Source: an uncultured Gammaproteobacteria bacterium (lineage in GTDB: Bacteria; Pseudomonadota; Gammaproteobacteria; Nitrosococcales; Methylophagaceae). Taken from it: 64,000 nt of DNA. Of the stretch, positions 1 to 64,000 are shown piece after piece. Both the position numbers and the translations under genes were made by a program. The notes beneath the pieces were generated by a model. It saw only the letters and a list, made by a program, of their open reading frames with translations. It was not told the DNA's origin and did no database searches. How positions within the stretch are numbered: the stretch's first letter is position 1; every line of letters begins with the position of its first letter. The DNA is taken from contig CAJQOM010000035.1 in NCBI GenBank assembly GCA_905479985.1, positions 1 to 64,000 of the forward strand. Reading direction: 5' to 3'.

Positions 1-201
1 CTAACTCATTTTGATGCTAATCGTTTACTTTTACATTGCTGTTTTATGTAAATTCATGCATCGGTTCTTTTTCGTAAGAATTGACCCAATGCAAGTATCC
101 ACATAGATTACTTGGTATTATTTTTTTAAAGAGCGCTTTGTCGCAACGTCATGTCTGCTACAAAGAAGCGAGAATTATACAGCCTCTCGCCGGGCTGTCA
201 A
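1..201 (-). promoter_or_regulatory. rRNA operon promoter and leader (minus strand)
   Basis: Read on the minus strand, TTGACA (201-196) and TATAAT (179-174) are both perfect sigma-70 hexamers, 16 bp apart. About 40 nt further on is CGCTCTTTAA (135-126), matching the boxA antitermination element of rRNA leaders, followed by AATCTATGTGGATACTTGCA, which resembles the conserved leader text before 16S rRNA in gammaproteobacteria. The 16S gene itself must lie to the left, outside the window. No protein gene is seen in 1-254. No clear terminator separates tyrS from this promoter, so some tyrS transcription may run into the rRNA operon. Confidence 0.8.
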
Positions 202-254
202 CGGATTATTGTTGAATTATGTCAGCTATTTTCTATTGCTTCGATGTCAGGTTT

Positions 255-1454
255 TTAAGCGACTGAAACCTTTGCATATTTCCGTTTTCCAACTTGGAAA
301 ATATGTTCCTCACCTTTCATGATAATCAGGGTTTTGTCCTCTACTTTCTGTGTATCGACTTTAACCGCACCCTGTTTGAGCATTCTCATTGCATCAGAAG
401 TACTGCTTGTTAGTCCTGCATCCTTCAATACGTTAGCAATAGGAATCCCGTCTTTATCTGTTGTTAAGGTTATTTCAGGAATATCTTCTGGCATTTCGCC
501 TTTCTTAAATTGGTTTTCAAACCCATCACGTGCTTGCTGACCCGTTTCTTCGTCGTTAAAACGTGCCACAATTTCTTGAGCAAAGTCTTTTTTGATTTCG
601 ATTGGGTTACGGCCAGTGGCTACATCATCACGCCATTGTTTAATTTCGGACACGGTTCGAAAACTGAGTAAATCAATATAGCGCCACATAAGGTCATCTG
701 AGATTGACATAATCTTACCGAAAATGTCTTTTGGTGAATCATTGATACCAATGTAGTTATCCAATGACTTAGACATTTTCTGTACGCCATCTAAACCTTC
801 TAATATAGGCATCGTTAAAATTGACTGCTGGGGCTTGCCATAGGCTTTTTGTAATTCACGCCCCATTAATAGGTTAAATTTCTGATCCGTACCACCCAAC
901 TCTACATCGGCATCAAGCTCGACTGAATCATAACCTTGTATTAAAGGATAAAGGAATTCGTGAATTGCTATTGGTTGGCCCCCTTTATAACGTTTATCAA
1001 AGTCATCACGCTCTAGCATTCTGGCTACGGTATGGTTAGAGGCTAATCGAATCATATCTGCAGACGACATCGCATTCATCCAATGCGAGTTGAATACGAC
1101 GGTCGTTTTTTCTGGGTCAAGAATTTTAAAGACTTGTTCTTGGTATGATTTGGCGTTTTCTTGCACCTGTTCAGGCGTTAAGGGTTTTCGTGTGACATTT
1201 TTGCCTGTTGGGTCACCGATCATGCCGGTAAAGTCACCAATTAAGAATAGAATGTCATGGCCAAGATCTTGAAATTGTTTTAGCTTGTTTAGCAATACGG
1301 TATGGCCTAAATGCAGATCAGGTGCCGTCGGATCAAAACCGGCTTTAATGCGAAGTGGTCTGCCCGTCTCTAGCTTTTCGATTAATTCAGCTTCGACTAA
1401 TATTTCTTCTGCTCCACGGCGTATTTCCGCCATCGCTGTTTGCACAGGAACCAT
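255..1454 (-). CDS. tyrS: tyrosine--tRNA ligase
   Basis: Charges tRNA-Tyr with tyrosine in the cytoplasm. The 399-residue product has the class I signature HLGH at about residues 48-51, the KMSKS loop at 226-230 ([11 protein letters not shown]), and a C-terminal S4-type RNA-binding domain from about residue 335. The frame stays open 23 codons further upstream, but the ATG at 1454 is preceded by GGAG at ideal distance and gives the usual family length of about 400, so I use it. A weak extended -10 (TACTAT, 1494-1489) lies upstream. The gene is divergent from the murein peptidase gene and points toward the rRNA operon promoter, a common gammaproteobacterial arrangement. Confidence 0.96.
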
Positions 1455-1581
1455 GTTTTTCTCCAAATTTGAACATTCTTTGGCGCGAATAGTACCACAC
1501 CCGGCAAGAATGAAGACTTCCATTAAGTTAGAAATGCTGAGAGAATGTGAGGCTAATTACGCAGCAACTTTAGAGTTTTTG

Positions 1582-3060
1582 ATGAAGCGAAATAGATTAG
1601 TACCGTCCTCTAAGCAAAATGCCATCTTTTCAGATACGGCGAGTTATTTCTCTCGTTACCGTTATCTTGCTCTCCTTATTTTATTGGGCGTTATTGTTTT
1701 GCTCTCTACTGGCTTTATCGCTTCTGATGATAAAGCGTCGCCACCAACGGCTTTGCATTCAAATGTCATTGACTTGCCTGGACTGCCCGCGGCGAAACAA
1801 GTTAAAACCAGTTTACCTTTGGAAGCTGTTTCTCCTCATAGCGCGGCCATCACGCCTGCTGTCGCTCAGGTAATAACTGCAGATGAGGAAACCACACCCG
1901 GCGAACAAACAGACATCGTTGATACTGAACAGAGTACGCCCGGCTTTCATTGGGAAGAAATTGTTGTTAAAGCCGGTGATAATCTATCTTTAATTTTCCC
2001 GCGGGCGGGGCTGACAGCAAGAGATGTTTATAACGTCACCCAACTAGATAAATCGACTATTAAACCGTTGCTGAAGTTAAAGCCGGGGCAGGCTATTCAC
2101 CTTGGCACTTTGCCAAGCGAAGAAGAAGGGAAATCGCTTCAAGCTTTAAAAATCGTATTAAACCCACTAGAGACTTTTTACATTGATAAGTTAGAAACGG
2201 GTTATGAAGCAAAAATGGTGACGCGTGATGTTGATGTCAGACAAAAACAGGTCACAGGGGAAATTGAGAACTCTTTATTTTTATCTGGTCTAACTGCGGG
2301 TCTATCTGACAAAGTCATTATGGAGATGGCCTATATTTTTGGTTGGGATATTGATTTTGCACTCGACTTACGCAAAGGCGATCAATTTAAACTTATCTAT
2401 GATGAACACTTCCTAGATGGTGAAAAAATTGGTGATGGTGAAATTCTAGCCGCTGAGTTTACCAATAGAAGCAAAACATTCCGTGCGGTTCGCTTTACCG
2501 ATTCAGAGGGCCGTGGCCAATATTATTCTCCTGAAGGTCATAGTATGCGTAAGACTTTTACGCGTACACCCGTTCCGTTATCTCGGATCAGCTCGCGATT
2601 TAACCCTAATAGAAAACACCCTGTTCTAAAGACGAACCGCCCTCACCGTGGTGTTGATTACGCCGCCAAGACAGGCACACCTATTTTAGCAACGGGTGAT
2701 GGTAAAGTCGCTTTTAAAGGGAGAAAAGGCGGGTATGGCCGGACCGTTATTTTGTCCCATGGCGGCAAATATACGACGCTCTATGCTCATATGTCGCGTT
2801 ACAAAAAAGGCATGAGAACTGGGCAACGCGTAAGACAAGGCCAAACCATTGGCTATATTGGTAGTAGTGGTCTAGCAACTGGCCCTCATTTACATTATGA
2901 ATTTCGCGTCAATGGTGTTCACCGTAATCCTTTGACCGTCGCCTTGCCTAAAGCGCAACCGTTACCTAAAAAATACCGGACTGAGTTTAAAGAACAAGCG
3001 GCACCCTTTCTTGCTCAATTAGATGTTTTAAATGCTACTGATGTTGCTCAGGGTGAATAA
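1582..3060 (+). CDS. M23-family murein endopeptidase (MepM/YebA-like)
   Basis: Predicted zinc metallopeptidase cleaving peptidoglycan cross-links in the periplasm. With the start at 1582 (492 residues) there is a single N-terminal membrane anchor (about 26-45), a LysM/OapA-like domain (about 125-175), and a C-terminal LytM/M23 domain. The latter carries the zinc ligands HxxxD in HRGVDYAAK (about 355-359) and HLH in TGPHLHYEF (about 436-438), with a further conserved histidine in YAHMS. Upstream ATGs at 1510 and 1534 are possible; I prefer 1582 because it puts the membrane segment near the N-terminus and leaves room for a promoter. It lies 8 bp ahead of anmK, pairing wall cleavage with wall recycling. 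Confidence 0.9.
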   Translation: MKRNRLVPSSKQNAIFSDTASYFSRYRYLALLILLGVIVLLSTGFIASDDKASPPTALHSNVIDLPGLPAAKQVKTSLPLEAVSPHSAAITPAVAQVITADEETTPGEQTDIVDTEQSTPGFHWEEIVVKAGDNLSLIFPRAGLTARDVYNVTQLDKSTIKPLLKLKPGQAIHLGTLPSEEEGKSLQALKIVLNPLETFYIDKLETGYEAKMVTRDVDVRQKQVTGEIENSLFLSGLTAGLSDKVIMEMAYIFGWDIDFALDLRKGDQFKLIYDEHFLDGEKIGDGEILAAEFTNRSKTFRAVRFTDSEGRGQYYSPEGHSMRKTFTRTPVPLSRISSRFNPNRKHPVLKTNRPHRGVDYAAKTGTPILATGDGKVAFKGRKGGYGRTVILSHGGKYTTLYAHMSRYKKGMRTGQRVRQGQTIGYIGSSGLATGPHLHYEFRVNGVHRNPLTVALPKAQPLPKKYRTEFKEQAAPFLAQLDVLNATDVAQGE

Positions 3061-3068
3061 ATACTAGC

Positions 3069-4175
3069 ATGGCTACTTATATTGGTGTCATGTCAGGAAC
3101 GAGCTTAGATGGCGTTGATGTCGCCATTGTCGATATCAAACAAGCCTCCTCTTGCACTGTTATTGCTGCAGAGACCTTCGATTTCCCTGCTTCTTTACAT
3201 CTTCTATTACAACGCTTAGTCGTTGATGGCCATTGTCATTTAAAAGATTTTGGTGCACTTGATGTGGCTTTAGGTCAATTTATTGGTCATGCTATCAATG
3301 ACTTATTATCACGAAATGCCCTTCAATCCGCTGACATCATTGCCATTGGAAATCATGGTCATACGGTGTACCACTCACCAGAAGGCGAATTGCCTTTCAG
3401 CTTGCAAATTGGTGATGCTAATGTGATTGCTGAACTGACTCAAATCACGACGGTTGCTGATTTTCGCCAACGCGACATTGCGGCTTCTGGCCAAGGTGCC
3501 CCGCTTGTTCCCGCTTTTCACCAAGCTGTGTTCTCAACACCAGAGAAGAGCCATGTTATTTTAAATATTGGCGGTATCGCCAATGTCACTTTGCTGGATC
3601 GTAACCAAGCGGTTATTGGGTTTGATACTGGCCCAGGTAATGGCTTGATGGATGCTTGGATTCAACGCCACCTAGGCCAGCCTTATGATCAACAAGGTAA
3701 TTGGGCTGCCAGTGGTCAATCTAATATCGCTTTATTAAACCAAATGCTTGCCGATCCTTATTTTTCAAAGGCTATTCCGAAAAGTACCGGGCGTGAATAT
3801 TTTAACCTTGGTTGGCTACAACAGCAGTTAGACCATCATGGTGAGCCTGTTGATATCGTCGATGTACAAGCGACGTTAATGTCCTTGACTGTGAAAACAA
3901 TCATTGATGCTATGACACTTTTTGCACCCAAAGCTTCTGGTGTTTATGTCTGTGGTGGTGGTGTTCATAACCACCAATTAATGCAGGTATTACAAACGCA
4001 GATCAGTGAGGCAACCGTGAGCAGTACGGCCGATCTTGGTATTGATCCTGATTGGGTCGAAGCAGCGGCTTTTGCTTGGTTAGCTTACCGCACTGTTCAT
4101 CAACAAACTGGTAACTTACCTTCTGTCACGGGTGCAGATCACGCCGTTATACTTGGTGGTGTTTATTCTGCTTGA
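3069..4175 (+). CDS. anmK: anhydro-N-acetylmuramic acid kinase
   Basis: Opens and phosphorylates 1,6-anhydro-MurNAc from recycled peptidoglycan, giving MurNAc-6-phosphate. The 368-residue length is normal. The N-terminal signature GVMSGTSLDGVDVAIVD, the central GFDTGPGNGLMDAW and the C-terminal CGGGVHNHQLM match the family. The gene follows the M23 peptidase gene with an 8-bp gap, so the two are probably co-transcribed. It converges on gcvH, leaving only 4 bp between the stop codons. A 7-bp inverted repeat (4179-4195) spans the junction but has no T-tract. Confidence 0.95.
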   Translation: MATYIGVMSGTSLDGVDVAIVDIKQASSCTVIAAETFDFPASLHLLLQRLVVDGHCHLKDFGALDVALGQFIGHAINDLLSRNALQSADIIAIGNHGHTVYHSPEGELPFSLQIGDANVIAELTQITTVADFRQRDIAASGQGAPLVPAFHQAVFSTPEKSHVILNIGGIANVTLLDRNQAVIGFDTGPGNGLMDAWIQRHLGQPYDQQGNWAASGQSNIALLNQMLADPYFSKAIPKSTGREYFNLGWLQQQLDHHGEPVDIVDVQATLMSLTVKTIIDAMTLFAPKASGVYVCGGGVHNHQLMQVLQTQISEATVSSTADLGIDPDWVEAAAFAWLAYRTVHQQTGNLPSVTGADHAVILGGVYSA

Positions 4176-4179
4176 GTAA

Positions 4180-4563
4180 TCACTCGTCGAGTGATGCTTC
4201 ATAAGCACTTAACGACAACAAGCTTTCAATATCTGCTTGGTTATCCGGCATGATTTTAAATAACCAGCCTTTGTCATAAGCATCTTCATTGATTAGTTCT
4301 GGCTCATCTTCTAATGCACTATTAACCGCGGTGACTTTTCCTGAAACAGGCATGTAAATATCTGAGGCTGCTTTGACTGACTCTAATAACATGCATGCTT
4401 CTTGGGCTGCCGCTATTTGTCCCAATGCCGGTAAGCCAGCGAAAACAACATCACCAAGTTGGTCTTGGGCATGATCTGTAATACCAATCGTTAGCTCGCC
4501 ATTGTCTTCTACTCGTACCCACTCATGTGATGTCGCATATTTTAATTGTTCAGGCTTTGTCAT
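4180..4563 (-). CDS. gcvH: glycine cleavage system H protein (lipoyl carrier)
   Basis: Small lipoyl-carrying shuttle protein. The 127-residue product shows the H-protein start (YATSHEWVRVE), the ITDHAQDQLGD motif and the lipoylation lysine in LLESVKAASDIY at about residue 64. It is the last gene of the glgC-GH57-malQ operon and overlaps the malQ stop by 4 bp (ATGA), so translation is probably coupled. gcvT and gcvP are not in the window. An H protein inside a glycogen operon is unusual. It may still serve glycine cleavage encoded elsewhere, or act as a lipoyl relay; the sequence does not decide. Confidence 0.95.
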   Translation of the reverse strand: MTKPEQLKYATSHEWVRVEDNGELTIGITDHAQDQLGDVVFAGLPALGQIAAAQEACMLLESVKAASDIYMPVSGKVTAVNSALEDEPELINEDAYDKGWLFKIMPDNQADIESLLSLSAYEASLDE

Positions 4564-6014
4564 GATTCAGTGCGTCCGTATAGTGCGTTTAAGTGTTTTA
4601 GGCGTTCGCTTGTATCTTGTTCTAGCTGATCCCATTCAAATGACCAAGCCCAATTGCCTTCTGTCGTACCCGGTACATTCATACGATGTGTGCCATCTAA
4701 CGCTAAAATATCTTGCATAGGTAAGACCGCTAACTGAGCAACCGATTGCAAGGCTATACGATTAAATTGCCATGCAATGTCCTCATTGCTCCGGCCAAAG
4801 TAGTCAGTAATATGGTTTTTAGTCTGATCATCTAGCGCTTGATACCAGCCCAAAGTGGTATCGTTATCATGGGTGCCGGTATAGGCCACGCTGTCAGATT
4901 GATGATGATGTGGTAAATAGGGATTGTCAGCACCACCACCAAAAGCAAATTGTAAAATTTTCATGCCCGGCATCGCATATTTTTCTCTTAAGGCGGTCAC
5001 TTCAGTTGTAATGATGCCTAAATCTTCAGCTACTAAAGGCAACTCGCCAAACACCGATACTAATTTATCAAACAATGCCTCACCCGGTGCTTTTACCCAA
5101 TAACCATCGATGGCTGTTTCGCAATTGGCTGGGATCTCCCAGCAGGCCTCAAACCCTCTAAAATGGTCAATTCGAATTAAATCAAACAGGACTAGTTGTG
5201 TCGTTAACCGCTGTTGCCACCAAAGATAATCTTGTTGCTCGTGTTCTGGCCATTGATATAAAGGATTGCCCCAACGTTGGCCGGTATCGGAAAAATAATC
5301 CGGTGGTACGCCTGCCACTCGTGTTGACTGGCCTTGTTCGTCAAGGGTGAATAATGTGCTGTTGGCCCAAACATCAGCACTATCATGTGCAACAAAAATA
5401 GGCATATCGCCAAACAACAATACACCTTTGTTATTGGCATATTGTTTCAAGGCTTTCCATTGCTGGAAGAATAAAAACTGTTCGAATTTCCGAATTGTGA
5501 GCGCTTGCTGATACACGCCTTTAAAGCTACTTAATGCCGCTTCATCCCTTTTCCTTAATGCTTCTGGCCATTCAAACCACGCTTGGTTTTGCTGAGACTC
5601 ACGTATTTCACAAAACAGTACGTAATCGTCTAGCCAATCTGCTTGGTGCTGACAAAATGTGGCAAACTCAGTTTTTTGTTGATCTGAAGCCCGCTGTTCA
5701 AATTGCGGATAAGCCACTTTAATGACATTTTCAACGTCAGATTCGAATGGATCTAAATCAGCCCAGTCTTGTAAACCGATATGATCGAGACAAATAAGCT
5801 TGTTACTGGCCGCATGTGCCGATAAACATTGGTAAGGAGATTGGTCACTATGGGTTGGACCTAATGGCAACATTTGCCAAATCGTCATTCCACTTTCGCT
5901 TAAAAAATCAACGAAACGATAAGCATCAGCCCCAATTGTGCCACTTGGTAAGCTGGTAATATGAAGAAGAACGCCACCACGACGACGATTAAAAACAGCT
6001 GCTTGCTGGCTCAC
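4560..6014 (-). CDS. malQ: 4-alpha-glucanotransferase (amylomaltase)
   Basis: Transfers alpha-1,4-glucan segments between chains (GH77). Landmarks are the N-terminal RRGGVLLHITSLPS, the catalytic nucleophile aspartate in LIRIDHFRGFEA (about 283), the acid/base glutamate in PLVAEDLG (about 330), and the transition-state aspartate in YTGTHDNDTTLGW (about 383). The length of 484 is typical of the short bacterial form. The start is GTG, directly abutting the upstream GH57 stop (TAAGTG), and its stop overlaps gcvH. In this operon it would trim and rearrange the glucans made through GlgC and GlgB. Confidence 0.95.
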   Translation of the reverse strand: MSQQAAVFNRRRGGVLLHITSLPSGTIGADAYRFVDFLSESGMTIWQMLPLGPTHSDQSPYQCLSAHAASNKLICLDHIGLQDWADLDPFESDVENVIKVAYPQFEQRASDQQKTEFATFCQHQADWLDDYVLFCEIRESQQNQAWFEWPEALRKRDEAALSSFKGVYQQALTIRKFEQFLFFQQWKALKQYANNKGVLLFGDMPIFVAHDSADVWANSTLFTLDEQGQSTRVAGVPPDYFSDTGQRWGNPLYQWPEHEQQDYLWWQQRLTTQLVLFDLIRIDHFRGFEACWEIPANCETAIDGYWVKAPGEALFDKLVSVFGELPLVAEDLGIITTEVTALREKYAMPGMKILQFAFGGGADNPYLPHHHQSDSVAYTGTHDNDTTLGWYQALDDQTKNHITDYFGRSNEDIAWQFNRIALQSVAQLAVLPMQDILALDGTHRMNVPGTTEGNWAWSFEWDQLEQDTSERLKHLNALYGRTES

Positions 6015-7697
6015 TTATCCCCCACGTCGCATTGTACCGCCTTGTTCAACTTCGCCACCGCCTTGGGAAACCACTTCAGATAATACTTGTGGCACTTCCT
6101 CGCCCAACATTTGGTACAAATTAGACAAATGCAGTCGGAATAAACGTTCAAAATCGCTAACGCTATCACCCGAATTATAATCACCGAACCACCAGAACCA
6201 ATCTGAACCTTCACAAATAGCGAGCTGTCTCAATAACCGGTGCATGGTATCCACATCAAACGTTTTATTGGCGACAACGCGATCAAATGTGTGTTTCGCT
6301 TGGCTTAATAAATCCCATCCTCGGTTTTTATCCGGGTCGCCAATCCAGGTTGAGAAGCTACCATAAACCCAGCTCCCTGCGACCAATTCTGGCAAATGTG
6401 CTGCTTCGACATCGTTTTCTAAACATTCTGAGAAGGTCGTTAATTCAACATCGGGATGATCGGCTAATTGCTGATAAAGGCCTTGCAGGAAGTAGTAGCC
6501 GTTGTATGAATAATATTCCCAAGCATTTTCGCCATCTAAGATAACCGAAACAACACGATCTTTATCGTCATCGGTCTCAGCTTTAATTGTCGTCAAATGG
6601 CTGATAAAGTCAGCGATGGCATCTTCAGCTGACCATGTCGTGTAATTAAAACCTATCAGGTCAGACAAACCATCATTCCGGAAAAAACAGGCCGGGCCTT
6701 GTTCAGATACTTGATACGGTTTATGTATACTGGCATCGGGCATATCAGACTTATTGAGACTATTTCGCAACACATTTTCGCCAGTCGCAGCCCAATTAAA
6801 ACCATGTTGGCCGATGAGTTTTAATGTCTCTGTTGATATTGCCCCTTCAGATGGCCAACAGCCTTTCGGTTTGAAGCCAAAATAGGATTCAAAAACACGT
6901 AGCCCTTCATCCATATGCCAATGAGACCGTTCTTCACCGCCTGGGTAACTTGTTATTTCTGGCAACTCGGCATCCGGCATTGCTTCTAATGTTGAATTAA
7001 TATCCAATAATAACGGCACAATCGGGTGGGCATAAGGCGTCACCGACAATTCTACCTTTCCTGATTCAGCCAAGCGGCGATAGCGTGGAATTAAGTTATC
7101 GAGTAATTCACCAATCACGGTCATCAACTGCCTGCGATCATGAAAATCAAAATTATGACCTTTTTTCATCATCGCCTGAATACGAATATCTGTCCGTCGG
7201 ACCGACTCGCCCATCCATGCCAAGTGATACCAAACTAAGAGATCGATCATGAATTGGTCGTTAACATAAGCTAGCCGATCGCTATCTTCAACCAATTCTC
7301 GTGCCATTGAGGCTAGTTTGGCAAAATGTGGGAATGGTGCAATCAACTTTTCATCATTGGCCCTTAAACAAGCCATGATGAGTGTTTTTCGTTCTTCGAT
7401 ATGAACAGGTTGTATCGGCGAATCTAAAGCGAGCAGCATCGGGTCTTTTAAACGACCGGTGCCTTTAAACCGCTCTTTTAACTGCGTGTCGTAGTCAGCT
7501 AGTTGTTCAATTAATGTTGGCGCAAAGTTAACGACCGCTTTGGCGCCTGGCACATTTTCCAAATGCCATGCCATATCCACGTAATCTTTAATCGCATGGA
7601 GATATGTCCAAGGCAGTTGATAGAGTCCACTTAGTGGTTCACTGTATTGCGGCTGGTGCATATGCCAGCATAAAACGACTTTTAACTTATCTGACAT
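6015..7697 (-). CDS. glycoside hydrolase family 57 protein
   Basis: Predicted alpha-glucan hydrolase or transglycosylase of family GH57, cytoplasmic (no signal peptide). The 560-residue protein has the family opening CWHMHQPQY (10-18), the probable nucleophile glutamate in [10 protein letters not shown] (about 284) and the probable acid aspartate in [14 protein letters not shown] (about 388). GH57 members include alpha-amylases, 4-alpha-glucanotransferases and branching enzymes; I cannot assign the reaction. It overlaps the glgC stop by 11 bp and abuts malQ, so it belongs to glycogen metabolism here. A canonical GH13 branching enzyme is present next door, which makes a second branching role less likely but not excluded. 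Confidence 0.9.
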
Positions 7698-8958
7698 GTT
7701 TGTTATTTTGACCTAACATTTCTGGTGTCACGAGGACGACACCATCGGGGGAAATTTCATATTTTTTTGCATCTTCCACTGGATCTTCTCCGATCACAGT
7801 ATTTGGTGGCAGATCACAGCCTTTATCTATCACGACTTTATTCAAACGACAATTCCGGCCAATATTGACATTAGGCAGAACCACACAGTTTTCGACGACG
7901 GCATAACTATGTACTTTCACATTCGAAAAAAGCACACTATGGCGTACTGTTGAACCTGATATTAAACAGCCGCCTGAGACCATTGAATCAACAGCTGTTC
8001 CACGGCGACCGTCATCATCAAAGACAAATTTGGCCGGTGGTTGTTGTGCTTGATAAGTCCAAATTGGCCAGTCATCATCATATAAATTTAGTTCTGGCGT
8101 AATACCAATTAATTCTAAATTGGCTGACCAAAACGCATCAATCGTTCCCACATCACGCCAATAACCTGGATCATTGCCTTGGACATCTTTATAGGGGAAC
8201 GCGATAACCTTATGATTTTCAATTAAATTAGGAATAATATCATGACCGAAATCATGGGTTGATTCGCCATTCGCCGCATCTTTAATCAATTGATCATATA
8301 AAAAAGCAGCATTAAAGATATAAATCCCCATTGACGCTAATGCCGTCCCTTCTTTGCCGGGAATAGAATTCGGTGAATCAGGCTTCTCATCAAACGCGTT
8401 GACACGCCATGATTCATCCACTGACATGACCCCAAATGCTTTAGCTTCTTCTACTGGCACTTGAAGACAACCGATGGTCATATCAGCCTCGTTCTCTACA
8501 TGTGCTGCTAACATATCACCGTAGTCCATCTTATAAATATGGTCACCGGCTAGAATAAGTACATATTCTGGGCCGTGTGTTCTTAAAATATCGACGTTCT
8601 GGTAAACCGCGTCTGCTGTGCCGGCATACCAGCCTTCTTGCGCTGTCTGTTGCGAGGCAGGTAGTAACTCCACAAACTCGCCAAGCTCCCCCCGCATAAA
8701 GCCCCAACCCTGTTGTATATGCCTTATCAGTGAATGTGATTTGTATTGGGTCAATATGCCAACACGACGAATGCCGGAATTAATACAATTCGATAACGGA
8801 AAGTCGATAATTCTGAATTTACCACCAAAAGGGACAGCCGGTTTCGCTCGCCAATCCGTCAATTGTTTCAGTCTCGAACCACGCCCCCCTGCCAAAATCA
8901 GTGCCACAGTGTCTCGAGTAAGACGACTGACAAAACGCGTGCTATTATTGACTGACAT
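7687..8958 (-). CDS. glgC: glucose-1-phosphate adenylyltransferase
   Basis: Makes ADP-glucose from glucose-1-phosphate and ATP, the committed step of bacterial glycogen synthesis. The 423-residue product has the nucleotide-binding start [15 protein letters not shown] (about 20-34), the [15 protein letters not shown] segment and a C-terminal left-handed beta-helix region. The ATG is preceded by GGAG about 8 nt upstream. It is first in the operon glgC-GH57-malQ-gcvH and divergent from glgB, with a 95-bp gap that must hold promoters for both. glgA and glgP are not in this window. Confidence 0.97.
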
Positions 8959-9053
8959 GAGGTAACTCCAAGCGGTAAATAATTGAAATTGCCTATTAGA
9001 TTGCCACAGGATTTCACATTCATCAAAAAAAAATTATTTGGAAATTCAAGACT

Positions 9054-11231
9054 ATGATTTCAGAAAAAAAATTATCCGATGATTTAGTTAAGATCATAGA
9101 GGCCCGTCATCATGACCCTTTCTCTGTATTGGGCCTACATACAGATGATAAGCAAGCGACCGTGACTGTTTTTCTACCGGATACACAGACTGCTTTCTTG
9201 AATAATAAACTGCCTCTAGACCGCATCGAAGGGACAGATTTATTCCAATGGACAGGGCCATCAAAGTCCCTCGACATTCCTTACCAAATCAACCGCATAA
9301 ATGGTGATGGAACTCGTTTGCAACAGTATGATGCTTATGCTTTTTCTCCCCAGTTATCAGACTTCGATTTACACCTATTTTCAGAGGGTAAACATTGGCA
9401 TGCCTACCGCTTTTTCGGTGCCCATCATCATGAAGTCGATGGCGTAAAAGGTGTGCTTTTTTCAACTTGGGCACCCAGTGCAGAACGCATTAGTATCATT
9501 GGTAACTTTAATCAATGGGATGGCCGTTGCCACCCGATGCGAGTCCGTGGTGGTAATGGTGTTTGGGAATTATTTATCCCAGGATTGACCGCTGGAGAGC
9601 TCTACAAATTTGAAATTCGCAACCGCGATGATGGGTCGCTACACGCGAAAATGGATCCATATGCGCAACAATCTGAACTTCGGCCTGGTACAGCATCAGT
9701 TATCGCCCCTCAGCCCCGCCATGATTGGCAAGACGAACCATGGATGACAAAACGTGCGGCCGCAGACTGGTTGCATCAGCCTCACTCTGTCTATGAAGTC
9801 CATTTGGGCTCATGGAAGCGTAATGCCGATGGAGACTTTCTCAGCTACCGTGAAATGGCTAAAGACCTCGTCCCTTATGTCAAAGAGCTCGGCTTTACGC
9901 ATATTGAATTATTACCTATTACTGAGCATCCCCTAGATATTTCTTGGGGCTATCAAACCACAGGCTATTTTGCCCCTACCAGCCGTTTTGGCTCTCCTGA
10001 TGAACTTCGCTACCTTATCGATCAGTGTCATCAGCATGACATTGGCGTCATTCTAGATTGGGTGCCCGGCCATTTTCCTAAAGACGCCCATGGCCTAGCC
10101 CGCTTTGATGGCAGTGCTTTATATGAACATGCTGATCCGCGACAAGGTGAGCATCAAGATTGGGGCACATTGATATTTAACTATGGCCGTAGTGAAGTCA
10201 CTAACTTCCTACTGTCTAGTGCTATGTATTGGTTAGAGGAGTTCCATATCGATGGCTTACGGGTGGATGCAGTCGCCTCTATGCTTTATTTAGATTACTC
10301 CCGGGAAGCCGATCAATGGGTGCCCAATAAGCACGGTGGACGAGAAAATCTTGAGGTGATTGAATTCCTTAAACACCTCAATACGGTCTTACATCAAACC
10401 CATCCGGGCTGTTTAATTGCTGCGGAAGAATCAACCTCCTACCCGATGGTTTCACGGCCCGCTCATATGGGTGGCTTGGGCTTTTCGATGAAATGGAATA
10501 TGGGCTGGATGCACGATATTTTAGAGTATATGCAACAAGATGCTATTCACCGGCGCCATCACCATGATTCTTTAACATTCGGGTTGTTATACGCTTTCAC
10601 TGAAAACTTTGTTCTGCCCTTCTCTCATGATGAAGTGGTTCATGGCAAAGGCTCAATGCTGACTAAAATGCCTGGTGACGAGTGGCAACGTTTTGCTAAT
10701 CTACGCTTGCTCTATACCTTTATGTTTACCTACCCAGGTAAAAAACTGTTATTCATGGGCTCTGAATTTGGCCAAGGCACTGAATGGAATTGTGAAAAAG
10801 CATTGGACTGGTACGTTCTACAATACCCGTTGCATGCGGGCATTAAAACACTGGTGTCTGATCTCAATAAGCTCTATACCCAAACGCCCGCTCTATATCG
10901 ACATGAATTCGATCCGCAAGGTTTTGAATGGTTAGATTGCAGTGATCGCGAACAGTCTATTTTGAGTTATATCCGGAAAGATGGTGAGCAGCATGTTATT
11001 ACTATTTTCAACTTCACACCGGTACCACGTGAAAATTATCGCATTGGTGTCCCTGAGCTAGCACAATATCAAATTATCTTAAGTTCAGACTCACAGTTTT
11101 ATGGTGGCAGTAATGTGGACAATTTTGCGGTATTAGAAGCCGATGCGATTCCTTGGTCTGATCGACCTTATTCATTGTCAGTAAACTTACCCCCACTGTC
11201 TGGCATCGTGTTACAAAAAACCGCCTCTTAA
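9054..11231 (+). CDS. glgB: 1,4-alpha-glucan branching enzyme
   Basis: Introduces alpha-1,6 branches into glycogen. The 725-residue protein has the long form: an N-terminal beta-sandwich module, a CBM48 domain ([20 protein letters not shown]), a GH13 barrel and a C-terminal beta domain. The catalytic nucleophile is D405 in [11 protein letters not shown] and the acid is E458 in AAEESTSYP; the third aspartate lies in [13 protein letters not shown]. Transcribed away from the glgC operon and closed by a strong bidirectional terminator shared with pgi. Confidence 0.97.
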
Positions 11232-11245
11232 TTTTTACCTGACAT

Positions 11246-11274
11246 AAAAAAAGGCGCTAATAGCGCCTTTTTTT
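11246..11274. terminator. bidirectional intrinsic terminator between glgB and pgi
   Basis: GGCGCTA and TAGCGCC form a perfect GC-rich hairpin, flanked by an A7 run on the left and a T7 run on the right, so it works in both directions for the convergent glgB (+) and pgi (-) genes. Confidence 0.92.
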
Positions 11275-11290
11275 CTAAATACTTATTACA

Positions 11291-12931
11291 TTATCGCTTT
11301 GTTAATTGCCTAATTAACTTAATTAAACTCATCGTTGAACTATCATGTGCTGAAATAGCGCTCTCTGGTCGTAAATCAGGCAAGATAGCTTTTGCCAATT
11401 GCTTACCTAATTCTACACCCCACTGATCAAATGAGTTGATATTCCACACCACGCCTTGGACAAAGACTTTATGCTCATATAAGGCCACGAGTTGACCCAA
11501 CATTTCTGGTGTCAATTGTGGGAACAACAAGGTATTGCTAGGGCGATTACCAGGGAATATTTTATGTGGTAATAATGCTTCCAGCTCTGCGCCTTCTAGA
11601 CCTTCATTAACTAATTCAGTCCGTACTTCTTCAGCTGACTTCCCTTTCATCAATGCTTCTGATTGTGCCAAACCATTGGCCAGCAAAATAGATTGATGAT
11701 CGCATTCGGGATAATGACTGTTAACCGGCAGCACAAAGTCAACGGGAATGATCTGCGTACCTTGATGAATCAATTGGAAATAAGCATGTTGGCCATTAGT
11801 GCCTGGCGTGCCCCAAATAACAGGGCCCGTTTTATAACTCAGACGCTGACCTTTTCTATTCGTCACTTTACCGTTACTTTCCATATCCAACTGCTGCATA
11901 TGGTTAGGGAAACGGGCTAAAGAATGGTCATACGGGACAATCGCATGAGTCTGGGCACCAAAGAAATTGATATACCAAATGCCTAAAAGCCCCATTATCA
12001 CGGGCATATTGTCTTCAAACGGCACGGTTTTAAAATGGTTATCCATTTCATGGCCACCGTCTAAGAGGCGTTCAAAATTATCCATACCAACGTATAGCGC
12101 GATAGGTAAGCCAATGGCACTCCATAAAGAATAACGGCCGCCAACCCAGTCCCAGATTTCAAACATATTCTCGGTATCAATACCAAACTCTGATACGGCT
12201 TGCGCATTAGTCGAGACCGCAACGAAATGCTTAGCGACGTCTGCTTGTTGTCCAGATTGTAAGAACCAAGTCCGTGCGGATTGCGCATTGGTCAAGGTTT
12301 CTTGGGTGGTAAACGTTTTAGAAGCAACGACGAATAACGTTGTTTCTGGGTTCAGGTTTTCTAATGTTGTGCTCAAATCTGTGCCATCAACATTTGACAC
12401 GAAATGGACCTGCATTCCATCAACACCATACGGTTCTAATGCATCACAAATCATAGCAGGACCTAAATCTGACCCACCGATGCCGACATTCACTACATCG
12501 GTAATTCGTTTTCCTGTGTAACCTAACCATTCACCGCTATGGACTTGATCACAAAACTGTTTCATTTGCGCTAATACCGCATTGATCCCGGGCATTATAT
12601 CTTTGCCATCAACCATGATTGGGGTATTACTACGATTACGTAATGCGATATGGGACACCGCACGACCTTCTGTCGTATTAATTGCTTCGCCAGAGTACAT
12701 CCGTTCTATCCAGCCGGATAAATCGAGCGACTCTGCTAAGGCGACTAGTTTTCTAACCGTCCCTTTTGTAATCCTATTTTTCGAATAATCAAGTAATAAG
12801 TCTCCACTTGTTAATGAAAAATGCTCGAAACGACTCGCATCCAGTGCGAACTCATCACGCATTGAGACATATTTAAGGTCTGCATAATGACGCTCTAATG
12901 ATTGCCATTCAGGTGTATTCAAAGGAGTCAT
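11291..12931 (-). CDS. pgi: glucose-6-phosphate isomerase
   Basis: Interconverts glucose-6-phosphate and fructose-6-phosphate. The 546-residue product has the sugar-phosphate-binding [31 protein letters not shown], the signature [20 protein letters not shown] and the C-terminal [11 protein letters not shown]. It lies 15 bp downstream of hisS, so it may be the last gene of the ndk-to-pgi run. It also sits next to the glycogen cluster, which it feeds from the fructose-6-phosphate side. Confidence 0.97.
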
Positions 12932-12946
12932 ATTTTTCTTCTATTT

Positions 12947-14203
12947 TTAAGATTGTAAATAATTTGCTAATGCATCCCAAGCGATGGTTTCTTGTTCACC
13001 CGTTGCCATCGTTTTAACACCTATCACTTGTTGGCTAATTTCATCTTCACCTAAAATCAAGGTCCATTGTGCTTTGCTACGGTCTGCTTGTTTAAACTGG
13101 CTTTTAAAACTACCACCACCGCAGTGTGTAATCAACCTAAAACCCGGGATTTGATCACGTAATTGCTCAGCTAAGATCGGCGCTTGTTTTGCAGCCGCCT
13201 CACCAACGGCAACAATATAAGCATCGATGCCCTTGATCTCTGGCAAGCTGTTTGTTGTCTCTAGCAGTAAAATAAGACGCTCTAAACCAATCGCAAAACC
13301 AATAGCTGTTGCGCCTTTGCCGCCTAATTGGCTTACTAAACCATCATAACGTCCACCAGCACAAATAGTACCTTGTGACCCTAATTGGTCTGTCACCCAT
13401 TCAAAGACTGTTTTGCCATAATAATCTAAACCGCGAACTAGCCTTGGGTTCACTTCATACGACAATCCAGCCTCATTTAATGCATCACACAGCGCAGTAA
13501 ATTCTTGTCGTGATTCGTCATCCAAATGATCTAATAACTTTGGTGCAGCCTCATTTAGCATCTGCATCTCAGGGTTCTTGCTATCTAATATACGTAACGG
13601 ATTAGTATGAAGTCGGCGTTGGCTATCTTCATCTAATTGATCTTGATTAGCCTCAAAATAAGCAATCAAGATATCTCGATACGCTAAACGTGCTTCTGTC
13701 GACCCTAAAGAATTAATTTGTAACGTCACATCTGTTAAGCCTAATTGCTTCCACAAACGGGCTGTCATTAAGATCATCTCAGCATCAATATCCGGTCCAT
13801 TGAATCCGTAGGCTTCAACACCCACTTGATGAAACTGGCGGTAACGGCCTTTTTGTGGCCGTTCATGCCGGAACATAGGCCCTTGATACCAAAGACGTTG
13901 TGTTTGATGAATTAAGCCATTTTGCATTGCCGCTCTCACGCAACCTGCAGTTCCTTCGGGGCGTAAGGTTAAACCATCGCCATTTCGGTCTTCAAAGCTA
14001 TACATTTCTTTTTCAACAATGTCAGTCACTTCACCAATAGATCGGCTAAATAAAGCTGTTTTCTCGACGATCGGAAAACGAATTTCTTGATAACCGTAAC
14101 TGGATAAAACTTTGTTTAGCGTTGCTTCTACTGACTGCCAATAGGGTGTCACGTCTGGCAGAATGTCATTCATTCCCCTGACTGAACGGATACTTTCTGC
14201 CAC
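12947..14203 (-). CDS. hisS: histidine--tRNA ligase
   Basis: Class II synthetase charging tRNA-His. The 418-residue product contains class II motif 2 ([20 protein letters not shown]), the histidine-binding [13 protein letters not shown] and motif 3 (GFAIGLERL), followed by an anticodon-binding domain. The start codon is GTG immediately after the ispG stop (TAAGTG), with AAGGA about 10 nt upstream inside ispG, so translation is likely coupled. The cognate tRNA-His gene is in the same window at 28830. Confidence 0.97.
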
Positions 14204-15331
14204 TTAACTGATGTCCTTTATCTGAATAACTTTTTCTGGGTGAGATTGTGCTTTCTGACGTGCGATGCGTTGTCTAATTTCTTTTTCTAACTCATCGACT
14301 AACGCATCATTTTCCACTTTATGATTCGGTTTACCATCGACATATAATAAATTGGGTGTCCCGCCAGTCAAACCAATCGCTGCTTCTTTGGCTTCGCCCG
14401 GCCCATTCACTACACAGCCAATAACAGCCACATCCATCGGCTCAGTGATATCTTCCAACCGCGCTTCAAGCGCATTGACTGTCGAAATAACATCAAACTG
14501 TTGACGTGAACAAGAAGGACAAGCAATTAAGTTGATCCCTTTATTGCGTATTTTGAGACTTTTTAAAATATCAAAACCCACTCTAATCTCTTCTACTGGA
14601 TCGGCGGCTAATGAGACTCGGATGGTGTCGCCTATCCCTTCTGATAGCAACATGCCTAAGCCAATGGCTGATTTCACTGATCCAGAACGTAAACCACCCG
14701 CTTCGGTAATGCCGAGATGAAGGGGTTGTTCTATTTGGCCTGCTAATTGGCGATAAGCATGCACTGTCATGAACACATCTGACGCTTTTAAGCTGACTTT
14801 AAAGTCTGGGAAATTGAGTCGGTCTAGAATATCAATATGACGCATTGCTGATTCAACTAATGCTTCTGGTGTCGGTTCACCATATTTTTTTTGCAGATCT
14901 TTTTCTAACGATCCGGCATTGACGCCAATGCGAATTGGAATGCCATGGTCACGTGCGCTTTCTACAACTGCCCTAACCCGATCTTCGCGACCAATATTGC
15001 CCGGGTTGATTCTCAAGCAGTCAACGCCTAATTCGGCAACACGTAAGGCAATTTTGTAATCAAAGTGAATATCTGAAATTAACGGTAAATTGACACGTTG
15101 TTTTATCTTGCCAAACGCTTCTGCCGCTTCCATTGACGGTACAGAGACTCGCACTAAATCAGCGCCGGCTTTTTCTAAACTGTTAATTTGGGCTACCGTC
15201 GCATCGACATCGCAGGTTTCGGTATTGGTCATGCTTTGCACCGCTACAGGTGCATCACCGCCGATAGGTACGTCACCCACCAGAATCTGGCGGGACTTTC
15301 TACGTACAATTTTCTGGTATGCATTACTCAT
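14204..15331 (-). CDS. ispG: 4-hydroxy-3-methylbut-2-enyl diphosphate synthase (flavodoxin)
   Basis: Iron-sulfur enzyme of the MEP isoprenoid pathway converting MEcPP to HMBPP. About 375 residues from the ATG at 15331; an in-frame TTG at 15346 would add five residues. It contains the TIM-barrel region ([31 protein letters not shown]) and the 4Fe-4S ligands in [10 protein letters not shown] and [13 protein letters not shown]. It lies between pilF and hisS. In many gammaproteobacteria rodZ separates pilF from ispG; here only about 40 bp do. Confidence 0.96.
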
Positions 15332-15369
15332 CTGCAATCGTCTCAATTAGGGCAGTTATTGGCATCCCG

Positions 15370-16152
15370 CTAATACAGGTCACTTTGTACCTGTTTTGAT
15401 TCGTCTGAATCGGGGAAACTACCTCGCAATAAATTACTGTAACTCGCCACAGCATCTTTATCGCCAATTTGGCGTTCCGTCTTTACGGCTTGTAATAAGG
15501 CCTTCGGTGTCCAACGCGCTGCGTTGCGATAACGTTCAATATAAGCCCGTGATGTCAAATATTCACCTTGTTCATAGCTGATTTCTGCCATTGCCAATAA
15601 TGACTTACCTAATCTTGGATTGATTTGTAAGGCTTGGCGCAAGTATTGCTCTGCTTGTATCTCATCAGGTATTAGTTTCGTGCATAGACCGGCATTTTCA
15701 TATGCCTGTCCCTTACTACGATATAACGGGTTTTTGAGTGCGGCTAAGAAACGGGGAACAGACTCATCATAACGCCCTTGCGTACATAAGAATGCACCAT
15801 AATTATTTTGGGCTTCAGAATAATTTGGTGCCAATCTGACCGCTTGCTTGTAATGGTGTTCTGCCTTACCTAACTCATTTAAACGTTGGTATAAGATCGC
15901 AATGGTGTTGTGAGCAGTGCTTGAGCTTGAATCTTGTTTTAATGCTTTTTCTAACTTACCTAACGCTGTTTCATAATCACCACGTTGCATGTAGTTCAAC
16001 CCCAGCTGCATATTGAGTTCAGCCGCTTTTTTATCTGGTTTGATATATTCGGATGAGGTTGAATTTGGCCGAATGTTACTATTGTCCGTTTGACCTTGGC
16101 AGCCAGCAAGCACTAACAAGGAAATGATGAGCATTAAGACATTTTTATTCAT
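15370..16152 (-). CDS. pilF: type IV pilus biogenesis/stability lipoprotein (PilF/PilW)
   Basis: Outer-membrane pilotin-like TPR lipoprotein needed for PilQ secretin assembly. The 260-residue precursor has a signal peptide with lipobox (LLVLAGC, Cys18), then TPR repeats including LNMQLGLNYMQRGDYETALG and a second set around ALQINPRLGKSLLAMAEI. Its ATG overlaps the rlmN stop by one base (TGATG). Together with pilSR further along, it indicates the host makes type IV pili. Confidence 0.93.
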   Translation of the reverse strand: MNKNVLMLIISLLVLAGCQGQTDNSNIRPNSTSSEYIKPDKKAAELNMQLGLNYMQRGDYETALGKLEKALKQDSSSSTAHNTIAILYQRLNELGKAEHHYKQAVRLAPNYSEAQNNYGAFLCTQGRYDESVPRFLAALKNPLYRSKGQAYENAGLCTKLIPDEIQAEQYLRQALQINPRLGKSLLAMAEISYEQGEYLTSRAYIERYRNAARWTPKALLQAVKTERQIGDKDAVASYSNLLRGSFPDSDESKQVQSDLY

Positions 16153-17246
16153 CAGACAGCTGCAGCCTCTTTCTCTTTAAGACGTTCGGTTCGGCGTGTT
16201 TTATCTAGTACTTCTCCGGCTAATTGACCACATGCCGCAACAATATCCTCACCGCGTGTTTTGCGAATCGTCGCCACATAACCGCCATCTAACAATTGTT
16301 GCTTAAAGCGGTTAATCACGTTTTTTGAAGAACAGATGTAATTCGTGCCAGGAAAGGGATTAAAGGGAATCAAGTTAATTTTCGTTGGTAACCCTTTCAA
16401 GATCCGCATGACATCTCTGGCGTCTTGTTCTGAATCATTGATGCCCGCTAGCATGACGTATTCTATTGTGATGTGGCGGCTTTTATGCCCTTCGACATAA
16501 CGATGACAGGCTTCTAATAAGACGGCAATCGGATACTTTTTATTCAGTGGAATGATTTCATCACGCAATTTGTCATTGGCGGCATGCAATGATACCGCTA
16601 GGCTGACATGACAATCTTCACGTAGCTTATCAATCATCGGCACCATACCTGATGTACTCAATGTCACTCGGCGCCATGAAATACCATAGGCTAAGTCATC
16701 ACGCATCAGATTCATTGCACTGATCACATTTTTGTAATTGGCTAACGGTTCGCCCATGCCCATCATGACGACATTGGTCACGACTCGTTTGCCTTTAGGA
16801 TCTTTGCCTAAATATTCATTGGCCATCCATAGTTGCCCAATGATTTCACTGGCTTCTAAATTCCGGTTAAACCCTTGCTGTGCGGTTGAACAAAATGTAC
16901 AGGCCAAAGCACAGCCTACTTGTGACGATACACAGAGCGTACCCCGGTCATTTTCAGGAATATAGACGGTTTCAATCGCATTGCCACTGTCGAGTTGGAT
17001 AATCCATTTTCTAGTGCCATCAACTGAAATATGTTCTTCTAATACTTCAGGTAAAGCTAATGAGGCTTTGTCTAATAATGTTTGTCGTAATGATTTACTG
17101 AGATTCGTCATCTCATTGAAATCAATCACACGGTATTGATGTATCCATTGTAATACTTGACGCGCACGAAATGGTTTTTCACCAATGTCAGTGAAAAATG
17201 CTTCCAGACCCGGGAGGTCTAAACCAAATAAGTTTGTGCGCGCCAT
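16152..17246 (-). CDS. rlmN: dual-specificity 23S rRNA/tRNA adenine-C2 methyltransferase
   Basis: Radical SAM enzyme methylating A2503 of 23S rRNA and A37 of some tRNAs. The 364-residue product has the CxxxCxxC cluster motif in [20 protein letters not shown], the GMGEPLANY motif and the C-terminal catalytic cysteine region (AACGQL). It sits between ndk and pilF as in many gammaproteobacteria. Confidence 0.97.
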
Positions 17247-17264
17247 TTATAATTACTCAGTTAT

Positions 17265-17696
17265 TTAGCGTGTACGTGAGCAAAGTTGATCTTCAGTAAA
17301 GAAGTAAGCAATTTCACGTGCTGCGCTGTCTGCTGAATCTGAACCATGAACCGCATTTTCATCAATGCTTTTTGCTAAGTCCGCACGAATGGTGCCGGCA
17401 TCGGCATCAGCCGGGTTTGTTGCGCCCATTAAATCACGGTTTTTCAAGATGGCGCCTTCGCCTTCTAATACTTGGATCATCACTGGGCCTGATGTCATAA
17501 AGCTAACTAAAGCACCAAAAAATGGACGTTCACTGTGTTCTGCGTAAAAACCTTCTGCTTGTTCTTGGCTTAAGTGCACCATACGCGCTGCGACAATTTT
17601 CAAACCTGCTTTCTCAAAACGGGTGTAAATATCGCCAATGGCATTGGCTGCTACTGCATCAGGTTTAATAATAGAAATAGTACGTTCGATCGACAT
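17265..17696 (-). CDS. ndk: nucleoside diphosphate kinase
   Basis: Balances NTP pools by phosphoryl transfer through a histidine. The 143-residue product shows [12 protein letters not shown] at the N-terminus and the phospho-accepting histidine in [13 protein letters not shown]. It is the first gene of the minus-strand run ndk-rlmN-pilF-ispG-hisS-pgi and is divergent from nadK, leaving a 162-bp promoter region. Confidence 0.97.
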
Positions 17697-17858
17697 GGTG
17701 CTTCCTTAATATATAAAGTGGGTTAAATTTTATTATTTTAGCATTTTATGGCTGTCATGAGAGAACTATTGGGATAGAATTATTGTAATCGTGTTAATTT
17801 TATTGATTGGTCGACTAAGACAAGTTGGCCGACCACAACTTAGGCTACGCACAGAACT

Positions 17859-18728
17859 ATGCATCAATCCTTTAAACGTATCGGGCTCTTTATTCGTAAA
17901 GATGATCCTATTCTTGAAAATGCGGTCGTTCAGGTCAATCAGTTTTTGACAAAGCAAGCCTTGTCGATCGTGATTAATGAACCCCTCGCCTTCTTGCCTG
18001 ATCTTGATGTTGTGTCGATTGCTGACTTTCCTGAACGTTGTGATGTCACGATTGCCATTGGTGGAGATGGGACATTGCTCTCGGCATCACGGGCGTTAGC
18101 CGGAAGCGATTTGCCCTTAGTGGGGATTAATGTCGGTCGACTTGGCTTCTTAGCTGATGTCACATTGGATAAATTAGAGAGCCAATTGTCACAAATCCTC
18201 GCCGGCGAATACCGCGAAGATACCCGCTTTTTGATGCAAGCGACTATAAATGGTGCTGATGAGTCTATTGGCCTTGCGATGAATGATGTTGTCATTCATG
18301 CTTATCAAAATTTACATATGATTGAGTTTGAGACCGCCATTAATGGTCGGTTTCTCAACAGCCAGCGTGCTGACGGCATCCTCGTTGCTACCCCGACGGG
18401 TTCAACTGCCTATGCGATGTCTGCCGGTGGCCCAATCTTAGATGTTGATCTTGATGCGTTAGTACTGGCTTCTGTTTGTCCTCATACTTTGAGTAACCGA
18501 CCCTTGGTCATTGCGGCTGATAGTGTTGTCGATATTACACTCAGTGAAAAAACCGTTGGCAGTTGCATGGCGTCTTGTGATGGTCGCCCAGGCCATATTA
18601 TTCAACCTGGTGATACCATTCGCATTGCGCGTCACCCTAGTACGATTACGCTACTGCACTTAGAAGATCATGACCACTATTCTATTTTGCGTGCAAAACT
18701 GGAATGGGGTCGTAAGCTAACATGCTAA
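17859..18728 (+). CDS. nadK: NAD kinase
   Basis: Phosphorylates NAD to NADP using ATP. The 289-residue product contains the family motif AIGGDGTLLSASRALAG and the LVGINVGRLGFLAD segment, then PTGSTAYAMSAGGPI. It overlaps the recN start by 7 bp, a conserved nadK-recN pairing. Confidence 0.97.
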   Translation: MHQSFKRIGLFIRKDDPILENAVVQVNQFLTKQALSIVINEPLAFLPDLDVVSIADFPERCDVTIAIGGDGTLLSASRALAGSDLPLVGINVGRLGFLADVTLDKLESQLSQILAGEYREDTRFLMQATINGADESIGLAMNDVVIHAYQNLHMIEFETAINGRFLNSQRADGILVATPTGSTAYAMSAGGPILDVDLDALVLASVCPHTLSNRPLVIAADSVVDITLSEKTVGSCMASCDGRPGHIIQPGDTIRIARHPSTITLLHLEDHDHYSILRAKLEWGRKLTC

Positions 18729-20392
18729 GCCATCTAAACGTTCGTCACTTGGCTGTTGTCGATGACCTTGAACTCGACTTTGAGTCTGGTATGACGTCAT
18801 TAACCGGGGAAACAGGTGCCGGTAAATCTATCTTAGTCGATGCCTTAGGATTGGTCTTAGGCGATCGCGCTGATTCCAATATGATTCGTCACGGCCATGA
18901 TCGCGCTGAAATTGAAGCTCACTTTGATCTCAGTCATAACCCCAAATTACAACAATGGCTGATTGAACAAGAGTTGGATGACAGTGGTCAATGTTACCTG
19001 CGCCGGACTATTTCGCGTGATGCTGCTTCGCGTGGCTACATTAATGGCCGCGCTGTCCCCCTTACGCAATTACGTGTTATTAGCGAACATAGCATTGATA
19101 TTCATGGCCAACATGCCCATCAGTCCCTAGTCCGTGTAGACACACAGCGTCACTTACTCGATACGGTAGCAGGCACCAAACCTTTGCTAGAGCAATTGTC
19201 GACGACCTATCAACAATGGCAAGCCATTAAACGTGAGATCGCCGAGCAAGAACGTCAATCAGCGCAAACTGCTGCTCAACTTAATCTACTACAATATCAA
19301 GTCAATGAGCTTTCCCCTCTTAACTTGACTGAGGCACATGTTCAATCGTTAATTCGTGATCAACAAAAACTAGCGCATGCTTCACAGCTTATTACAGCAG
19401 CCCAATCTGGGTTATATCAATTGGCTGATCAAGAACAAGGCTCAGCCTATAGCATCGTGACACACGCTTTATCAGAACTCGCTGACTTAGCCGAGATTGA
19501 ACCTCAATTCACTAACATTATTGAATCGTTAAATTCGACCGTCGTTCAAATTGATGAATCCGCCAGCGAATTGCGCCATTACATTGATAACACTGAACTT
19601 GACCCGCAGTTACTCGCAGAAGTTGAGAATGAATTGTCCGCTCTGCATCAATTAGCCCGTAAACATCATGTTGAAGTTGAAACATTACCCGCGCACTATA
19701 CGGCGCTGTGTGAGCAATTAACTAAATTAACCGATCACGATCAACAACAAGCTGCAATGCAAACACAGTTAATTACTCAAGAAACCCTTTGTCGCGACTT
19801 GTGTGAAAAAATTCGTCGTCAACGGCAGAAAGCAGCGCCCACATTAGCAAAAGAGATTACTGATACCATTCAGCAGCTTGCCATACCCGGCGGCCGGTTA
19901 GAGTTTGTTGTTAAACCGATGGCTGAAGGTCACTTTAATGAAACAGGGTTTGATCAGATCCAACTCCTTGTCAGCACAAACCCTGGCCAAGCAGCCGGTG
20001 AGTTGGGCAAAGTGGCTTCTGGTGGTGAGTTAGCCCGTATTAGTTTGGCTATTCAAGTCGTAACGGCCGGTACTCGCAGTGTGCCCACTTTGGTGTTTGA
20101 TGAAGTTGATGTTGGTATTGGCGGAGGTATTGCCGAAATCATAGGACAACATTTGCGCCAATTAGCATCAACACAGCAAGTTATTTGTATTACCCATCTA
20201 CCGCAAGTTGCAGCACAAGCGCATCAACAAGTCCAAGTCACCAAGAAGCAACAAAAAGACACGACGTTTATTGAATTGGCCACACTGTCAGAAGCACAGC
20301 GTATTGAAGAAATTGCGCGCATGCTGGGTGGCGTTACCATTACCGATACCACCCGTTCGCATGCGCAAGAAATGCTAAGTCAATCGCGTTAA
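18722..20392 (+). CDS. recN: DNA repair protein RecN
   Basis: SMC-like ATPase for double-strand break repair. The 556-residue product has a Walker A site GETGAGKS (29-36), two long coiled-coil arms rich in Q and A in the middle, the ABC signature VASGGELARISLAIQ and Walker B LVFDEVDVGIGG. The ATG lies inside nadK, so the two are translated together. No LexA box was recognised upstream, which fits its position in an operon. Confidence 0.96.
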   Translation: MLSHLNVRHLAVVDDLELDFESGMTSLTGETGAGKSILVDALGLVLGDRADSNMIRHGHDRAEIEAHFDLSHNPKLQQWLIEQELDDSGQCYLRRTISRDAASRGYINGRAVPLTQLRVISEHSIDIHGQHAHQSLVRVDTQRHLLDTVAGTKPLLEQLSTTYQQWQAIKREIAEQERQSAQTAAQLNLLQYQVNELSPLNLTEAHVQSLIRDQQKLAHASQLITAAQSGLYQLADQEQGSAYSIVTHALSELADLAEIEPQFTNIIESLNSTVVQIDESASELRHYIDNTELDPQLLAEVENELSALHQLARKHHVEVETLPAHYTALCEQLTKLTDHDQQQAAMQTQLITQETLCRDLCEKIRRQRQKAAPTLAKEITDTIQQLAIPGGRLEFVVKPMAEGHFNETGFDQIQLLVSTNPGQAAGELGKVASGGELARISLAIQVVTAGTRSVPTLVFDEVDVGIGGGIAEIIGQHLRQLASTQQVICITHLPQVAAQAHQQVQVTKKQQKDTTFIELATLSEAQRIEEIARMLGGVTITDTTRSHAQEMLSQSR

Positions 20393-20404
20393 ATTCTGCC
20401 TGAC

Positions 20405-20830
20405 TTAATTTTTTTCAGCTTGGCAAGTTTTGCAGATGCCATAAATATACAGGCTATGTTCTGTCATTTTAAAGCCTTTTTCCTCTGCAATCGCACGTTG
20501 ACGTTGTTCGATCACTTCGTCGACAAATTCTTCAATTTTATTGCAACTCACACATAATAAATGGTCATGGTGCGCACCATCTTCTAATTCAAAGACCGCA
20601 TGACCGCCATCAATACTTAAACGCGATACTAAGCCTGCACCTTCGAATTGGGTTAGTACACGGTAGACCGTCGCTAAGCCGATTTCTTCACCTGACTCTA
20701 GCAGTGCTTTATAGACGTCTTCTGCACTCATATGCCGTTGTTCAGAGACTTCTAATATTTCTAAGACCTTAAGCCTTGGTAAGGTGACCTTAAGGCCTGC
20801 TTTTCGTAAATCTTGTCTTTCCGCACTCAT
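20405..20830 (-). CDS. fur: ferric uptake regulator
   Basis: Iron-responsive repressor. The 141-residue product has an N-terminal winged helix (LRKAGLKVTLPRLKVLEIL, GLATVYRVLTQFE) and the metal-binding dimerisation domain with HHDHLLCVSC (about 87-96) and a second Cys pair in GICKTCQ. It is divergent from bamE across 74 bp, the usual gammaproteobacterial fur/bamE arrangement. The short AT-rich gap is a plausible site for Fur autoregulation, but I cannot define a Fur box by eye. Confidence 0.96.
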   Translation of the reverse strand: MSAERQDLRKAGLKVTLPRLKVLEILEVSEQRHMSAEDVYKALLESGEEIGLATVYRVLTQFEGAGLVSRLSIDGGHAVFELEDGAHHDHLLCVSCNKIEEFVDEVIEQRQRAIAEEKGFKMTEHSLYIYGICKTCQAEKN

Positions 20831-20904
20831 AAAAGATGCCTCGTCGAAACTGAACGATTAGCGTATCATCGCAGTTTGGTAATTAATTAAGATGTTCAAT
20901 ATAA

Positions 20905-21678
20905 ATGAAAACCGTCCTTATTTACACTTTTTCGTTTTTTGCTTTATTCATATCTGGGTGCGCCAAGGATAAAATCCCTGGTGTTTACCGTATTGATATT
21001 CAGCAGGGTAATGATATTACCCAAGATATGATTAGTCAGTTAAAACCAGGTATGACTAAAAATCAAGTGGCTTATGTCATGGGCACACCATTGATCATTG
21101 ATACTTTTCACCCAGACCGTTGGGATTATATTTATAGCTTCCACCCTGGTAACGGACAACGTGAACAACGTCGTATTACCATCTACTTTAAAGGTGAATC
21201 GTTAGACTATATTAACGGTGACACCCGTATCGTCGCCCGTGAAGAAATGCCTCAAACTGTTAAAGTTGATAGTAATGTTGTGGTGCCACTATCTGATAAA
21301 AAGGTTGGTTTGATAGCAGATATTAAAGAAAAAATTGGCCTCGAGGGTGATGACACCGTCGAAGATGCGGCAGACAAAGTGGACTTGTTTGAAGACCGCC
21401 CTATCCCTGTGCCAAGGCAATCAAAAGGTCTTATAGATCGCATTACCGGTTCGACCAGTGCTATTGAAACTGAAGAGACTATTCAGGACGTCGAAACTGA
21501 CAATAAACCTGGCTTACTAAAACGCTTTATCGGTTTAGGCAAGCAAGAAACCCTCGACGAAATTGATGCTGTTGAAATGCCCGATATTATTGAACCTGAC
21601 CCTGAGCCTGTTATTGACGAAGCTGACACGCCAGGGTTATTTCAACGCTTTAAAAATGCGGTCGGCCTAGGTGAGTAA
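20905..21678 (+). CDS. bamE: outer membrane assembly factor BamE with C-terminal extension
   Basis: Lipoprotein subunit of the BAM complex that inserts beta-barrel proteins. The 257-residue precursor has a lipobox (ALFISGC, Cys19) and a BamE core ending near residue 120 ([29 protein letters not shown]). The usual length is about 110-130, so roughly 130 residues are extra. The extension is acidic and contains four short related motifs at about 133-145, 173-182, 201-212 and 242-256, of the form G-L-(I/L/F)-x-x-(I/F). They look like amphipathic helices on a flexible acidic tether. Function of the extension unknown. Confidence 0.93.
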
Positions 21679-21689
21679 GTTCACCTTTT
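21669..21689 (+). terminator. possible terminator overlapping the bamE stop
   Basis: AGGTGA and TCACCT form a 6-bp stem around a 6-nt loop, followed by TTT. The hairpin includes the bamE stop codon, and the convergent carbonic anhydrase gene ends just beyond. The T-tract is short, so efficiency is doubtful. Confidence 0.45.
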
Positions 21690-21692
21690 CGC

Positions 21693-22322
21693 TTAAGCTA
21701 CAGCCAAAAATTGGTCCCGTTCTGGATGATAACTGAATAATTCACCGATTCGCACATCAAAGTACCAACCGTGTAGGCTTAAGTTGCCTTGTTCGACTCG
21801 TTCTTTTATACAAGCAAAACTAAGCAAATTATCGAGTGAAACTAAAATAGCGGCTTGTTCACAGGCTGTTAGCTGTTCCGCCGTTTCATGTTCTGCATGA
21901 CTGACTTTTACTTTATCTTTAGCCCCTTTCGCAATCGAAACCCATGGGTGAATGAATTGCGAGGCTGTTGTACCGTCATCATGCCAGAATGCTTGTATTC
22001 CACCGCAATTGGCATGGCCCATTACGATAATATTTTCTACTTGCAAATGGTTATCGGCAAACTCTAAAGCTGCGCTTGTACCATGATAATGCCCAACGCT
22101 TTCCCAAGGTGGCACTAAGTTAGCGACATTGCGTACAATAAATAAATCCTCAGGATCACAATCCATCAGAATCGCAGGATCGACACGTGAGTCACAGCAT
22201 GCAATCATTAATGTTTTGACAGGTTGACCTTCTTTCATGCTGGCATATAAACGTCGATCATCACCAAAATATTGCTGCTGGAAACGTTTGAAACCACCAA
22301 TTAATTTTTTTGTACTCGCCAT
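21693..22322 (-). CDS. can: beta-class carbonic anhydrase
   Basis: Zinc enzyme interconverting CO2 and bicarbonate. The product is about 209 residues from the ATG at 22322 and shows the beta-class metal site: MIACCDSRVDP and GHANCGGIQAF, plus VRNVANLVPP. The frame continues to an ATG at 22394, but that codon lies inside the terminator hairpin of the upstream repeat-protein gene, so I choose the internal start. The region before 22322 (AAGATGAAAGA) is only a modest ribosome binding site. Confidence 0.95.
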   Translation of the reverse strand: MASTKKLIGGFKRFQQQYFGDDRRLYASMKEGQPVKTLMIACCDSRVDPAILMDCDPEDLFIVRNVANLVPPWESVGHYHGTSAALEFADNHLQVENIIVMGHANCGGIQAFWHDDGTTASQFIHPWVSIAKGAKDKVKVSHAEHETAEQLTACEQAAILVSLDNLLSFACIKERVEQGNLSLHGWYFDVRIGELFSYHPERDQFLAVA

Positions 22323-22369
22323 TCTTTCATCTTTTTTTCTATTGCGTTCGAATAAGTCGTCGGACAATA

Positions 22370-22405
22370 AAAAGCTATCGCTGCAATGTTGCAACGATAG
22401 CTTTT
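22370..22405 (-). terminator. terminator of the WYEAN-repeat gene
   Basis: On the minus strand AAAAGCTATCG pairs perfectly with CGATAGCTTTT over 11 bp, the loop contains a further partial TTGCA/TGCAA match, and the stem is followed by TTTTTATT. It lies 43 bp past the repeat-protein stop and before the carbonic anhydrase start, so the two genes are separate transcription units at least in part. Confidence 0.85.
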
Positions 22406-22447
22406 AGATAATACGTTTAGCTTAAGTTTGTTAGCTTAAGCATTTGA

Positions 22448-23590
22448 TTATTTTTCTTGATTATCACGTGCCAATTTAGCGCTGGCATCAAACCATTTCT
22501 GTTTAACGCTGCGTTTTCTGGCTAAGGCTATATTGGCCTCATACCATTTTTTCTTTACGTCGGCATGTGAATCGACCGTGGTATTAGCTTCATACCATGG
22601 CTTATTACTCTTTGCTGCTCGCGTTGCAGCCAAATTGGCCTCATACCATTTCTTCTTCACATCGGCATGTGGATCTGCTGTTAAATTGGCTTCATACCAT
22701 GGCACAGCATCGTCATTACCTGCTGATGCTTGATTGGCTTCGTACCACTTCTCCCGTGTTGCTCTCACATTTGATAGCGCAACTGCCAAATTGGCTTCAT
22801 ACCATTTTTTCTTGGTATCAACATGCTGTTGCATATTGGCTTCATACCAAGGTGTTTCAACTTCTACTGCCGGCAGTGAAGCTGCTTCATACCACTTGTT
22901 TTGGTTCGCTCGAGCAGATCGAGTATTGGCTTCATACCATTTATTATTAATTTGTTTTTCTTTCGCTAATGCCAGATTAGCTTCATACCACTTTTTCTTC
23001 ACATCGGCATGTGGGTCAACAACCATATTGGCTTCATACCAAGGTTTACTTTTTCTGGCATGACGGGCTGCTTCCAAGTTAGCCTCAAACCACCGCTGTT
23101 TGGTATCACTGACTTTTTCATCATTGAACTCATACCAATGCTTTTCTGTTTTAGTATTATCTAGATTAGCCTCATACCACTTTTCTTGGCTTTCTCGTGC
23201 CGCTTCTAAGTTAGCTTGATACCATTTTTTCTTGATATCAGCATGCGCGCCAGCCTGCGTATTGGCTTCATACCACGGTGTTGACGCTGTGGCGGCTTGC
23301 TGTTGATTAGCCTCATACCACTTTTGTCTTGTCGCTTTAACAGAGGTGACCGCCGCTTTTAAGTTGGCTTCGTACCACTTTTTCTTAGTATCTAAATGTT
23401 TACTCATATTTGCTTCATACCAAGGTGCTCCTGTCGCCTTTGTTGGTACGCTATTCGCTTCATACCATGGCGTCACTGTTATTTCAGAAGGTGCGGCTCG
23501 ATTAGCCTGATACCATTTTTTAGCTTTTTTTGGTTCTTTCCGTTGCTGATTACCGGCCCATTTTGTGTTGATATCTATCGTTGTACTCAT
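22448..23590 (-). CDS. WYEAN-repeat protein, unknown family
   Basis: I do not recognise this protein. It is 380 residues with no signal peptide, no membrane segment and no cysteine. From W26 to W366 there are 22 copies of a motif (K/P)-W-(Y/F)-(E/Q/D)-A-(N/S), most exactly W-Y-E-A-N, plus a degenerate KWAGN at residues 10-14. W-to-W distances are mostly 15 or 17 (range 14-19). Copies after KK tend to be followed by L and an Ala-rich, helix-like stretch; copies after P follow polar linkers, often containing HADVKKK. Tryptophan makes up about 6% of residues. Codons vary synonymously between copies (GCC/GCT, GAA/GAG, TAT/TAC, AAT/AAC), so the protein sequence is conserved, not merely the DNA. 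The start has AGGAGG at ideal spacing and a strong terminator follows. A cytoplasmic ligand- or RNA-binding scaffold or a multi-core peptide precursor are both possible; no modification enzyme is adjacent. Confidence 0.9.
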   Translation of the reverse strand: MSTTIDINTKWAGNQQRKEPKKAKKWYQANRAAPSEITVTPWYEANSVPTKATGAPWYEANMSKHLDTKKKWYEANLKAAVTSVKATRQKWYEANQQQAATASTPWYEANTQAGAHADIKKKWYQANLEAARESQEKWYEANLDNTKTEKHWYEFNDEKVSDTKQRWFEANLEAARHARKSKPWYEANMVVDPHADVKKKWYEANLALAKEKQINNKWYEANTRSARANQNKWYEAASLPAVEVETPWYEANMQQHVDTKKKWYEANLAVALSNVRATREKWYEANQASAGNDDAVPWYEANLTADPHADVKKKWYEANLAATRAAKSNKPWYEANTTVDSHADVKKKWYEANIALARKRSVKQKWFDASAKLARDNQEK

Positions 23591-23643
23591 CGTATAATCC
23601 TCCTGAAATAGATTATTACCCCAAGTTGATAGTACCTAAACAT

Positions 23644-23667
23644 CACATAAACAACAACTTTTATGTG
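23644..23667. promoter_or_regulatory. inverted repeat upstream of the WYEAN-repeat gene
   Basis: CACATAAA and TTTATGTG form a perfect 8-bp inverted repeat with an 8-nt spacer, in the 101-bp gap between the small exported-protein gene and the repeat-protein gene. There is no T-tract on the minus strand, so an operator or a leader RNA hairpin is more likely than a terminator. Confidence 0.5.
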
Positions 23668-23691
23668 GTTTAAAGTACGCCTAAGCCCCTA

Positions 23692-24111
23692 CTATTCAAA
23701 GCATTGTTTCTCTGCTTTTATCTGTTGTAACAAGGCGATACGCTCTTCAACTAAGAGCATTCTACGTTGCTCTTTTTCCTCTACTGTTGCTGAGTACCCT
23801 AAGTACGCCACACCTGCTAAACCTTGGACGACAGGGATAAAGTCCAATGTCACCATTGCTGCTGCCACTTTATTAGCATCATCTTCATAAAAAGGCGCTT
23901 TGTAGGTGTAGCGATAAGGTTGCATGTTTCTGATTGTATTGTCTAAACCGACACAACTCAATTGCTCAACTTGTTCATTACGTTCTATCACGGGTGGTTC
24001 AAAATAAATCGGCTCTAGTGGCACACCCGGTAATGTTAATGCTTGAGATGCTGACCCTAACCCTTGTAATACGGTTAGGCTGACTGCCATTATTATTGGT
24101 TTTAATCGCAT
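23692..24111 (-). CDS. small exported protein of unknown function
   Basis: I do not recognise the family. The 139-residue precursor starts MRLKPIIMAVSLTVLQ and has a typical signal peptide with likely cleavage after SASQA. The mature part has a Pro-rich start (LPGVPLEPIYFEPP), two cysteines (LSCVGLD and the C-terminal KQCFE) that could form a disulfide, a hydrophobic small-residue segment (VVQGLAGVAYLGYS) that could be a membrane contact, and a charged C-terminal helix. It is 101 bp upstream of the WYEAN-repeat gene on the same strand and may be co-transcribed with it. Confidence 0.75.
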   Translation of the reverse strand: MRLKPIIMAVSLTVLQGLGSASQALTLPGVPLEPIYFEPPVIERNEQVEQLSCVGLDNTIRNMQPYRYTYKAPFYEDDANKVAAAMVTLDFIPVVQGLAGVAYLGYSATVEEKEQRRMLLVEERIALLQQIKAEKQCFE

Positions 24112-24289
24112 CCTATCTTCTCCTCAATTCATTTAATTAATAAGATCATCGGCATAAAATCACAAATTTCCAGCTTTAACTCATTTTTTGTTATTTCAAT
24201 TCAATTAACCAGATGTCAGACATAGCTCATAGTTTTGACTTTTCATTTGCCATACTATGACCAGTAAATTCAATTAATGGAGTTTAACA

Positions 24290-24598
24290 GTGGTTGATGA
24301 AGTATATGATGAAAAACGCGGCTTTGTCAGAATGACTGTTGATACTTTGGTCACGTTTACCCTAAAAGGTAAAGGCGATACAGCGTATCATGGGACGAGT
24401 CAAAACTTAAGTGCTACCGGGCTCTCTATGACAACAGAAACAGGGATGACTATCGGTGATGACGTTGAATTAATTATGAATTCTAGCGACAACAAATTCC
24501 CCCCTTTTGTGGCCGAAGGCACTGTTGTTCGTTCTATCGCTGATGAAACGAACGCTGATCTTTACCTTGTCTCTATTTCACTAACGAAAACACATTAA
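24290..24598 (+). CDS. PilZ-domain protein
   Basis: Predicted c-di-GMP-responsive or PilZ-fold adaptor of 102 residues. It has the N-terminal basic region (KRGFVRMTV) and the SQNLSATGLSMTTE segment typical of PilZ domains (D/N-x-S-x-x-G). The canonical RxxxR is only partly evident (KRGFVR), so nucleotide binding is uncertain. The start is GTG, preceded by GGAG with 7 nt spacing. The region upstream (24112-24289) holds its promoter. A large GGDEF/EAL protein at 50.7-54.0 kb shows that c-di-GMP signalling exists in this organism. Confidence 0.8.
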   Translation: MVDEVYDEKRGFVRMTVDTLVTFTLKGKGDTAYHGTSQNLSATGLSMTTETGMTIGDDVELIMNSSDNKFPPFVAEGTVVRSIADETNADLYLVSISLTKTH

Positions 24599-24608
24599 AC
24601 AACGCTAT

Positions 24609-25247
24609 TTATAATCGATAGCTTGCCGCTATCATGACCTTCGATACTAAAGACATGGTATGTTTAATCGATTGAGGTAAGTCTACACCACCTGCTGATA
24701 TCGCCATTGCTCTGTGATGGGCTTCATCTTCTCGCATTTGCTCAAGGATGGCGCGGCTTTTGGTATCTTCAGCACTTAACGTGTCTAGATGTTGTTCTAA
24801 ATGCTTAACCACTTGCGCTTCGGTTTCTGCAACGAAACCCAAACTCCATTTATCACCCACTTTACCTGCTGTAGCGCCTAGCGCTAATGATCCTGCATAC
24901 CATAATGGGTTGAAAACGCTGGTTCGCCCCCCTAATTGATGGACTCGCTGTTCACACCAAGCTAGATGGTCACTTTCTTCCATTGCAGCTTGTGCCATTG
25001 ACTCTCTTACTTCGGGTAATTTCGCCGTTAATGCTTGGCCTTGATATAGAGCCTGCGCTGAGACTTCTCCGGCATGGTTAATGCGCATTAAACGCATTGA
25101 TTCTGTTTGCTGTGCTTCTGATAAGTTGGGTTCTACCAGATCATTACCGGGTATTGGTCTGTCACTGACCTCGGGTTTACCCAATAGTGTTTTTAGCGTT
25201 TTGTCACATTCAATGACCAAACTATCGATGAAATTAAGATGTCGCAT
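24609..25247 (-). CDS. coq7: 2-polyprenyl-3-methyl-6-methoxy-1,4-benzoquinone monooxygenase
   Basis: Diiron hydroxylase of the last ring hydroxylation in ubiquinone synthesis, an alternative to the flavin enzyme UbiF. The 212-residue product has the ferritin-like diiron ligands in MRINHAGEVSAQALYQGQ, EESDHLAWCEQR, ETEAQVVKHLEQH and EDEAHHRAMA. It converges with the PilZ gene. Confidence 0.94.
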   Translation of the reverse strand: MRHLNFIDSLVIECDKTLKTLLGKPEVSDRPIPGNDLVEPNLSEAQQTESMRLMRINHAGEVSAQALYQGQALTAKLPEVRESMAQAAMEESDHLAWCEQRVHQLGGRTSVFNPLWYAGSLALGATAGKVGDKWSLGFVAETEAQVVKHLEQHLDTLSAEDTKSRAILEQMREDEAHHRAMAISAGGVDLPQSIKHTMSLVSKVMIAASYRL

Positions 25248-25280
25248 CGCATCATTATATAGTAGAGACGACGACTTATT

Positions 25281-26237
25281 CTAGACTACGCCACGTTCAA
25301 AGAAATCTTCTAATGTGGCTGCCAGCTCTTGAGGTTGGAATTTAGGGACATAAGCATCGGCACCCACGTTTTTACCCATACTTTGATTCGCTACGGCTGT
25401 TAAGGACGAATGCATAACAACGGGTAAGTGCTTCAGCCTAGGATCTGATTTAATTTTTTGTGTTAATACATAACCATCCATTTCTGGCATTTCAACATCG
25501 GTTAACACTAATTGGATCTCATCCATGATATCGGTACCCGCGTCTTCACACCGCGTTGCCATTTTATCTAATTCATTCCAGGCCTTGGCACCATTAACAT
25601 TCTGAATATATTTCACGCCCATGTGTTCAAGTGTTGTAGTAATTTGTTTCCGGGCAATGGCTGAGTCATCAGCAAATAGGATAGTATAGGTTTTATCCGC
25701 ATTCAATTTCTGGATGTTTTCTAGTTTCATATCTTCATAGAAACCACCCGCATCAGCCAGTACTTTTTCAACATCCATGATCATCACTAAGCGTTCATCA
25801 TCGAGCTCTGATACGGCTGTGACCAGACCACCTAATCGCTTCGATAGTAACGGTGGCGGCTCTTTTACTTGCCCCCAGTTCAAACGTTGAATCGTATCAA
25901 CTGCAGCGACTAAGAAGCCTTGAACGTGGGTATTGTATTCGGTAATCATCAGGATTCTAGGTTCATCAGCTGATTGTAAGTTACAAAATTTTTGTAAATT
26001 AATAATCGGTACCATATCACCTCGGAGGCTAACAAAGCCTTCCACCCCTTCTGGCATTTCTGGTGCGGTGGTAATGTCGGGAACATTCAGAACTTCTCGC
26101 ACTTTAAATACATTAATGCCGAATACTTCGTTACGACCTGTTTCGTCATTTGTCCCTAGATTAAACAGCAATACCTCTAGATGATTGGTTCCTGCTAGTT
26201 TGGTTCTTTCATCAATCGAGTCTATTAGATTAGCCAT
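25281..26237 (-). CDS. cheV: chemotaxis protein CheV (CheW-receiver fusion)
   Basis: Adaptor coupling chemoreceptors to CheA. The 318-residue product has an N-terminal CheW-like domain (LLFNLG, EGFVSLRGDMVPIINL) to about residue 160, then a response-regulator receiver domain with the phospho-acceptor aspartate in LVLTDVEMPEMDGY and the lysine in AYVPKF. It stands alone, without other che genes in the window. Confidence 0.95.
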   Translation of the reverse strand: MANLIDSIDERTKLAGTNHLEVLLFNLGTNDETGRNEVFGINVFKVREVLNVPDITTAPEMPEGVEGFVSLRGDMVPIINLQKFCNLQSADEPRILMITEYNTHVQGFLVAAVDTIQRLNWGQVKEPPPLLSKRLGGLVTAVSELDDERLVMIMDVEKVLADAGGFYEDMKLENIQKLNADKTYTILFADDSAIARKQITTTLEHMGVKYIQNVNGAKAWNELDKMATRCEDAGTDIMDEIQLVLTDVEMPEMDGYVLTQKIKSDPRLKHLPVVMHSSLTAVANQSMGKNVGADAYVPKFQPQELAATLEDFFERGVV

Positions 26238-26567
26238 AATGTTCTTAAATTCCTAAAGCATTAACGTCAAAAGTTTCAATAAGGTCTTTTATAGTGTGTT
26301 CTCTATCGAGGGTCAACCATCTTGTTCCGTTATCGGCATAAAGGGCCTAGTTCATTAGCAAAAAGGTGAATTATTCGACAATTTTGTCGACTTTTTTAAC
26401 TTATTCATCATATTGAAAACGTACGCTTATCAAATTGGTTTAAAACCAAAAATCCACTTCGAGTGTTAAATAAACGTTAGAATAGGCTCAGTCCGTTTTA
26501 TTAATTTTTTACACTATCTTGGCTTATCTGTTTTGAACGATATCCCCTGTAATGAGATCACACCGCT
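26238..26567. other. intergenic region between cheV and rnr
   Basis: This 330-bp AT-rich gap separates divergent cheV (-) and rnr (+) and should contain both promoters. The one structured element seen is TCGACAATTTTGTCGA (26375-26390), a 7-bp inverted repeat around 2 nt, followed by CTTTTTT. No gene or convincing RNA is visible. Confidence 0.6.
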
Positions 26568-28733
26568 ATGTCGGAAAAAAAAGTGCATGACCCCTTTTCA
26601 ACGCGTGAAGCAGAAAACTACGATAATCCGATTCCAAGCCGGGAATTCATTCTAGAATTATTACAGCAAAATGACCAGCCACTAACTCGCCGTAGTATCG
26701 GTAAATTACTTGGTTTGTCAGGTGAAGAACAAACTGAAGCCTTACGTCGTCGGTTAAGAGCGATGGAAAGAGATGGCCAATTACACCGTAACCGTAAAAG
26801 TGCTTATGGTGTAATGTCGAAGATGAATTTGGTCACTGGCCGTATTATGGGTCATCAAGATGGTTTCGGTTTCTTAATCCCTGATGAGGGTGGTGAAGAC
26901 TTATTTTTAGGCCAACGTGAAATGCAGATTGCCTTACATGGTGACCGCGCTGTTGCCCGTGTCACGGGTATTGACCGCCGTGGGCGTAAAGAAGGCGCCA
27001 TCGTTGAAATTATTAAACATGCTAATGAGCGTATTGTCGGCCGCTTGCTCTCAGATGCCGGCATTTATTATCTGATTCCTAATAACCGACGTATCAGCCA
27101 AGACATTATGGTGCCACCCGACAAATTAATGGCGGCCAAACCTGGACAAATCGTCGAAATTGAAATTACTGATCATCCCAATCGACACCGTTCTCCTCTG
27201 GGGCAGGTTGTCACTGTTTTAGGCGACCATATGGCGCCGGGTATGGAAATTGATATCGCCTTACGTGACTTCGAGTTGCCACATGCTTGGTCTCCAGAAG
27301 CCTTAAAGCAAGCTGAATCTTACGGTGAGAAAATCCCTGAAACAGCGATTGATGGCCGTCTTGATTTACGTCATTTACCTTTACTCACCATCGATGGTGA
27401 AGATGCCCGTGACTTTGATGATGCCGTTCATGCTGAAGCGATAGAGGGTGGTTGGCGGTTATGGGTTGCTATTGCAGATGTGTCCTATTACGTGACGCCT
27501 GATAGCGTGCTTGACCAAGATGCGCAAGAACGTGGGACATCCGTCTATTTCCCAAGCCAAGTCATTCCAATGTTGCCAGAAGCTTTGTCTAATGGCTTGT
27601 GCTCTCTCAACCCTGATGTTGATCGTTTATGCATGGTTTGTGAGATGACGATTGATAGCGATGGGCGATTGACATCACATCAGTTTCATCAAGGTGTGAT
27701 GAACTCAAAAGCCCGACTCACTTATACTCAAGTTGCGGCTATGTTGGTCGACAACGATGCTGAATTACGGTCGCAATATCAAGCGGTCTTACCTGGTTTG
27801 GAAACGATGCATGGCTTATATAAAGCGATGCTCTCTGCCAGACACCAACGTGGTGCCATTGATTTTGAATTAACGGAAACCCAATTTTTATTTGATAGTA
27901 ACCGTAAAATTGAAGCCATTGTGCCGCGCGAACGTAATGATGCCCATCGTTTAATCGAAGAGTTTATGGTCGCCGCCAATGTGTCTGCTGCACAGTTTCT
28001 ATTAAGTAAAGAACTGCCGGCACTGTACCGTGTCCATGAGACCCCTTCTGCTGAAAAATTATCTGGCTTACGTGAGTTTTTATCTGAGTTGGGCTTATCT
28101 CTCGGTGGTGGCGATGAGCCGTCACCCAGTGACTATGCTCGTTTGCTCAGTGCTGCTCACCAGCGCCAAGATGCGCACCTCCTACAAACCGTCATGCTGC
28201 GTAGTATGAAGCAAGCAATGTATCACCCGGAGAATGTCGGCCACTTTGGTTTGTCATTAGAGGCTTACGCGCATTTCACGTCACCTATTCGACGTTATCC
28301 TGATTTATTAGTCCACCGCGCAATTTGCCATCTCATTAACAACAAGAAAGCCAGTAAATGGGCCTATTCACATGAAGATATGGTGCAACTAGGCGACCAC
28401 TGTTCAATGGCGAGTCGGCGTGCTGATGAGGCAACACGTGATGTCAGCGATTGGTTGAAATGTGAGTTTATGCAAGATCACGTTGGTGAAAGCTATGATG
28501 GCGTCATTAGCGGTGTGACCAGTTTCGGGTTATTTGTAGAGCTCAGCGATATCTATATTGAAGGTTTGGTTCATATCACAGCATTAAAAAATGATTATTA
28601 CGAATTTGATGCCTCTGGTCACCGTTTAACCGGTGAGCGCACCAGAATGGTCTATCGTTTAGCCGATAAAATACGCGTTAAAGTGGTGCGTGTTGACTTA
28701 GATGAAAAGAAAATTGATTTAGAATTGGCTTAA
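26568..28733 (+). CDS. rnr: ribonuclease R
   Basis: Processive 3'-5' exoribonuclease degrading structured RNA. The 721-residue product has a winged-helix N-terminal domain (QPLTRRSIGKLLGL), cold-shock domains (GRIMGHQDGFGFLIPDEGG), the RNB catalytic domain with clustered aspartates in DGEDARDFDDAVH, the AYAHFTSPIRRYPDL motif and a C-terminal S1 domain (YDGVISGVTSFGLFVEL). It ends right after the S1 domain at DLELA, lacking the basic tail of about 70-90 residues found in enterobacterial RNase R. tRNA-His follows about 100 bp later. Confidence 0.95.
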   Translation: MSEKKVHDPFSTREAENYDNPIPSREFILELLQQNDQPLTRRSIGKLLGLSGEEQTEALRRRLRAMERDGQLHRNRKSAYGVMSKMNLVTGRIMGHQDGFGFLIPDEGGEDLFLGQREMQIALHGDRAVARVTGIDRRGRKEGAIVEIIKHANERIVGRLLSDAGIYYLIPNNRRISQDIMVPPDKLMAAKPGQIVEIEITDHPNRHRSPLGQVVTVLGDHMAPGMEIDIALRDFELPHAWSPEALKQAESYGEKIPETAIDGRLDLRHLPLLTIDGEDARDFDDAVHAEAIEGGWRLWVAIADVSYYVTPDSVLDQDAQERGTSVYFPSQVIPMLPEALSNGLCSLNPDVDRLCMVCEMTIDSDGRLTSHQFHQGVMNSKARLTYTQVAAMLVDNDAELRSQYQAVLPGLETMHGLYKAMLSARHQRGAIDFELTETQFLFDSNRKIEAIVPRERNDAHRLIEEFMVAANVSAAQFLLSKELPALYRVHETPSAEKLSGLREFLSELGLSLGGGDEPSPSDYARLLSAAHQRQDAHLLQTVMLRSMKQAMYHPENVGHFGLSLEAYAHFTSPIRRYPDLLVHRAICHLINNKKASKWAYSHEDMVQLGDHCSMASRRADEATRDVSDWLKCEFMQDHVGESYDGVISGVTSFGLFVELSDIYIEGLVHITALKNDYYEFDASGHRLTGERTRMVYRLADKIRVKVVRVDLDEKKIDLELA

Positions 28734-28747
28734 ATATCAACTTTCCC

Positions 28748-28775
28748 TTGACCAGAGAAATAAAGGCAGTAGAAT
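28748..28775 (+). promoter_or_regulatory. promoter of tRNA-His
   Basis: TTGACC (28748-28753) and TAGAAT (28770-28775) are near-consensus sigma-70 hexamers 16 bp apart, 54 bp ahead of the tRNA. No terminator is seen between rnr and this site. Confidence 0.65.
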
Positions 28776-28829
28776 TACCCGCTTGCCAAACGGTTGCTGG
28801 GATTATCTGAATTCTGGTTCATCACGATG

Positions 28830-28905
28830 GTGAGTGTAGCTCAGTTGGTAGAGCCCCGGATTGTGATTCCGGTGGTCGTGGGTTCGAGCCCCATCACTCA
28901 CCCCA
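28830..28905 (+). tRNA. tRNA-His (GTG)
   Basis: Acceptor strands GTGAGTG (28830-28836) and CACTCAC (28895-28901) pair fully. The anticodon GTG is at 28863-28865 in a TTGTGAT loop, the T-loop is GGTTCGAGCC, and CCA is encoded at 28903-28905. A G at 28829 and C at 28902 provide the G-1:C73 pair specific to tRNA-His. The 3' half (from 28859) is the attachment site of the adjoining integrated element, which preserves the tRNA sequence. Confidence 0.97.
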
Positions 28906-28907
28906 TT
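28859..28907 (+). repeat. attL: 3' half of tRNA-His
   Basis: 49 bp identical to 36298-36346. It begins in the anticodon stem of tRNA-His and ends 2 bp past the encoded CCA. The flanks differ on both sides, defining the core. Confidence 0.95.
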
Positions 28908-29029
28908 TTACTTTACCTAAAAGTAACCTCGGAACAAAGACTTACAAATCTCAAGTTAGTTGAAATCGACTTACCGTCTTTATCAATTTACTGCACAGGT
29001 GCAAGCCGAGTGCAAAACTGGAGAATAGT

Positions 29030-30265
29030 ATGCCTTATTCAATCCTCAAAGCACCCTCAAATAAATTCAAAATACAATTCCGTTCGCGCCATATTCAAGG
29101 CTCTATTAACAGAACTTTCCCCACTTATGATGAAGCTGTAAACCTTGGTAACGAATTAGATGAAAGTTTAGAAAAACTAATCCTTGGTGAGAAAGCAATC
29201 CCTGCTTACCCTCCTCAAACACTCATAGATAGCGTACACCCCTTACTCACTTCACATATATTACATAGACCCTACTTCAACGACCTTGGCATTGATAGTA
29301 ACGGCAATCAATTAACACTATCCCACCTTATTGATAATTACCTTTTGTGGCATAACAGTCAGCCAGATAAAACTGATTATGGCGTAGCGCCAAGGCTAAG
29401 GTGGTGGCGTGAGAATTACGGGTATATAGCTATAGAGTCATTTACCGCTATTGAGGTATCGGAAGGTATTGAAAAGATAATATCGGGTAAAGGTATTTCA
29501 GATAAAAAGCCTCGAACACCTCAAACTAGCAATAGATACAAAGCCAATCTATCAAGCGTATTCACCTATGCAATTAAACCCAAAAGAGTACACATTAAAG
29601 GCTCTCACACGCCCAAGGCAAGGTTAATATCGAACCCTTGCAGATTGGTGCAGGGTGAGCCTGAAGGCACTCCACGTAGGCGCAGCCTCACTGTAAGTGA
29701 GCAAGAACGATTGATTGAAGCTAGCAAACAATCAGAATGGAAGCCTATGTATGCCTTAGTCTTAATGGCATTAACCTGTGGTGCACGCAAGGGTGAATTA
29801 ATGGGACTAAGATGGAAAGATATAGACTGGTCAAACAATACTGTTTTTGTATTACGCACTAAAAATGGTGACTCTAAAGAAATGTCTATCGTACCCAAAC
29901 TAAAAGATTACCTGTTTAGACTATGGGGTTCGGTGAAATTATCTACTAACGATATTAACGTAAAAGAGCATTTGATATTTCGAGGAATAGTATCACCATA
30001 TAGGTCATTTACAATGCACAAGCAATGGATTAAAACTCTTGAACGTGCAGAAATAGAACCTTTAGATGACAAGTATGGTGAACCCATCGTATTTCACTCT
30101 TTACGTCACACCTTTTGCACAACCCTGCATAGAAATGGAGAGGACTTAAAGACGATACAATCACTAGCAGGTCACCGTGATATATCAACCACCTTGCGCT
30201 ATACCCATGATGATAAAGACACTAAGGAAAAGGCAATTCACAATAGTTTTGCTAACTATGGTTGA
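29030..30265 (+). CDS. tyrosine recombinase/integrase
   Basis: Site-specific integrase of 411 residues. Catalytic residues are visible: R253 (CGARKGEL), H356 and R359 (FHSLRHTF), H382 (LAGHRD) and nucleophile Y391 (TTLRYTH). The N-terminal part carries an arm-binding-like and core-binding region. GGAG sits 6 nt before the ATG. Its position 124 bp from tRNA-His and the flanking direct repeats identify it as the enzyme that inserted this element. The CDS is full length, so the element may still be excisable. Confidence 0.95.
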   Translation: MPYSILKAPSNKFKIQFRSRHIQGSINRTFPTYDEAVNLGNELDESLEKLILGEKAIPAYPPQTLIDSVHPLLTSHILHRPYFNDLGIDSNGNQLTLSHLIDNYLLWHNSQPDKTDYGVAPRLRWWRENYGYIAIESFTAIEVSEGIEKIISGKGISDKKPRTPQTSNRYKANLSSVFTYAIKPKRVHIKGSHTPKARLISNPCRLVQGEPEGTPRRRSLTVSEQERLIEASKQSEWKPMYALVLMALTCGARKGELMGLRWKDIDWSNNTVFVLRTKNGDSKEMSIVPKLKDYLFRLWGSVKLSTNDINVKEHLIFRGIVSPYRSFTMHKQWIKTLERAEIEPLDDKYGEPIVFHSLRHTFCTTLHRNGEDLKTIQSLAGHRDISTTLRYTHDDKDTKEKAIHNSFANYG

Positions 30266-30354
30266 TTTAAATCAACTGACGTAATTTATTAGCAGTAAGG
30301 ATTGGCTAGTAAATCAGGTAAACTGACTCTCGATTTAATTGTTTAGGATAACTT

Positions 30355-31926
30355 ATGGCTGACACCATTAAACTTGTTGAGCAACCTGTTGGTTCTGGGA
30401 AAACCTTTCATGTAATAAGGAAAATTGTAGAGGCTGGTGGGCTTATTATCTATTGTGCTCCCACAAAGATTTTAGCCAGACAGGTGAAGAAGGATATTCA
30501 GAAAGTTATTTCATCTAATGAGTTTGTTCACCGAAAAAATACGCCTTTATATATTGTCACAAGTGAAGATAAAGATTACAGCACTACCGTACAGGAAGCT
30601 CTCACAGAGCTAATACTTGATGCTGATAATAGTGAAGCAATTATTGTTTGTACTCTTGCGGGTATCCAAACGGTTAGTGGGAGTGTTATTTCAAAAGCAA
30701 CGAATGAAATAGGTAAAGATGTAACACTAATTCTTGATGAACTCCCTAATTTGTTCTCAACGTATCAGCACTCATTTTCAGGCGAGAATGTCAAAGTGCT
30801 AGATGGGTTGGTAACAGTTGAAGGTGATATAGCTAGAGTTAACGACAGTGCAACATATGAGCACGAATTACATGACAAGTCATTTACCTCTGAACTTCAA
30901 AAACTTTTAGAGCTTATCCCAAGTGGGAATGTTAGGTTCCAGAAAAACAAGTCTAATGGCTGGACAGTTTTTGGCTACGAATTAAAAGAAAACCTCAGTA
31001 CCATAATTAAACTGTCACAGACAATATACTTACTTGCAGCAACGGTAAAAGGTACTCTTGATTATGTTGTTTTAAATGATGTTTGGGGTTTCAATCTTGA
31101 AAACTGTGAAACAGTAAACTCCCAAGTTATTAAAAATAAGATAAAAGAGAAGGAAGGAAACATAAGGGTGTACCCATTACTTGATGAGAGTTTTTCAAGA
31201 GGAAAAGCTAATCAAGGTGACTACTCATCATCAATGCCAAATGAGGATTCGTGCTTAGTTAAAATGCTTGATAATGCAATATCTTTTATTGAAGATTCTC
31301 CTGCTTTAATTGTCTCCAATGAGTGGGCTAATAGGTTTGTCGCTCCTCGCACTAAAGGTAAAAATAATATTGAGCTGGCATCTCCAAATGTCAAAGGAAT
31401 GAATAATCATCAAGACAAGCATATTTGTTGCGCGATATATACTGCCAAACCAAATGGCTTTACAACAAGGTCACTCAACTTACTGGCAGAGCAATATAAT
31501 CTTACTAATCTTGTTGGTGCCTTCGTATTACAGTCTGAATTAGACATGATTGTTCAAATGTGTGGACGAACTAGTATACGTAACAGAGAATCAAATGAAA
31601 CATGTCACTTCCTAGTATCTGATAAGAAACAAGCTGAGCATATTCTCGAAACCTATGTTAGTGATAAACAGCTTTATGGCTCTTTAATGGACGAGTCATT
31701 AATGGTTAATTGGAGCGATTTTTCAGATACCAATACGGGAAGACCAAGGTCATATGAACGAGAAGAAACGGCACAAGAGATGGCTCAGTATATGGCGTAT
31801 CACGATTACATAGGCGAACCAATAAAGCAAAAAGATTTAGCTGAAATGTATGGTTTCACACCTTCCGGGGTAAGCAAACTCCTAAAAGATGCAGGCTATA
31901 AAAAGCCAAGTAAAAATGATTCATAA
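30355..31926 (+). CDS. helicase-like ATPase with C-terminal helix-turn-helix
   Basis: Predicted DEAD-like superfamily 2 NTPase of 523 residues. It has Walker A PVGSGKTFHV (about 11-20), a motif Ia-like segment IIYCAPTKILARQV, Walker B LILDELPN (about 125-132) and a motif VI-like QMCGRTSIRN. The C-terminus (about 488-512, KDLAEMYGFTPSGVSKLLKDAG) looks like a helix-turn-helix. It follows the integrase by 90 bp. Such proteins in small islands may replicate the element, but a defence role is also possible; the sequence alone does not tell. Confidence 0.75.
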   Translation: MADTIKLVEQPVGSGKTFHVIRKIVEAGGLIIYCAPTKILARQVKKDIQKVISSNEFVHRKNTPLYIVTSEDKDYSTTVQEALTELILDADNSEAIIVCTLAGIQTVSGSVISKATNEIGKDVTLILDELPNLFSTYQHSFSGENVKVLDGLVTVEGDIARVNDSATYEHELHDKSFTSELQKLLELIPSGNVRFQKNKSNGWTVFGYELKENLSTIIKLSQTIYLLAATVKGTLDYVVLNDVWGFNLENCETVNSQVIKNKIKEKEGNIRVYPLLDESFSRGKANQGDYSSSMPNEDSCLVKMLDNAISFIEDSPALIVSNEWANRFVAPRTKGKNNIELASPNVKGMNNHQDKHICCAIYTAKPNGFTTRSLNLLAEQYNLTNLVGAFVLQSELDMIVQMCGRTSIRNRESNETCHFLVSDKKQAEHILETYVSDKQLYGSLMDESLMVNWSDFSDTNTGRPRSYEREETAQEMAQYMAYHDYIGEPIKQKDLAEMYGFTPSGVSKLLKDAGYKKPSKNDS

Positions 31927-31976
31927 AGTTTCCATTAGTCCTAAGAAGTCTTTAGGCGTTTTGGAAAGTTTTTAGG

Positions 31977-32171
31977 ATGAGATTAAAGAAGACGCTACCA
32001 CTAATAAATAGTCTTATTAGTCAGGACGTCCTCTTTGGCAGTTATAGAACTAATAACCCGAAAGGAACTGCTCCTAAACTTATTATTTCATCTAAATATG
32101 CTGATCCAAGGAGAACTTTAGAAAAAAAACTAGGTGAAAAAGTTACATCTTTTGATATTGTTACTCTATAA
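31977..32171 (+). CDS. small hypothetical protein
   Basis: A 64-residue basic ORF starting MRLKKTLPLINSLISQD, 50 bp after the helicase-like gene. GGAAAG lies 9 nt before the ATG. No domain is recognised. Its position in line with the helicase gene is the main support. Confidence 0.4.
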   Translation: MRLKKTLPLINSLISQDVLFGSYRTNNPKGTAPKLIISSKYADPRRTLEKKLGEKVTSFDIVTL

Positions 32172-32475
32172 ATCCAGTATTGATATGAGGGTATGCTTAA
32201 CTAGGTACACATTAGTGGGTTTTTGCTATATTTATTAACCTCTAATATGTTGTAGATACTAATATATCTCGTAAAGTAAGTGACCTTTTTTAATTGACTC
32301 TCGCATACCTAACTAACAGGTAACCAAAGGAAAACCATAGCATCAAAAACTCAAACTAAACCCCAGAATAGAAGCACAGGTTACAGTCCCTAAGTCTTTC
32401 GGCTTCATACCCTAATACACCTCAAATGCCACATTCTGTTTAACACAACCCTGCTATGCCGACAAACTAACCACA
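32172..32475. other. AT-rich gap inside the element, no gene seen
   Basis: About 300 bp between two convergent transcription units of the element. It is AT-rich with repeated CTAATAT words near 32240-32270, but I see no ORF, clear hairpin terminator or iteron array. It could hold a replication or transfer origin; nothing proves it. Confidence 0.4.
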
Positions 32476-32982
32476 TCAAAAATTGGCTTTTATGTCTTCC
32501 CATTTCACTATATCGTATTTTGCTGTAATGTTTTCATAAACGGACTCGGCATTGTACGCATGCGGGTGATTCTCAGGCTTTTCTTTAAAGCAAAGAATAA
32601 TGTTAGTTGATGAGGGAGTCGTTATATTATATGTCTGTCCTCCGGTAATACGTGTAGTTGCATTAAAGCTGCCACTGTCGTAAACATGACCCCTCGTATG
32701 GGCTTCAACCGGCATTCTATGTGTATTATTCTTAACCTCGTTAGCCTCTTCTAAGATTACGAAGTATTTGTAGTTATTACCCAATGCAAGCTCCGCACTG
32801 CGTAATAGTGCATAATCCCGAGCCCTTTGAGGATTGGTATACCCGTTGCCTTCAAAGCCAACTTTAAACATGTTTTCGGCAATCTGAAGGTCTGAATAAC
32901 CTCCCGTCAAGCCCTTACTTTGATATGCTGTAGCACACCCAGCAAGCATCAAAACTAATAAGGCTGAAGTTAACAATTTCAT
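32476..32982 (-). CDS. CC0125/CC1285-type lipoprotein
   Basis: The 168-residue precursor has a lipobox (LLVLMLAGC, Cys16). The mature region has the conserved GGYSDLQIAENMFKVGFEGN and RARDYALLRSAELAL patterns of the CC0125/CC1285 lipoproteins, whose function is unknown. It is on the minus strand, opposite its neighbours in the element. Confidence 0.75.
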   Translation of the reverse strand: MKLLTSALLVLMLAGCATAYQSKGLTGGYSDLQIAENMFKVGFEGNGYTNPQRARDYALLRSAELALGNNYKYFVILEEANEVKNNTHRMPVEAHTRGHVYDSGSFNATTRITGGQTYNITTPSSTNIILCFKEKPENHPHAYNAESVYENITAKYDIVKWEDIKANF

Positions 32983-33126
32983 TTAAAGCTCCATGCGAAA
33001 ATATAAGTCTCAAATAAACATAACAAACCACAAAACACTTGTCACCCACTAAACCACCAACCCATATTTGGCTCAAGTGATTATTTTGTTATTATCGGGC
33101 TATCAGTTTAGAGAAGAGGAAATCCC

Positions 33127-33789
33127 GTGAAAAATATTATCGTCGCTACATTACTACTTCTTCTTAGTACAAATGCTTTCGCTTGTTATGATGAAAGCCT
33201 GAGTGGTAAGGATAGTTTTGATAACTGCTTGGTTGAAGCTGAACAAGGGGATGCATTTGCTCAACTCAGCCTTGGGTTTATGTATAACAATGGGCAAGGC
33301 GTAGCCCAAGACTACAAAGAAGCTGTGAAGTGGTACACAAAAGCTGCTGAGCAAGGAGTTGCAACAGCTCAATCGAGCCTTGGGATTATGTATAACAATG
33401 GTCAAGGCGTAGCCCAAGACTACAAAGAGGCTGTAAAGTGGTATACAAAAGCTGCTGAGCAAGGAGATGAACTAGCTCAATACAACCTTGCGCTTATGTA
33501 TGACAATGGCAAAGGCGTAGCCCAAGACTATAAAGAAGCTATGAAGTGGTATACAAAAGCTGCTGAACAAGGACATACAGATGCTCAATACAATCTTGGG
33601 GTTATGTATTACAAAGGTGAAGGTGTAGTGCAAGACTACAAAAGTGCACACATGTGGTTCAACATAGCAGCTGCAAATGGGGGTTCAAAAGCAGTCGAAC
33701 CCAGAGACCTCTTAGCGAAAGAAATAACACCTTCCCAAATAGAAAAAGCACAGGATATGGCTCGTGAGTGGATGGCTGAGCATCAATAG
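33127..33789 (+). CDS. secreted Sel1-repeat (TPR-like) protein
   Basis: The 220-residue product has a signal peptide (MKNIIVATLLLLLSTNAFA) followed by four to five Sel1-like repeats of 36 residues, three of them containing GVAQDYKEA(V/M)KWYTKAA. The repeats are also close at DNA level (108-bp period, about 33265-33590), pointing to recent expansion or ongoing gene conversion. Sel1 arrays mediate protein contacts, often in the periplasm. The next gene, a thermonuclease, starts inside this one (26-bp overlap). Confidence 0.9.
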   Translation: MKNIIVATLLLLLSTNAFACYDESLSGKDSFDNCLVEAEQGDAFAQLSLGFMYNNGQGVAQDYKEAVKWYTKAAEQGVATAQSSLGIMYNNGQGVAQDYKEAVKWYTKAAEQGDELAQYNLALMYDNGKGVAQDYKEAMKWYTKAAEQGHTDAQYNLGVMYYKGEGVVQDYKSAHMWFNIAAANGGSKAVEPRDLLAKEITPSQIEKAQDMAREWMAEHQ

Positions 33790-34258
33790 ATTACTTTTAC
33801 CCTTACTTTTACCCTTACTTTTACTCTTTACCCTATCAGCCCAAGCAGAAACATTAGAAGGTAAGGTAGTTAAGATAGCTGATGGTGATACTCTTACCCT
33901 GCTTACTTCTGCAAACAAACAAATTAAGATTAGATTAGCTGGTATTGATACACCTGAAAAGAAACAACCTTTTGGTAAGAGAGCTAAACAAGCTCTGGCT
34001 AATTTAGCTTTTCAGAAACAAGCCTTGGTAGAAGTAGAAACCAAAGACAGGTACGGAAGAACAGTAGGCACTGTATTTGTAGGCAGTCAAAACCTAAATG
34101 CTGAATTAGTTAGACAAGGTATGGCATGGGTTTACAGGGAATACACTAGCGATAAAAGGCTTTATGCTCTGGAATCAGAAGCGAAACAATCTAAACGTGG
34201 ACTTTGGTTACAAGAGAATCCTATATCACCTTGGGAATGGCGTAGAGGCAGACGTTAA
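33764..34258 (+). CDS. secreted thermonuclease (staphylococcal nuclease family)
   Basis: Ca-dependent nuclease of 164 residues, exported. Catalytic residues align with the family: R57, D62 and E65 in IRLAGIDTPE, and R99 in RYGRTVG. The signal peptide is extremely leucine-rich because its core is encoded by three 12-bp tandem copies (33791-33826) reading L-L-L-P. The start is GTG inside the Sel1 gene, with AGGA 8 nt upstream. It could act on extracellular or incoming DNA. Confidence 0.92.
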   Translation: MSGWLSINRLLLPLLLPLLLLFTLSAQAETLEGKVVKIADGDTLTLLTSANKQIKIRLAGIDTPEKKQPFGKRAKQALANLAFQKQALVEVETKDRYGRTVGTVFVGSQNLNAELVRQGMAWVYREYTSDKRLYALESEAKQSKRGLWLQENPISPWEWRRGRR

Positions 34259-34426
34259 CCAAGGCAAATCCCAATATTTAGGCTGGCAAAACAACCCTAT
34301 CTTAGGCATAATGTTAGCGTATAAGGTGCGGGGTTTGAACGCCTTAGAGGGGCTTACAGGAGCCATAAAGGTTAGCCATACCCTTGCAACCAATCACCAT
34401 GAAAGGCAAGTGCTATAGTGTTATAT

Positions 34427-34873
34427 CTAATCCACCTGTTGGGCTGTCAAAAATAAAGACTTACCTAATGCTGTAAAGAAGTCTTGGTAAGGCTTGGGAT
34501 CTTCTATTGCTTCTAGATTATATTGTGCATTTGCTCTGACCACCATCTGCTTATCTCCTCTCGGACGAACACTTACAGTCATTTTCAGCTGGTACATCTT
34601 GGCTCCAGATTTACCAAACTTCGTGCCTGACACCGAGCCTAACAACAAGTCTGCATTATCAACGATAAAATCCAAATCTTGTAGAGTGCTAATTGCTGAC
34701 CTCATAACCTTGTTTTTATCGCTAGACTCAAATACTCGAGTTTGCATGCTTCTGAGCTGAACTTGACTTTCTGTAGCTGCTAAAACCTGCTTTTTTGGGT
34801 TCAACTGGCAGCCTGATATTGTTATCAGTGGTACTACGGCAGCAGCGATAAGAAGGACTCTTCTGATTTTCAT
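34427..34873 (-). CDS. lipoprotein, paralogous to upstream neighbour
   Basis: The 148-residue precursor has a lipobox (ITISGC, Cys22). The mature protein resembles the product of 34870-35406: both have (M/T)Q(T/S)R, a STLQDLDF or AVLQDLGF segment and a C-terminal FFxxLxKSxFL motif. It overlaps that gene by 4 bp (ATGA). The family is unnamed to me; such paired lipoproteins occur on mobile regions of proteobacteria. Function unknown. Confidence 0.75.
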   Translation of the reverse strand: MKIRRVLLIAAAVVPLITISGCQLNPKKQVLAATESQVQLRSMQTRVFESSDKNKVMRSAISTLQDLDFIVDNADLLLGSVSGTKFGKSGAKMYQLKMTVSVRPRGDKQMVVRANAQYNLEAIEDPKPYQDFFTALGKSLFLTAQQVD

Positions 34874-35406
34874 ATATTGTTTGCCTCAAGAAATACAGAC
34901 TTGGAAAGTTTGCTAAAGAACTCCTGATAAATTTCAGGGTCGTCAACAGTTTCAACCCTTGATACTTGGTCACGCGTGTTCCAGACCTTTCTCTGAAACT
35001 TTACCCTAACATGAGCTCTTTTCTCATCTAAAGACGGGCTGACAATCATGGCAACCCTTATCTTTTGATTCCTATCAGTTGGTAGAGCGACACCAGTAAG
35101 CATGGCATAGACAATTGCGCCAGCAATCTGCCCTGCATTGGTCGCATCTCTATCCTTGCTTGCCACCAAAAAGCCAAGTTTTGTTTCGCTCTTGTCCAGT
35201 GTAAAACCAAGGTCTTGTAGGACTGCAGCTGATGCAGCAATGATTTGCTCCTCATCAGTCGTGTCATAGTATCTCGATTGTGTTTGACGCTCCTCAATTG
35301 TGTCAGGCGTTAGAATTAAAGCGTCCTTGGGTATCCCTCCACAGCCAGATAGCGTAAGCAAGAAAAGGATAATAGCTGAGCTTAGCAGGTATTTACTCGG
35401 TTTCAT
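34870..35406 (-). CDS. lipoprotein, unknown function
   Basis: The 178-residue precursor has a lipobox (LLTLSGC, Cys22). It shares the LQDLGF and FFSKLSKSVFLEA segments with the shorter downstream protein and has an extra small-residue hydrophobic stretch (IAGAIVYAMLTGVALP). Middle gene of a three-lipoprotein operon 35865 to 34427. Confidence 0.75.
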   Translation of the reverse strand: MKPSKYLLSSAIILFLLTLSGCGGIPKDALILTPDTIEERQTQSRYYDTTDEEQIIAASAAVLQDLGFTLDKSETKLGFLVASKDRDATNAGQIAGAIVYAMLTGVALPTDRNQKIRVAMIVSPSLDEKRAHVRVKFQRKVWNTRDQVSRVETVDDPEIYQEFFSKLSKSVFLEANNI

Positions 35407-35427
35407 TTTTTTAATCCTTCCCTGATT

Positions 35428-35865
35428 CTAAAAGCGGCTAGTGTGGTAAGCGAAGTCTCTGACTAAGTTATTATCGTCATATTTAATTATGACGGTTAAC
35501 GTTCTTTGTGATGTAGAAGATGCTCCAGCGGAAGAATTATATCCACCACCCAAGCCTCCACCAACGCTGCCGCCAAAACCTAGAATCAGTGTTGAAATTC
35601 CACCCGAACTAGTGGAATATGCATTTTCTGTCGAGAGCTTGTCATATATCCATACCTCTCTTCTGTTTTCATCTGTTGTAACTATGTTTGGTGAGCCTAA
35701 TGTAGCTGCAACATCTGATGAGGGCATGCCAATGCTAATTTCCTTTTGGACAGTACCCACAGTCACTCTATCATCACTGTTATCCCTGACCTGGTCTCTA
35801 TGATAACCAACGCTGGCACATCCCGATAACAATGCAGTTAATAAAACTAAACCGATGTATTTCAT
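35428..35865 (-). CDS. BamE/SmpA-like lipoprotein
   Basis: The 145-residue precursor has a lipobox (LLTALLSGC, Cys16). The segment SIGMPSSDVAATLGSPNIV followed by REVWIYDK resembles the BamE/OmlA fold, and a Gly/Ser-rich stretch follows. It is the first gene of the three-lipoprotein operon, 21 bp ahead of the next. It is not the housekeeping BamE, which is encoded at 20905. Confidence 0.75.
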   Translation of the reverse strand: MKYIGLVLLTALLSGCASVGYHRDQVRDNSDDRVTVGTVQKEISIGMPSSDVAATLGSPNIVTTDENRREVWIYDKLSTENAYSTSSGGISTLILGFGGSVGGGLGGGYNSSAGASSTSQRTLTVIIKYDDNNLVRDFAYHTSRF

Positions 35866-36297
35866 TTGAGATCCTTTTGAGGCTAAGTAATTCTAATCTA
35901 TCAGAATAGATAATTTTTGCAAGCAATTCAAAACTCTATTCAAAACCAACAGAACCGAGCCCTCATTAACGCTGTAAATGGAGGCAACAATGACTCGCTG
36001 ATATGCAACACTATTGGAACAGTGACTACATGCAATTAACGCTGCGATGGTTTTTTCAAAAAAATTAGCAGCCTTTAATACCTTTTCAAATCCACTCTTT
36101 TTTGTATGTGGGCAGGTACTATAATCATGCAATATTCTGATACACCCCCCCCCGTCTATAATTCTGTTCATAAAGTGAGAGATGATAAGGTGCAATTTGA
36201 GTGCAGATTTGTAGCTGTACGACCCTATTTATATTAAAGTCACCTATCGAAACCTAGTTATAACGTGATATGATAACTATTGATTAAACCAGCTTGA
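35866..36297. other. right end of the element, no convincing gene
   Basis: AT-rich region between the lipoprotein operon promoter and attR. A 100-codon minus-strand frame (35893-36195) exists, but it lacks a recognisable domain or good ribosome binding site and crosses a run of nine C (36145-36153), so I do not call it. The segment should include the promoter of the lipoprotein operon and integrase arm sites. Confidence 0.5.
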
Positions 36298-36346
36298 GAT
36301 TGTGATTCCGGTGGTCGTGGGTTCGAGCCCCATCACTCACCCCATT
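36298..36346 (+). repeat. attR: partial tRNA-His copy
   Basis: Perfect 49-bp copy of 28859-28907. It includes only the anticodon loop to the 3' end; there is no 5' half upstream, so it is not a functional tRNA. It marks the right boundary of the integrated element. Confidence 0.95.
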
Positions 36347-36365
36347 CCTTTAAGTTCAGCGTCAC

Positions 36366-37739
36366 TTATTCTAAGTCTAATTTCTTTAGCTTATAACGCA
36401 GTGCACGAAATGAAATACCCAGCTTTTTCGCTGCGGCTGTTTTATTCCACCGTACGGACTCCAATGCTTCAGTAATCAATTGTCTTTCTTGATCTTCAAG
36501 ATGTGCACTTAAATCATTCGGCAAAGCGGCTTGGGTAGGTTTTTGAATTGATACTGCTCGCTGATTCTGTGTTGATTGAGTGTGCAACAACACCTCTGGC
36601 AACATCAAATCTGTTTCCGTTATCTCACTGCCATCCATCCAAGTTAGCGCCCGTTCTAAAATGTTTTCTAATTCACGGACATTACCTTTAAAATCATAAG
36701 ACTGTAATGCCGATATTGCCTCATCATTAATCTTTGGTGCCGCATCTAGGCCATTTTTAGCCGCCGATTGTTCTAAAATATAATCCACTAATAAGGGAAT
36801 GTCAGCGCTGCGTTCTCGCAGGGGTGGCACTGATAATTCAATGACGTTCAAGCGATAAAACAGATCCTCTCGAAACGCGCCTTCTTGTACTTTTTCAGCG
36901 AGATTTTTATGGGTTGCACACAACACTCTGACATCAACAGGGATTTCTTCTTCGCTGCCAACAGGTCGAACTGTTTTTTCTTGTAAAGCCCGTAATAATT
37001 TCACCTGCATCATTAAGGGTAAATCGGCCACTTCATCTAAAAATAATGTGCCGCCATCCGCCGCTAGAAACAAGCCCTCTTTATCATTAACTGCACCAGT
37101 AAAGGCACCTTTTTTATGTCCAAAGAACTCGCTTTCAACTAACTCTGAGGGAATGGCACCACAGTTAATCGGTACAAATGGGTTGTCTGAACGTACACCC
37201 AACTCATGAATTAATCGCGCAACGAGTTCCTTACCCGTGCCAGACTCGCCACCAATGTATACCGGTGCCTGACTACGCGCTAGCTTAGAGACTTTACCTC
37301 TTAACTGCTGCATCACTGTCGTATCGCCTAATAAGCGATGGCGCGAGCGACGTTCCATTTTCGTTGGGCGAGATGGCGATAATTTCAATGCCGTCTCCAC
37401 CAAGTCTCGTAGAATACGTAATTTGACGGGTTTAGAAATAAAGTCAAAAGCGCCGAGCTTCAATGCTTGTACCGCCAAGTCCATATTGCCATGCGCGCTG
37501 ATCACTGCGACCGGTAAATCAGGCTTATCGGCTTGTAATGCTTTGACAAAATCCAAGCCGCTGCCATCGGGTAGCCGCATATCGGTTAAACAAAAATCAA
37601 ACGCTTGTTGCGATAGTGCTTGTCGCGCCTGGGCAATATTTTCTGCCGTGACGCAATCTACCGACATGCTTTCTAGCGTCATCGTTAACAGTTCAAGAAT
37701 ATCCGGCTCATCATCTATCACTAAAGCTTGTGGGTTCAT
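36366..37739 (-). CDS. pilR: sigma-54 response regulator PilR
   Basis: Activator of pilin transcription. The 457-residue product has a receiver domain (LVIDDEPDILELL; acceptor Asp in CLTDMRLPDGSG), a sigma-54 AAA+ domain with Walker A GGESGTGKELVARLIHE and the GAFTGA loop (HKKGAFTGAVND), and a Fis-type C-terminal HTH (NKTAAAKKLGISFRALRYKL). It overlaps pilS by 4 bp. The closeness to the attR end (20 bp) shows the element stopped just outside it. Confidence 0.94.
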   Translation of the reverse strand: MNPQALVIDDEPDILELLTMTLESMSVDCVTAENIAQARQALSQQAFDFCLTDMRLPDGSGLDFVKALQADKPDLPVAVISAHGNMDLAVQALKLGAFDFISKPVKLRILRDLVETALKLSPSRPTKMERRSRHRLLGDTTVMQQLRGKVSKLARSQAPVYIGGESGTGKELVARLIHELGVRSDNPFVPINCGAIPSELVESEFFGHKKGAFTGAVNDKEGLFLAADGGTLFLDEVADLPLMMQVKLLRALQEKTVRPVGSEEEIPVDVRVLCATHKNLAEKVQEGAFREDLFYRLNVIELSVPPLRERSADIPLLVDYILEQSAAKNGLDAAPKINDEAISALQSYDFKGNVRELENILERALTWMDGSEITETDLMLPEVLLHTQSTQNQRAVSIQKPTQAALPNDLSAHLEDQERQLITEALESVRWNKTAAAKKLGISFRALRYKLKKLDLE

Positions 37740-39337
37740 TTCAAATTCTCTTGTTTTTTCACTGGTATGTGTAATCTAAAACAGCTTTTTTCAATTTTAT
37801 CGGAAACGTAGTTTAACCGAACGCCATTTGCCTGACAGAGTTCTCGCGCGAGATATAACCCTAAACCAGTGCCACCTTGTCGCTCCGACTGAAAGGGTTC
37901 GAATAAGACAGGTAATATCGTCTCTGATACGCCTGGGCCATTATCTATGACATCAATCGACACGACTTCACCTTCAAGCGCCAATACAACCCCTACGCGT
38001 TGCTCACCGTCCTTTTCGCGAGAATAGTGCCATGCATTATCTAGTAGATTCCATAACACTTGACGTAATTGCTCCGCATCGAGATACACATTGGCTAATG
38101 GCGCTTTAATCACCAAACCGATGTCTTGTTCCGGTACTTGTTTATAATTTATAAATTCCGCCATTAATTGCGTTAACCAAGATGCCAACACAATCACAGT
38201 TGGATCGACTGTTTTACGTCGGCTCATTTGTAAGATCGTTTCAATAATATTATTCACTCTCGCGCTATGGCGTTGGATAATATCGGTGAGCTTTCGTGTT
38301 TCAGGGCCAGCATCCTTGGCTTCTGAGAGTAACTCTCCAGCATGGCTAATTGCCCCCAGTGGATTGCGCACTTCGTGAGCAATACTGGCTGTTAACTGTC
38401 CCAAAGAAGCTAATTTTAATTGTTGGGCTTGTTGCGATATTGCCGCACTATTTTCAATGTAAAGTACTGATTCTCCACTCTCTAACAGCATGGCATTAAT
38501 CGCTAACTCGGGTAAATCTGGTGTCGCTTGAAAAGGCATAAAAGACCGGCTCATATTTTGCCGCCATTGCCAGAGTTGCTCCCCTAATTCGGGCACGCAA
38601 TGTTTTAACAGCTGAGTTTTATGCGTGTCATCAATGGCTAACAGCTGACGAGCAGCTCGGTTACTTAACTGAATTTTCCCTTCTGTATTGACCACCAACA
38701 CACCTGTTTGCATACGGCTAATAATATGCTCATTCAGCATCGCTAAATTGATAATATCAGCAGCCCGCTCATCCGCCAGTTGCTGACTCTCGGCTATCTT
38801 TTGAGATAAAATTTGCGTCAGAATCGCAGTCGCAAAAAAAGTAGCCCCTAAAATACCGGCATCACTGTAGTCCGTTATGCCGAGATTGAATACTTGTGAG
38901 TAAGCCGCCTCTAATAAAATGGCCAGAGTGGCAATTGCAGCAATAAAAAGTGACAGGCGGCCAGGCATTAATACGCCGCCCGCCACTACCACTACGACCA
39001 ATAAAGAACCTAAACTGGTTTTAAGGCCGCCACTGGCGTGAATCAATAAGGTGATGACGACAATGTCGATCACTAACTGCAACTTGGTTTGGGTCGTAAA
39101 AGGCACCCAACGCTGCAATGTCATAAACAGTAAAGCAACGGCAATCAGGAAATAAAGCTGGCTAACGACACTATATAAGCTGGCGTTAGATTCGCCTAAA
39201 AAGCCAGGCGGCAGCCCCAAATAAAACACAGCCAATAAAATCGCCGCTAAAAATAAACGATAACCCGCGAAGACAGTTAACGAGCGCCAAGAAGTAGCGT
39301 CGTTGATTGGATCGAGCTGGATGTTTAATCCTGCCAT
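37736..39337 (-). CDS. pilS: sensor histidine kinase PilS
   Basis: Membrane kinase partner of PilR. About 533 residues from the ATG at 39337, which overlaps the stop of the upstream PP0621-type gene (TAATG). It has roughly six membrane segments in the first 190 residues, a PAS-like region (GVLVVNTEGKIQLSNRAARQ), the phospho-acceptor histidine in SIAHEVRNPLGAIS and an ATPase domain with NLLDNAWHYS and GTGLGLYLA. The frame extends 14 codons upstream, but that region is inside the neighbouring gene. Confidence 0.93.
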   Translation of the reverse strand: MAGLNIQLDPINDATSWRSLTVFAGYRLFLAAILLAVFYLGLPPGFLGESNASLYSVVSQLYFLIAVALLFMTLQRWVPFTTQTKLQLVIDIVVITLLIHASGGLKTSLGSLLVVVVVAGGVLMPGRLSLFIAAIATLAILLEAAYSQVFNLGITDYSDAGILGATFFATAILTQILSQKIAESQQLADERAADIINLAMLNEHIISRMQTGVLVVNTEGKIQLSNRAARQLLAIDDTHKTQLLKHCVPELGEQLWQWRQNMSRSFMPFQATPDLPELAINAMLLESGESVLYIENSAAISQQAQQLKLASLGQLTASIAHEVRNPLGAISHAGELLSEAKDAGPETRKLTDIIQRHSARVNNIIETILQMSRRKTVDPTVIVLASWLTQLMAEFINYKQVPEQDIGLVIKAPLANVYLDAEQLRQVLWNLLDNAWHYSREKDGEQRVGVVLALEGEVVSIDVIDNGPGVSETILPVLFEPFQSERQGGTGLGLYLARELCQANGVRLNYVSDKIEKSCFRLHIPVKKQENLK

Positions 39338-39561
39338 TATTTTTCTTGCTGATCTGCCTCTAAATGGCTTGCTGAACAATAAAACTTATTCGCTGCTTGT
39401 ACCGCTTCTTCTTCTAGAATATGCAGCCCACAATGCTTGCAAGTGACCATTTTTTCAGCTGGTGAGTCTAACTCTGATTGTTGTCGTTTTTGTTTGCGTA
39501 GAAAACTAGCGATCACTAGGTACAGTAATAGAGCAATCGCAATTAAAATCAAAATCCGCAT
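39337..39561 (-). CDS. PP0621-family small membrane protein
   Basis: The 74-residue product has one N-terminal membrane helix and a metal-binding-like pattern: VTCKHCGLHI, then EEAV and YCSASH. This matches the small PP0621-type proteins commonly found just before pilS. Function unknown; possibly a zinc-binding membrane accessory. Its stop codon overlaps the pilS start. Confidence 0.8.
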   Translation of the reverse strand: MRILILIAIALLLYLVIASFLRKQKRQQSELDSPAEKMVTCKHCGLHILEEEAVQAANKFYCSASHLEADQQEK

Positions 39562-39580
39562 AGTGAAACCTTACACATAA

Positions 39581-39610
39581 AAAAGGGTATCTGATAAGGA
39601 TACCCTTTTC
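39581..39610 (-). terminator. terminator downstream of typA
   Basis: GGGTATC and GATACCC pair across an 8-nt loop, with A4 on the left and T4 on the right extending the stem; on the minus strand the stem is followed by TTTTTTA. It lies 20 bp past the typA stop, isolating it from the PP0621-pilS-pilR operon. Confidence 0.88.
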
Positions 39611-39629
39611 TGCCTTGAGTTGCTAAATT

Positions 39630-41453
39630 CTAGCCACGTGACGCGCGTTTACGCTCATGCTCGAGCAAGAATTTCTTACGCACTCGTAACGATTGTGGTG
39701 TCACTTCCAGCAACTCATCTTCACCGATGAACTCAAGTGCTTGCTCTAAACTCATTCTAATTGGTGGTGTTAAGTTAATGGCTTCATCAGTACCTGATGC
39801 ACGTACATTAGTTAACTGTTTCCCTTTTAAAGGGTTCACGACTAAATCATTGTCACGTGAATGAATACCAATGACCATACCTTCGTAAACATCATCGTTA
39901 TGACCAATGAACATACGGCCGCGTTCTTGTAGATTGAAGATAGAGAAAGCCACGGCTTTACCCATACCATTGGCAATTAGGACACCATTCATACGTTTAC
40001 CAAAATCACCGACTTTAACCGGTGCATAATGGTCAAAAACACTGAAGATCAAACCGGTACCTTGGGTCGCGGTCAAAAACTCAGTGCGGAAGCCAATCAA
40101 GCCACGAGATGGAATAATAAAGTCTAGTCTTACACGACCTTTACCATCTGGCACCATGTCACTTAATTGCGCGCCACGTTCACCCAGTTTTTCCATAATG
40201 CTGCCTTGATGGGTCTCTTCTACATCGGCGGTCACGGCTTCATAGGGTTCTTCTTTGACGCCATCCACTTCTCGGATGATCACTTCTGGACGTGAAACAC
40301 CCATTTCAAAGCCTTCACGGCGCATATTTTCAATCAATACTGATAAATGTAATTCACCCCGACCTGACACTTTAAACTTATCCGGATCTTCTGGTAGCTG
40401 GTCTACTTTTAATGCCACGTTATGAATCAATTCGCGTTCTAGACGCTCTTTGATTTGACGTGTCGTGACAAACTTGCCTTCTTTTCCTGCCATTGGTGAG
40501 TTATTGACTTGGAATGTCATTGTTACCGTCGGCTCATCCACTGATAATGGCGGTAATGCTTCCACTTCTGATGGATCACATAAGGTATCTGAGATATTCA
40601 GTGGATCTAAACCAGTAAAAGCAATGATATCGCCCGCTTGTGCCGATTCAACTTCTTCACGTTGTAAGCCCATAAAGCCCATTACGGTCAATACGCGGCC
40701 ATTACGTGTTTTGCCTTCTGTATCAATCACTGTCACAGGTGTGTTGGTTTTCACTATGCCGCGTTCAATACGGCCAACACCGATAACACCAACATAGCTG
40801 TTGTAGTCTAAAGATGTTACTTGCATGCGGAATGGGCCGTCTGCATTTACTTTAGGTGATTCAACCTTATCGACAACTAATTGAAATAATGGTGTCATGT
40901 CCCCATCACGCACAGTGTCTTCCATGCCCGCGAAACCATTCAAGCCTGATGCATAGATAACTTCAAAATCAAGTTGTTCATCGGTGGCATCTAAGTTAGC
41001 GAATAAATCGAAGGTTTGATCCAATACCCAGCCTGGACGTGCGCTCGGCTTATCAATTTTATTAATGACGACAATCGGTTTCAACCCTAATGCCAAGGCT
41101 TTTTGGGTCACAAAACGCGTTTGTGGCATTGGGCCTTCAGATGAATCAACTAATAATAAAACTGAATCGACCATCGACAAAACACGCTCTACTTCACCAC
41201 CGAAATCGGCATGGCCTGGTGTATCGACGATGTTGATATGATAGTCGTTCCAACGAATCGCCGTATTCTTCGATAAAATTGTAATACCACGTTCGCGCTC
41301 TAAATCATTAGAGTCCATCACGCGTTCTTGTAGCTCTTCGTGTTCGCTGAAGGTACCAGACTGGCGTAATAACTGATCCACCAATGTTGTTTTACCGTGA
41401 TCGACATGCGCGATGATGGCGATATTGCGGAGTTTACTAATTTCTCTTGTCAT
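39630..41453 (-). CDS. typA: ribosome-associated GTPase TypA/BipA
   Basis: Translational GTPase acting in ribosome assembly and stress adaptation. The 607-residue product has the G1 motif [15 protein letters not shown]2/G3 ([19 protein letters not shown]) and NKID, followed by EF-G-like domains and the TypA-specific C-terminus. Preceded on the same strand by suhB (59-bp gap). Confidence 0.97.
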
Positions 41454-41512
41454 GATGTCAGTTCTTTATTAAATTAAATGCTGTTGGTCTAAACGAATGC
41501 ATAACGCTTAGT

Positions 41513-42310
41513 TTATTTTTTCAATGCTTCAGTTAAGTGTGGTTTTATTTGATCGAGCAAGGCTTGTTGTACACCTAGACTTCCGGCCACGATATTGCCA
41601 TGCTCAACGTAGCCATTGCCGCCGGTGAAATCAGTGACGACCCCACCTGCTTCTTCAACCAGTAATACGCCGGCAGCTAAGTCCCATTTTTCAAGTCCTA
41701 TTTCCCAGTAACCGTCAACGCGTCCTGCTGCAACATACGCGAGATCCAGTGCTGCAGAACCACCCCGTCTTAAATCTGTTACTTGTGGGAAAATGGCGCT
41801 CATCATATTGGTAAAAGCAGGGAAATGCTGGTGATATTTGAATGGAAAACCGGTTGCGATTAGGCTGTTTTCTAGTGTTTTTTGTTTCGTGACGCGTAAA
41901 CGGCGATCATTTAACTGTGCGCCGGCACCACGGCTTGCGGTGAATAATTCATCACGCAAAGGATCATAAACAACGCCGTGCTCTATTCTGCCCTTCACCA
42001 TAATGCCGATCGACACACAGTAATGCGGAAAGCCATGTAAAAAATTGGCGGTACCATCTAAAGGATCAATGATCCAAACGGTATCATTGTCACCTGCTTT
42101 GCCAGACTCTTCTGCCAATATGGCGTGCTCAGGATAAGCTTTTTTAATCGTATTAATGATTTCTTGCTCGGCCAAGCGATCAACATCAGACACAAAATCA
42201 TTACGGCCTTTTGTCGTCACTTCAAGGTGTTCGACATGTTGTAATGATCGGATAATAAGATTACCCGCACTACGTGCTGCACGAATAGCGATATTCAGCA
42301 TTGGGTGCAT
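41513..42310 (-). CDS. suhB: inositol-1-monophosphatase / SuhB
   Basis: Mg-dependent phosphatase; in enterobacteria SuhB also takes part in rRNA antitermination. The 265-residue product has the metal-binding AILAEESGKAG, WIIDPLDGTANFLHG and the C-terminal EKWDLAAGVLLVEEAGG. Upstream is an untranscribed gap shared with the divergent lipoprotein gene. Confidence 0.95.
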   Translation of the reverse strand: MHPMLNIAIRAARSAGNLIIRSLQHVEHLEVTTKGRNDFVSDVDRLAEQEIINTIKKAYPEHAILAEESGKAGDNDTVWIIDPLDGTANFLHGFPHYCVSIGIMVKGRIEHGVVYDPLRDELFTASRGAGAQLNDRRLRVTKQKTLENSLIATGFPFKYHQHFPAFTNMMSAIFPQVTDLRRGGSAALDLAYVAAGRVDGYWEIGLEKWDLAAGVLLVEEAGGVVTDFTGGNGYVEHGNIVAGSLGVQQALLDQIKPHLTEALKK

Positions 42311-42476
42311 AAATTAATTTTTCCAGAGCAAATAAAACAGAGGGTTAACTCAAATCTGATGTGAACATCTATCAGAGCAAACAAAGGCGAGCATTATAGC
42401 AATAAATCATTTCTGTATCAGATTAAGTTTGATCCGGTTGGACAGCCTAATTAATTCCTGATAGCCTCCTGTGTAT

Positions 42477-42492
42477 ATTGCTCATGAGCAAT
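42477..42492. promoter_or_regulatory. perfect 16-bp palindrome at the lipoprotein promoter
   Basis: ATTGCTCATGAGCAAT is fully self-complementary. It overlaps the end of a possible extended -10 (TGTGTATATT, 42470-42479), so it would sit at the transcription start, where a dimeric repressor could bind. It is 48 bp before the start codon of the downstream lipoprotein gene. Confidence 0.5.
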
Positions 42493-42540
42493 GTATTGAA
42501 CTATGAGATTCACACTACATAAATACTGAGGAGAATAGAA

Positions 42541-42821
42541 TGAAATCATTAACAAAATTAGGTGCACTTGTTTTACCATTAGTTTTAATCACAGGTTGTG
42601 CAAGCACACATACTCACACTTTAAGTGATATCAGCGACGTCCAAGCTGTTAAAGATCATTTCGGTCGTGTTGAAGCACATGTTGGTAAAATCGAAGCACA
42701 CCTTTTACAAGTTGAAAACACAGCTAACACTGCGTTAACAACTGCACGTTCTGCTCAAGCATCAGCTGATGAAGCAAACGCTAAAGTTGATCGTATGTTC
42801 CATAAAGCAATGAGCAAATAA
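42541..42821 (+). CDS. Lpp/OprI-type alanine-zipper lipoprotein
   Basis: Small 93-residue precursor with lipobox (VLITGC, Cys20). The mature protein is a single coiled coil with heptads of small residues (KIEAHLLQVENTANTALTTA), ending MFHKAMSK. It resembles Lpp/OprI murein lipoproteins that tie the outer membrane to peptidoglycan; the C-terminal lysine would be the attachment residue. The strong GAGGAG ribosome binding site and terminator suggest abundant expression. The neighbouring L,D-transpeptidase could carry out the attachment. Confidence 0.85.
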
Positions 42822-42845
42822 GACTTTACTCAACGCTGTATGAAC

Positions 42846-42878
42846 AAAAAAAGCCGAGGAATTATTCTCGGCTTTTTT
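42846..42878. terminator. bidirectional terminator
   Basis: AAGCCGAG and CTCGGCTT form a GC-rich stem with an 8-nt loop, flanked by A7 and T6, serving the lipoprotein gene (+) and the L,D-transpeptidase gene (-), which converge here. Confidence 0.93.
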
Positions 42879-42899
42879 GTTTCTGGCTGTTATAAAAAG

Positions 42900-44054
42900 T
42901 TATAGAACATCACTGGGCACGAGTGTTACCCAGACAGGCTCACCGGTTTCGTTATAGATCTTATCCGCTAGTTCTTCAGCTTCTTTACGGCTTTCAAATG
43001 GCCCCACTAAAACTTCCCCTTCAGCGCCTCTAATAGGCCAGAATGCATCTCCAAAACCCATTGATATTAACGCTTGGTTTAGCTTCACTTCCACCTCTTC
43101 CGCCATCATCCCTGAGTGAATAAACCAAACGTCTTCGACCATTTTATGTTCTATTTGACCAATCCGCTGCGCTATTCCTAGATTTTGATCGATCATCGCT
43201 TGAGCAAACAACCAATCATCATCTGCTAGTTTTCCTTTGGCTTTCAAGATCGCTTTCACCATTGGCGTCATATTGTTCTGTTCTTCTGGCATATCTTCAT
43301 AGGCTTGATGCGCTTCAACGTATAAAGTCCCATTGTGCATTGATGCTTTATAAGGTTGGTATAAGATTTCCACTGGCGTATTGACCGTAACGAGCCCAAA
43401 AAGCTGCTCAATGTCTTCGGGAAATAAGCGAATACAACCATGACTGACGCGAAGGCCTACACCATACGGTTTATTGGTGCCATGCAATAGATAACCTGGC
43501 ATGCCTAGCCGCATTGCAAAGGCACCCAAGGGATTATCAGGTCCTGCTGGTACGACTTTGGGTAGTGGATCCCCTAATTCTATATGTTCAGCATGTATCG
43601 ATGCCGGTGGTGTCCACGTTGGATCTTTGCGCTTTTGGATGATTTTCGTTTTACCCAACGGTGTTTGCCAGCCTTCCCGACCAATACCAATCGGATGCGT
43701 AATCACTTGTCTTGGTTGTCCCGCAACTTGTTTGGGGAAATAATACAAGCGCATTTCTGCTAGATTAATCACAATGCCTTTTTGAGGTGCATCAGGCAGA
43801 ATGTATTGATTTGGGACTAGCACCCGTTTCCCTGAACCCGGCAACCAAACATCCAGATCTGGGTTCGCACTGACAATTTCACTATAACCAATATCAAAAC
43901 GTCGCGCGATATCTAATAGCGTATCTTGTGCGCGACTGTATACAACGAGGTTATGCCCTACTATTCGGGTTGTGTCATTGTCTAAATTAAAGGTCGTGGC
44001 TTGACTCGTAGATATGAGTAAGCACAAGCAAAGCACATTAATAAAAGCCCGCAT
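42900..44054 (-). CDS. L,D-transpeptidase with LysM-like and SPOR-like domains
   Basis: Periplasmic enzyme forming L,D bonds in peptidoglycan or linking lipoproteins to it. The 384-residue precursor has a signal peptide (cleavage near TSQA), a LysM-like segment (about 30-80), a YkuD catalytic domain with the active-site cysteine in RVSHGCIRLFPEDIE, and a C-terminal SPOR-like region (VLVGPFESRKEAEELADKI). It is convergent with the Lpp/OprI-like gene, which hints at lipoprotein attachment as one job. Confidence 0.93.
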   Translation of the reverse strand: MRAFINVLCLCLLISTSQATTFNLDNDTTRIVGHNLVVYSRAQDTLLDIARRFDIGYSEIVSANPDLDVWLPGSGKRVLVPNQYILPDAPQKGIVINLAEMRLYYFPKQVAGQPRQVITHPIGIGREGWQTPLGKTKIIQKRKDPTWTPPASIHAEHIELGDPLPKVVPAGPDNPLGAFAMRLGMPGYLLHGTNKPYGVGLRVSHGCIRLFPEDIEQLFGLVTVNTPVEILYQPYKASMHNGTLYVEAHQAYEDMPEEQNNMTPMVKAILKAKGKLADDDWLFAQAMIDQNLGIAQRIGQIEHKMVEDVWFIHSGMMAEEVEVKLNQALISMGFGDAFWPIRGAEGEVLVGPFESRKEAEELADKIYNETGEPVWVTLVPSDVL

Positions 44055-44198
44055 TCTTTGTTCCTAATCGATCTTGATAATGCCACCATTGTACATGGAA
44101 TTATTTCCTCACTCTGGGCAACAAATTAATTACACCTCACCACTACAAAATAGTAAAATCAGTTTGTCTTCGTTATTACAGTTGCGTAACCTATCCAC

Positions 44199-44993
44199 AT
44201 GAAAAAATATTATCTTTATATAGTAATGCTTACGAGCCTACTGGCCCTATCTGGCTGTTCTAGTCTTGACATCAACACCGAGCCGCTTCCTGATCCCGAA
44301 GACAATTGGCCTGTAGAGCAACTTTATTCTGAAGCGAAAAAGGCGATGGATCAAGATGACTATGAAACAGCCCTTAAATATTATCGTGATTTAGAAGCCC
44401 GCTTCCCCTTTGGTGACTTTGCGCAACAAGCTTTGATTGACTCCGCTTATGCGCATTACAAAAGAGATGAACCTGAAAATGCCATCGCGACGATTGATCG
44501 CTTTATCCGAGTCTATCCACAAAACCCCAATATGGATTATGCGATTTACTTGCGTGGCTTAATCAATTTTACACGGGATGTTGGGATTGTAGAAAAATAT
44601 ATTCCACGCGACGAGTCTCAGCGTGATCCGGGGGCAGCAAAATTTGCTTTGCAAGATTTTAACAATTTAATTAGCCGTTACCCGAAAAGCCAATATAGTG
44701 AAGATGCCAGTCAACGCATTGTTTATTTACGTAACCGTTTAGCACGATATGAAGTCAATGTTGCCCACTTTTATATGCGGCGTGCTTCTTATATCGCTGC
44801 ACTAAACAGAGGTAAATATGTCATTGAAAATTACCAACGCACGCCGGCAATGCCTGATGCTTTATTAATCGTCGCTAAAGCTTATAAAGTATTAGAACTG
44901 AATGATTTAGCTGAAGACACATTACGGGTGTTGGAAACAAATTACCCTAACTATGCTGGCGCTACCGACATTCGAGAAACTGTCGTCGAGTAG
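44199..44993 (+). CDS. bamD: outer membrane assembly factor BamD
   Basis: Essential TPR lipoprotein of the BAM complex. The 264-residue precursor has a lipobox (LLALSGC) and the BamD signature region: NWPVEQLYSEAKKAM, DLEARFPFGDFAQQAL and YLRGLINF. bamE is in the same window at 20905, far away. Confidence 0.95.
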   Translation: MKKYYLYIVMLTSLLALSGCSSLDINTEPLPDPEDNWPVEQLYSEAKKAMDQDDYETALKYYRDLEARFPFGDFAQQALIDSAYAHYKRDEPENAIATIDRFIRVYPQNPNMDYAIYLRGLINFTRDVGIVEKYIPRDESQRDPGAAKFALQDFNNLISRYPKSQYSEDASQRIVYLRNRLARYEVNVAHFYMRRASYIAALNRGKYVIENYQRTPAMPDALLIVAKAYKVLELNDLAEDTLRVLETNYPNYAGATDIRETVVE

Positions 44994-45013
44994 ATTCAGG
45001 CAATTTGGTTATT

Positions 45014-45038
45014 CTGGCACGCTATATAAACGTGCCAG
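45014..45038. terminator. hairpin between bamD and glnB
   Basis: CTGGCACG and CGTGCCAG form a perfect 8-bp stem with a 9-nt AT loop between the convergent genes. There is no T-tract on either side, so it may terminate weakly or protect 3' ends. Confidence 0.5.
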
Positions 45039-45069
45039 CATCATTATGGTTAATTAAACAGCCGCTTAA

Positions 45070-47056
<1,987 letters not shown>

Positions 47057-47057
<1 letters not shown>

Positions 47058-47932
47058 TAATGTGTCGCCATTGCCGTTAACATCGCTTTGCCCATATCCG
47101 CTGGTGAGCGGGCAATTGTGACGCCTGCTGCTTCTAAAGCCGCTAATTTAACTTCTGCAGTACCTTTCCCGCCGCTAATAATAGCGCCGGCATGCCCCAT
47201 TCTTTTGCCCGCTGGTGCGGTTAGCCCGGCAATATAAGCGACTACAGGCTTAGTCACATGATCACGAATATAGTCAGCGGCATCTTCTTCTGCTTGACCG
47301 CCTATTTCACCGACCATGACAATACCTTCGGTCTGCGGATCGGCTTCAAATAAGGCTAAACAGTCGATAAAGCTCATGCCATGAATCGGATCCCCACCAA
47401 TACCAACGCAAGTGCTTTGGCCCAAGCCATTTTGTGTTGTCTGAAATACTGCTTCATAAGTTAATGTACCCGAGCGTGACACAATACCAATTTTCCCAGC
47501 CAAATGAATATCACCGGGCATAATGCCAATTTTGCATTCATCAGGTGTAATCAAACCTGGACAGTTTGGGCCAATCAATATCGCACCATAGCCCTTTAAG
47601 GCATGTTTAACACGCAACATATCCTGAACTGGAATACCTTCAGTGATACAAGCAATCACCTTAATGCCTGCATCGGCAGCTTCTAAAATGGCGTCAGCAG
47701 CAAAAGCGGCCGGGACGTATATCATTGAGGCATCAGCGCCCGTTTCGGCGACCGCATCATTGACGGTATTAAATACTGGGCGGTCTAAATGTCTTTGGCC
47801 GCCTTTACCCGGCGTGACACCACCGACTAAGTTAGTACCGTAGGCAATCGCTTGTTCAGAATGGAATGTGCCTTGTTTCCCGGTAAACCCCTGACAAATC
47901 ACTTTGGTGTCGCGGTTGATTAAAATACTCAT
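47057..47932 (-). CDS. sucD: succinate--CoA ligase, alpha subunit
   Basis: Citric-acid-cycle enzyme subunit carrying the phosphohistidine and the CoA-binding domain. The 291-residue product has [33 protein letters not shown] and the phospho-histidine in [14 protein letters not shown]. Overlaps sucC by 4 bp. The malate-CoA ligase pair of serine-cycle methylotrophs is a related alternative, but nothing else of that cycle is nearby. Confidence 0.95.
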
Positions 47933-49101
47933 GATTGTGTCTCCTGCGCCGCAAGCACGGATTGCCGTGCGGCATCCGTTAAGTCTTGCGCCACCTGAAT
48001 TGTCATACCACTATTGTTTAATAATTCGCGGCCAAGTTCGGCATTGGTTCCTTCTAATCTCACAATCACAGGTAAGGTTAAGCCAACTTCTTTTGCTGCT
48101 TGCATGATGCCTTCAGCAATCAAGTCACAGCGCACAATTCCGCCAAAGATATTGACCAAAATTGATTTCACTTTTGTGTCTGATAAAATTAATTTAAAGG
48201 CTTGAGCAACACGTTCAGCTGTTGTGCCACCGCCAACGTCTAAAAAGTTGGCTGGTTGGCCCCCTTCTTTTTTGATTAGATCCATTGTCGCCATGGCAAG
48301 TCCTGCGCCATTGACCATGCAGGCAACTTGGCCATCCAGAGAGATATAATTAAGGCCATGCTGTTGTGCGACGACTTCAGCTTCATCTTCTTGTGCTGGA
48401 TCAAACATGGCTGCCAGTTCCGCGTGTCTAAATAAGGCATTGGCGTCAAGGTTCAGTTTGGCATCGACGGCTAATAATGTCCCTTGGCCGGTGACAACCA
48501 AAGGGTTGACCTCAACTAGGTCAGCATCATTTTCTGTAAACAGCAAATAAAGGCCTTGCATCACTTTTTGTAATTCTTTGAAGGCATCGCCTGTGAGGCC
48601 TAGGAAAAAGGCCGCTCGACGACATTGATAGGCTTGCAGTCCGACAACGGGGTTAATGAATAAGTTAAGTATCGCTTCGGGCGTTTTTTCTGCGACTTCT
48701 TCGATATCCATTCCGCCTTCTGCAGACACCATAAAAACAATGCGTTGGGTAATACGGTCAATCAATACCGCTAAATACAATTCACGGACAATATCCGATG
48801 GTTCTTCCACCAAGACTTGGTTGATAGGCAATCCCTGACGCAATGTTTGGTGGGTTACTAAACGCTGGCCCAAGAGGTCATATGCCGCATCAGCCACCCC
48901 ATCAAGGGTATCAATCATCCTAACCCCACCGGCCTTGCCTCGGCCACCGCTATGCACTTGGGCTTTAACGACCCATGCTTTACCGCCTAATTGTTCTGCA
49001 GCTTGCCGTGCTTGTGCACCGCTGGTGACAACTTGGCCCTGTGGCGTTGGAATCCCATAACGGGTGAATAATTGTTTAGCCTGAAACTCATGCAAGTTCA
49101 T
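47929..49101 (-). CDS. sucC: succinate--CoA ligase, beta subunit
   Basis: ATP-grasp subunit giving the nucleotide specificity and substrate-level phosphorylation. The 390-residue product has [33 protein letters not shown] and [13 protein letters not shown]. First gene of the four-gene minus-strand unit, divergent from pip across 143 bp. sucAB are not in the window. Confidence 0.96.
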
Positions 49102-49244
49102 AAATTTAATATGCCTTTTTCTTGGCGTTATACAGTGATAGAAATGACTATGTCAGGACCCTATTTTCTCGCAATCCCAGACTAATTACCATCTCTAGTC
49201 ATGATATAGTTCATGCATTATTGCAATTTTGAGCTGATTTCGAC

Positions 49245-50255
49245 GTGACTGACTCACAAAACCTGCCTTTGCGTCCGCTTTATCCTGAACTCACCCCTTA
49301 CACTAGTGCATTCCTTGATGTCACTGCAACAGACAATTCAGCCTCTCATCAGGTTTACTTTGAATGTTGTGGCAATCCACAAGGCATTCCTGTTATATAT
49401 CTGCATGGCGGACCGGGGTCTGCTTGTCGCCCCAACCATCGTCGTTATTTCGATCCTGACAAATATCATGTGATATTGTTTGATCAGCGTGGCTGTGGTC
49501 GTTCTCTCCCACTCGGTGAATTAAGCCAAAATACCACTCAGCATTTAATTCAAGATATGGAAGCTATCCGCTCGCAATTAGCGATTTCTCAATGGGTTAT
49601 CTTCGGTGGTTCTTGGGGCTCCACACTCGGGCTATGTTATGCCCGTCAACACGCAAACCATGTGTTAGCGATGGTATTACGCGGTGTATTCTTAGCTCGC
49701 CAGCAAGATATTGAATGGGTTTACGCTCAACATGGCGCTGCACAATTATTCCCATCACAGTGGCAAGCTTTGATGCAATGTTTGAACCCAGACCAACAAA
49801 AATCGCCACTTTCTGCTTTTCTGCTGGCACTACAAAGTGAAGATACGCAACAACGCTTAACTATGGCTTATGCCTTATATGCGTGGCAAAGCAGCATTGG
49901 TCGACTTGAACAACTAGACGATCCAGCAACTCTAGATGAAGCGCAATTAGTGGCGCACTTCAAGATTCAACTTCACTATGCTTTGAGCCAATGCTTTATT
50001 TCAGACACTCCTGTTCTGTCTGACCTTGAATCATTAAAAGCTATTCCGACACATATTATTCAAGGTCAATATGATTTGGTTTGCCCAACGCAACAGGCCT
50101 GGTCCTTACATCAAGCTTTACCTAACAGTGACCTCACGATGATTCACCTTGCGGGTCATGCGGCTAATGAGGATAGCGTAATCGATGCGTTGGTCTCAAC
50201 CACTGATCACATTGCCTCACAATTCGAGTCTATCACTGCGATGACATCACAATGA
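49245..50255 (+). CDS. pip: prolyl aminopeptidase (proline iminopeptidase)
   Basis: Alpha/beta hydrolase releasing N-terminal proline. The 336-residue product has the oxyanion motif YLHGGPGSACRPNHRR, FDQRGCGRS, and the nucleophile serine in FGGSWGSTLGLCYA. The start is GTG. Overlaps dtd by 4 bp, a pairing also seen elsewhere in gammaproteobacteria. Confidence 0.93.
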   Translation: MTDSQNLPLRPLYPELTPYTSAFLDVTATDNSASHQVYFECCGNPQGIPVIYLHGGPGSACRPNHRRYFDPDKYHVILFDQRGCGRSLPLGELSQNTTQHLIQDMEAIRSQLAISQWVIFGGSWGSTLGLCYARQHANHVLAMVLRGVFLARQQDIEWVYAQHGAAQLFPSQWQALMQCLNPDQQKSPLSAFLLALQSEDTQQRLTMAYALYAWQSSIGRLEQLDDPATLDEAQLVAHFKIQLHYALSQCFISDTPVLSDLESLKAIPTHIIQGQYDLVCPTQQAWSLHQALPNSDLTMIHLAGHAANEDSVIDALVSTTDHIASQFESITAMTSQ

Positions 50256-50692
50256 TTGGCCTATTACAACGGGTCAGTTCCGCCAGTGTGACTGTCGATA
50301 AGCAACAGGTTGCGAGTATTAACCAAGGCTTATTGGTGTTAGTGGGTGTTGAGCCTAATGACTCTAAAGTGCAGGCTGAGCGGCTACTTCAACGGTTATT
50401 GGGTTATCGGGTTTTTGAAGATACAAGTGGTAAAATGAATTTATCTTTACAGGATATTGAAGGTGGATTGTTATTGGTCCCGCAATTTACATTGGCGGCC
50501 AATACACAAAAGGGCATGCGACCCAGTTTTACCAGTGCAGCATCGCCGGTGCTTGGGGAAACGTTATTTGATTATTTATGCTTACAAGCTCGAACACAGC
50601 ATCATGATGTTGCGACGGGTCAATTTTCAGCTGATATGCAGGTCTCTTTAGTCAATGCTGGCCCAGCCACTTTTTGGCTACAAGTGCCCTAA
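50252..50692 (+). CDS. dtd: D-aminoacyl-tRNA deacylase
   Basis: Removes D-amino acids and glycine mischarged onto tRNAs. The 146-residue product has LLQRVSSASVTVD at the N-terminus, the LVPQFTLAANTQKGMRPSF active-site strand and the C-terminal GPATFWLQ cross-subunit Gly-Pro motif. Translationally coupled to pip. Confidence 0.96.
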   Translation: MIGLLQRVSSASVTVDKQQVASINQGLLVLVGVEPNDSKVQAERLLQRLLGYRVFEDTSGKMNLSLQDIEGGLLLVPQFTLAANTQKGMRPSFTSAASPVLGETLFDYLCLQARTQHHDVATGQFSADMQVSLVNAGPATFWLQVP

Positions 50693-50712
50693 GCTTCTCC
50701 TTAAGGCTCTGG

Positions 50713-53700
50713 CTATACTGCGATCTTCTTATTCTCGACGAGGTTATCAAACGCCTCAAAGTTTAATGGCCGGCTAAAGTAGTAACCTTGGCCGCGAGCA
50801 CATTGCCTTTGTTGTAAGAATTTTAATTGTTCAAGGGTTTCAATCCCCTCTGCGACAACCTCTAATTTCAAATGGCCTGACATCGCTAAAATAGCGTCAA
50901 CAATAGCCGCATCATCCCCTTCTTCTGTGACATCATCGATAAAGCTTTTATCAATTTTTAGGACATTCAATGGAAATTGTTTTAGGTATGATAAAGAAGA
51001 ATACCCGGTGCCAAAATCATCAACAGCCAATGTCACACCTAATTCACTTAGCTCAGATAATGTTCTAATCGCTAAGTCGGTATCTTCCATCAAGATCGTT
51101 TCTGTGATTTCAAGCTCTAGGTTATTGGCTGACATACCAGTCTGTTCCAATACTTTCTTCACATACACCGCCAATGGTGCCGAGCCTTTAAACTGTCTGC
51201 CCGATAGATTAACCGCAATTTTGAAATCAGGATCTAATTTATCCTGAAGAGACATATAGGCTTCACAAGCTTGGCGTATCACTTGTTCACCTACTATACC
51301 GATTAAGCCGGTATCTTCTAAAATAGGGATAAACTCTATAGGAGAAACATCCCCCCACGTCTTACTATGCCAACGCAATAACACTTCTGCACCGATGATA
51401 TTATTGCTACTTATGTCGACTTGCGGTTGGAAGTGTAGATAAAAATCTTGTTGTTCCACCGCCCGGCGTATACTTGTCTCCATTGCTAGACGGTGTGCTG
51501 CTCTGGCGTTCATTTCTGCTGAATAGAATTGGAAATTATTACGTCCGCTGTTTTTTGCATGATACATTGCGGCATCGGCATTTCTAACAAGCACATCAAC
51601 ATCACGTCCATCAGCAGGGTAAAGGCTCACGCCAATACTTGGGCTAACATTGACTTCTGTCGAGCCTAATACATAACTTTGACTCACTGAAGCAATGATT
51701 TTTTCAGCTATTTTAGCTACATATTGGACGGATTGAATATCTCCTAAAATCAAAGTGAATTCATCACCGCCTAAACGTGCCACGGTATCACCCTCTCGAA
51801 CACATGACTTCAACCGTTTTGCTACTTCGCATAACAATTGGTCACCCGCTTTATGGCCTAGCGAATCATTTATATGTTTAAAGTGATCTAAATCCAAGAA
51901 GAAAATGGCGAGTCGCTTGGCGTTACGCTGTGCTTTATGGATTGCATGCATCAACCTATCATTAAACACACTGCGGTTTGGTAGGCCTGTTAAAGCGTCT
52001 AAACTGGCTAAATCACGTAGCTTTTCATCGTTCTCTTTTTGTTTGGTAATATCTTCAAAAATCCAAATTGCGCCTTGATCAGGCTGGCCATGAGAAATCG
52101 CTTTACTTGATAGATCACACCAGAAAGCTTCTCCCCCATTTTTGACAAACTGAATATCCCCTTTAAAGGTATTCCCAGCCTCAAGACGGCTATAAACTTC
52201 TGTCGACAATTCTTCAAACACCTCATCGTCAGCACACAAAAAATGTGTCTCTTTCCCTATAACCTGCTGTTTTCTATATCCAAATATTTCTTCAAACTTT
52301 TGATTTACGCGCACTAATTGTCGGTCTTTTATAAAGGCAATGTCTACCATGGCATTTTCGAGAATCGTATCGAGCTCTGAGCTCGTTTGTTTTAATTGCT
52401 TCTCGGTTTTTTTCCAATCTGTAATATCCGTCAATACACACACAAAACGCTGTTGTTCTTTATCTGAAATCGGCTTCAATGATAGCCACATTGAAAAAGG
52501 TTGTTTGTTATAGTCGAGCCCTTTAAATTCTCTACTTTGTTCCTGTTTCTCAAGTAAAAAATTGATGCTTGTTACTTGTTCACTCGGCTCAAAAAAGCGG
52601 ATAAGTGATTGGCCAACTAAGTTTCTTCCATCCGTTTTTAAGACATGCTCAGTATGTGGGTTCGTAGACTGGATAATACCGTCTACATCAAGCGTTACAA
52701 TCGCTTCTGGCACCCCATTTAAAATCGCTCTTTGCTGCATTTCTTGTTGCTGAAGTGACAATTTCGCATCATCTAAATCTTGGGTTAAAACCTGTGTTGA
52801 GGCTGCAAATTGGTTAAAGTCGCCAGCTAGCAAATTAAATTCATCATCATACCCGCTGTGATTTAGCCGTGTTTCAAACTGACTTGATGATAAAGCATGC
52901 ATGGCAGTGCGCACTTCATCTAAAGGCTCATTGACTCGTCGTGACATGGCAGAAATAAATTTAATCACGCTCAATACGACAAGCAATGTTAAGGCAATTA
53001 ATAGCCAACGCGTTTTTTCAGCAACGGATATTGAACTTACAATGCCATTCAAACTTTGTTGGTTAATTAAACGAGATAAGCCGTGCAGGTCTTGTACTAA
53101 ACGGTTCAATGTCTTTATTGATTCTTGTTGGACAGCAATCAATTCATTTTCATCACCTAATTGCTGGTACTGCAATTGATAGAGCGAGGTATCACTTTCT
53201 ATGGCCGCAATTTTAATCGACTGAACACTTCTCGCGATTTTGCCTAAGCTCGCTAACATCTCAGGTTTTATCGTTGGAGCCGTTTTTAAACTTGCCATAT
53301 CTGTTGTTAACCGGCGCGTTGCCTGTTTTACTTCTGTGACCGTTGCGGCCAAGCTGGCATTTGTATGTTTTTTCTTGCCTATTTTAAGCACTAAGTTACT
53401 TAACTTTAATACATCCAGTTCTAGTGCTTTATGCGCCGCGATTAAATCACGCTGATCTGCATTATTTTCTGTAGATAACTGTGTTTGTTTGGCTAATGCT
53501 AAGAAAGCAAGTTCGGCTTGGCTTTGCTCTTTTTCAATATATGCGACACGTTGTTCTCTTGTCGCGATAATAGCTTGGTGTTCAGCGATACTGCTTAGTA
53601 ATTGGTCATCAACTTTCAAAAACTGCTGGTAACTTTGCCACAGTAGTTCTGCAGCTTGTTTGGCACCTTCATCATCTAATGACGCTGCCAAATGTTGCCA

Positions 53701-53988
53701 ATGCGTACTAAATTGTTGCTCCAATTCCCGTCTTGATATATCAGTTGTAGTAGTCTCAAGTAGATTCGATACTAATAAACGTTTTTCTCGTGTTGCTAAA
53801 ACAGTGGCAAGGCTACTGATTTCACGGCTTAAACCGTTAATGGGAATGACTTTCTCGGTTAATTGTTGCTGTGTCTCTGAAAACAAACTATTCGTATAAA
53901 TGCCGCCCATCGCAATCAAGACAATGGCAAACACTGTGCCCACTGACCATAATTGTAATAGCTGCTTTATACTGCTTACTTTAAACAC
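50713..53988 (-). CDS. membrane sensor with PAS, GGDEF and EAL domains
   Basis: A 1091-residue c-di-GMP enzyme. N-terminal membrane segment (about 12-33), a long helical periplasmic-type sensor region of about 290 residues, a second membrane segment near 325-345, a HAMP-like linker, two PAS domains, then GGDEF (RLGGDEFTLILGD, near residue 740) and EAL (GAEVLLRWH, near 866; later DDFGTGYSSLSYLKQFPL). Both catalytic signatures look intact (GGDEF exact; EAL as EVL), so it could make and degrade c-di-GMP or act bifunctionally. The ligand of the sensor region is unknown. It stands alone, followed by a 710-bp gene-free upstream region. Confidence 0.93.
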   Translation of the reverse strand: MFKVSSIKQLLQLWSVGTVFAIVLIAMGGIYTNSLFSETQQQLTEKVIPINGLSREISSLATVLATREKRLLVSNLLETTTTDISRRELEQQFSTHWQHLAASLDDEGAKQAAELLWQSYQQFLKVDDQLLSSIAEHQAIIATREQRVAYIEKEQSQAELAFLALAKQTQLSTENNADQRDLIAAHKALELDVLKLSNLVLKIGKKKHTNASLAATVTEVKQATRRLTTDMASLKTAPTIKPEMLASLGKIARSVQSIKIAAIESDTSLYQLQYQQLGDENELIAVQQESIKTLNRLVQDLHGLSRLINQQSLNGIVSSISVAEKTRWLLIALTLLVVLSVIKFISAMSRRVNEPLDEVRTAMHALSSSQFETRLNHSGYDDEFNLLAGDFNQFAASTQVLTQDLDDAKLSLQQQEMQQRAILNGVPEAIVTLDVDGIIQSTNPHTEHVLKTDGRNLVGQSLIRFFEPSEQVTSINFLLEKQEQSREFKGLDYNKQPFSMWLSLKPISDKEQQRFVCVLTDITDWKKTEKQLKQTSSELDTILENAMVDIAFIKDRQLVRVNQKFEEIFGYRKQQVIGKETHFLCADDEVFEELSTEVYSRLEAGNTFKGDIQFVKNGGEAFWCDLSSKAISHGQPDQGAIWIFEDITKQKENDEKLRDLASLDALTGLPNRSVFNDRLMHAIHKAQRNAKRLAIFFLDLDHFKHINDSLGHKAGDQLLCEVAKRLKSCVREGDTVARLGGDEFTLILGDIQSVQYVAKIAEKIIASVSQSYVLGSTEVNVSPSIGVSLYPADGRDVDVLVRNADAAMYHAKNSGRNNFQFYSAEMNARAAHRLAMETSIRRAVEQQDFYLHFQPQVDISSNNIIGAEVLLRWHSKTWGDVSPIEFIPILEDTGLIGIVGEQVIRQACEAYMSLQDKLDPDFKIAVNLSGRQFKGSAPLAVYVKKVLEQTGMSANNLELEITETILMEDTDLAIRTLSELSELGVTLAVDDFGTGYSSLSYLKQFPLNVLKIDKSFIDDVTEEGDDAAIVDAILAMSGHLKLEVVAEGIETLEQLKFLQQRQCARGQGYYFSRPLNFEAFDNLVENKKIAV

Positions 53989-54698
53989 GTTACTCCCACT
54001 ATCCCGCTCATTATCTTCGTTGTGTCCATTGTTCTGATTATCTGCTCAGCTTTATCGCTCAAACAGGACAATGTTTGCCGCTATTGTCTTGGCGACTCAG
54101 TCTCAATGACGACTCAAAATTTCGCCCGTAGAAAAACCTTTACCTTTCCATGGCCTTTATTGTCAATACCGCTTGTACCCTCAATCTATCGCTAAACTCA
54201 TCATGCCTGAAACCTGAATATCTTCAACAAAAAATAGTGTACTAATTCCTTCTCGTTCACACTTTAATGTAATCGCTAGCTATTTATGTGCCAAAACAAT
54301 ACCTTGTTCTCAAATTTAAGGCGTTTTTCACCTCACTAACAAGGCGACTTGATATCTATGGCAAACTTGAGCTCTAGTGATCTTTTAACTCGTATAGGAG
54401 GTCGACATAGTCTAATTATCGATATGGTTCTGATGAAATTAAAAGGGTTGCAATAGCCAAATTATCGAGATAAGCAAAGCCGATAGTTTGCTCTAATTAG
54501 GTATGTTATTTTGATTGGGTGACACTGAGAGGCTAACTGAGCACGGGATCTAAAACCCGCCGAATTGATATCTATTTTATAATTAGAAAAATTAGCTTAC
54601 ATAGAATAATTAAAAGCAGTATTACATGTCACTCATGTTTCGAACGTCTGTTTCCTTACTATTTTAAGTAAGGCAAACGATAAGGCTTAACGGCTTAA
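53989..54698. other. 710-bp gene-free region
   Basis: Separates the GGDEF/EAL gene (upstream side) from the Mth938-like gene (downstream end). I find no ORF above about 30 codons with support, no clear terminator, and no full tRNA. A short arm CGGG/CCCG around 54544-54559 resembles an anticodon stem but has no tRNA context. It may contain an unrecognised small RNA or a decayed gene. Confidence 0.5.
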
Positions 54699-55082
54699 TT
54701 AAAAGTTAATTACCAAGGCAACACGTCTACCTTCCGCCACAAGTAAATTGTATGTTCTACAAGCAGCTCCGATTGGCATTTGCTCTAATCCAATCGCCTG
54801 GCTGGCAAATTGAACAAGACGTTGTGGCGGCAATCTTGTTATATTGGGTTGGCCTAGGATAACGACCTCGACATCATTTGACTTAAAGTAATTGATGTCA
54901 TCGACAGTTAAATCTGCAATGGCATTTAACTGGGTTTCCAAATCCAAGATATCGGCTCTGAGTATAAAAGGTGTTGTTAACCTTGTTGGCTCAGATGATA
55001 CACTCGATTGTACGATAATAGCGTGATCATCATAGGATTTGACTAGTAAAGCATCAGTCGGATCTTCTTGACTGAATTTCAT
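54699..55082 (-). CDS. Mth938-like domain protein (DUF498)
   Basis: A 127-residue cytoplasmic protein of the Mth938/NDUFAF3-like fold: VEVVILGQPNITRLPPQRLV, then GLEQMPIGAACRTYNLLVAEGRRV. Function unknown in bacteria; the mitochondrial relative helps assemble complex I. Located 8 bp after ihfB on the same strand. Confidence 0.85.
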   Translation of the reverse strand: MKFSQEDPTDALLVKSYDDHAIIVQSSVSSEPTRLTTPFILRADILDLETQLNAIADLTVDDINYFKSNDVEVVILGQPNITRLPPQRLVQFASQAIGLEQMPIGAACRTYNLLVAEGRRVALVINF

Positions 55083-55090
55083 GTTTGTTA

Positions 55091-55390
55091 TTAAAAACCG
55101 GCGGCGTTATTCACGCGATCGCGTAATTCTTTACCTGGTTTAAAATGAGGCACATATTTTTCCTCTAATGTTACAGACTCACCACTTTTAGGGTTTCGTC
55201 CAACGCGTGCTGGGCGGTGATGAAGCGTAAAGCTACCGAAACCACGAATTTCAATACGATCGCCGTTAGATAAGTTTTCACTCATTTGTTCTAGAATCAA
55301 TTTTACCGCTAACTCGACATCACGATAGTTTAATAATGATTGTCGTTCTGACAGTATTTCAATTAAATCTGATTTTGTCATATTTTGCAT
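55091..55390 (-). CDS. ihfB: integration host factor, beta subunit
   Basis: DNA-bending protein, 99 residues, with [14 protein letters not shown] and the beta-arm [21 protein letters not shown] containing the intercalating proline. Downstream of rpsA and its terminator, as in other gammaproteobacteria. Confidence 0.96.
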
Positions 55391-55460
55391 TCCTTAAAAT
55401 CGCAGCCATCGCCCCGATTCCATATTCGCTACTGAATATCAAACACTATCTTAAAATAAA

Positions 55461-55488
55461 GGAAGCACCTAATAATTAGATGCTTCCC
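55461..55488 (-). terminator. terminator downstream of rpsA
   Basis: GGAAGCA and TGCTTCC enclose an inner CTAAT/ATTAG pairing; on the minus strand the hairpin is followed by TTTATTTT. Lies 14 bp past the rpsA stop. Confidence 0.8.
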
Positions 55489-55501
55489 TATTTAGATCAG
55501 C

Positions 55502-57178
55502 TTAACTGTCTTGTTGGTCCATTTGTTCTTTTAACAAATCACCTAACGTGGTGTTATTACCAGGCGTTGCATTTGAGTACTCTTTCAATGCTTCTGTTTC
55601 ATCTTGCGTATCTTTCGCTTTGATAGATAACGTCAATGCACGGTCTTTACGAGACATTCCCGTAAATTTCGCTTCAACTTCATCGCCAACTGATAATACT
55701 TTACTTGCATCTTCAGTACGTTCACGAGAAATATCAGCAGCACGGATATAACCTTCAACGCCCTCAGCTAATTCAACTGTTGCACCACGTGCATCTACTT
55801 CAGTGACTTTACCCGTCACGATAGTACCGCGTGGATTTGCAGACATGTAATCTGAGAAAGGATCATCTTGTAACTGTTTGACACCTAAAGAAATGCGCTC
55901 ACGTTCTGGGTCAATAGCTAAGACAACAGCTTCTAACTCGTCGCCTTTTTTGAAGTCACGAACCACTTCTTCGTTTTCTTCTTCCCATGTAATATCAGAA
56001 AGATGAATCAGACCATCGATACCACCGTCTAAGCCGATGAAAATACCGAAATCAGTGATTGATTTGATAGAACCCGCTACTTTGTCACCCTTGTTATGCG
56101 TCATCGCAAATTCTTCCCAAGGATTAGACTGGCACTGTTTCATACCTAATGAGATACGACGACGATCTGCGTCGATGTCTAAGACCATCACAGGCACTTC
56201 ATCACCAAGTTGTACTAACTTAGATGGGTGAATGTTTTTGTTTGTCCAGTCCATTTCAGACATATGAACAAGACCTTCAACGCCGTCTTCGATTTCAACG
56301 AAGCAACCGTAGTCAGCAATGTTAGTGACTTTACCTTGAATGCGGCTGCTGTTCGGGTAACGGTTTGCAATATCTTTCCAAGGATCGTCGCCCATTTGTT
56401 TCAGGCCTAAAGAAACGCGTTCACGCTCTTTATCAAATTTCAATACTTGTACTTCGATTTCGTCACCAATGTTGACGACTTCAGATGGATGTTTAACACG
56501 TTTCCATGCCATATCAGTGATATGTAATAAACCATCGATACCGCCAAGGTCAACGAATGCACCGTAATCGGTAAGATTTTTAACAACACCTTTGACGTTT
56601 TTACCTTCTTCTAATTCTTCTAGAAGTGCATCACGTTCAACACTGTTTTCTGCTTCCATAATGGCGCGGCGAGAAACAACGATGTTGTTACGAGGGCGAT
56701 CTAATTTGATCAGTTTGAACTCAAGCTCTTTGCCTTCCAAATGCGATGTATCACGAATTGGGCGAACATCAACCAATGAACCTGGTAAGAATGCACGTAC
56801 ATTTTCCAATTCAACAGTGAAACCACCTTTTACTTTACCTGTCATAACACCCATGACAGTTTCGTTTGCTTCAAATGCATGCTCAAGTTTGATCCATGCT
56901 TCTGCCGCTTTGGCTTTTTCACGTGATAATTGTGTAGCACCGAAACCGTCTTCTAATGTTTCTAGTGCAACGTCAACGATGTCGCCTACAACAACGGTCA
57001 TCTCACCTTTTTCGTTATGGAATTCTTCAACAGGGATGGCACCTTCTGATTTTAAACCAGCATTAACCATCACGACATCGGAACCGACACTTACAACCAT
57101 GCCAGATACGATTTTACCTGTTTGCATTGGTGTGGAATTTAGACTCTCTTCAAAGAGATCAGCAAAGCTTTCGCTCAT
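55502..57178 (-). CDS. rpsA: 30S ribosomal protein S1
   Basis: mRNA-binding ribosomal protein. The 558-residue product has six S1 repeats, with RNA-binding forms such as [21 protein letters not shown] and [21 protein letters not shown]. Located between cmk and ihfB. A strong terminator upstream (57245-57279) separates it from cmk, and two short hairpins lie in its leader, consistent with an own promoter and leader-based autoregulation as in E. coli. Confidence 0.97.
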
Positions 57179-57195
57179 TATTTATACCCTTGACT

Positions 57196-57240
57196 CTGCT
57201 CAAGTAGCAGAATCGCCCTAAAAGTCCTGCTTATGCAGGA
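57196..57240 (-). promoter_or_regulatory. rpsA leader hairpins
   Basis: Two perfect small stem-loops lie 18-62 nt before the rpsA start on the minus strand: TCCTGC-TTAT-GCAGGA (57225-57240) and CTGCT-CAAGT-AGCAG (57196-57210). E. coli S1 represses its own translation through leader hairpins, so these may serve the same purpose here. Confidence 0.5.
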
Positions 57241-57244
57241 AGTA

Positions 57245-57279
57245 AAAAAAGCTTACTTTTAAACACTTTAAAAGTAAGC
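57245..57279 (-). terminator. terminator downstream of cmk
   Basis: GCTTACTTTTAAA and TTTAAAAGTAAGC pair perfectly over 13 bp around a 3-nt loop, followed on the minus strand by T7. It is 8 bp past the cmk stop. Confidence 0.9.
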
Positions 57280-57286
57280 ACCTAAG

Positions 57287-57955
57287 TTATCGGTCAGCGC
57301 ATATTGCTCTGACACGATGAAATACATCATCAATCCCTAAACGGGTAGAATCCAACTGAATAGCATCGTCAGCAGGCTGTAATGGCGCTACTGTTCGCTG
57401 AGTATCTCGTTGGTCTCGCTCGGAAATCTCTGTAACAAGACCGGCTAGGTTACTCTCAATTCCTTTTTCTTTCAACTGCTTATGTCTTCTTTTTGCACGT
57501 TCTTCGGCACTGGCATTTAAAAACACTTTATAGCGTGCATCGGGAAACACCACTGTGCCCATGTCTCGACCGTCAGTGACTAAGCCCGGTGCTTGTCTAA
57601 AGGCATACTGACGCGCCAGTAACGCACTTCGCACTTGTGGTAAAGCCGCGACTTTGGATGCCGCATTCCCTGCTTTCTCTGAGCGGATCAAGGTGCTAAC
57701 ATCTTGCCCTTCTAATAAAACAATTAAGGTGTCCTCTTGCACGACAAACTCAACCTCTAGACTCTGTGCTATTTCTGCAATTGCCTGTTCATTTGTTAGA
57801 TCAATATGGTGTTTTAATGCCGCTTGCGCTAATACGCGATATAAAGCACCACTATCTAGATAGTGCCAGCCGAGCTCTTTTGCCATACGTTGCGCGACGG
57901 TGCCTTTACCTGAGCCACTCGGTCCATCAATCGTCAATACCGGAATATCAGCCAT
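57287..57955 (-). CDS. cmk: cytidylate kinase
   Basis: Phosphorylates CMP and dCMP. The 222-residue product has the P-loop [17 protein letters not shown] and the [15 protein letters not shown] motif. It overlaps aroA by 8 bp, preserving the aroA-cmk-rpsA order. Confidence 0.97.
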
Positions 57956-59267
57956 CTAATTCATCCAAGACTAAGCCTGATGTCGAAGCTAACTCAACAA
58001 AGTTAGGGAATGAGGTGGCGACATTGGCGCAGTCTTTAATGATTATTGTGCCGCCAGCTTGTAGTCCTGCGATGGCAAATGACATTGCAATACGGTGGTC
58101 ACCTAAACTATCCACTTCTCCTGACCCGACCGTCCCACCTTCGATAATCATGCCATCATCAGTCGCTGTTGCATCGATACCTAAAATAGTCAGCCCATCA
58201 GCCATGGCTTGAATACGGTCACTTTCTTTTACCCGTAATTCTTCAGCGCCTGTTAACACTGTTTGGCCATCGGCACAGGCTGCAGCAATAAAAATCGCCG
58301 GGAACTCATCAATCGCTAACGGTACTTGTTCAACCGGAATTTGAATGCCTTTTAGTGGTGCATAACGCACACGAATATCAGCGACAGGTTCACCACCTGT
58401 TACCGCTTCATTACTCAATGTAATATTCGCACCCATCAGTTTTAAAATATTAATCACGCCAATGCGTGTTGGGTTAATACCAACATGGCGCAAAGTGATA
58501 TCAGAATCAGGCGCAATTGCTGCGCCAACCATGAAAAAGGTAGCTGACGAAATATCAGATGGGACGTCAATATCCGTTGCTAAAAGCCTACCACCGCCTT
58601 CAATCGTTATTTTATTCCCATCGACTTCGATCGGGTAAGACATGCCTGCGAGCATCCGCTCTGAATGATCACGGGTTGGAGCAGGCTCGACAATGATTGT
58701 TTTACCTTTGGCATACATCCCGGCAAGTAATAAACAAGATTTAACTTGGGCACTGGCCATAGGTAGTTCATAAGCAATGGCATACAAGGCATTTCCCCCT
58801 TGCACATGTAGCGGTAATTTACCTTCATGGCTGCCAATCACAGCACCCATTTTAGCCAACGGATCAATGACTCTACCCATTGGCCGTTTGGCGAGTGAAC
58901 TATCCCCTTTCAAAACCGTATTAAAGTTCTGACCAGCTAACAATCCAGACAAAAGTCGTATTGAAGTACCTGAATTACCTAGATCTAAAGCATTTTCGGG
59001 CAATGTTAGTCCATTCATCCCGACACCATGAATGGTGACGCGACCTGCTTCTGGTCCTTCAATTTTCACGCCCATTTCTCTGAAAGCCGTTAAGGTTGCT
59101 AACGCATCTTCGCCTTCCAAAAAGCCGGTAACTTGAGTCACGCCTTCCGCTATTGCACCGAGCATAATTGAGCGATGCGAAATAGACTTATCGCCTGGCA
59201 CACGTAGCTCACCTGTCAGCTTCCCGCCCGGTTGAACGATATATTGTTTTTGCTGTTGTCCACTCAC
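57948..59267 (-). CDS. aroA: 3-phosphoshikimate 1-carboxyvinyltransferase
   Basis: EPSP synthase of the shikimate pathway. The 439-residue product has [38 protein letters not shown] and the RVKESDRI motif. It is between tyrA and cmk, and probably co-transcribed with tyrA-hisC. Confidence 0.97.
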
Positions 59268-59327
59268 GCTGTTTTAAACTCCACTTGTATCAACTCCATT
59301 TGATCACATTTCATTGTTATTTTGATA

Positions 59328-60215
59328 TTACTTAGCTTTGATATGACTTAACTCGGGCTCTTTAAACCGGATGTCACGTGCTTGTTTGGCACGCTGAAAT
59401 AAGTCCATCAAATAATCGCCATCTTGCTCTTGTATGGCTTGTTCAATCTCAGTTAGTTGTTGTTGATATTGTTTCAATAACCCTAAAATCGCCGCATCAT
59501 TGCTGAGACAAATATCTCGCCACATCACAGGATCACTAGATGCAATACGCGAAAAATCTCTAAAGCCACCAGCGGCAAAACGTAATACATCATCAACGTC
59601 ATCATTTTGGGCTAATAATCCCACTAAGTTAAACGCTAATAAATGCGGTAAATGACTCGTTGCTGCCAACACTAAATCATGATGTTGTACTGTCATTTCT
59701 GACACGTCGGCACCTACATCAAGCCACATGGTCTGGATTGTTTTTAATGCCACTGCATCAGTCTCCGCAAGTGGCGTTAAAATGACTTTATGATTTTGAT
59801 AAAGTTCCGGAAATGCTGCAGAAGGTCCACTTTTTTCTGTACCTGCAATAGGATGCCCCGGTACAAATTGGCAGATCCTGTCACCCAAGGTGGTGACGGC
59901 CGCTTCAACAACTTGTGCTTTGGTACTGCCGGCATCGGTAATCACCATCTTGTCTGTTACATGAGGTGCTATCTCGGCTAATGTTTTTGCCATTGCCCCC
60001 ATTGGTACGGCTAGTACAACTACATCTGCGCCGGTCACGGCGTCTTCAATAGACATGGCAGCGCAATCAATCAAACCAAGAGACATGGCTTGTTGTCGTG
60101 TCTCTTCATTTCTAGCAAATCCCACTACTTCTGTTACTTTCCCCGCCTTTTTCAAAGCCAAAGAAAGCGAACCGCCAATGAGACCAACACCAATAATCGC
60201 TAAACGGTTAATCAT
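59328..60215 (-). CDS. tyrA: prephenate dehydrogenase
   Basis: NAD-dependent enzyme of tyrosine synthesis. About 295 residues from the ATG at 60215, which has GGAG 7 nt upstream; an alternative start 18 nt earlier lies in hisC. Motifs are the Rossmann AIIGVGLIGGSLSLAL, DAGSTKAQVV, VPGHPIAGTEKSG and LAATSHLPHLLAFNLV. It is monofunctional, with no chorismate mutase domain. Confidence 0.95.
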   Translation of the reverse strand: MINRLAIIGVGLIGGSLSLALKKAGKVTEVVGFARNEETRQQAMSLGLIDCAAMSIEDAVTGADVVVLAVPMGAMAKTLAEIAPHVTDKMVITDAGSTKAQVVEAAVTTLGDRICQFVPGHPIAGTEKSGPSAAFPELYQNHKVILTPLAETDAVALKTIQTMWLDVGADVSEMTVQHHDLVLAATSHLPHLLAFNLVGLLAQNDDVDDVLRFAAGGFRDFSRIASSDPVMWRDICLSNDAAILGLLKQYQQQLTEIEQAIQEQDGDYLMDLFQRAKQARDIRFKEPELSHIKAK

Positions 60216-61308
60216 GTTTTTGCTCCAAAGCAATGGCTAAGGCATCAAGACATCGCTGATTTTCAGTTGGCAGGCCAATACTAATACGCAAATGATGTGG
60301 CAGACCATAATTAGCAATGGGCCTGACGATGACACCTTGTTGTAATAATAATTGAAAAACCGCGTCGGCATTTCGCTTCACATTAACGGTAATAAAATTA
60401 CCTTTGGATGGTATAAACGATAAGCCCAATAACTTAAACCCCGCTTCAAATTGCTTTAACCCCGCTTCATTAACCTGTTTCGTTTGGTCAATATAAGCTT
60501 GCTCTGACAATGCCGCGGTGGCAGCGGCCAAAGCCAGACTATTCACATTAAAAGGTTGTCTGATGCGGTTCAATAAATCAGCAATATCTGGCGAAGATAG
60601 ACTATAGCCAACCCTTAAGGCCGCAAGCCCATAGGCTTTTGAAAATGTTCTGGTGATGACTAAATTTGGATAGTTTGCCAGCCACTCAACCGTGTTTACT
60701 GTTTGTGTCGTATATTCAACATAGGCTTCATCTAACACCACAATAACTGAGCTGGGTACTTGCTGTAAAAAAGCCTCAATCTGTTCTGGCGCTATTGCTG
60801 TGCCCGTTGGGTTATTCGGGTTGGCAATAAAAATCAGTTTGGTTTTATCACTGATTAATGTGGTCATGGCATCTAAGTCATGGCCAAAATCACGCGATGG
60901 TGCAATAACGGCTTTAGCGCCAATTGCTTGTGTGACAAGTGGATAAACAGCAAACGCATATTGCGAGAAAATCACTTCATCTGCTGGTGATACAAACGTT
61001 CGCGCTAATAACTCTAAAACATCGTTTGAGCCATTACCTAAGGTAATCTGATCTGCTGTTAATTGATAGTAGTCAGCTAAAGCGGCTTTTAAGACAAAGC
61101 CATTGCCGTCTGGGTAACGCGTTAGTGCTTTCGCTGCTTGTGCTATTGCCGTTAAGACGACTTCTGATGGGCCTAATGGGTTTTCATTTGAGGCGAGTTT
61201 GATGATATTGCTAATGCCGAGTTCACGCTCTAATTCATCAATCGGTTTGCCCGGTTGATATGGCTTGATGGCATTAATATTTGGCAATGCGATATCACAA
61301 GCATTCAT
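60208..61308 (-). CDS. hisC: histidinol-phosphate aminotransferase
   Basis: PLP enzyme of histidine synthesis; in this gene order such enzymes often also transaminate aromatic keto acids. The 366-residue product has [20 protein letters not shown] and the PLP lysine in [18 protein letters not shown]. It overlaps tyrA by 8 bp and the lspA stop by 4 bp. Confidence 0.95.
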
Positions 61309-61778
61309 GATGTCTGCGACTCAGGCTCTGACTTAAAACTATCTAGAATCAATAATACCGCACCAATACAGATTGCTGAATCTGCCACATTAAAGGCCGG
61401 CCAATGGCTGCTGCCAATATAGACGTCTAGAAAATCAACCACATAGCCATAAACAATACGATCAATCACATTACCGATAGCCCCACCTAAAATCAGACTT
61501 AAGGAAATGGCTTCTAATTTTGCATGGGGTTTTAATTTTGCCAACCAAACTATTAGAACAATACTAATGACAACCGCAAGGACAATAAAAAACCAACGTT
61601 GCCAGCCGCCAGCTTGGGCCAAAAAGCTAAATGCCGCACCATAATTATGGGCCATGGTGAGATTGAAATAAGGCATTACGGCAACCGTTTCATACAGCGC
61701 TAGCCATGACACCATCAGCCACTTTGTGACTTGATCCAACACAATAACTACCGCTGAAATCGTCAGGTATTTCAACAT
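61305..61778 (-). CDS. lspA: lipoprotein signal peptidase II
   Basis: Inner-membrane aspartyl protease that cuts lipoprotein signal peptides. The 157-residue product has four membrane helices and both catalytic aspartates: [14 protein letters not shown] and [12 protein letters not shown]. Twelve bp after ileS. It would process the many lipoproteins in this window. Confidence 0.97.
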
Positions 61779-61790
61779 CTTTCGTCACCC

Positions 61791-64000
61791 TTATGCATAG
61801 TGACGTTGTTCACCTTCACCATCGATATTACCAATACAACGGCCACAGAGTTCTGGATGTGTTTCGTCTTGGCCCACTTCGGCAGTTTGATGCCAGCAAC
61901 GATCGCAACGAGCATGCTCGGTTGGCACAGCTAGTAATGCTAGGCCAGCTAACTCACTGTCGACTGCATCACTCGGTTTATCGCTCATTGGCAATAAGGT
62001 GACTTTTGACGTAATTAAAACGAATTTTAATTCTGTTTCGACTTTATCTAATACTGCTTTCAAAGGCGCGTCAGCATATAAACTGATTTCAGCCGTTAAG
62101 CCGCCTTTGATTTTTCCGTCATTACGCAACACTTCGAGTTGTTTAGATACCGCATCACGTACTGTGAATAGTTCGTTCCAGAATGCGACATCAAGTTCGG
62201 TCGTTTCGGCTAATGGCGTTAATTGGTCATACCACGCATTTAACATGACCGATTCATTTCTTTCGCCTGGTAAATGTTGCCATAATTCATCGGCAGTGAA
62301 GCTTAAAATCGGTGCAACCCAACGCGTTAATGCTTCTAAGATATGATACATCGCCGTTTGCGCTGAACGCCGGCCAACACTCTCTTCTTTCATCGTGTAT
62401 TGGCGATCTTTGGTGATATCTAAATACAAACTACCCATTTCATTGGCGCAAAAGTTATGCACTTTTTGATAGATAGTATGGAACTGATAACTGTCATAAG
62501 CTGCGAGAATATCTTGTTGAACATGATATGCCCGATCGACGGCCCACTGATCGAGTGCCAACATATCTTCCACGGCAACACTATCCGTTGCTGGATTAAA
62601 GTCAGATAAATTCGATAGTAAATAACGCGCAGTGTTACGAATACGGCGATACGAGTCCGCCGCTTGCTTAAGTATTTCATCAGACACATTCATTTCTGCA
62701 GTGTAATCTGCTGATGCGACCCAAAGACGAATTATATCGGCACCTAAATTGTTCACCACTTTTTGTGGTGCAATGACATTGCCTTTTGATTTCGACATTT
62801 TCATGCCATTGGCATCAACTGTAAAACCATGCGTTAACACGGCTTTATATGGTGCTTTTCCTGTTGAAGCCACTGATGTTAATAATGACGATTGGAACCA
62901 GCCGCGATGTTGATCACTGCCTTCTAAATAGAGATCTGCTGGTCGACTCAGATAATCACGGCGTGCTAATACACATGCGTGTGACACACCTGAATCAAAC
63001 CAAACATCAAGGGTATCTGAGACTTTGTCGTAATCGGCCGCTTCATCACCCAGTAATTCACTGGCTTCTAGTTCAAACCAAGCATCAATACCGTGTTGCT
63101 CAACCTGTGAGGCAACTTGCTCCATGAGTACGTCAGTTTTTGGATGCAGCTCACCGGTTTGTTGGTGTACAAATAATGGAATCGGCACGCCCCATGTCCG
63201 TTGGCGAGAAATACACCAATCTGGCCGTCCTTCGACCATGCCTTCAATGCGTTTTTGGCCCCAATCGGGCATCCACGTCGTATCATTAATCGCTTGCTCG
63301 GCTGCTTGGCGTAGCCCTTTTTGGTCCATGCTGATAAACCATTGTGGTGTCGCCCGGAAAATAATGGGACTCTTGTGACGCCAGCAATGGGGGTAGCTAT
63401 GTTGAATATCAATATGTTTCAGCAGAACACCTTTTTCAGCTAATAAAGCAATCACATTAGGATTGGCTTTAAAAACAGATTGACCAGCAAAGTATTCGGT
63501 GTCCGGTAAGAAAACCCCATTTGCACCAACAGGATTATTCACGGCTAACTGATATTTCAGTCCAACGGTAAAGTCATCTTGGCCATGGCCCGGTGCGGTA
63601 TGAACAGCGCCAGTACCTGCTTCTGCTGTGACATGGTCACCCAGAATGATCGGCACTTGTTTGTCATAAAATGGGTGTTGTAGTTGACAATTTTCTAGGA
63701 CTTCTCCTTTGCAACGCACAATGATGTCACCGGTCATGCCATAGCGTTCGAGTGCACTTTCATATAGCGCTTCCGCCAGCAACAAGCGTTCATCACCACA
63801 TTGCAATAACACATAGTCATATTCTGGGTTAAGTGAGACAGCTTCATTTGCTGGCAATGTCCAAGGTGTCGTTGTCCAGATTGGTACGCTAATCGTGCCA
63901 TGGCCTTGACCACCACATGCTTGTTCGAAAGCGGCTTGGTCAACGACGTTAAAACGGACATCGATCGCGGGTGATGTTTTGTCTTCGTGTTCTACTTCGG
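61791..64000 (-). CDS. ileS: isoleucine--tRNA ligase (C-terminal part; runs off the window)
   Basis: Class I synthetase with editing domain. The open frame continues to the window edge with no start in family-consistent position: the segment read from the edge includes TSPAIDVRF and [15 protein letters not shown] of the editing domain, so the first 200 or so residues are missing. Visible landmarks are KMSKS ([14 protein letters not shown]), the [11 protein letters not shown] region and the C-terminal zinc ribbon (CDRCWH, then CGRC). The shorter 688-residue frame starting at 63857 depends on a TTG and is not the true start. Confidence 0.97.

Follow-up and report, generated by a model that had tools for sequence, protein, structure and literature searches.

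What is the use of a protein that consists of little else than one short tryptophan-centered unit, repeated over and over? The question is raised by a minus-strand gene (Table 1) in a 64,000-nucleotide stretch (referred to here, as a whole, as the window) of a Methylophagaceae contig. Its product will be called WYEAN, after its most frequent motif. The first-pass annotation of this DNA offered two readings, a folded helical solenoid that presents a ladder of Trp-Tyr pairs to a ligand and a precursor from which several modified peptides are cut. Neither has come through unaltered.

Architecture of the repeat protein

Almost the entire reading frame is repeat; the + strand over 22448-23590 is closed by many stops and holds no open frame. 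The 23 tryptophans (23/380 = 6.05%) comprise W11 and then 22 from W26 to W366. The strict motif (K/P)W(Y/F)(E/Q/D)A(N/S) occurs 19 times, and three degenerate sites (HWYEFN, RWFEAN and KWYEAA) bring the total to 22; 16 copies read WYEAN exactly. A slightly looser motif finds 20 copies, against at most one per shuffle in 2,000 shuffles of the protein. Successive tryptophans lie 15 (n=9), 17 (n=8), 16 (n=2), 19 (n=2) or 14 (n=1) residues apart, that is, 15 or 17 in 17 of the 22 intervals. There is no cysteine, and no export signal is apparent on inspection by eye. The initial inventory (22 copies between W26 and W366, spacings mostly of 15 or 17, about 6% Trp and no Cys) is thus borne out by recounting.

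No tandem array in the gene reaches a score of 30: the units have diverged as DNA, and their repetition is therefore maintained at the level of the protein. A larger duplication is superimposed on the small one. Self-BLAST of the protein returns no match that would reveal it, but half-against-half alignment brings out two super-repeats (Table 1), which are 53-82% identical to one another in eight other members of the family. Across the family the number of Trp units ranges from 12 to 27; the logo built on 697 tryptophans reads K-W-Y-E-A-N-L-x-x-A-R, its Trp, Tyr and Asn near-invariant, and the pI of most members is ~9.3-9.8.

Table 1. Features of the WYEAN locus (window coordinates)
Feature	Coordinates	Strand	Remarks
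WYEAN repeat protein	22448..23590	-	380 aa, ~22 Trp-centered units; ATG at 23590, stop at 22448
N-terminal super-repeat, residues 43-232	22895..23464	-	91/146 aligned residues identical to C-terminal half
C-terminal super-repeat, residues 234-380	22451..22891	-	aligned half-against-half with N-terminal half
Conserved promoter-like pair, TTGTTG (23652-23657) and GTACTATCAA (23626-23635)	23626..23657	-	upstream of the WYEAN ATG
sec139	23692..24111	-	139 aa, apparently exported, two invariant Cys

Distribution, constraint and gene order

Within Methylophagaceae the gene is nearly universal, with 53 of 57 genomes (and 34 of the 36 good ones) carrying it; as far as the scans reach, it is confined to that family. 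A scan over 84,980 species genomes found thirty loci, titled Methylophaga, Piscirickettsiaceae or unclassified Gammaproteobacteria; a sample of 369 Gammaproteobacteria gave matches in none but the four that belong to the family; tblastn found nothing in plasmids or phages. The one further match among 399 Pseudomonadota (L058, in G417) is a pentapeptide-repeat protein, and was rejected as a chance resemblance. Four family genomes are without the gene: two small ones (G022, 1.2 Mb, and G029, 1.1 Mb; in the latter carbonic anhydrase directly follows COQ7), an incomplete one (G797), and a member of another genus (G031), whose MBL-carbonic anhydrase pair sits in a different context. Two departures from the standard form deserve mention. 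The shortest WYEAN (L028:8001-8609; 202 aa, 12 Trp) comes from a 1.5-Mb genome, and from that locus sec139, PilZ and CheV are missing as well. In Methylophaga muralis Bur 1 a frame break at L021:8932-8951 leaves two overlapping frames that hold the two parts of the protein; it may be an assembly error or a real frameshift.

Where the gene is kept, selection against amino acid change is strong: dN/dS is 0.01-0.16 in 12 species pairs (the ratios are rough, several pairs being near synonymous saturation), and the units retain their order and identity throughout the family. These observations bear on the peptide-precursor reading. Repeated aromatic units do look like the cores of a Trp/Tyr-modified peptide, but whole length and unit order are conserved, neither a leader nor a cleavage motif is seen, no peptide-modifying or maturation enzyme is recognized in the conserved neighborhood (at the locus, the neighbors are housekeeping genes), and, as described below, repeats of the same kind form part of nucleases. 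A multi-core precursor is accordingly hard to credit, and WYEAN is more likely to be a nucleic acid-binding (or scaffold) protein.

The gene order CheV - COQ7 - (PilZ) - sec139 - WYEAN - [MBL hydrolase] - carbonic anhydrase - (BamE) - Fur recurs in ~30 genomes; because the whole neighborhood is conserved, this is weak evidence of a functional link to any one neighbor. In many Methylophaga (L007, L015, L018, L036 and others) WYEAN is separated from carbonic anhydrase by the MBL-fold hydrolase, a weak GloB-type match, which the window's locus lacks. The small protein sec139 is confined to WYEAN-bearing genomes, one of which (G018) lacks it; its association with WYEAN is one of co-occurrence and position only. 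Its structure model is helical (pLDDT 79), and a fold search with it returned no match with E < 3. Farther along, window positions 28830-35400 are occupied by a putative element, probably integrated at tRNA-His, with genes for an integrase (29030), a DEAD-type helicase (30355), a Sel1-repeat protein (33127) and a staphylococcal-nuclease homologue (33764); within it, at 30000-33000, G+C falls to 0.36-0.38.

A promoter-like pair is kept, as a single copy per locus, in nearly all of 31 WYEAN loci. Its -35/-10-like consensus (CTTGTGG, ~18 nt, TGTASTATC) lies ~37-50 nt upstream of the start codon. In the genome the pair matches no more often than its backwards-pattern control, and no regulon is apparent. 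Codon use (TAT 90%, AAT 81%; CAI rank 11/52) is not of the high-expression type, and the idea of a highly expressed structural protein was dropped.

Structure and known families

The AlphaFold2 model, computed with 27 homologues, contains helices only, the longest at residues 57-100, 195-236, 248-291 and 343-379, and is of low confidence (mean pLDDT 58.7, pTM 0.18). It suggests an extended chain with a propensity for helix and no confident fold. The solenoid reading thus divides: the helices are there in the model, the folded solenoid is not. Units of 15-17 residues would suit one helix apiece, like the helical units, similar in length, of the Sel1/TPR solenoids, and there is a weak Sel1-repeat similarity (E 0.04). 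AlphaFold2, on the other hand, usually recognizes solenoid folds, none is predicted here, and no TPR or Sel1 family in Pfam is matched. A solenoid offering a Trp-Tyr ladder to its ligand is an improbable alternative.

Might the helices lie on a membrane instead, in the manner of a perilipin or phasin, with Trp and Tyr at the lipid interface? Trp, Tyr and Lys are typical of that interface, and a HeliQuest-type score places the consensus units in the gray zone (D 0.9-1.34). The mean hydrophobic moment is low (0.24), however, no phasin is matched, and the fixed Asn and Ala would go unexplained, all of which makes a membrane-binding amphipathic-helix protein more doubtful still than a solenoid.

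The statement that the motif belongs to no named family has held up: none of the families in Pfam or NCBIfam gives consistent matches (27 members were searched for Pfam domains), no solved structure in the PDB is matched, PHROGs yields only weak matches to families of unknown function, and no publication naming the protein was found. Matches to HMMs for HetL, nucleoside hydrolase, Vesi_VP2 and the like are weak, scattered and dependent on the member used, and were set aside. The pentapeptide repeat proteins (PF00805; HetL NF047416) share with a few WYEAN members some local ANLxxA letters and consequent weak matches; their repeat has a period of 5 and is a β structure, while that of WYEAN has a period of 15-17 (W-W 14-19), is predicted to be helical and shows no five-residue period. 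Identity with them was rejected as a chance match.

A similar repeat in phage nucleases

In 2.9 million viral contigs a single match beyond the family was confirmed: a phage GIY-YIG nuclease (L057), whose tail reads QKKWYEANKEKKKESHRKWCEANKDKIREY, with a W-W spacing of 15 residues, and whose 15-residue repeats include KKWYEANKEKKKESHRKWCEANKDK. (Tblastn with this tail alone finds nothing, probably because of low-complexity masking.) Searching from the tail uncovers more viral GIY-YIG and Zn-ribbon/HNH proteins whose tails show the same periodicity, along with hundreds of phage records, of which many are annotated as HNH endonuclease or endonuclease VII. Pfam has no family that covers this repeat (L057-L063, L071-L077, L079-L090), no solved structure matches it, and no paper was found that deals with it or describes its function. 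The possibility, allowed for at the outset, that WYEAN would match a characterized repeat family is thus half realized: the repeat does recur, in phage nucleases, but in a form that itself has neither a Pfam model nor a functional description that could be found.

How good is the resemblance? Twelve phage HNH/endonuclease VII loci were chosen solely by their similarity to other nucleases. In 7 of the 12 the WYEAN profile outscores every one of 100 shuffles, and in an eighth it outscores 98 of them; L085, also among the twelve, is a fragment that lacks the repeats. The best E-values, which assume 1,000 sequences, are 9e-8 (in Vibrio phage jenny 12G5) and 1e-5 (in Vibrio phage 1.246). In the other direction, a viral-repeat profile, which contained the tail first found with A1, beats all shuffles in 29 of 31 WYEAN proteins. 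Comparing two-unit profiles, WYEAN against phage, gives a probability of 94% (E 1.5e-7) and a score of 25.5, against a maximum of 15.2 in 100 column permutations that preserve period and column content; the phage units having been picked by an aromatic residue, Asn/His at +4 and a spacing of 15, this match is partly built in. The A1-A4 profile comparison gives a probability of only 57% (E 1e-4).

The cleanest test is the reverse scan of whole genomes with a 30-residue profile built solely from phage-nuclease repeats. Of 40 genomes, 14 match at E<=0.01, all of them of the window's genus, and all of the matches lie in WYEAN genes except those in one prophage HNH nuclease of G019; the 15 genomes outside Methylophagaceae give no match at this threshold, and neither does the window's own genome. 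At E<=0.001 nothing matches among 369 Gammaproteobacteria, which fits specificity and also shows that the sensitivity of the profile is limited. The prophage protein of G019 (L094:1039-1782, minus strand) has a Zn-ribbon / 15-residue-repeat / HNH layout and adjoins a terminase. A nuclease of this kind is a possible source of the WYEAN repeats.

What the two kinds of repeat have in common, then, in phage proteins that are HNH/endonuclease VII-like (AGN51421.1 of Vibrio phage jenny 12G5; YP_009203557.1 of Acinetobacter phage YMC11/12/R2315) or GIY-YIG (L057), is a tandem period of 15 with an aromatic residue at position 0 and Asn (in phage also His) at +4, Lys or Arg ahead of the aromatic, a small or aliphatic residue at +8 and Lys or Arg at +9, and profiles that match in both directions. 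The differences are equally definite. In WYEAN, Trp and Tyr are nearly fixed at 0 and +1, +5 is Leu rather than Lys, 17-residue steps stand beside those of 15, and there are 12-27 Trp units; the units are not strongly Lys-rich, their net charge per 15 residues being +0.63, about a third of the +1.92 (the ~+2 typical) of the phage units; there is no attached HNH, endonuclease VII or GIY-YIG domain and no Zn-ribbon; and the gene is vertically inherited, in a fixed place. A stand-alone, vertically inherited bacterial protein made wholly of nuclease-type repeats appears to be undescribed in the libraries searched. We infer common descent, possibly by early domestication of a phage nuclease tail in Methylophagaceae; helical repeats of 15 residues may also have arisen by convergence.

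What WYEAN may do

The reading tentatively preferred here, on the strength of the repeat's sequence relatives, is that WYEAN is a cytoplasmic, nucleic acid-binding array of ~22 nuclease-type helical repeats without a nuclease domain. Each unit (K-K-W-Y-E-A-N-L-x-x-A-R, mostly 15 or 17 residues) would be a short helix; runs of units would build longer helices, interrupted at P-W and D-P-H-A-D sites; the result would be a flexible, positively charged chain whose Trp/Tyr/Asn/Lys/Arg faces meet a nucleic-acid polymer repeatedly along its length, in an architectural or chaperone-like role. Nucleic acid was one of three ligands first proposed, with sugars and cofactors, and it is the one to which the relatives point, because the repeats keep company with nucleases, their phage counterparts sitting between or behind the catalytic parts. 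That the protein is basic, helical in its model, free of Cys and found in all but four of the family's 57 genomes is consistent with such an array. Conversely, the phage repeats could be helical spacers.

The main rival, itself unlikely, is a multivalent protein scaffold: helical "stickers" on a flexible chain that engage a client protein at many points and draw it into a condensate or lattice, the way EPYC1 and CsoS2 act on Rubisco. Those linkers, too, repeat short helical motifs along a mostly unfolded chain, and the near-invariant Trp, Tyr and Asn of the WYEAN motif, the chain's lack of a confident fold, its abundance of aromatic and basic residues and its modest net charge would all suit a scaffold; indeed the low charge per unit would fit a scaffold as well as a nucleic-acid binder that holds on more weakly, at many sites. 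Against it, the 15-17-residue spacing is much tighter than that of EPYC1 or CsoS2, with hardly any linker between units, codon usage gives no hint of very high expression, and the obvious clients are dispensable. Rubisco is absent from the window's own genome and seven other WYEAN carriers (G000, G003, G005, G011, G012, G016, G017 and G018, of which G000, G011, G012 and G018 are 99% complete and some others incomplete), and carbonic anhydrase is unmatched in two carriers (G012, 99% complete, and G017, 93%). Co-occurrence thus rules out both as obligatory partners, and with them a Rubisco linker and a carbonic-anhydrase scaffold. A flagellar or chemotaxis function was rejected likewise: G009, G012, G018 and G019 keep WYEAN with no flagellin match.

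If the nucleic acid-binding reading is pursued to its conclusion, a phage nuclease tail was domesticated early, lost its nuclease, and was expanded and duplicated into a lineage-specific nucleoid- or RNA-organizing protein with one Trp-Tyr-Asn contact face per unit. Taken as a whole this history is speculative and, in all its particulars, rather unlikely. The tie to nuclease repeats provides a first testable function for a protein that is near-universal in a family of marine methylotrophs, is strongly constrained, and previously had no family model; it also draws attention to a nuclease repeat, itself widespread, that still lacks one in Pfam. As a natural repeat array, WYEAN might also serve as a modular nucleic-acid binder.
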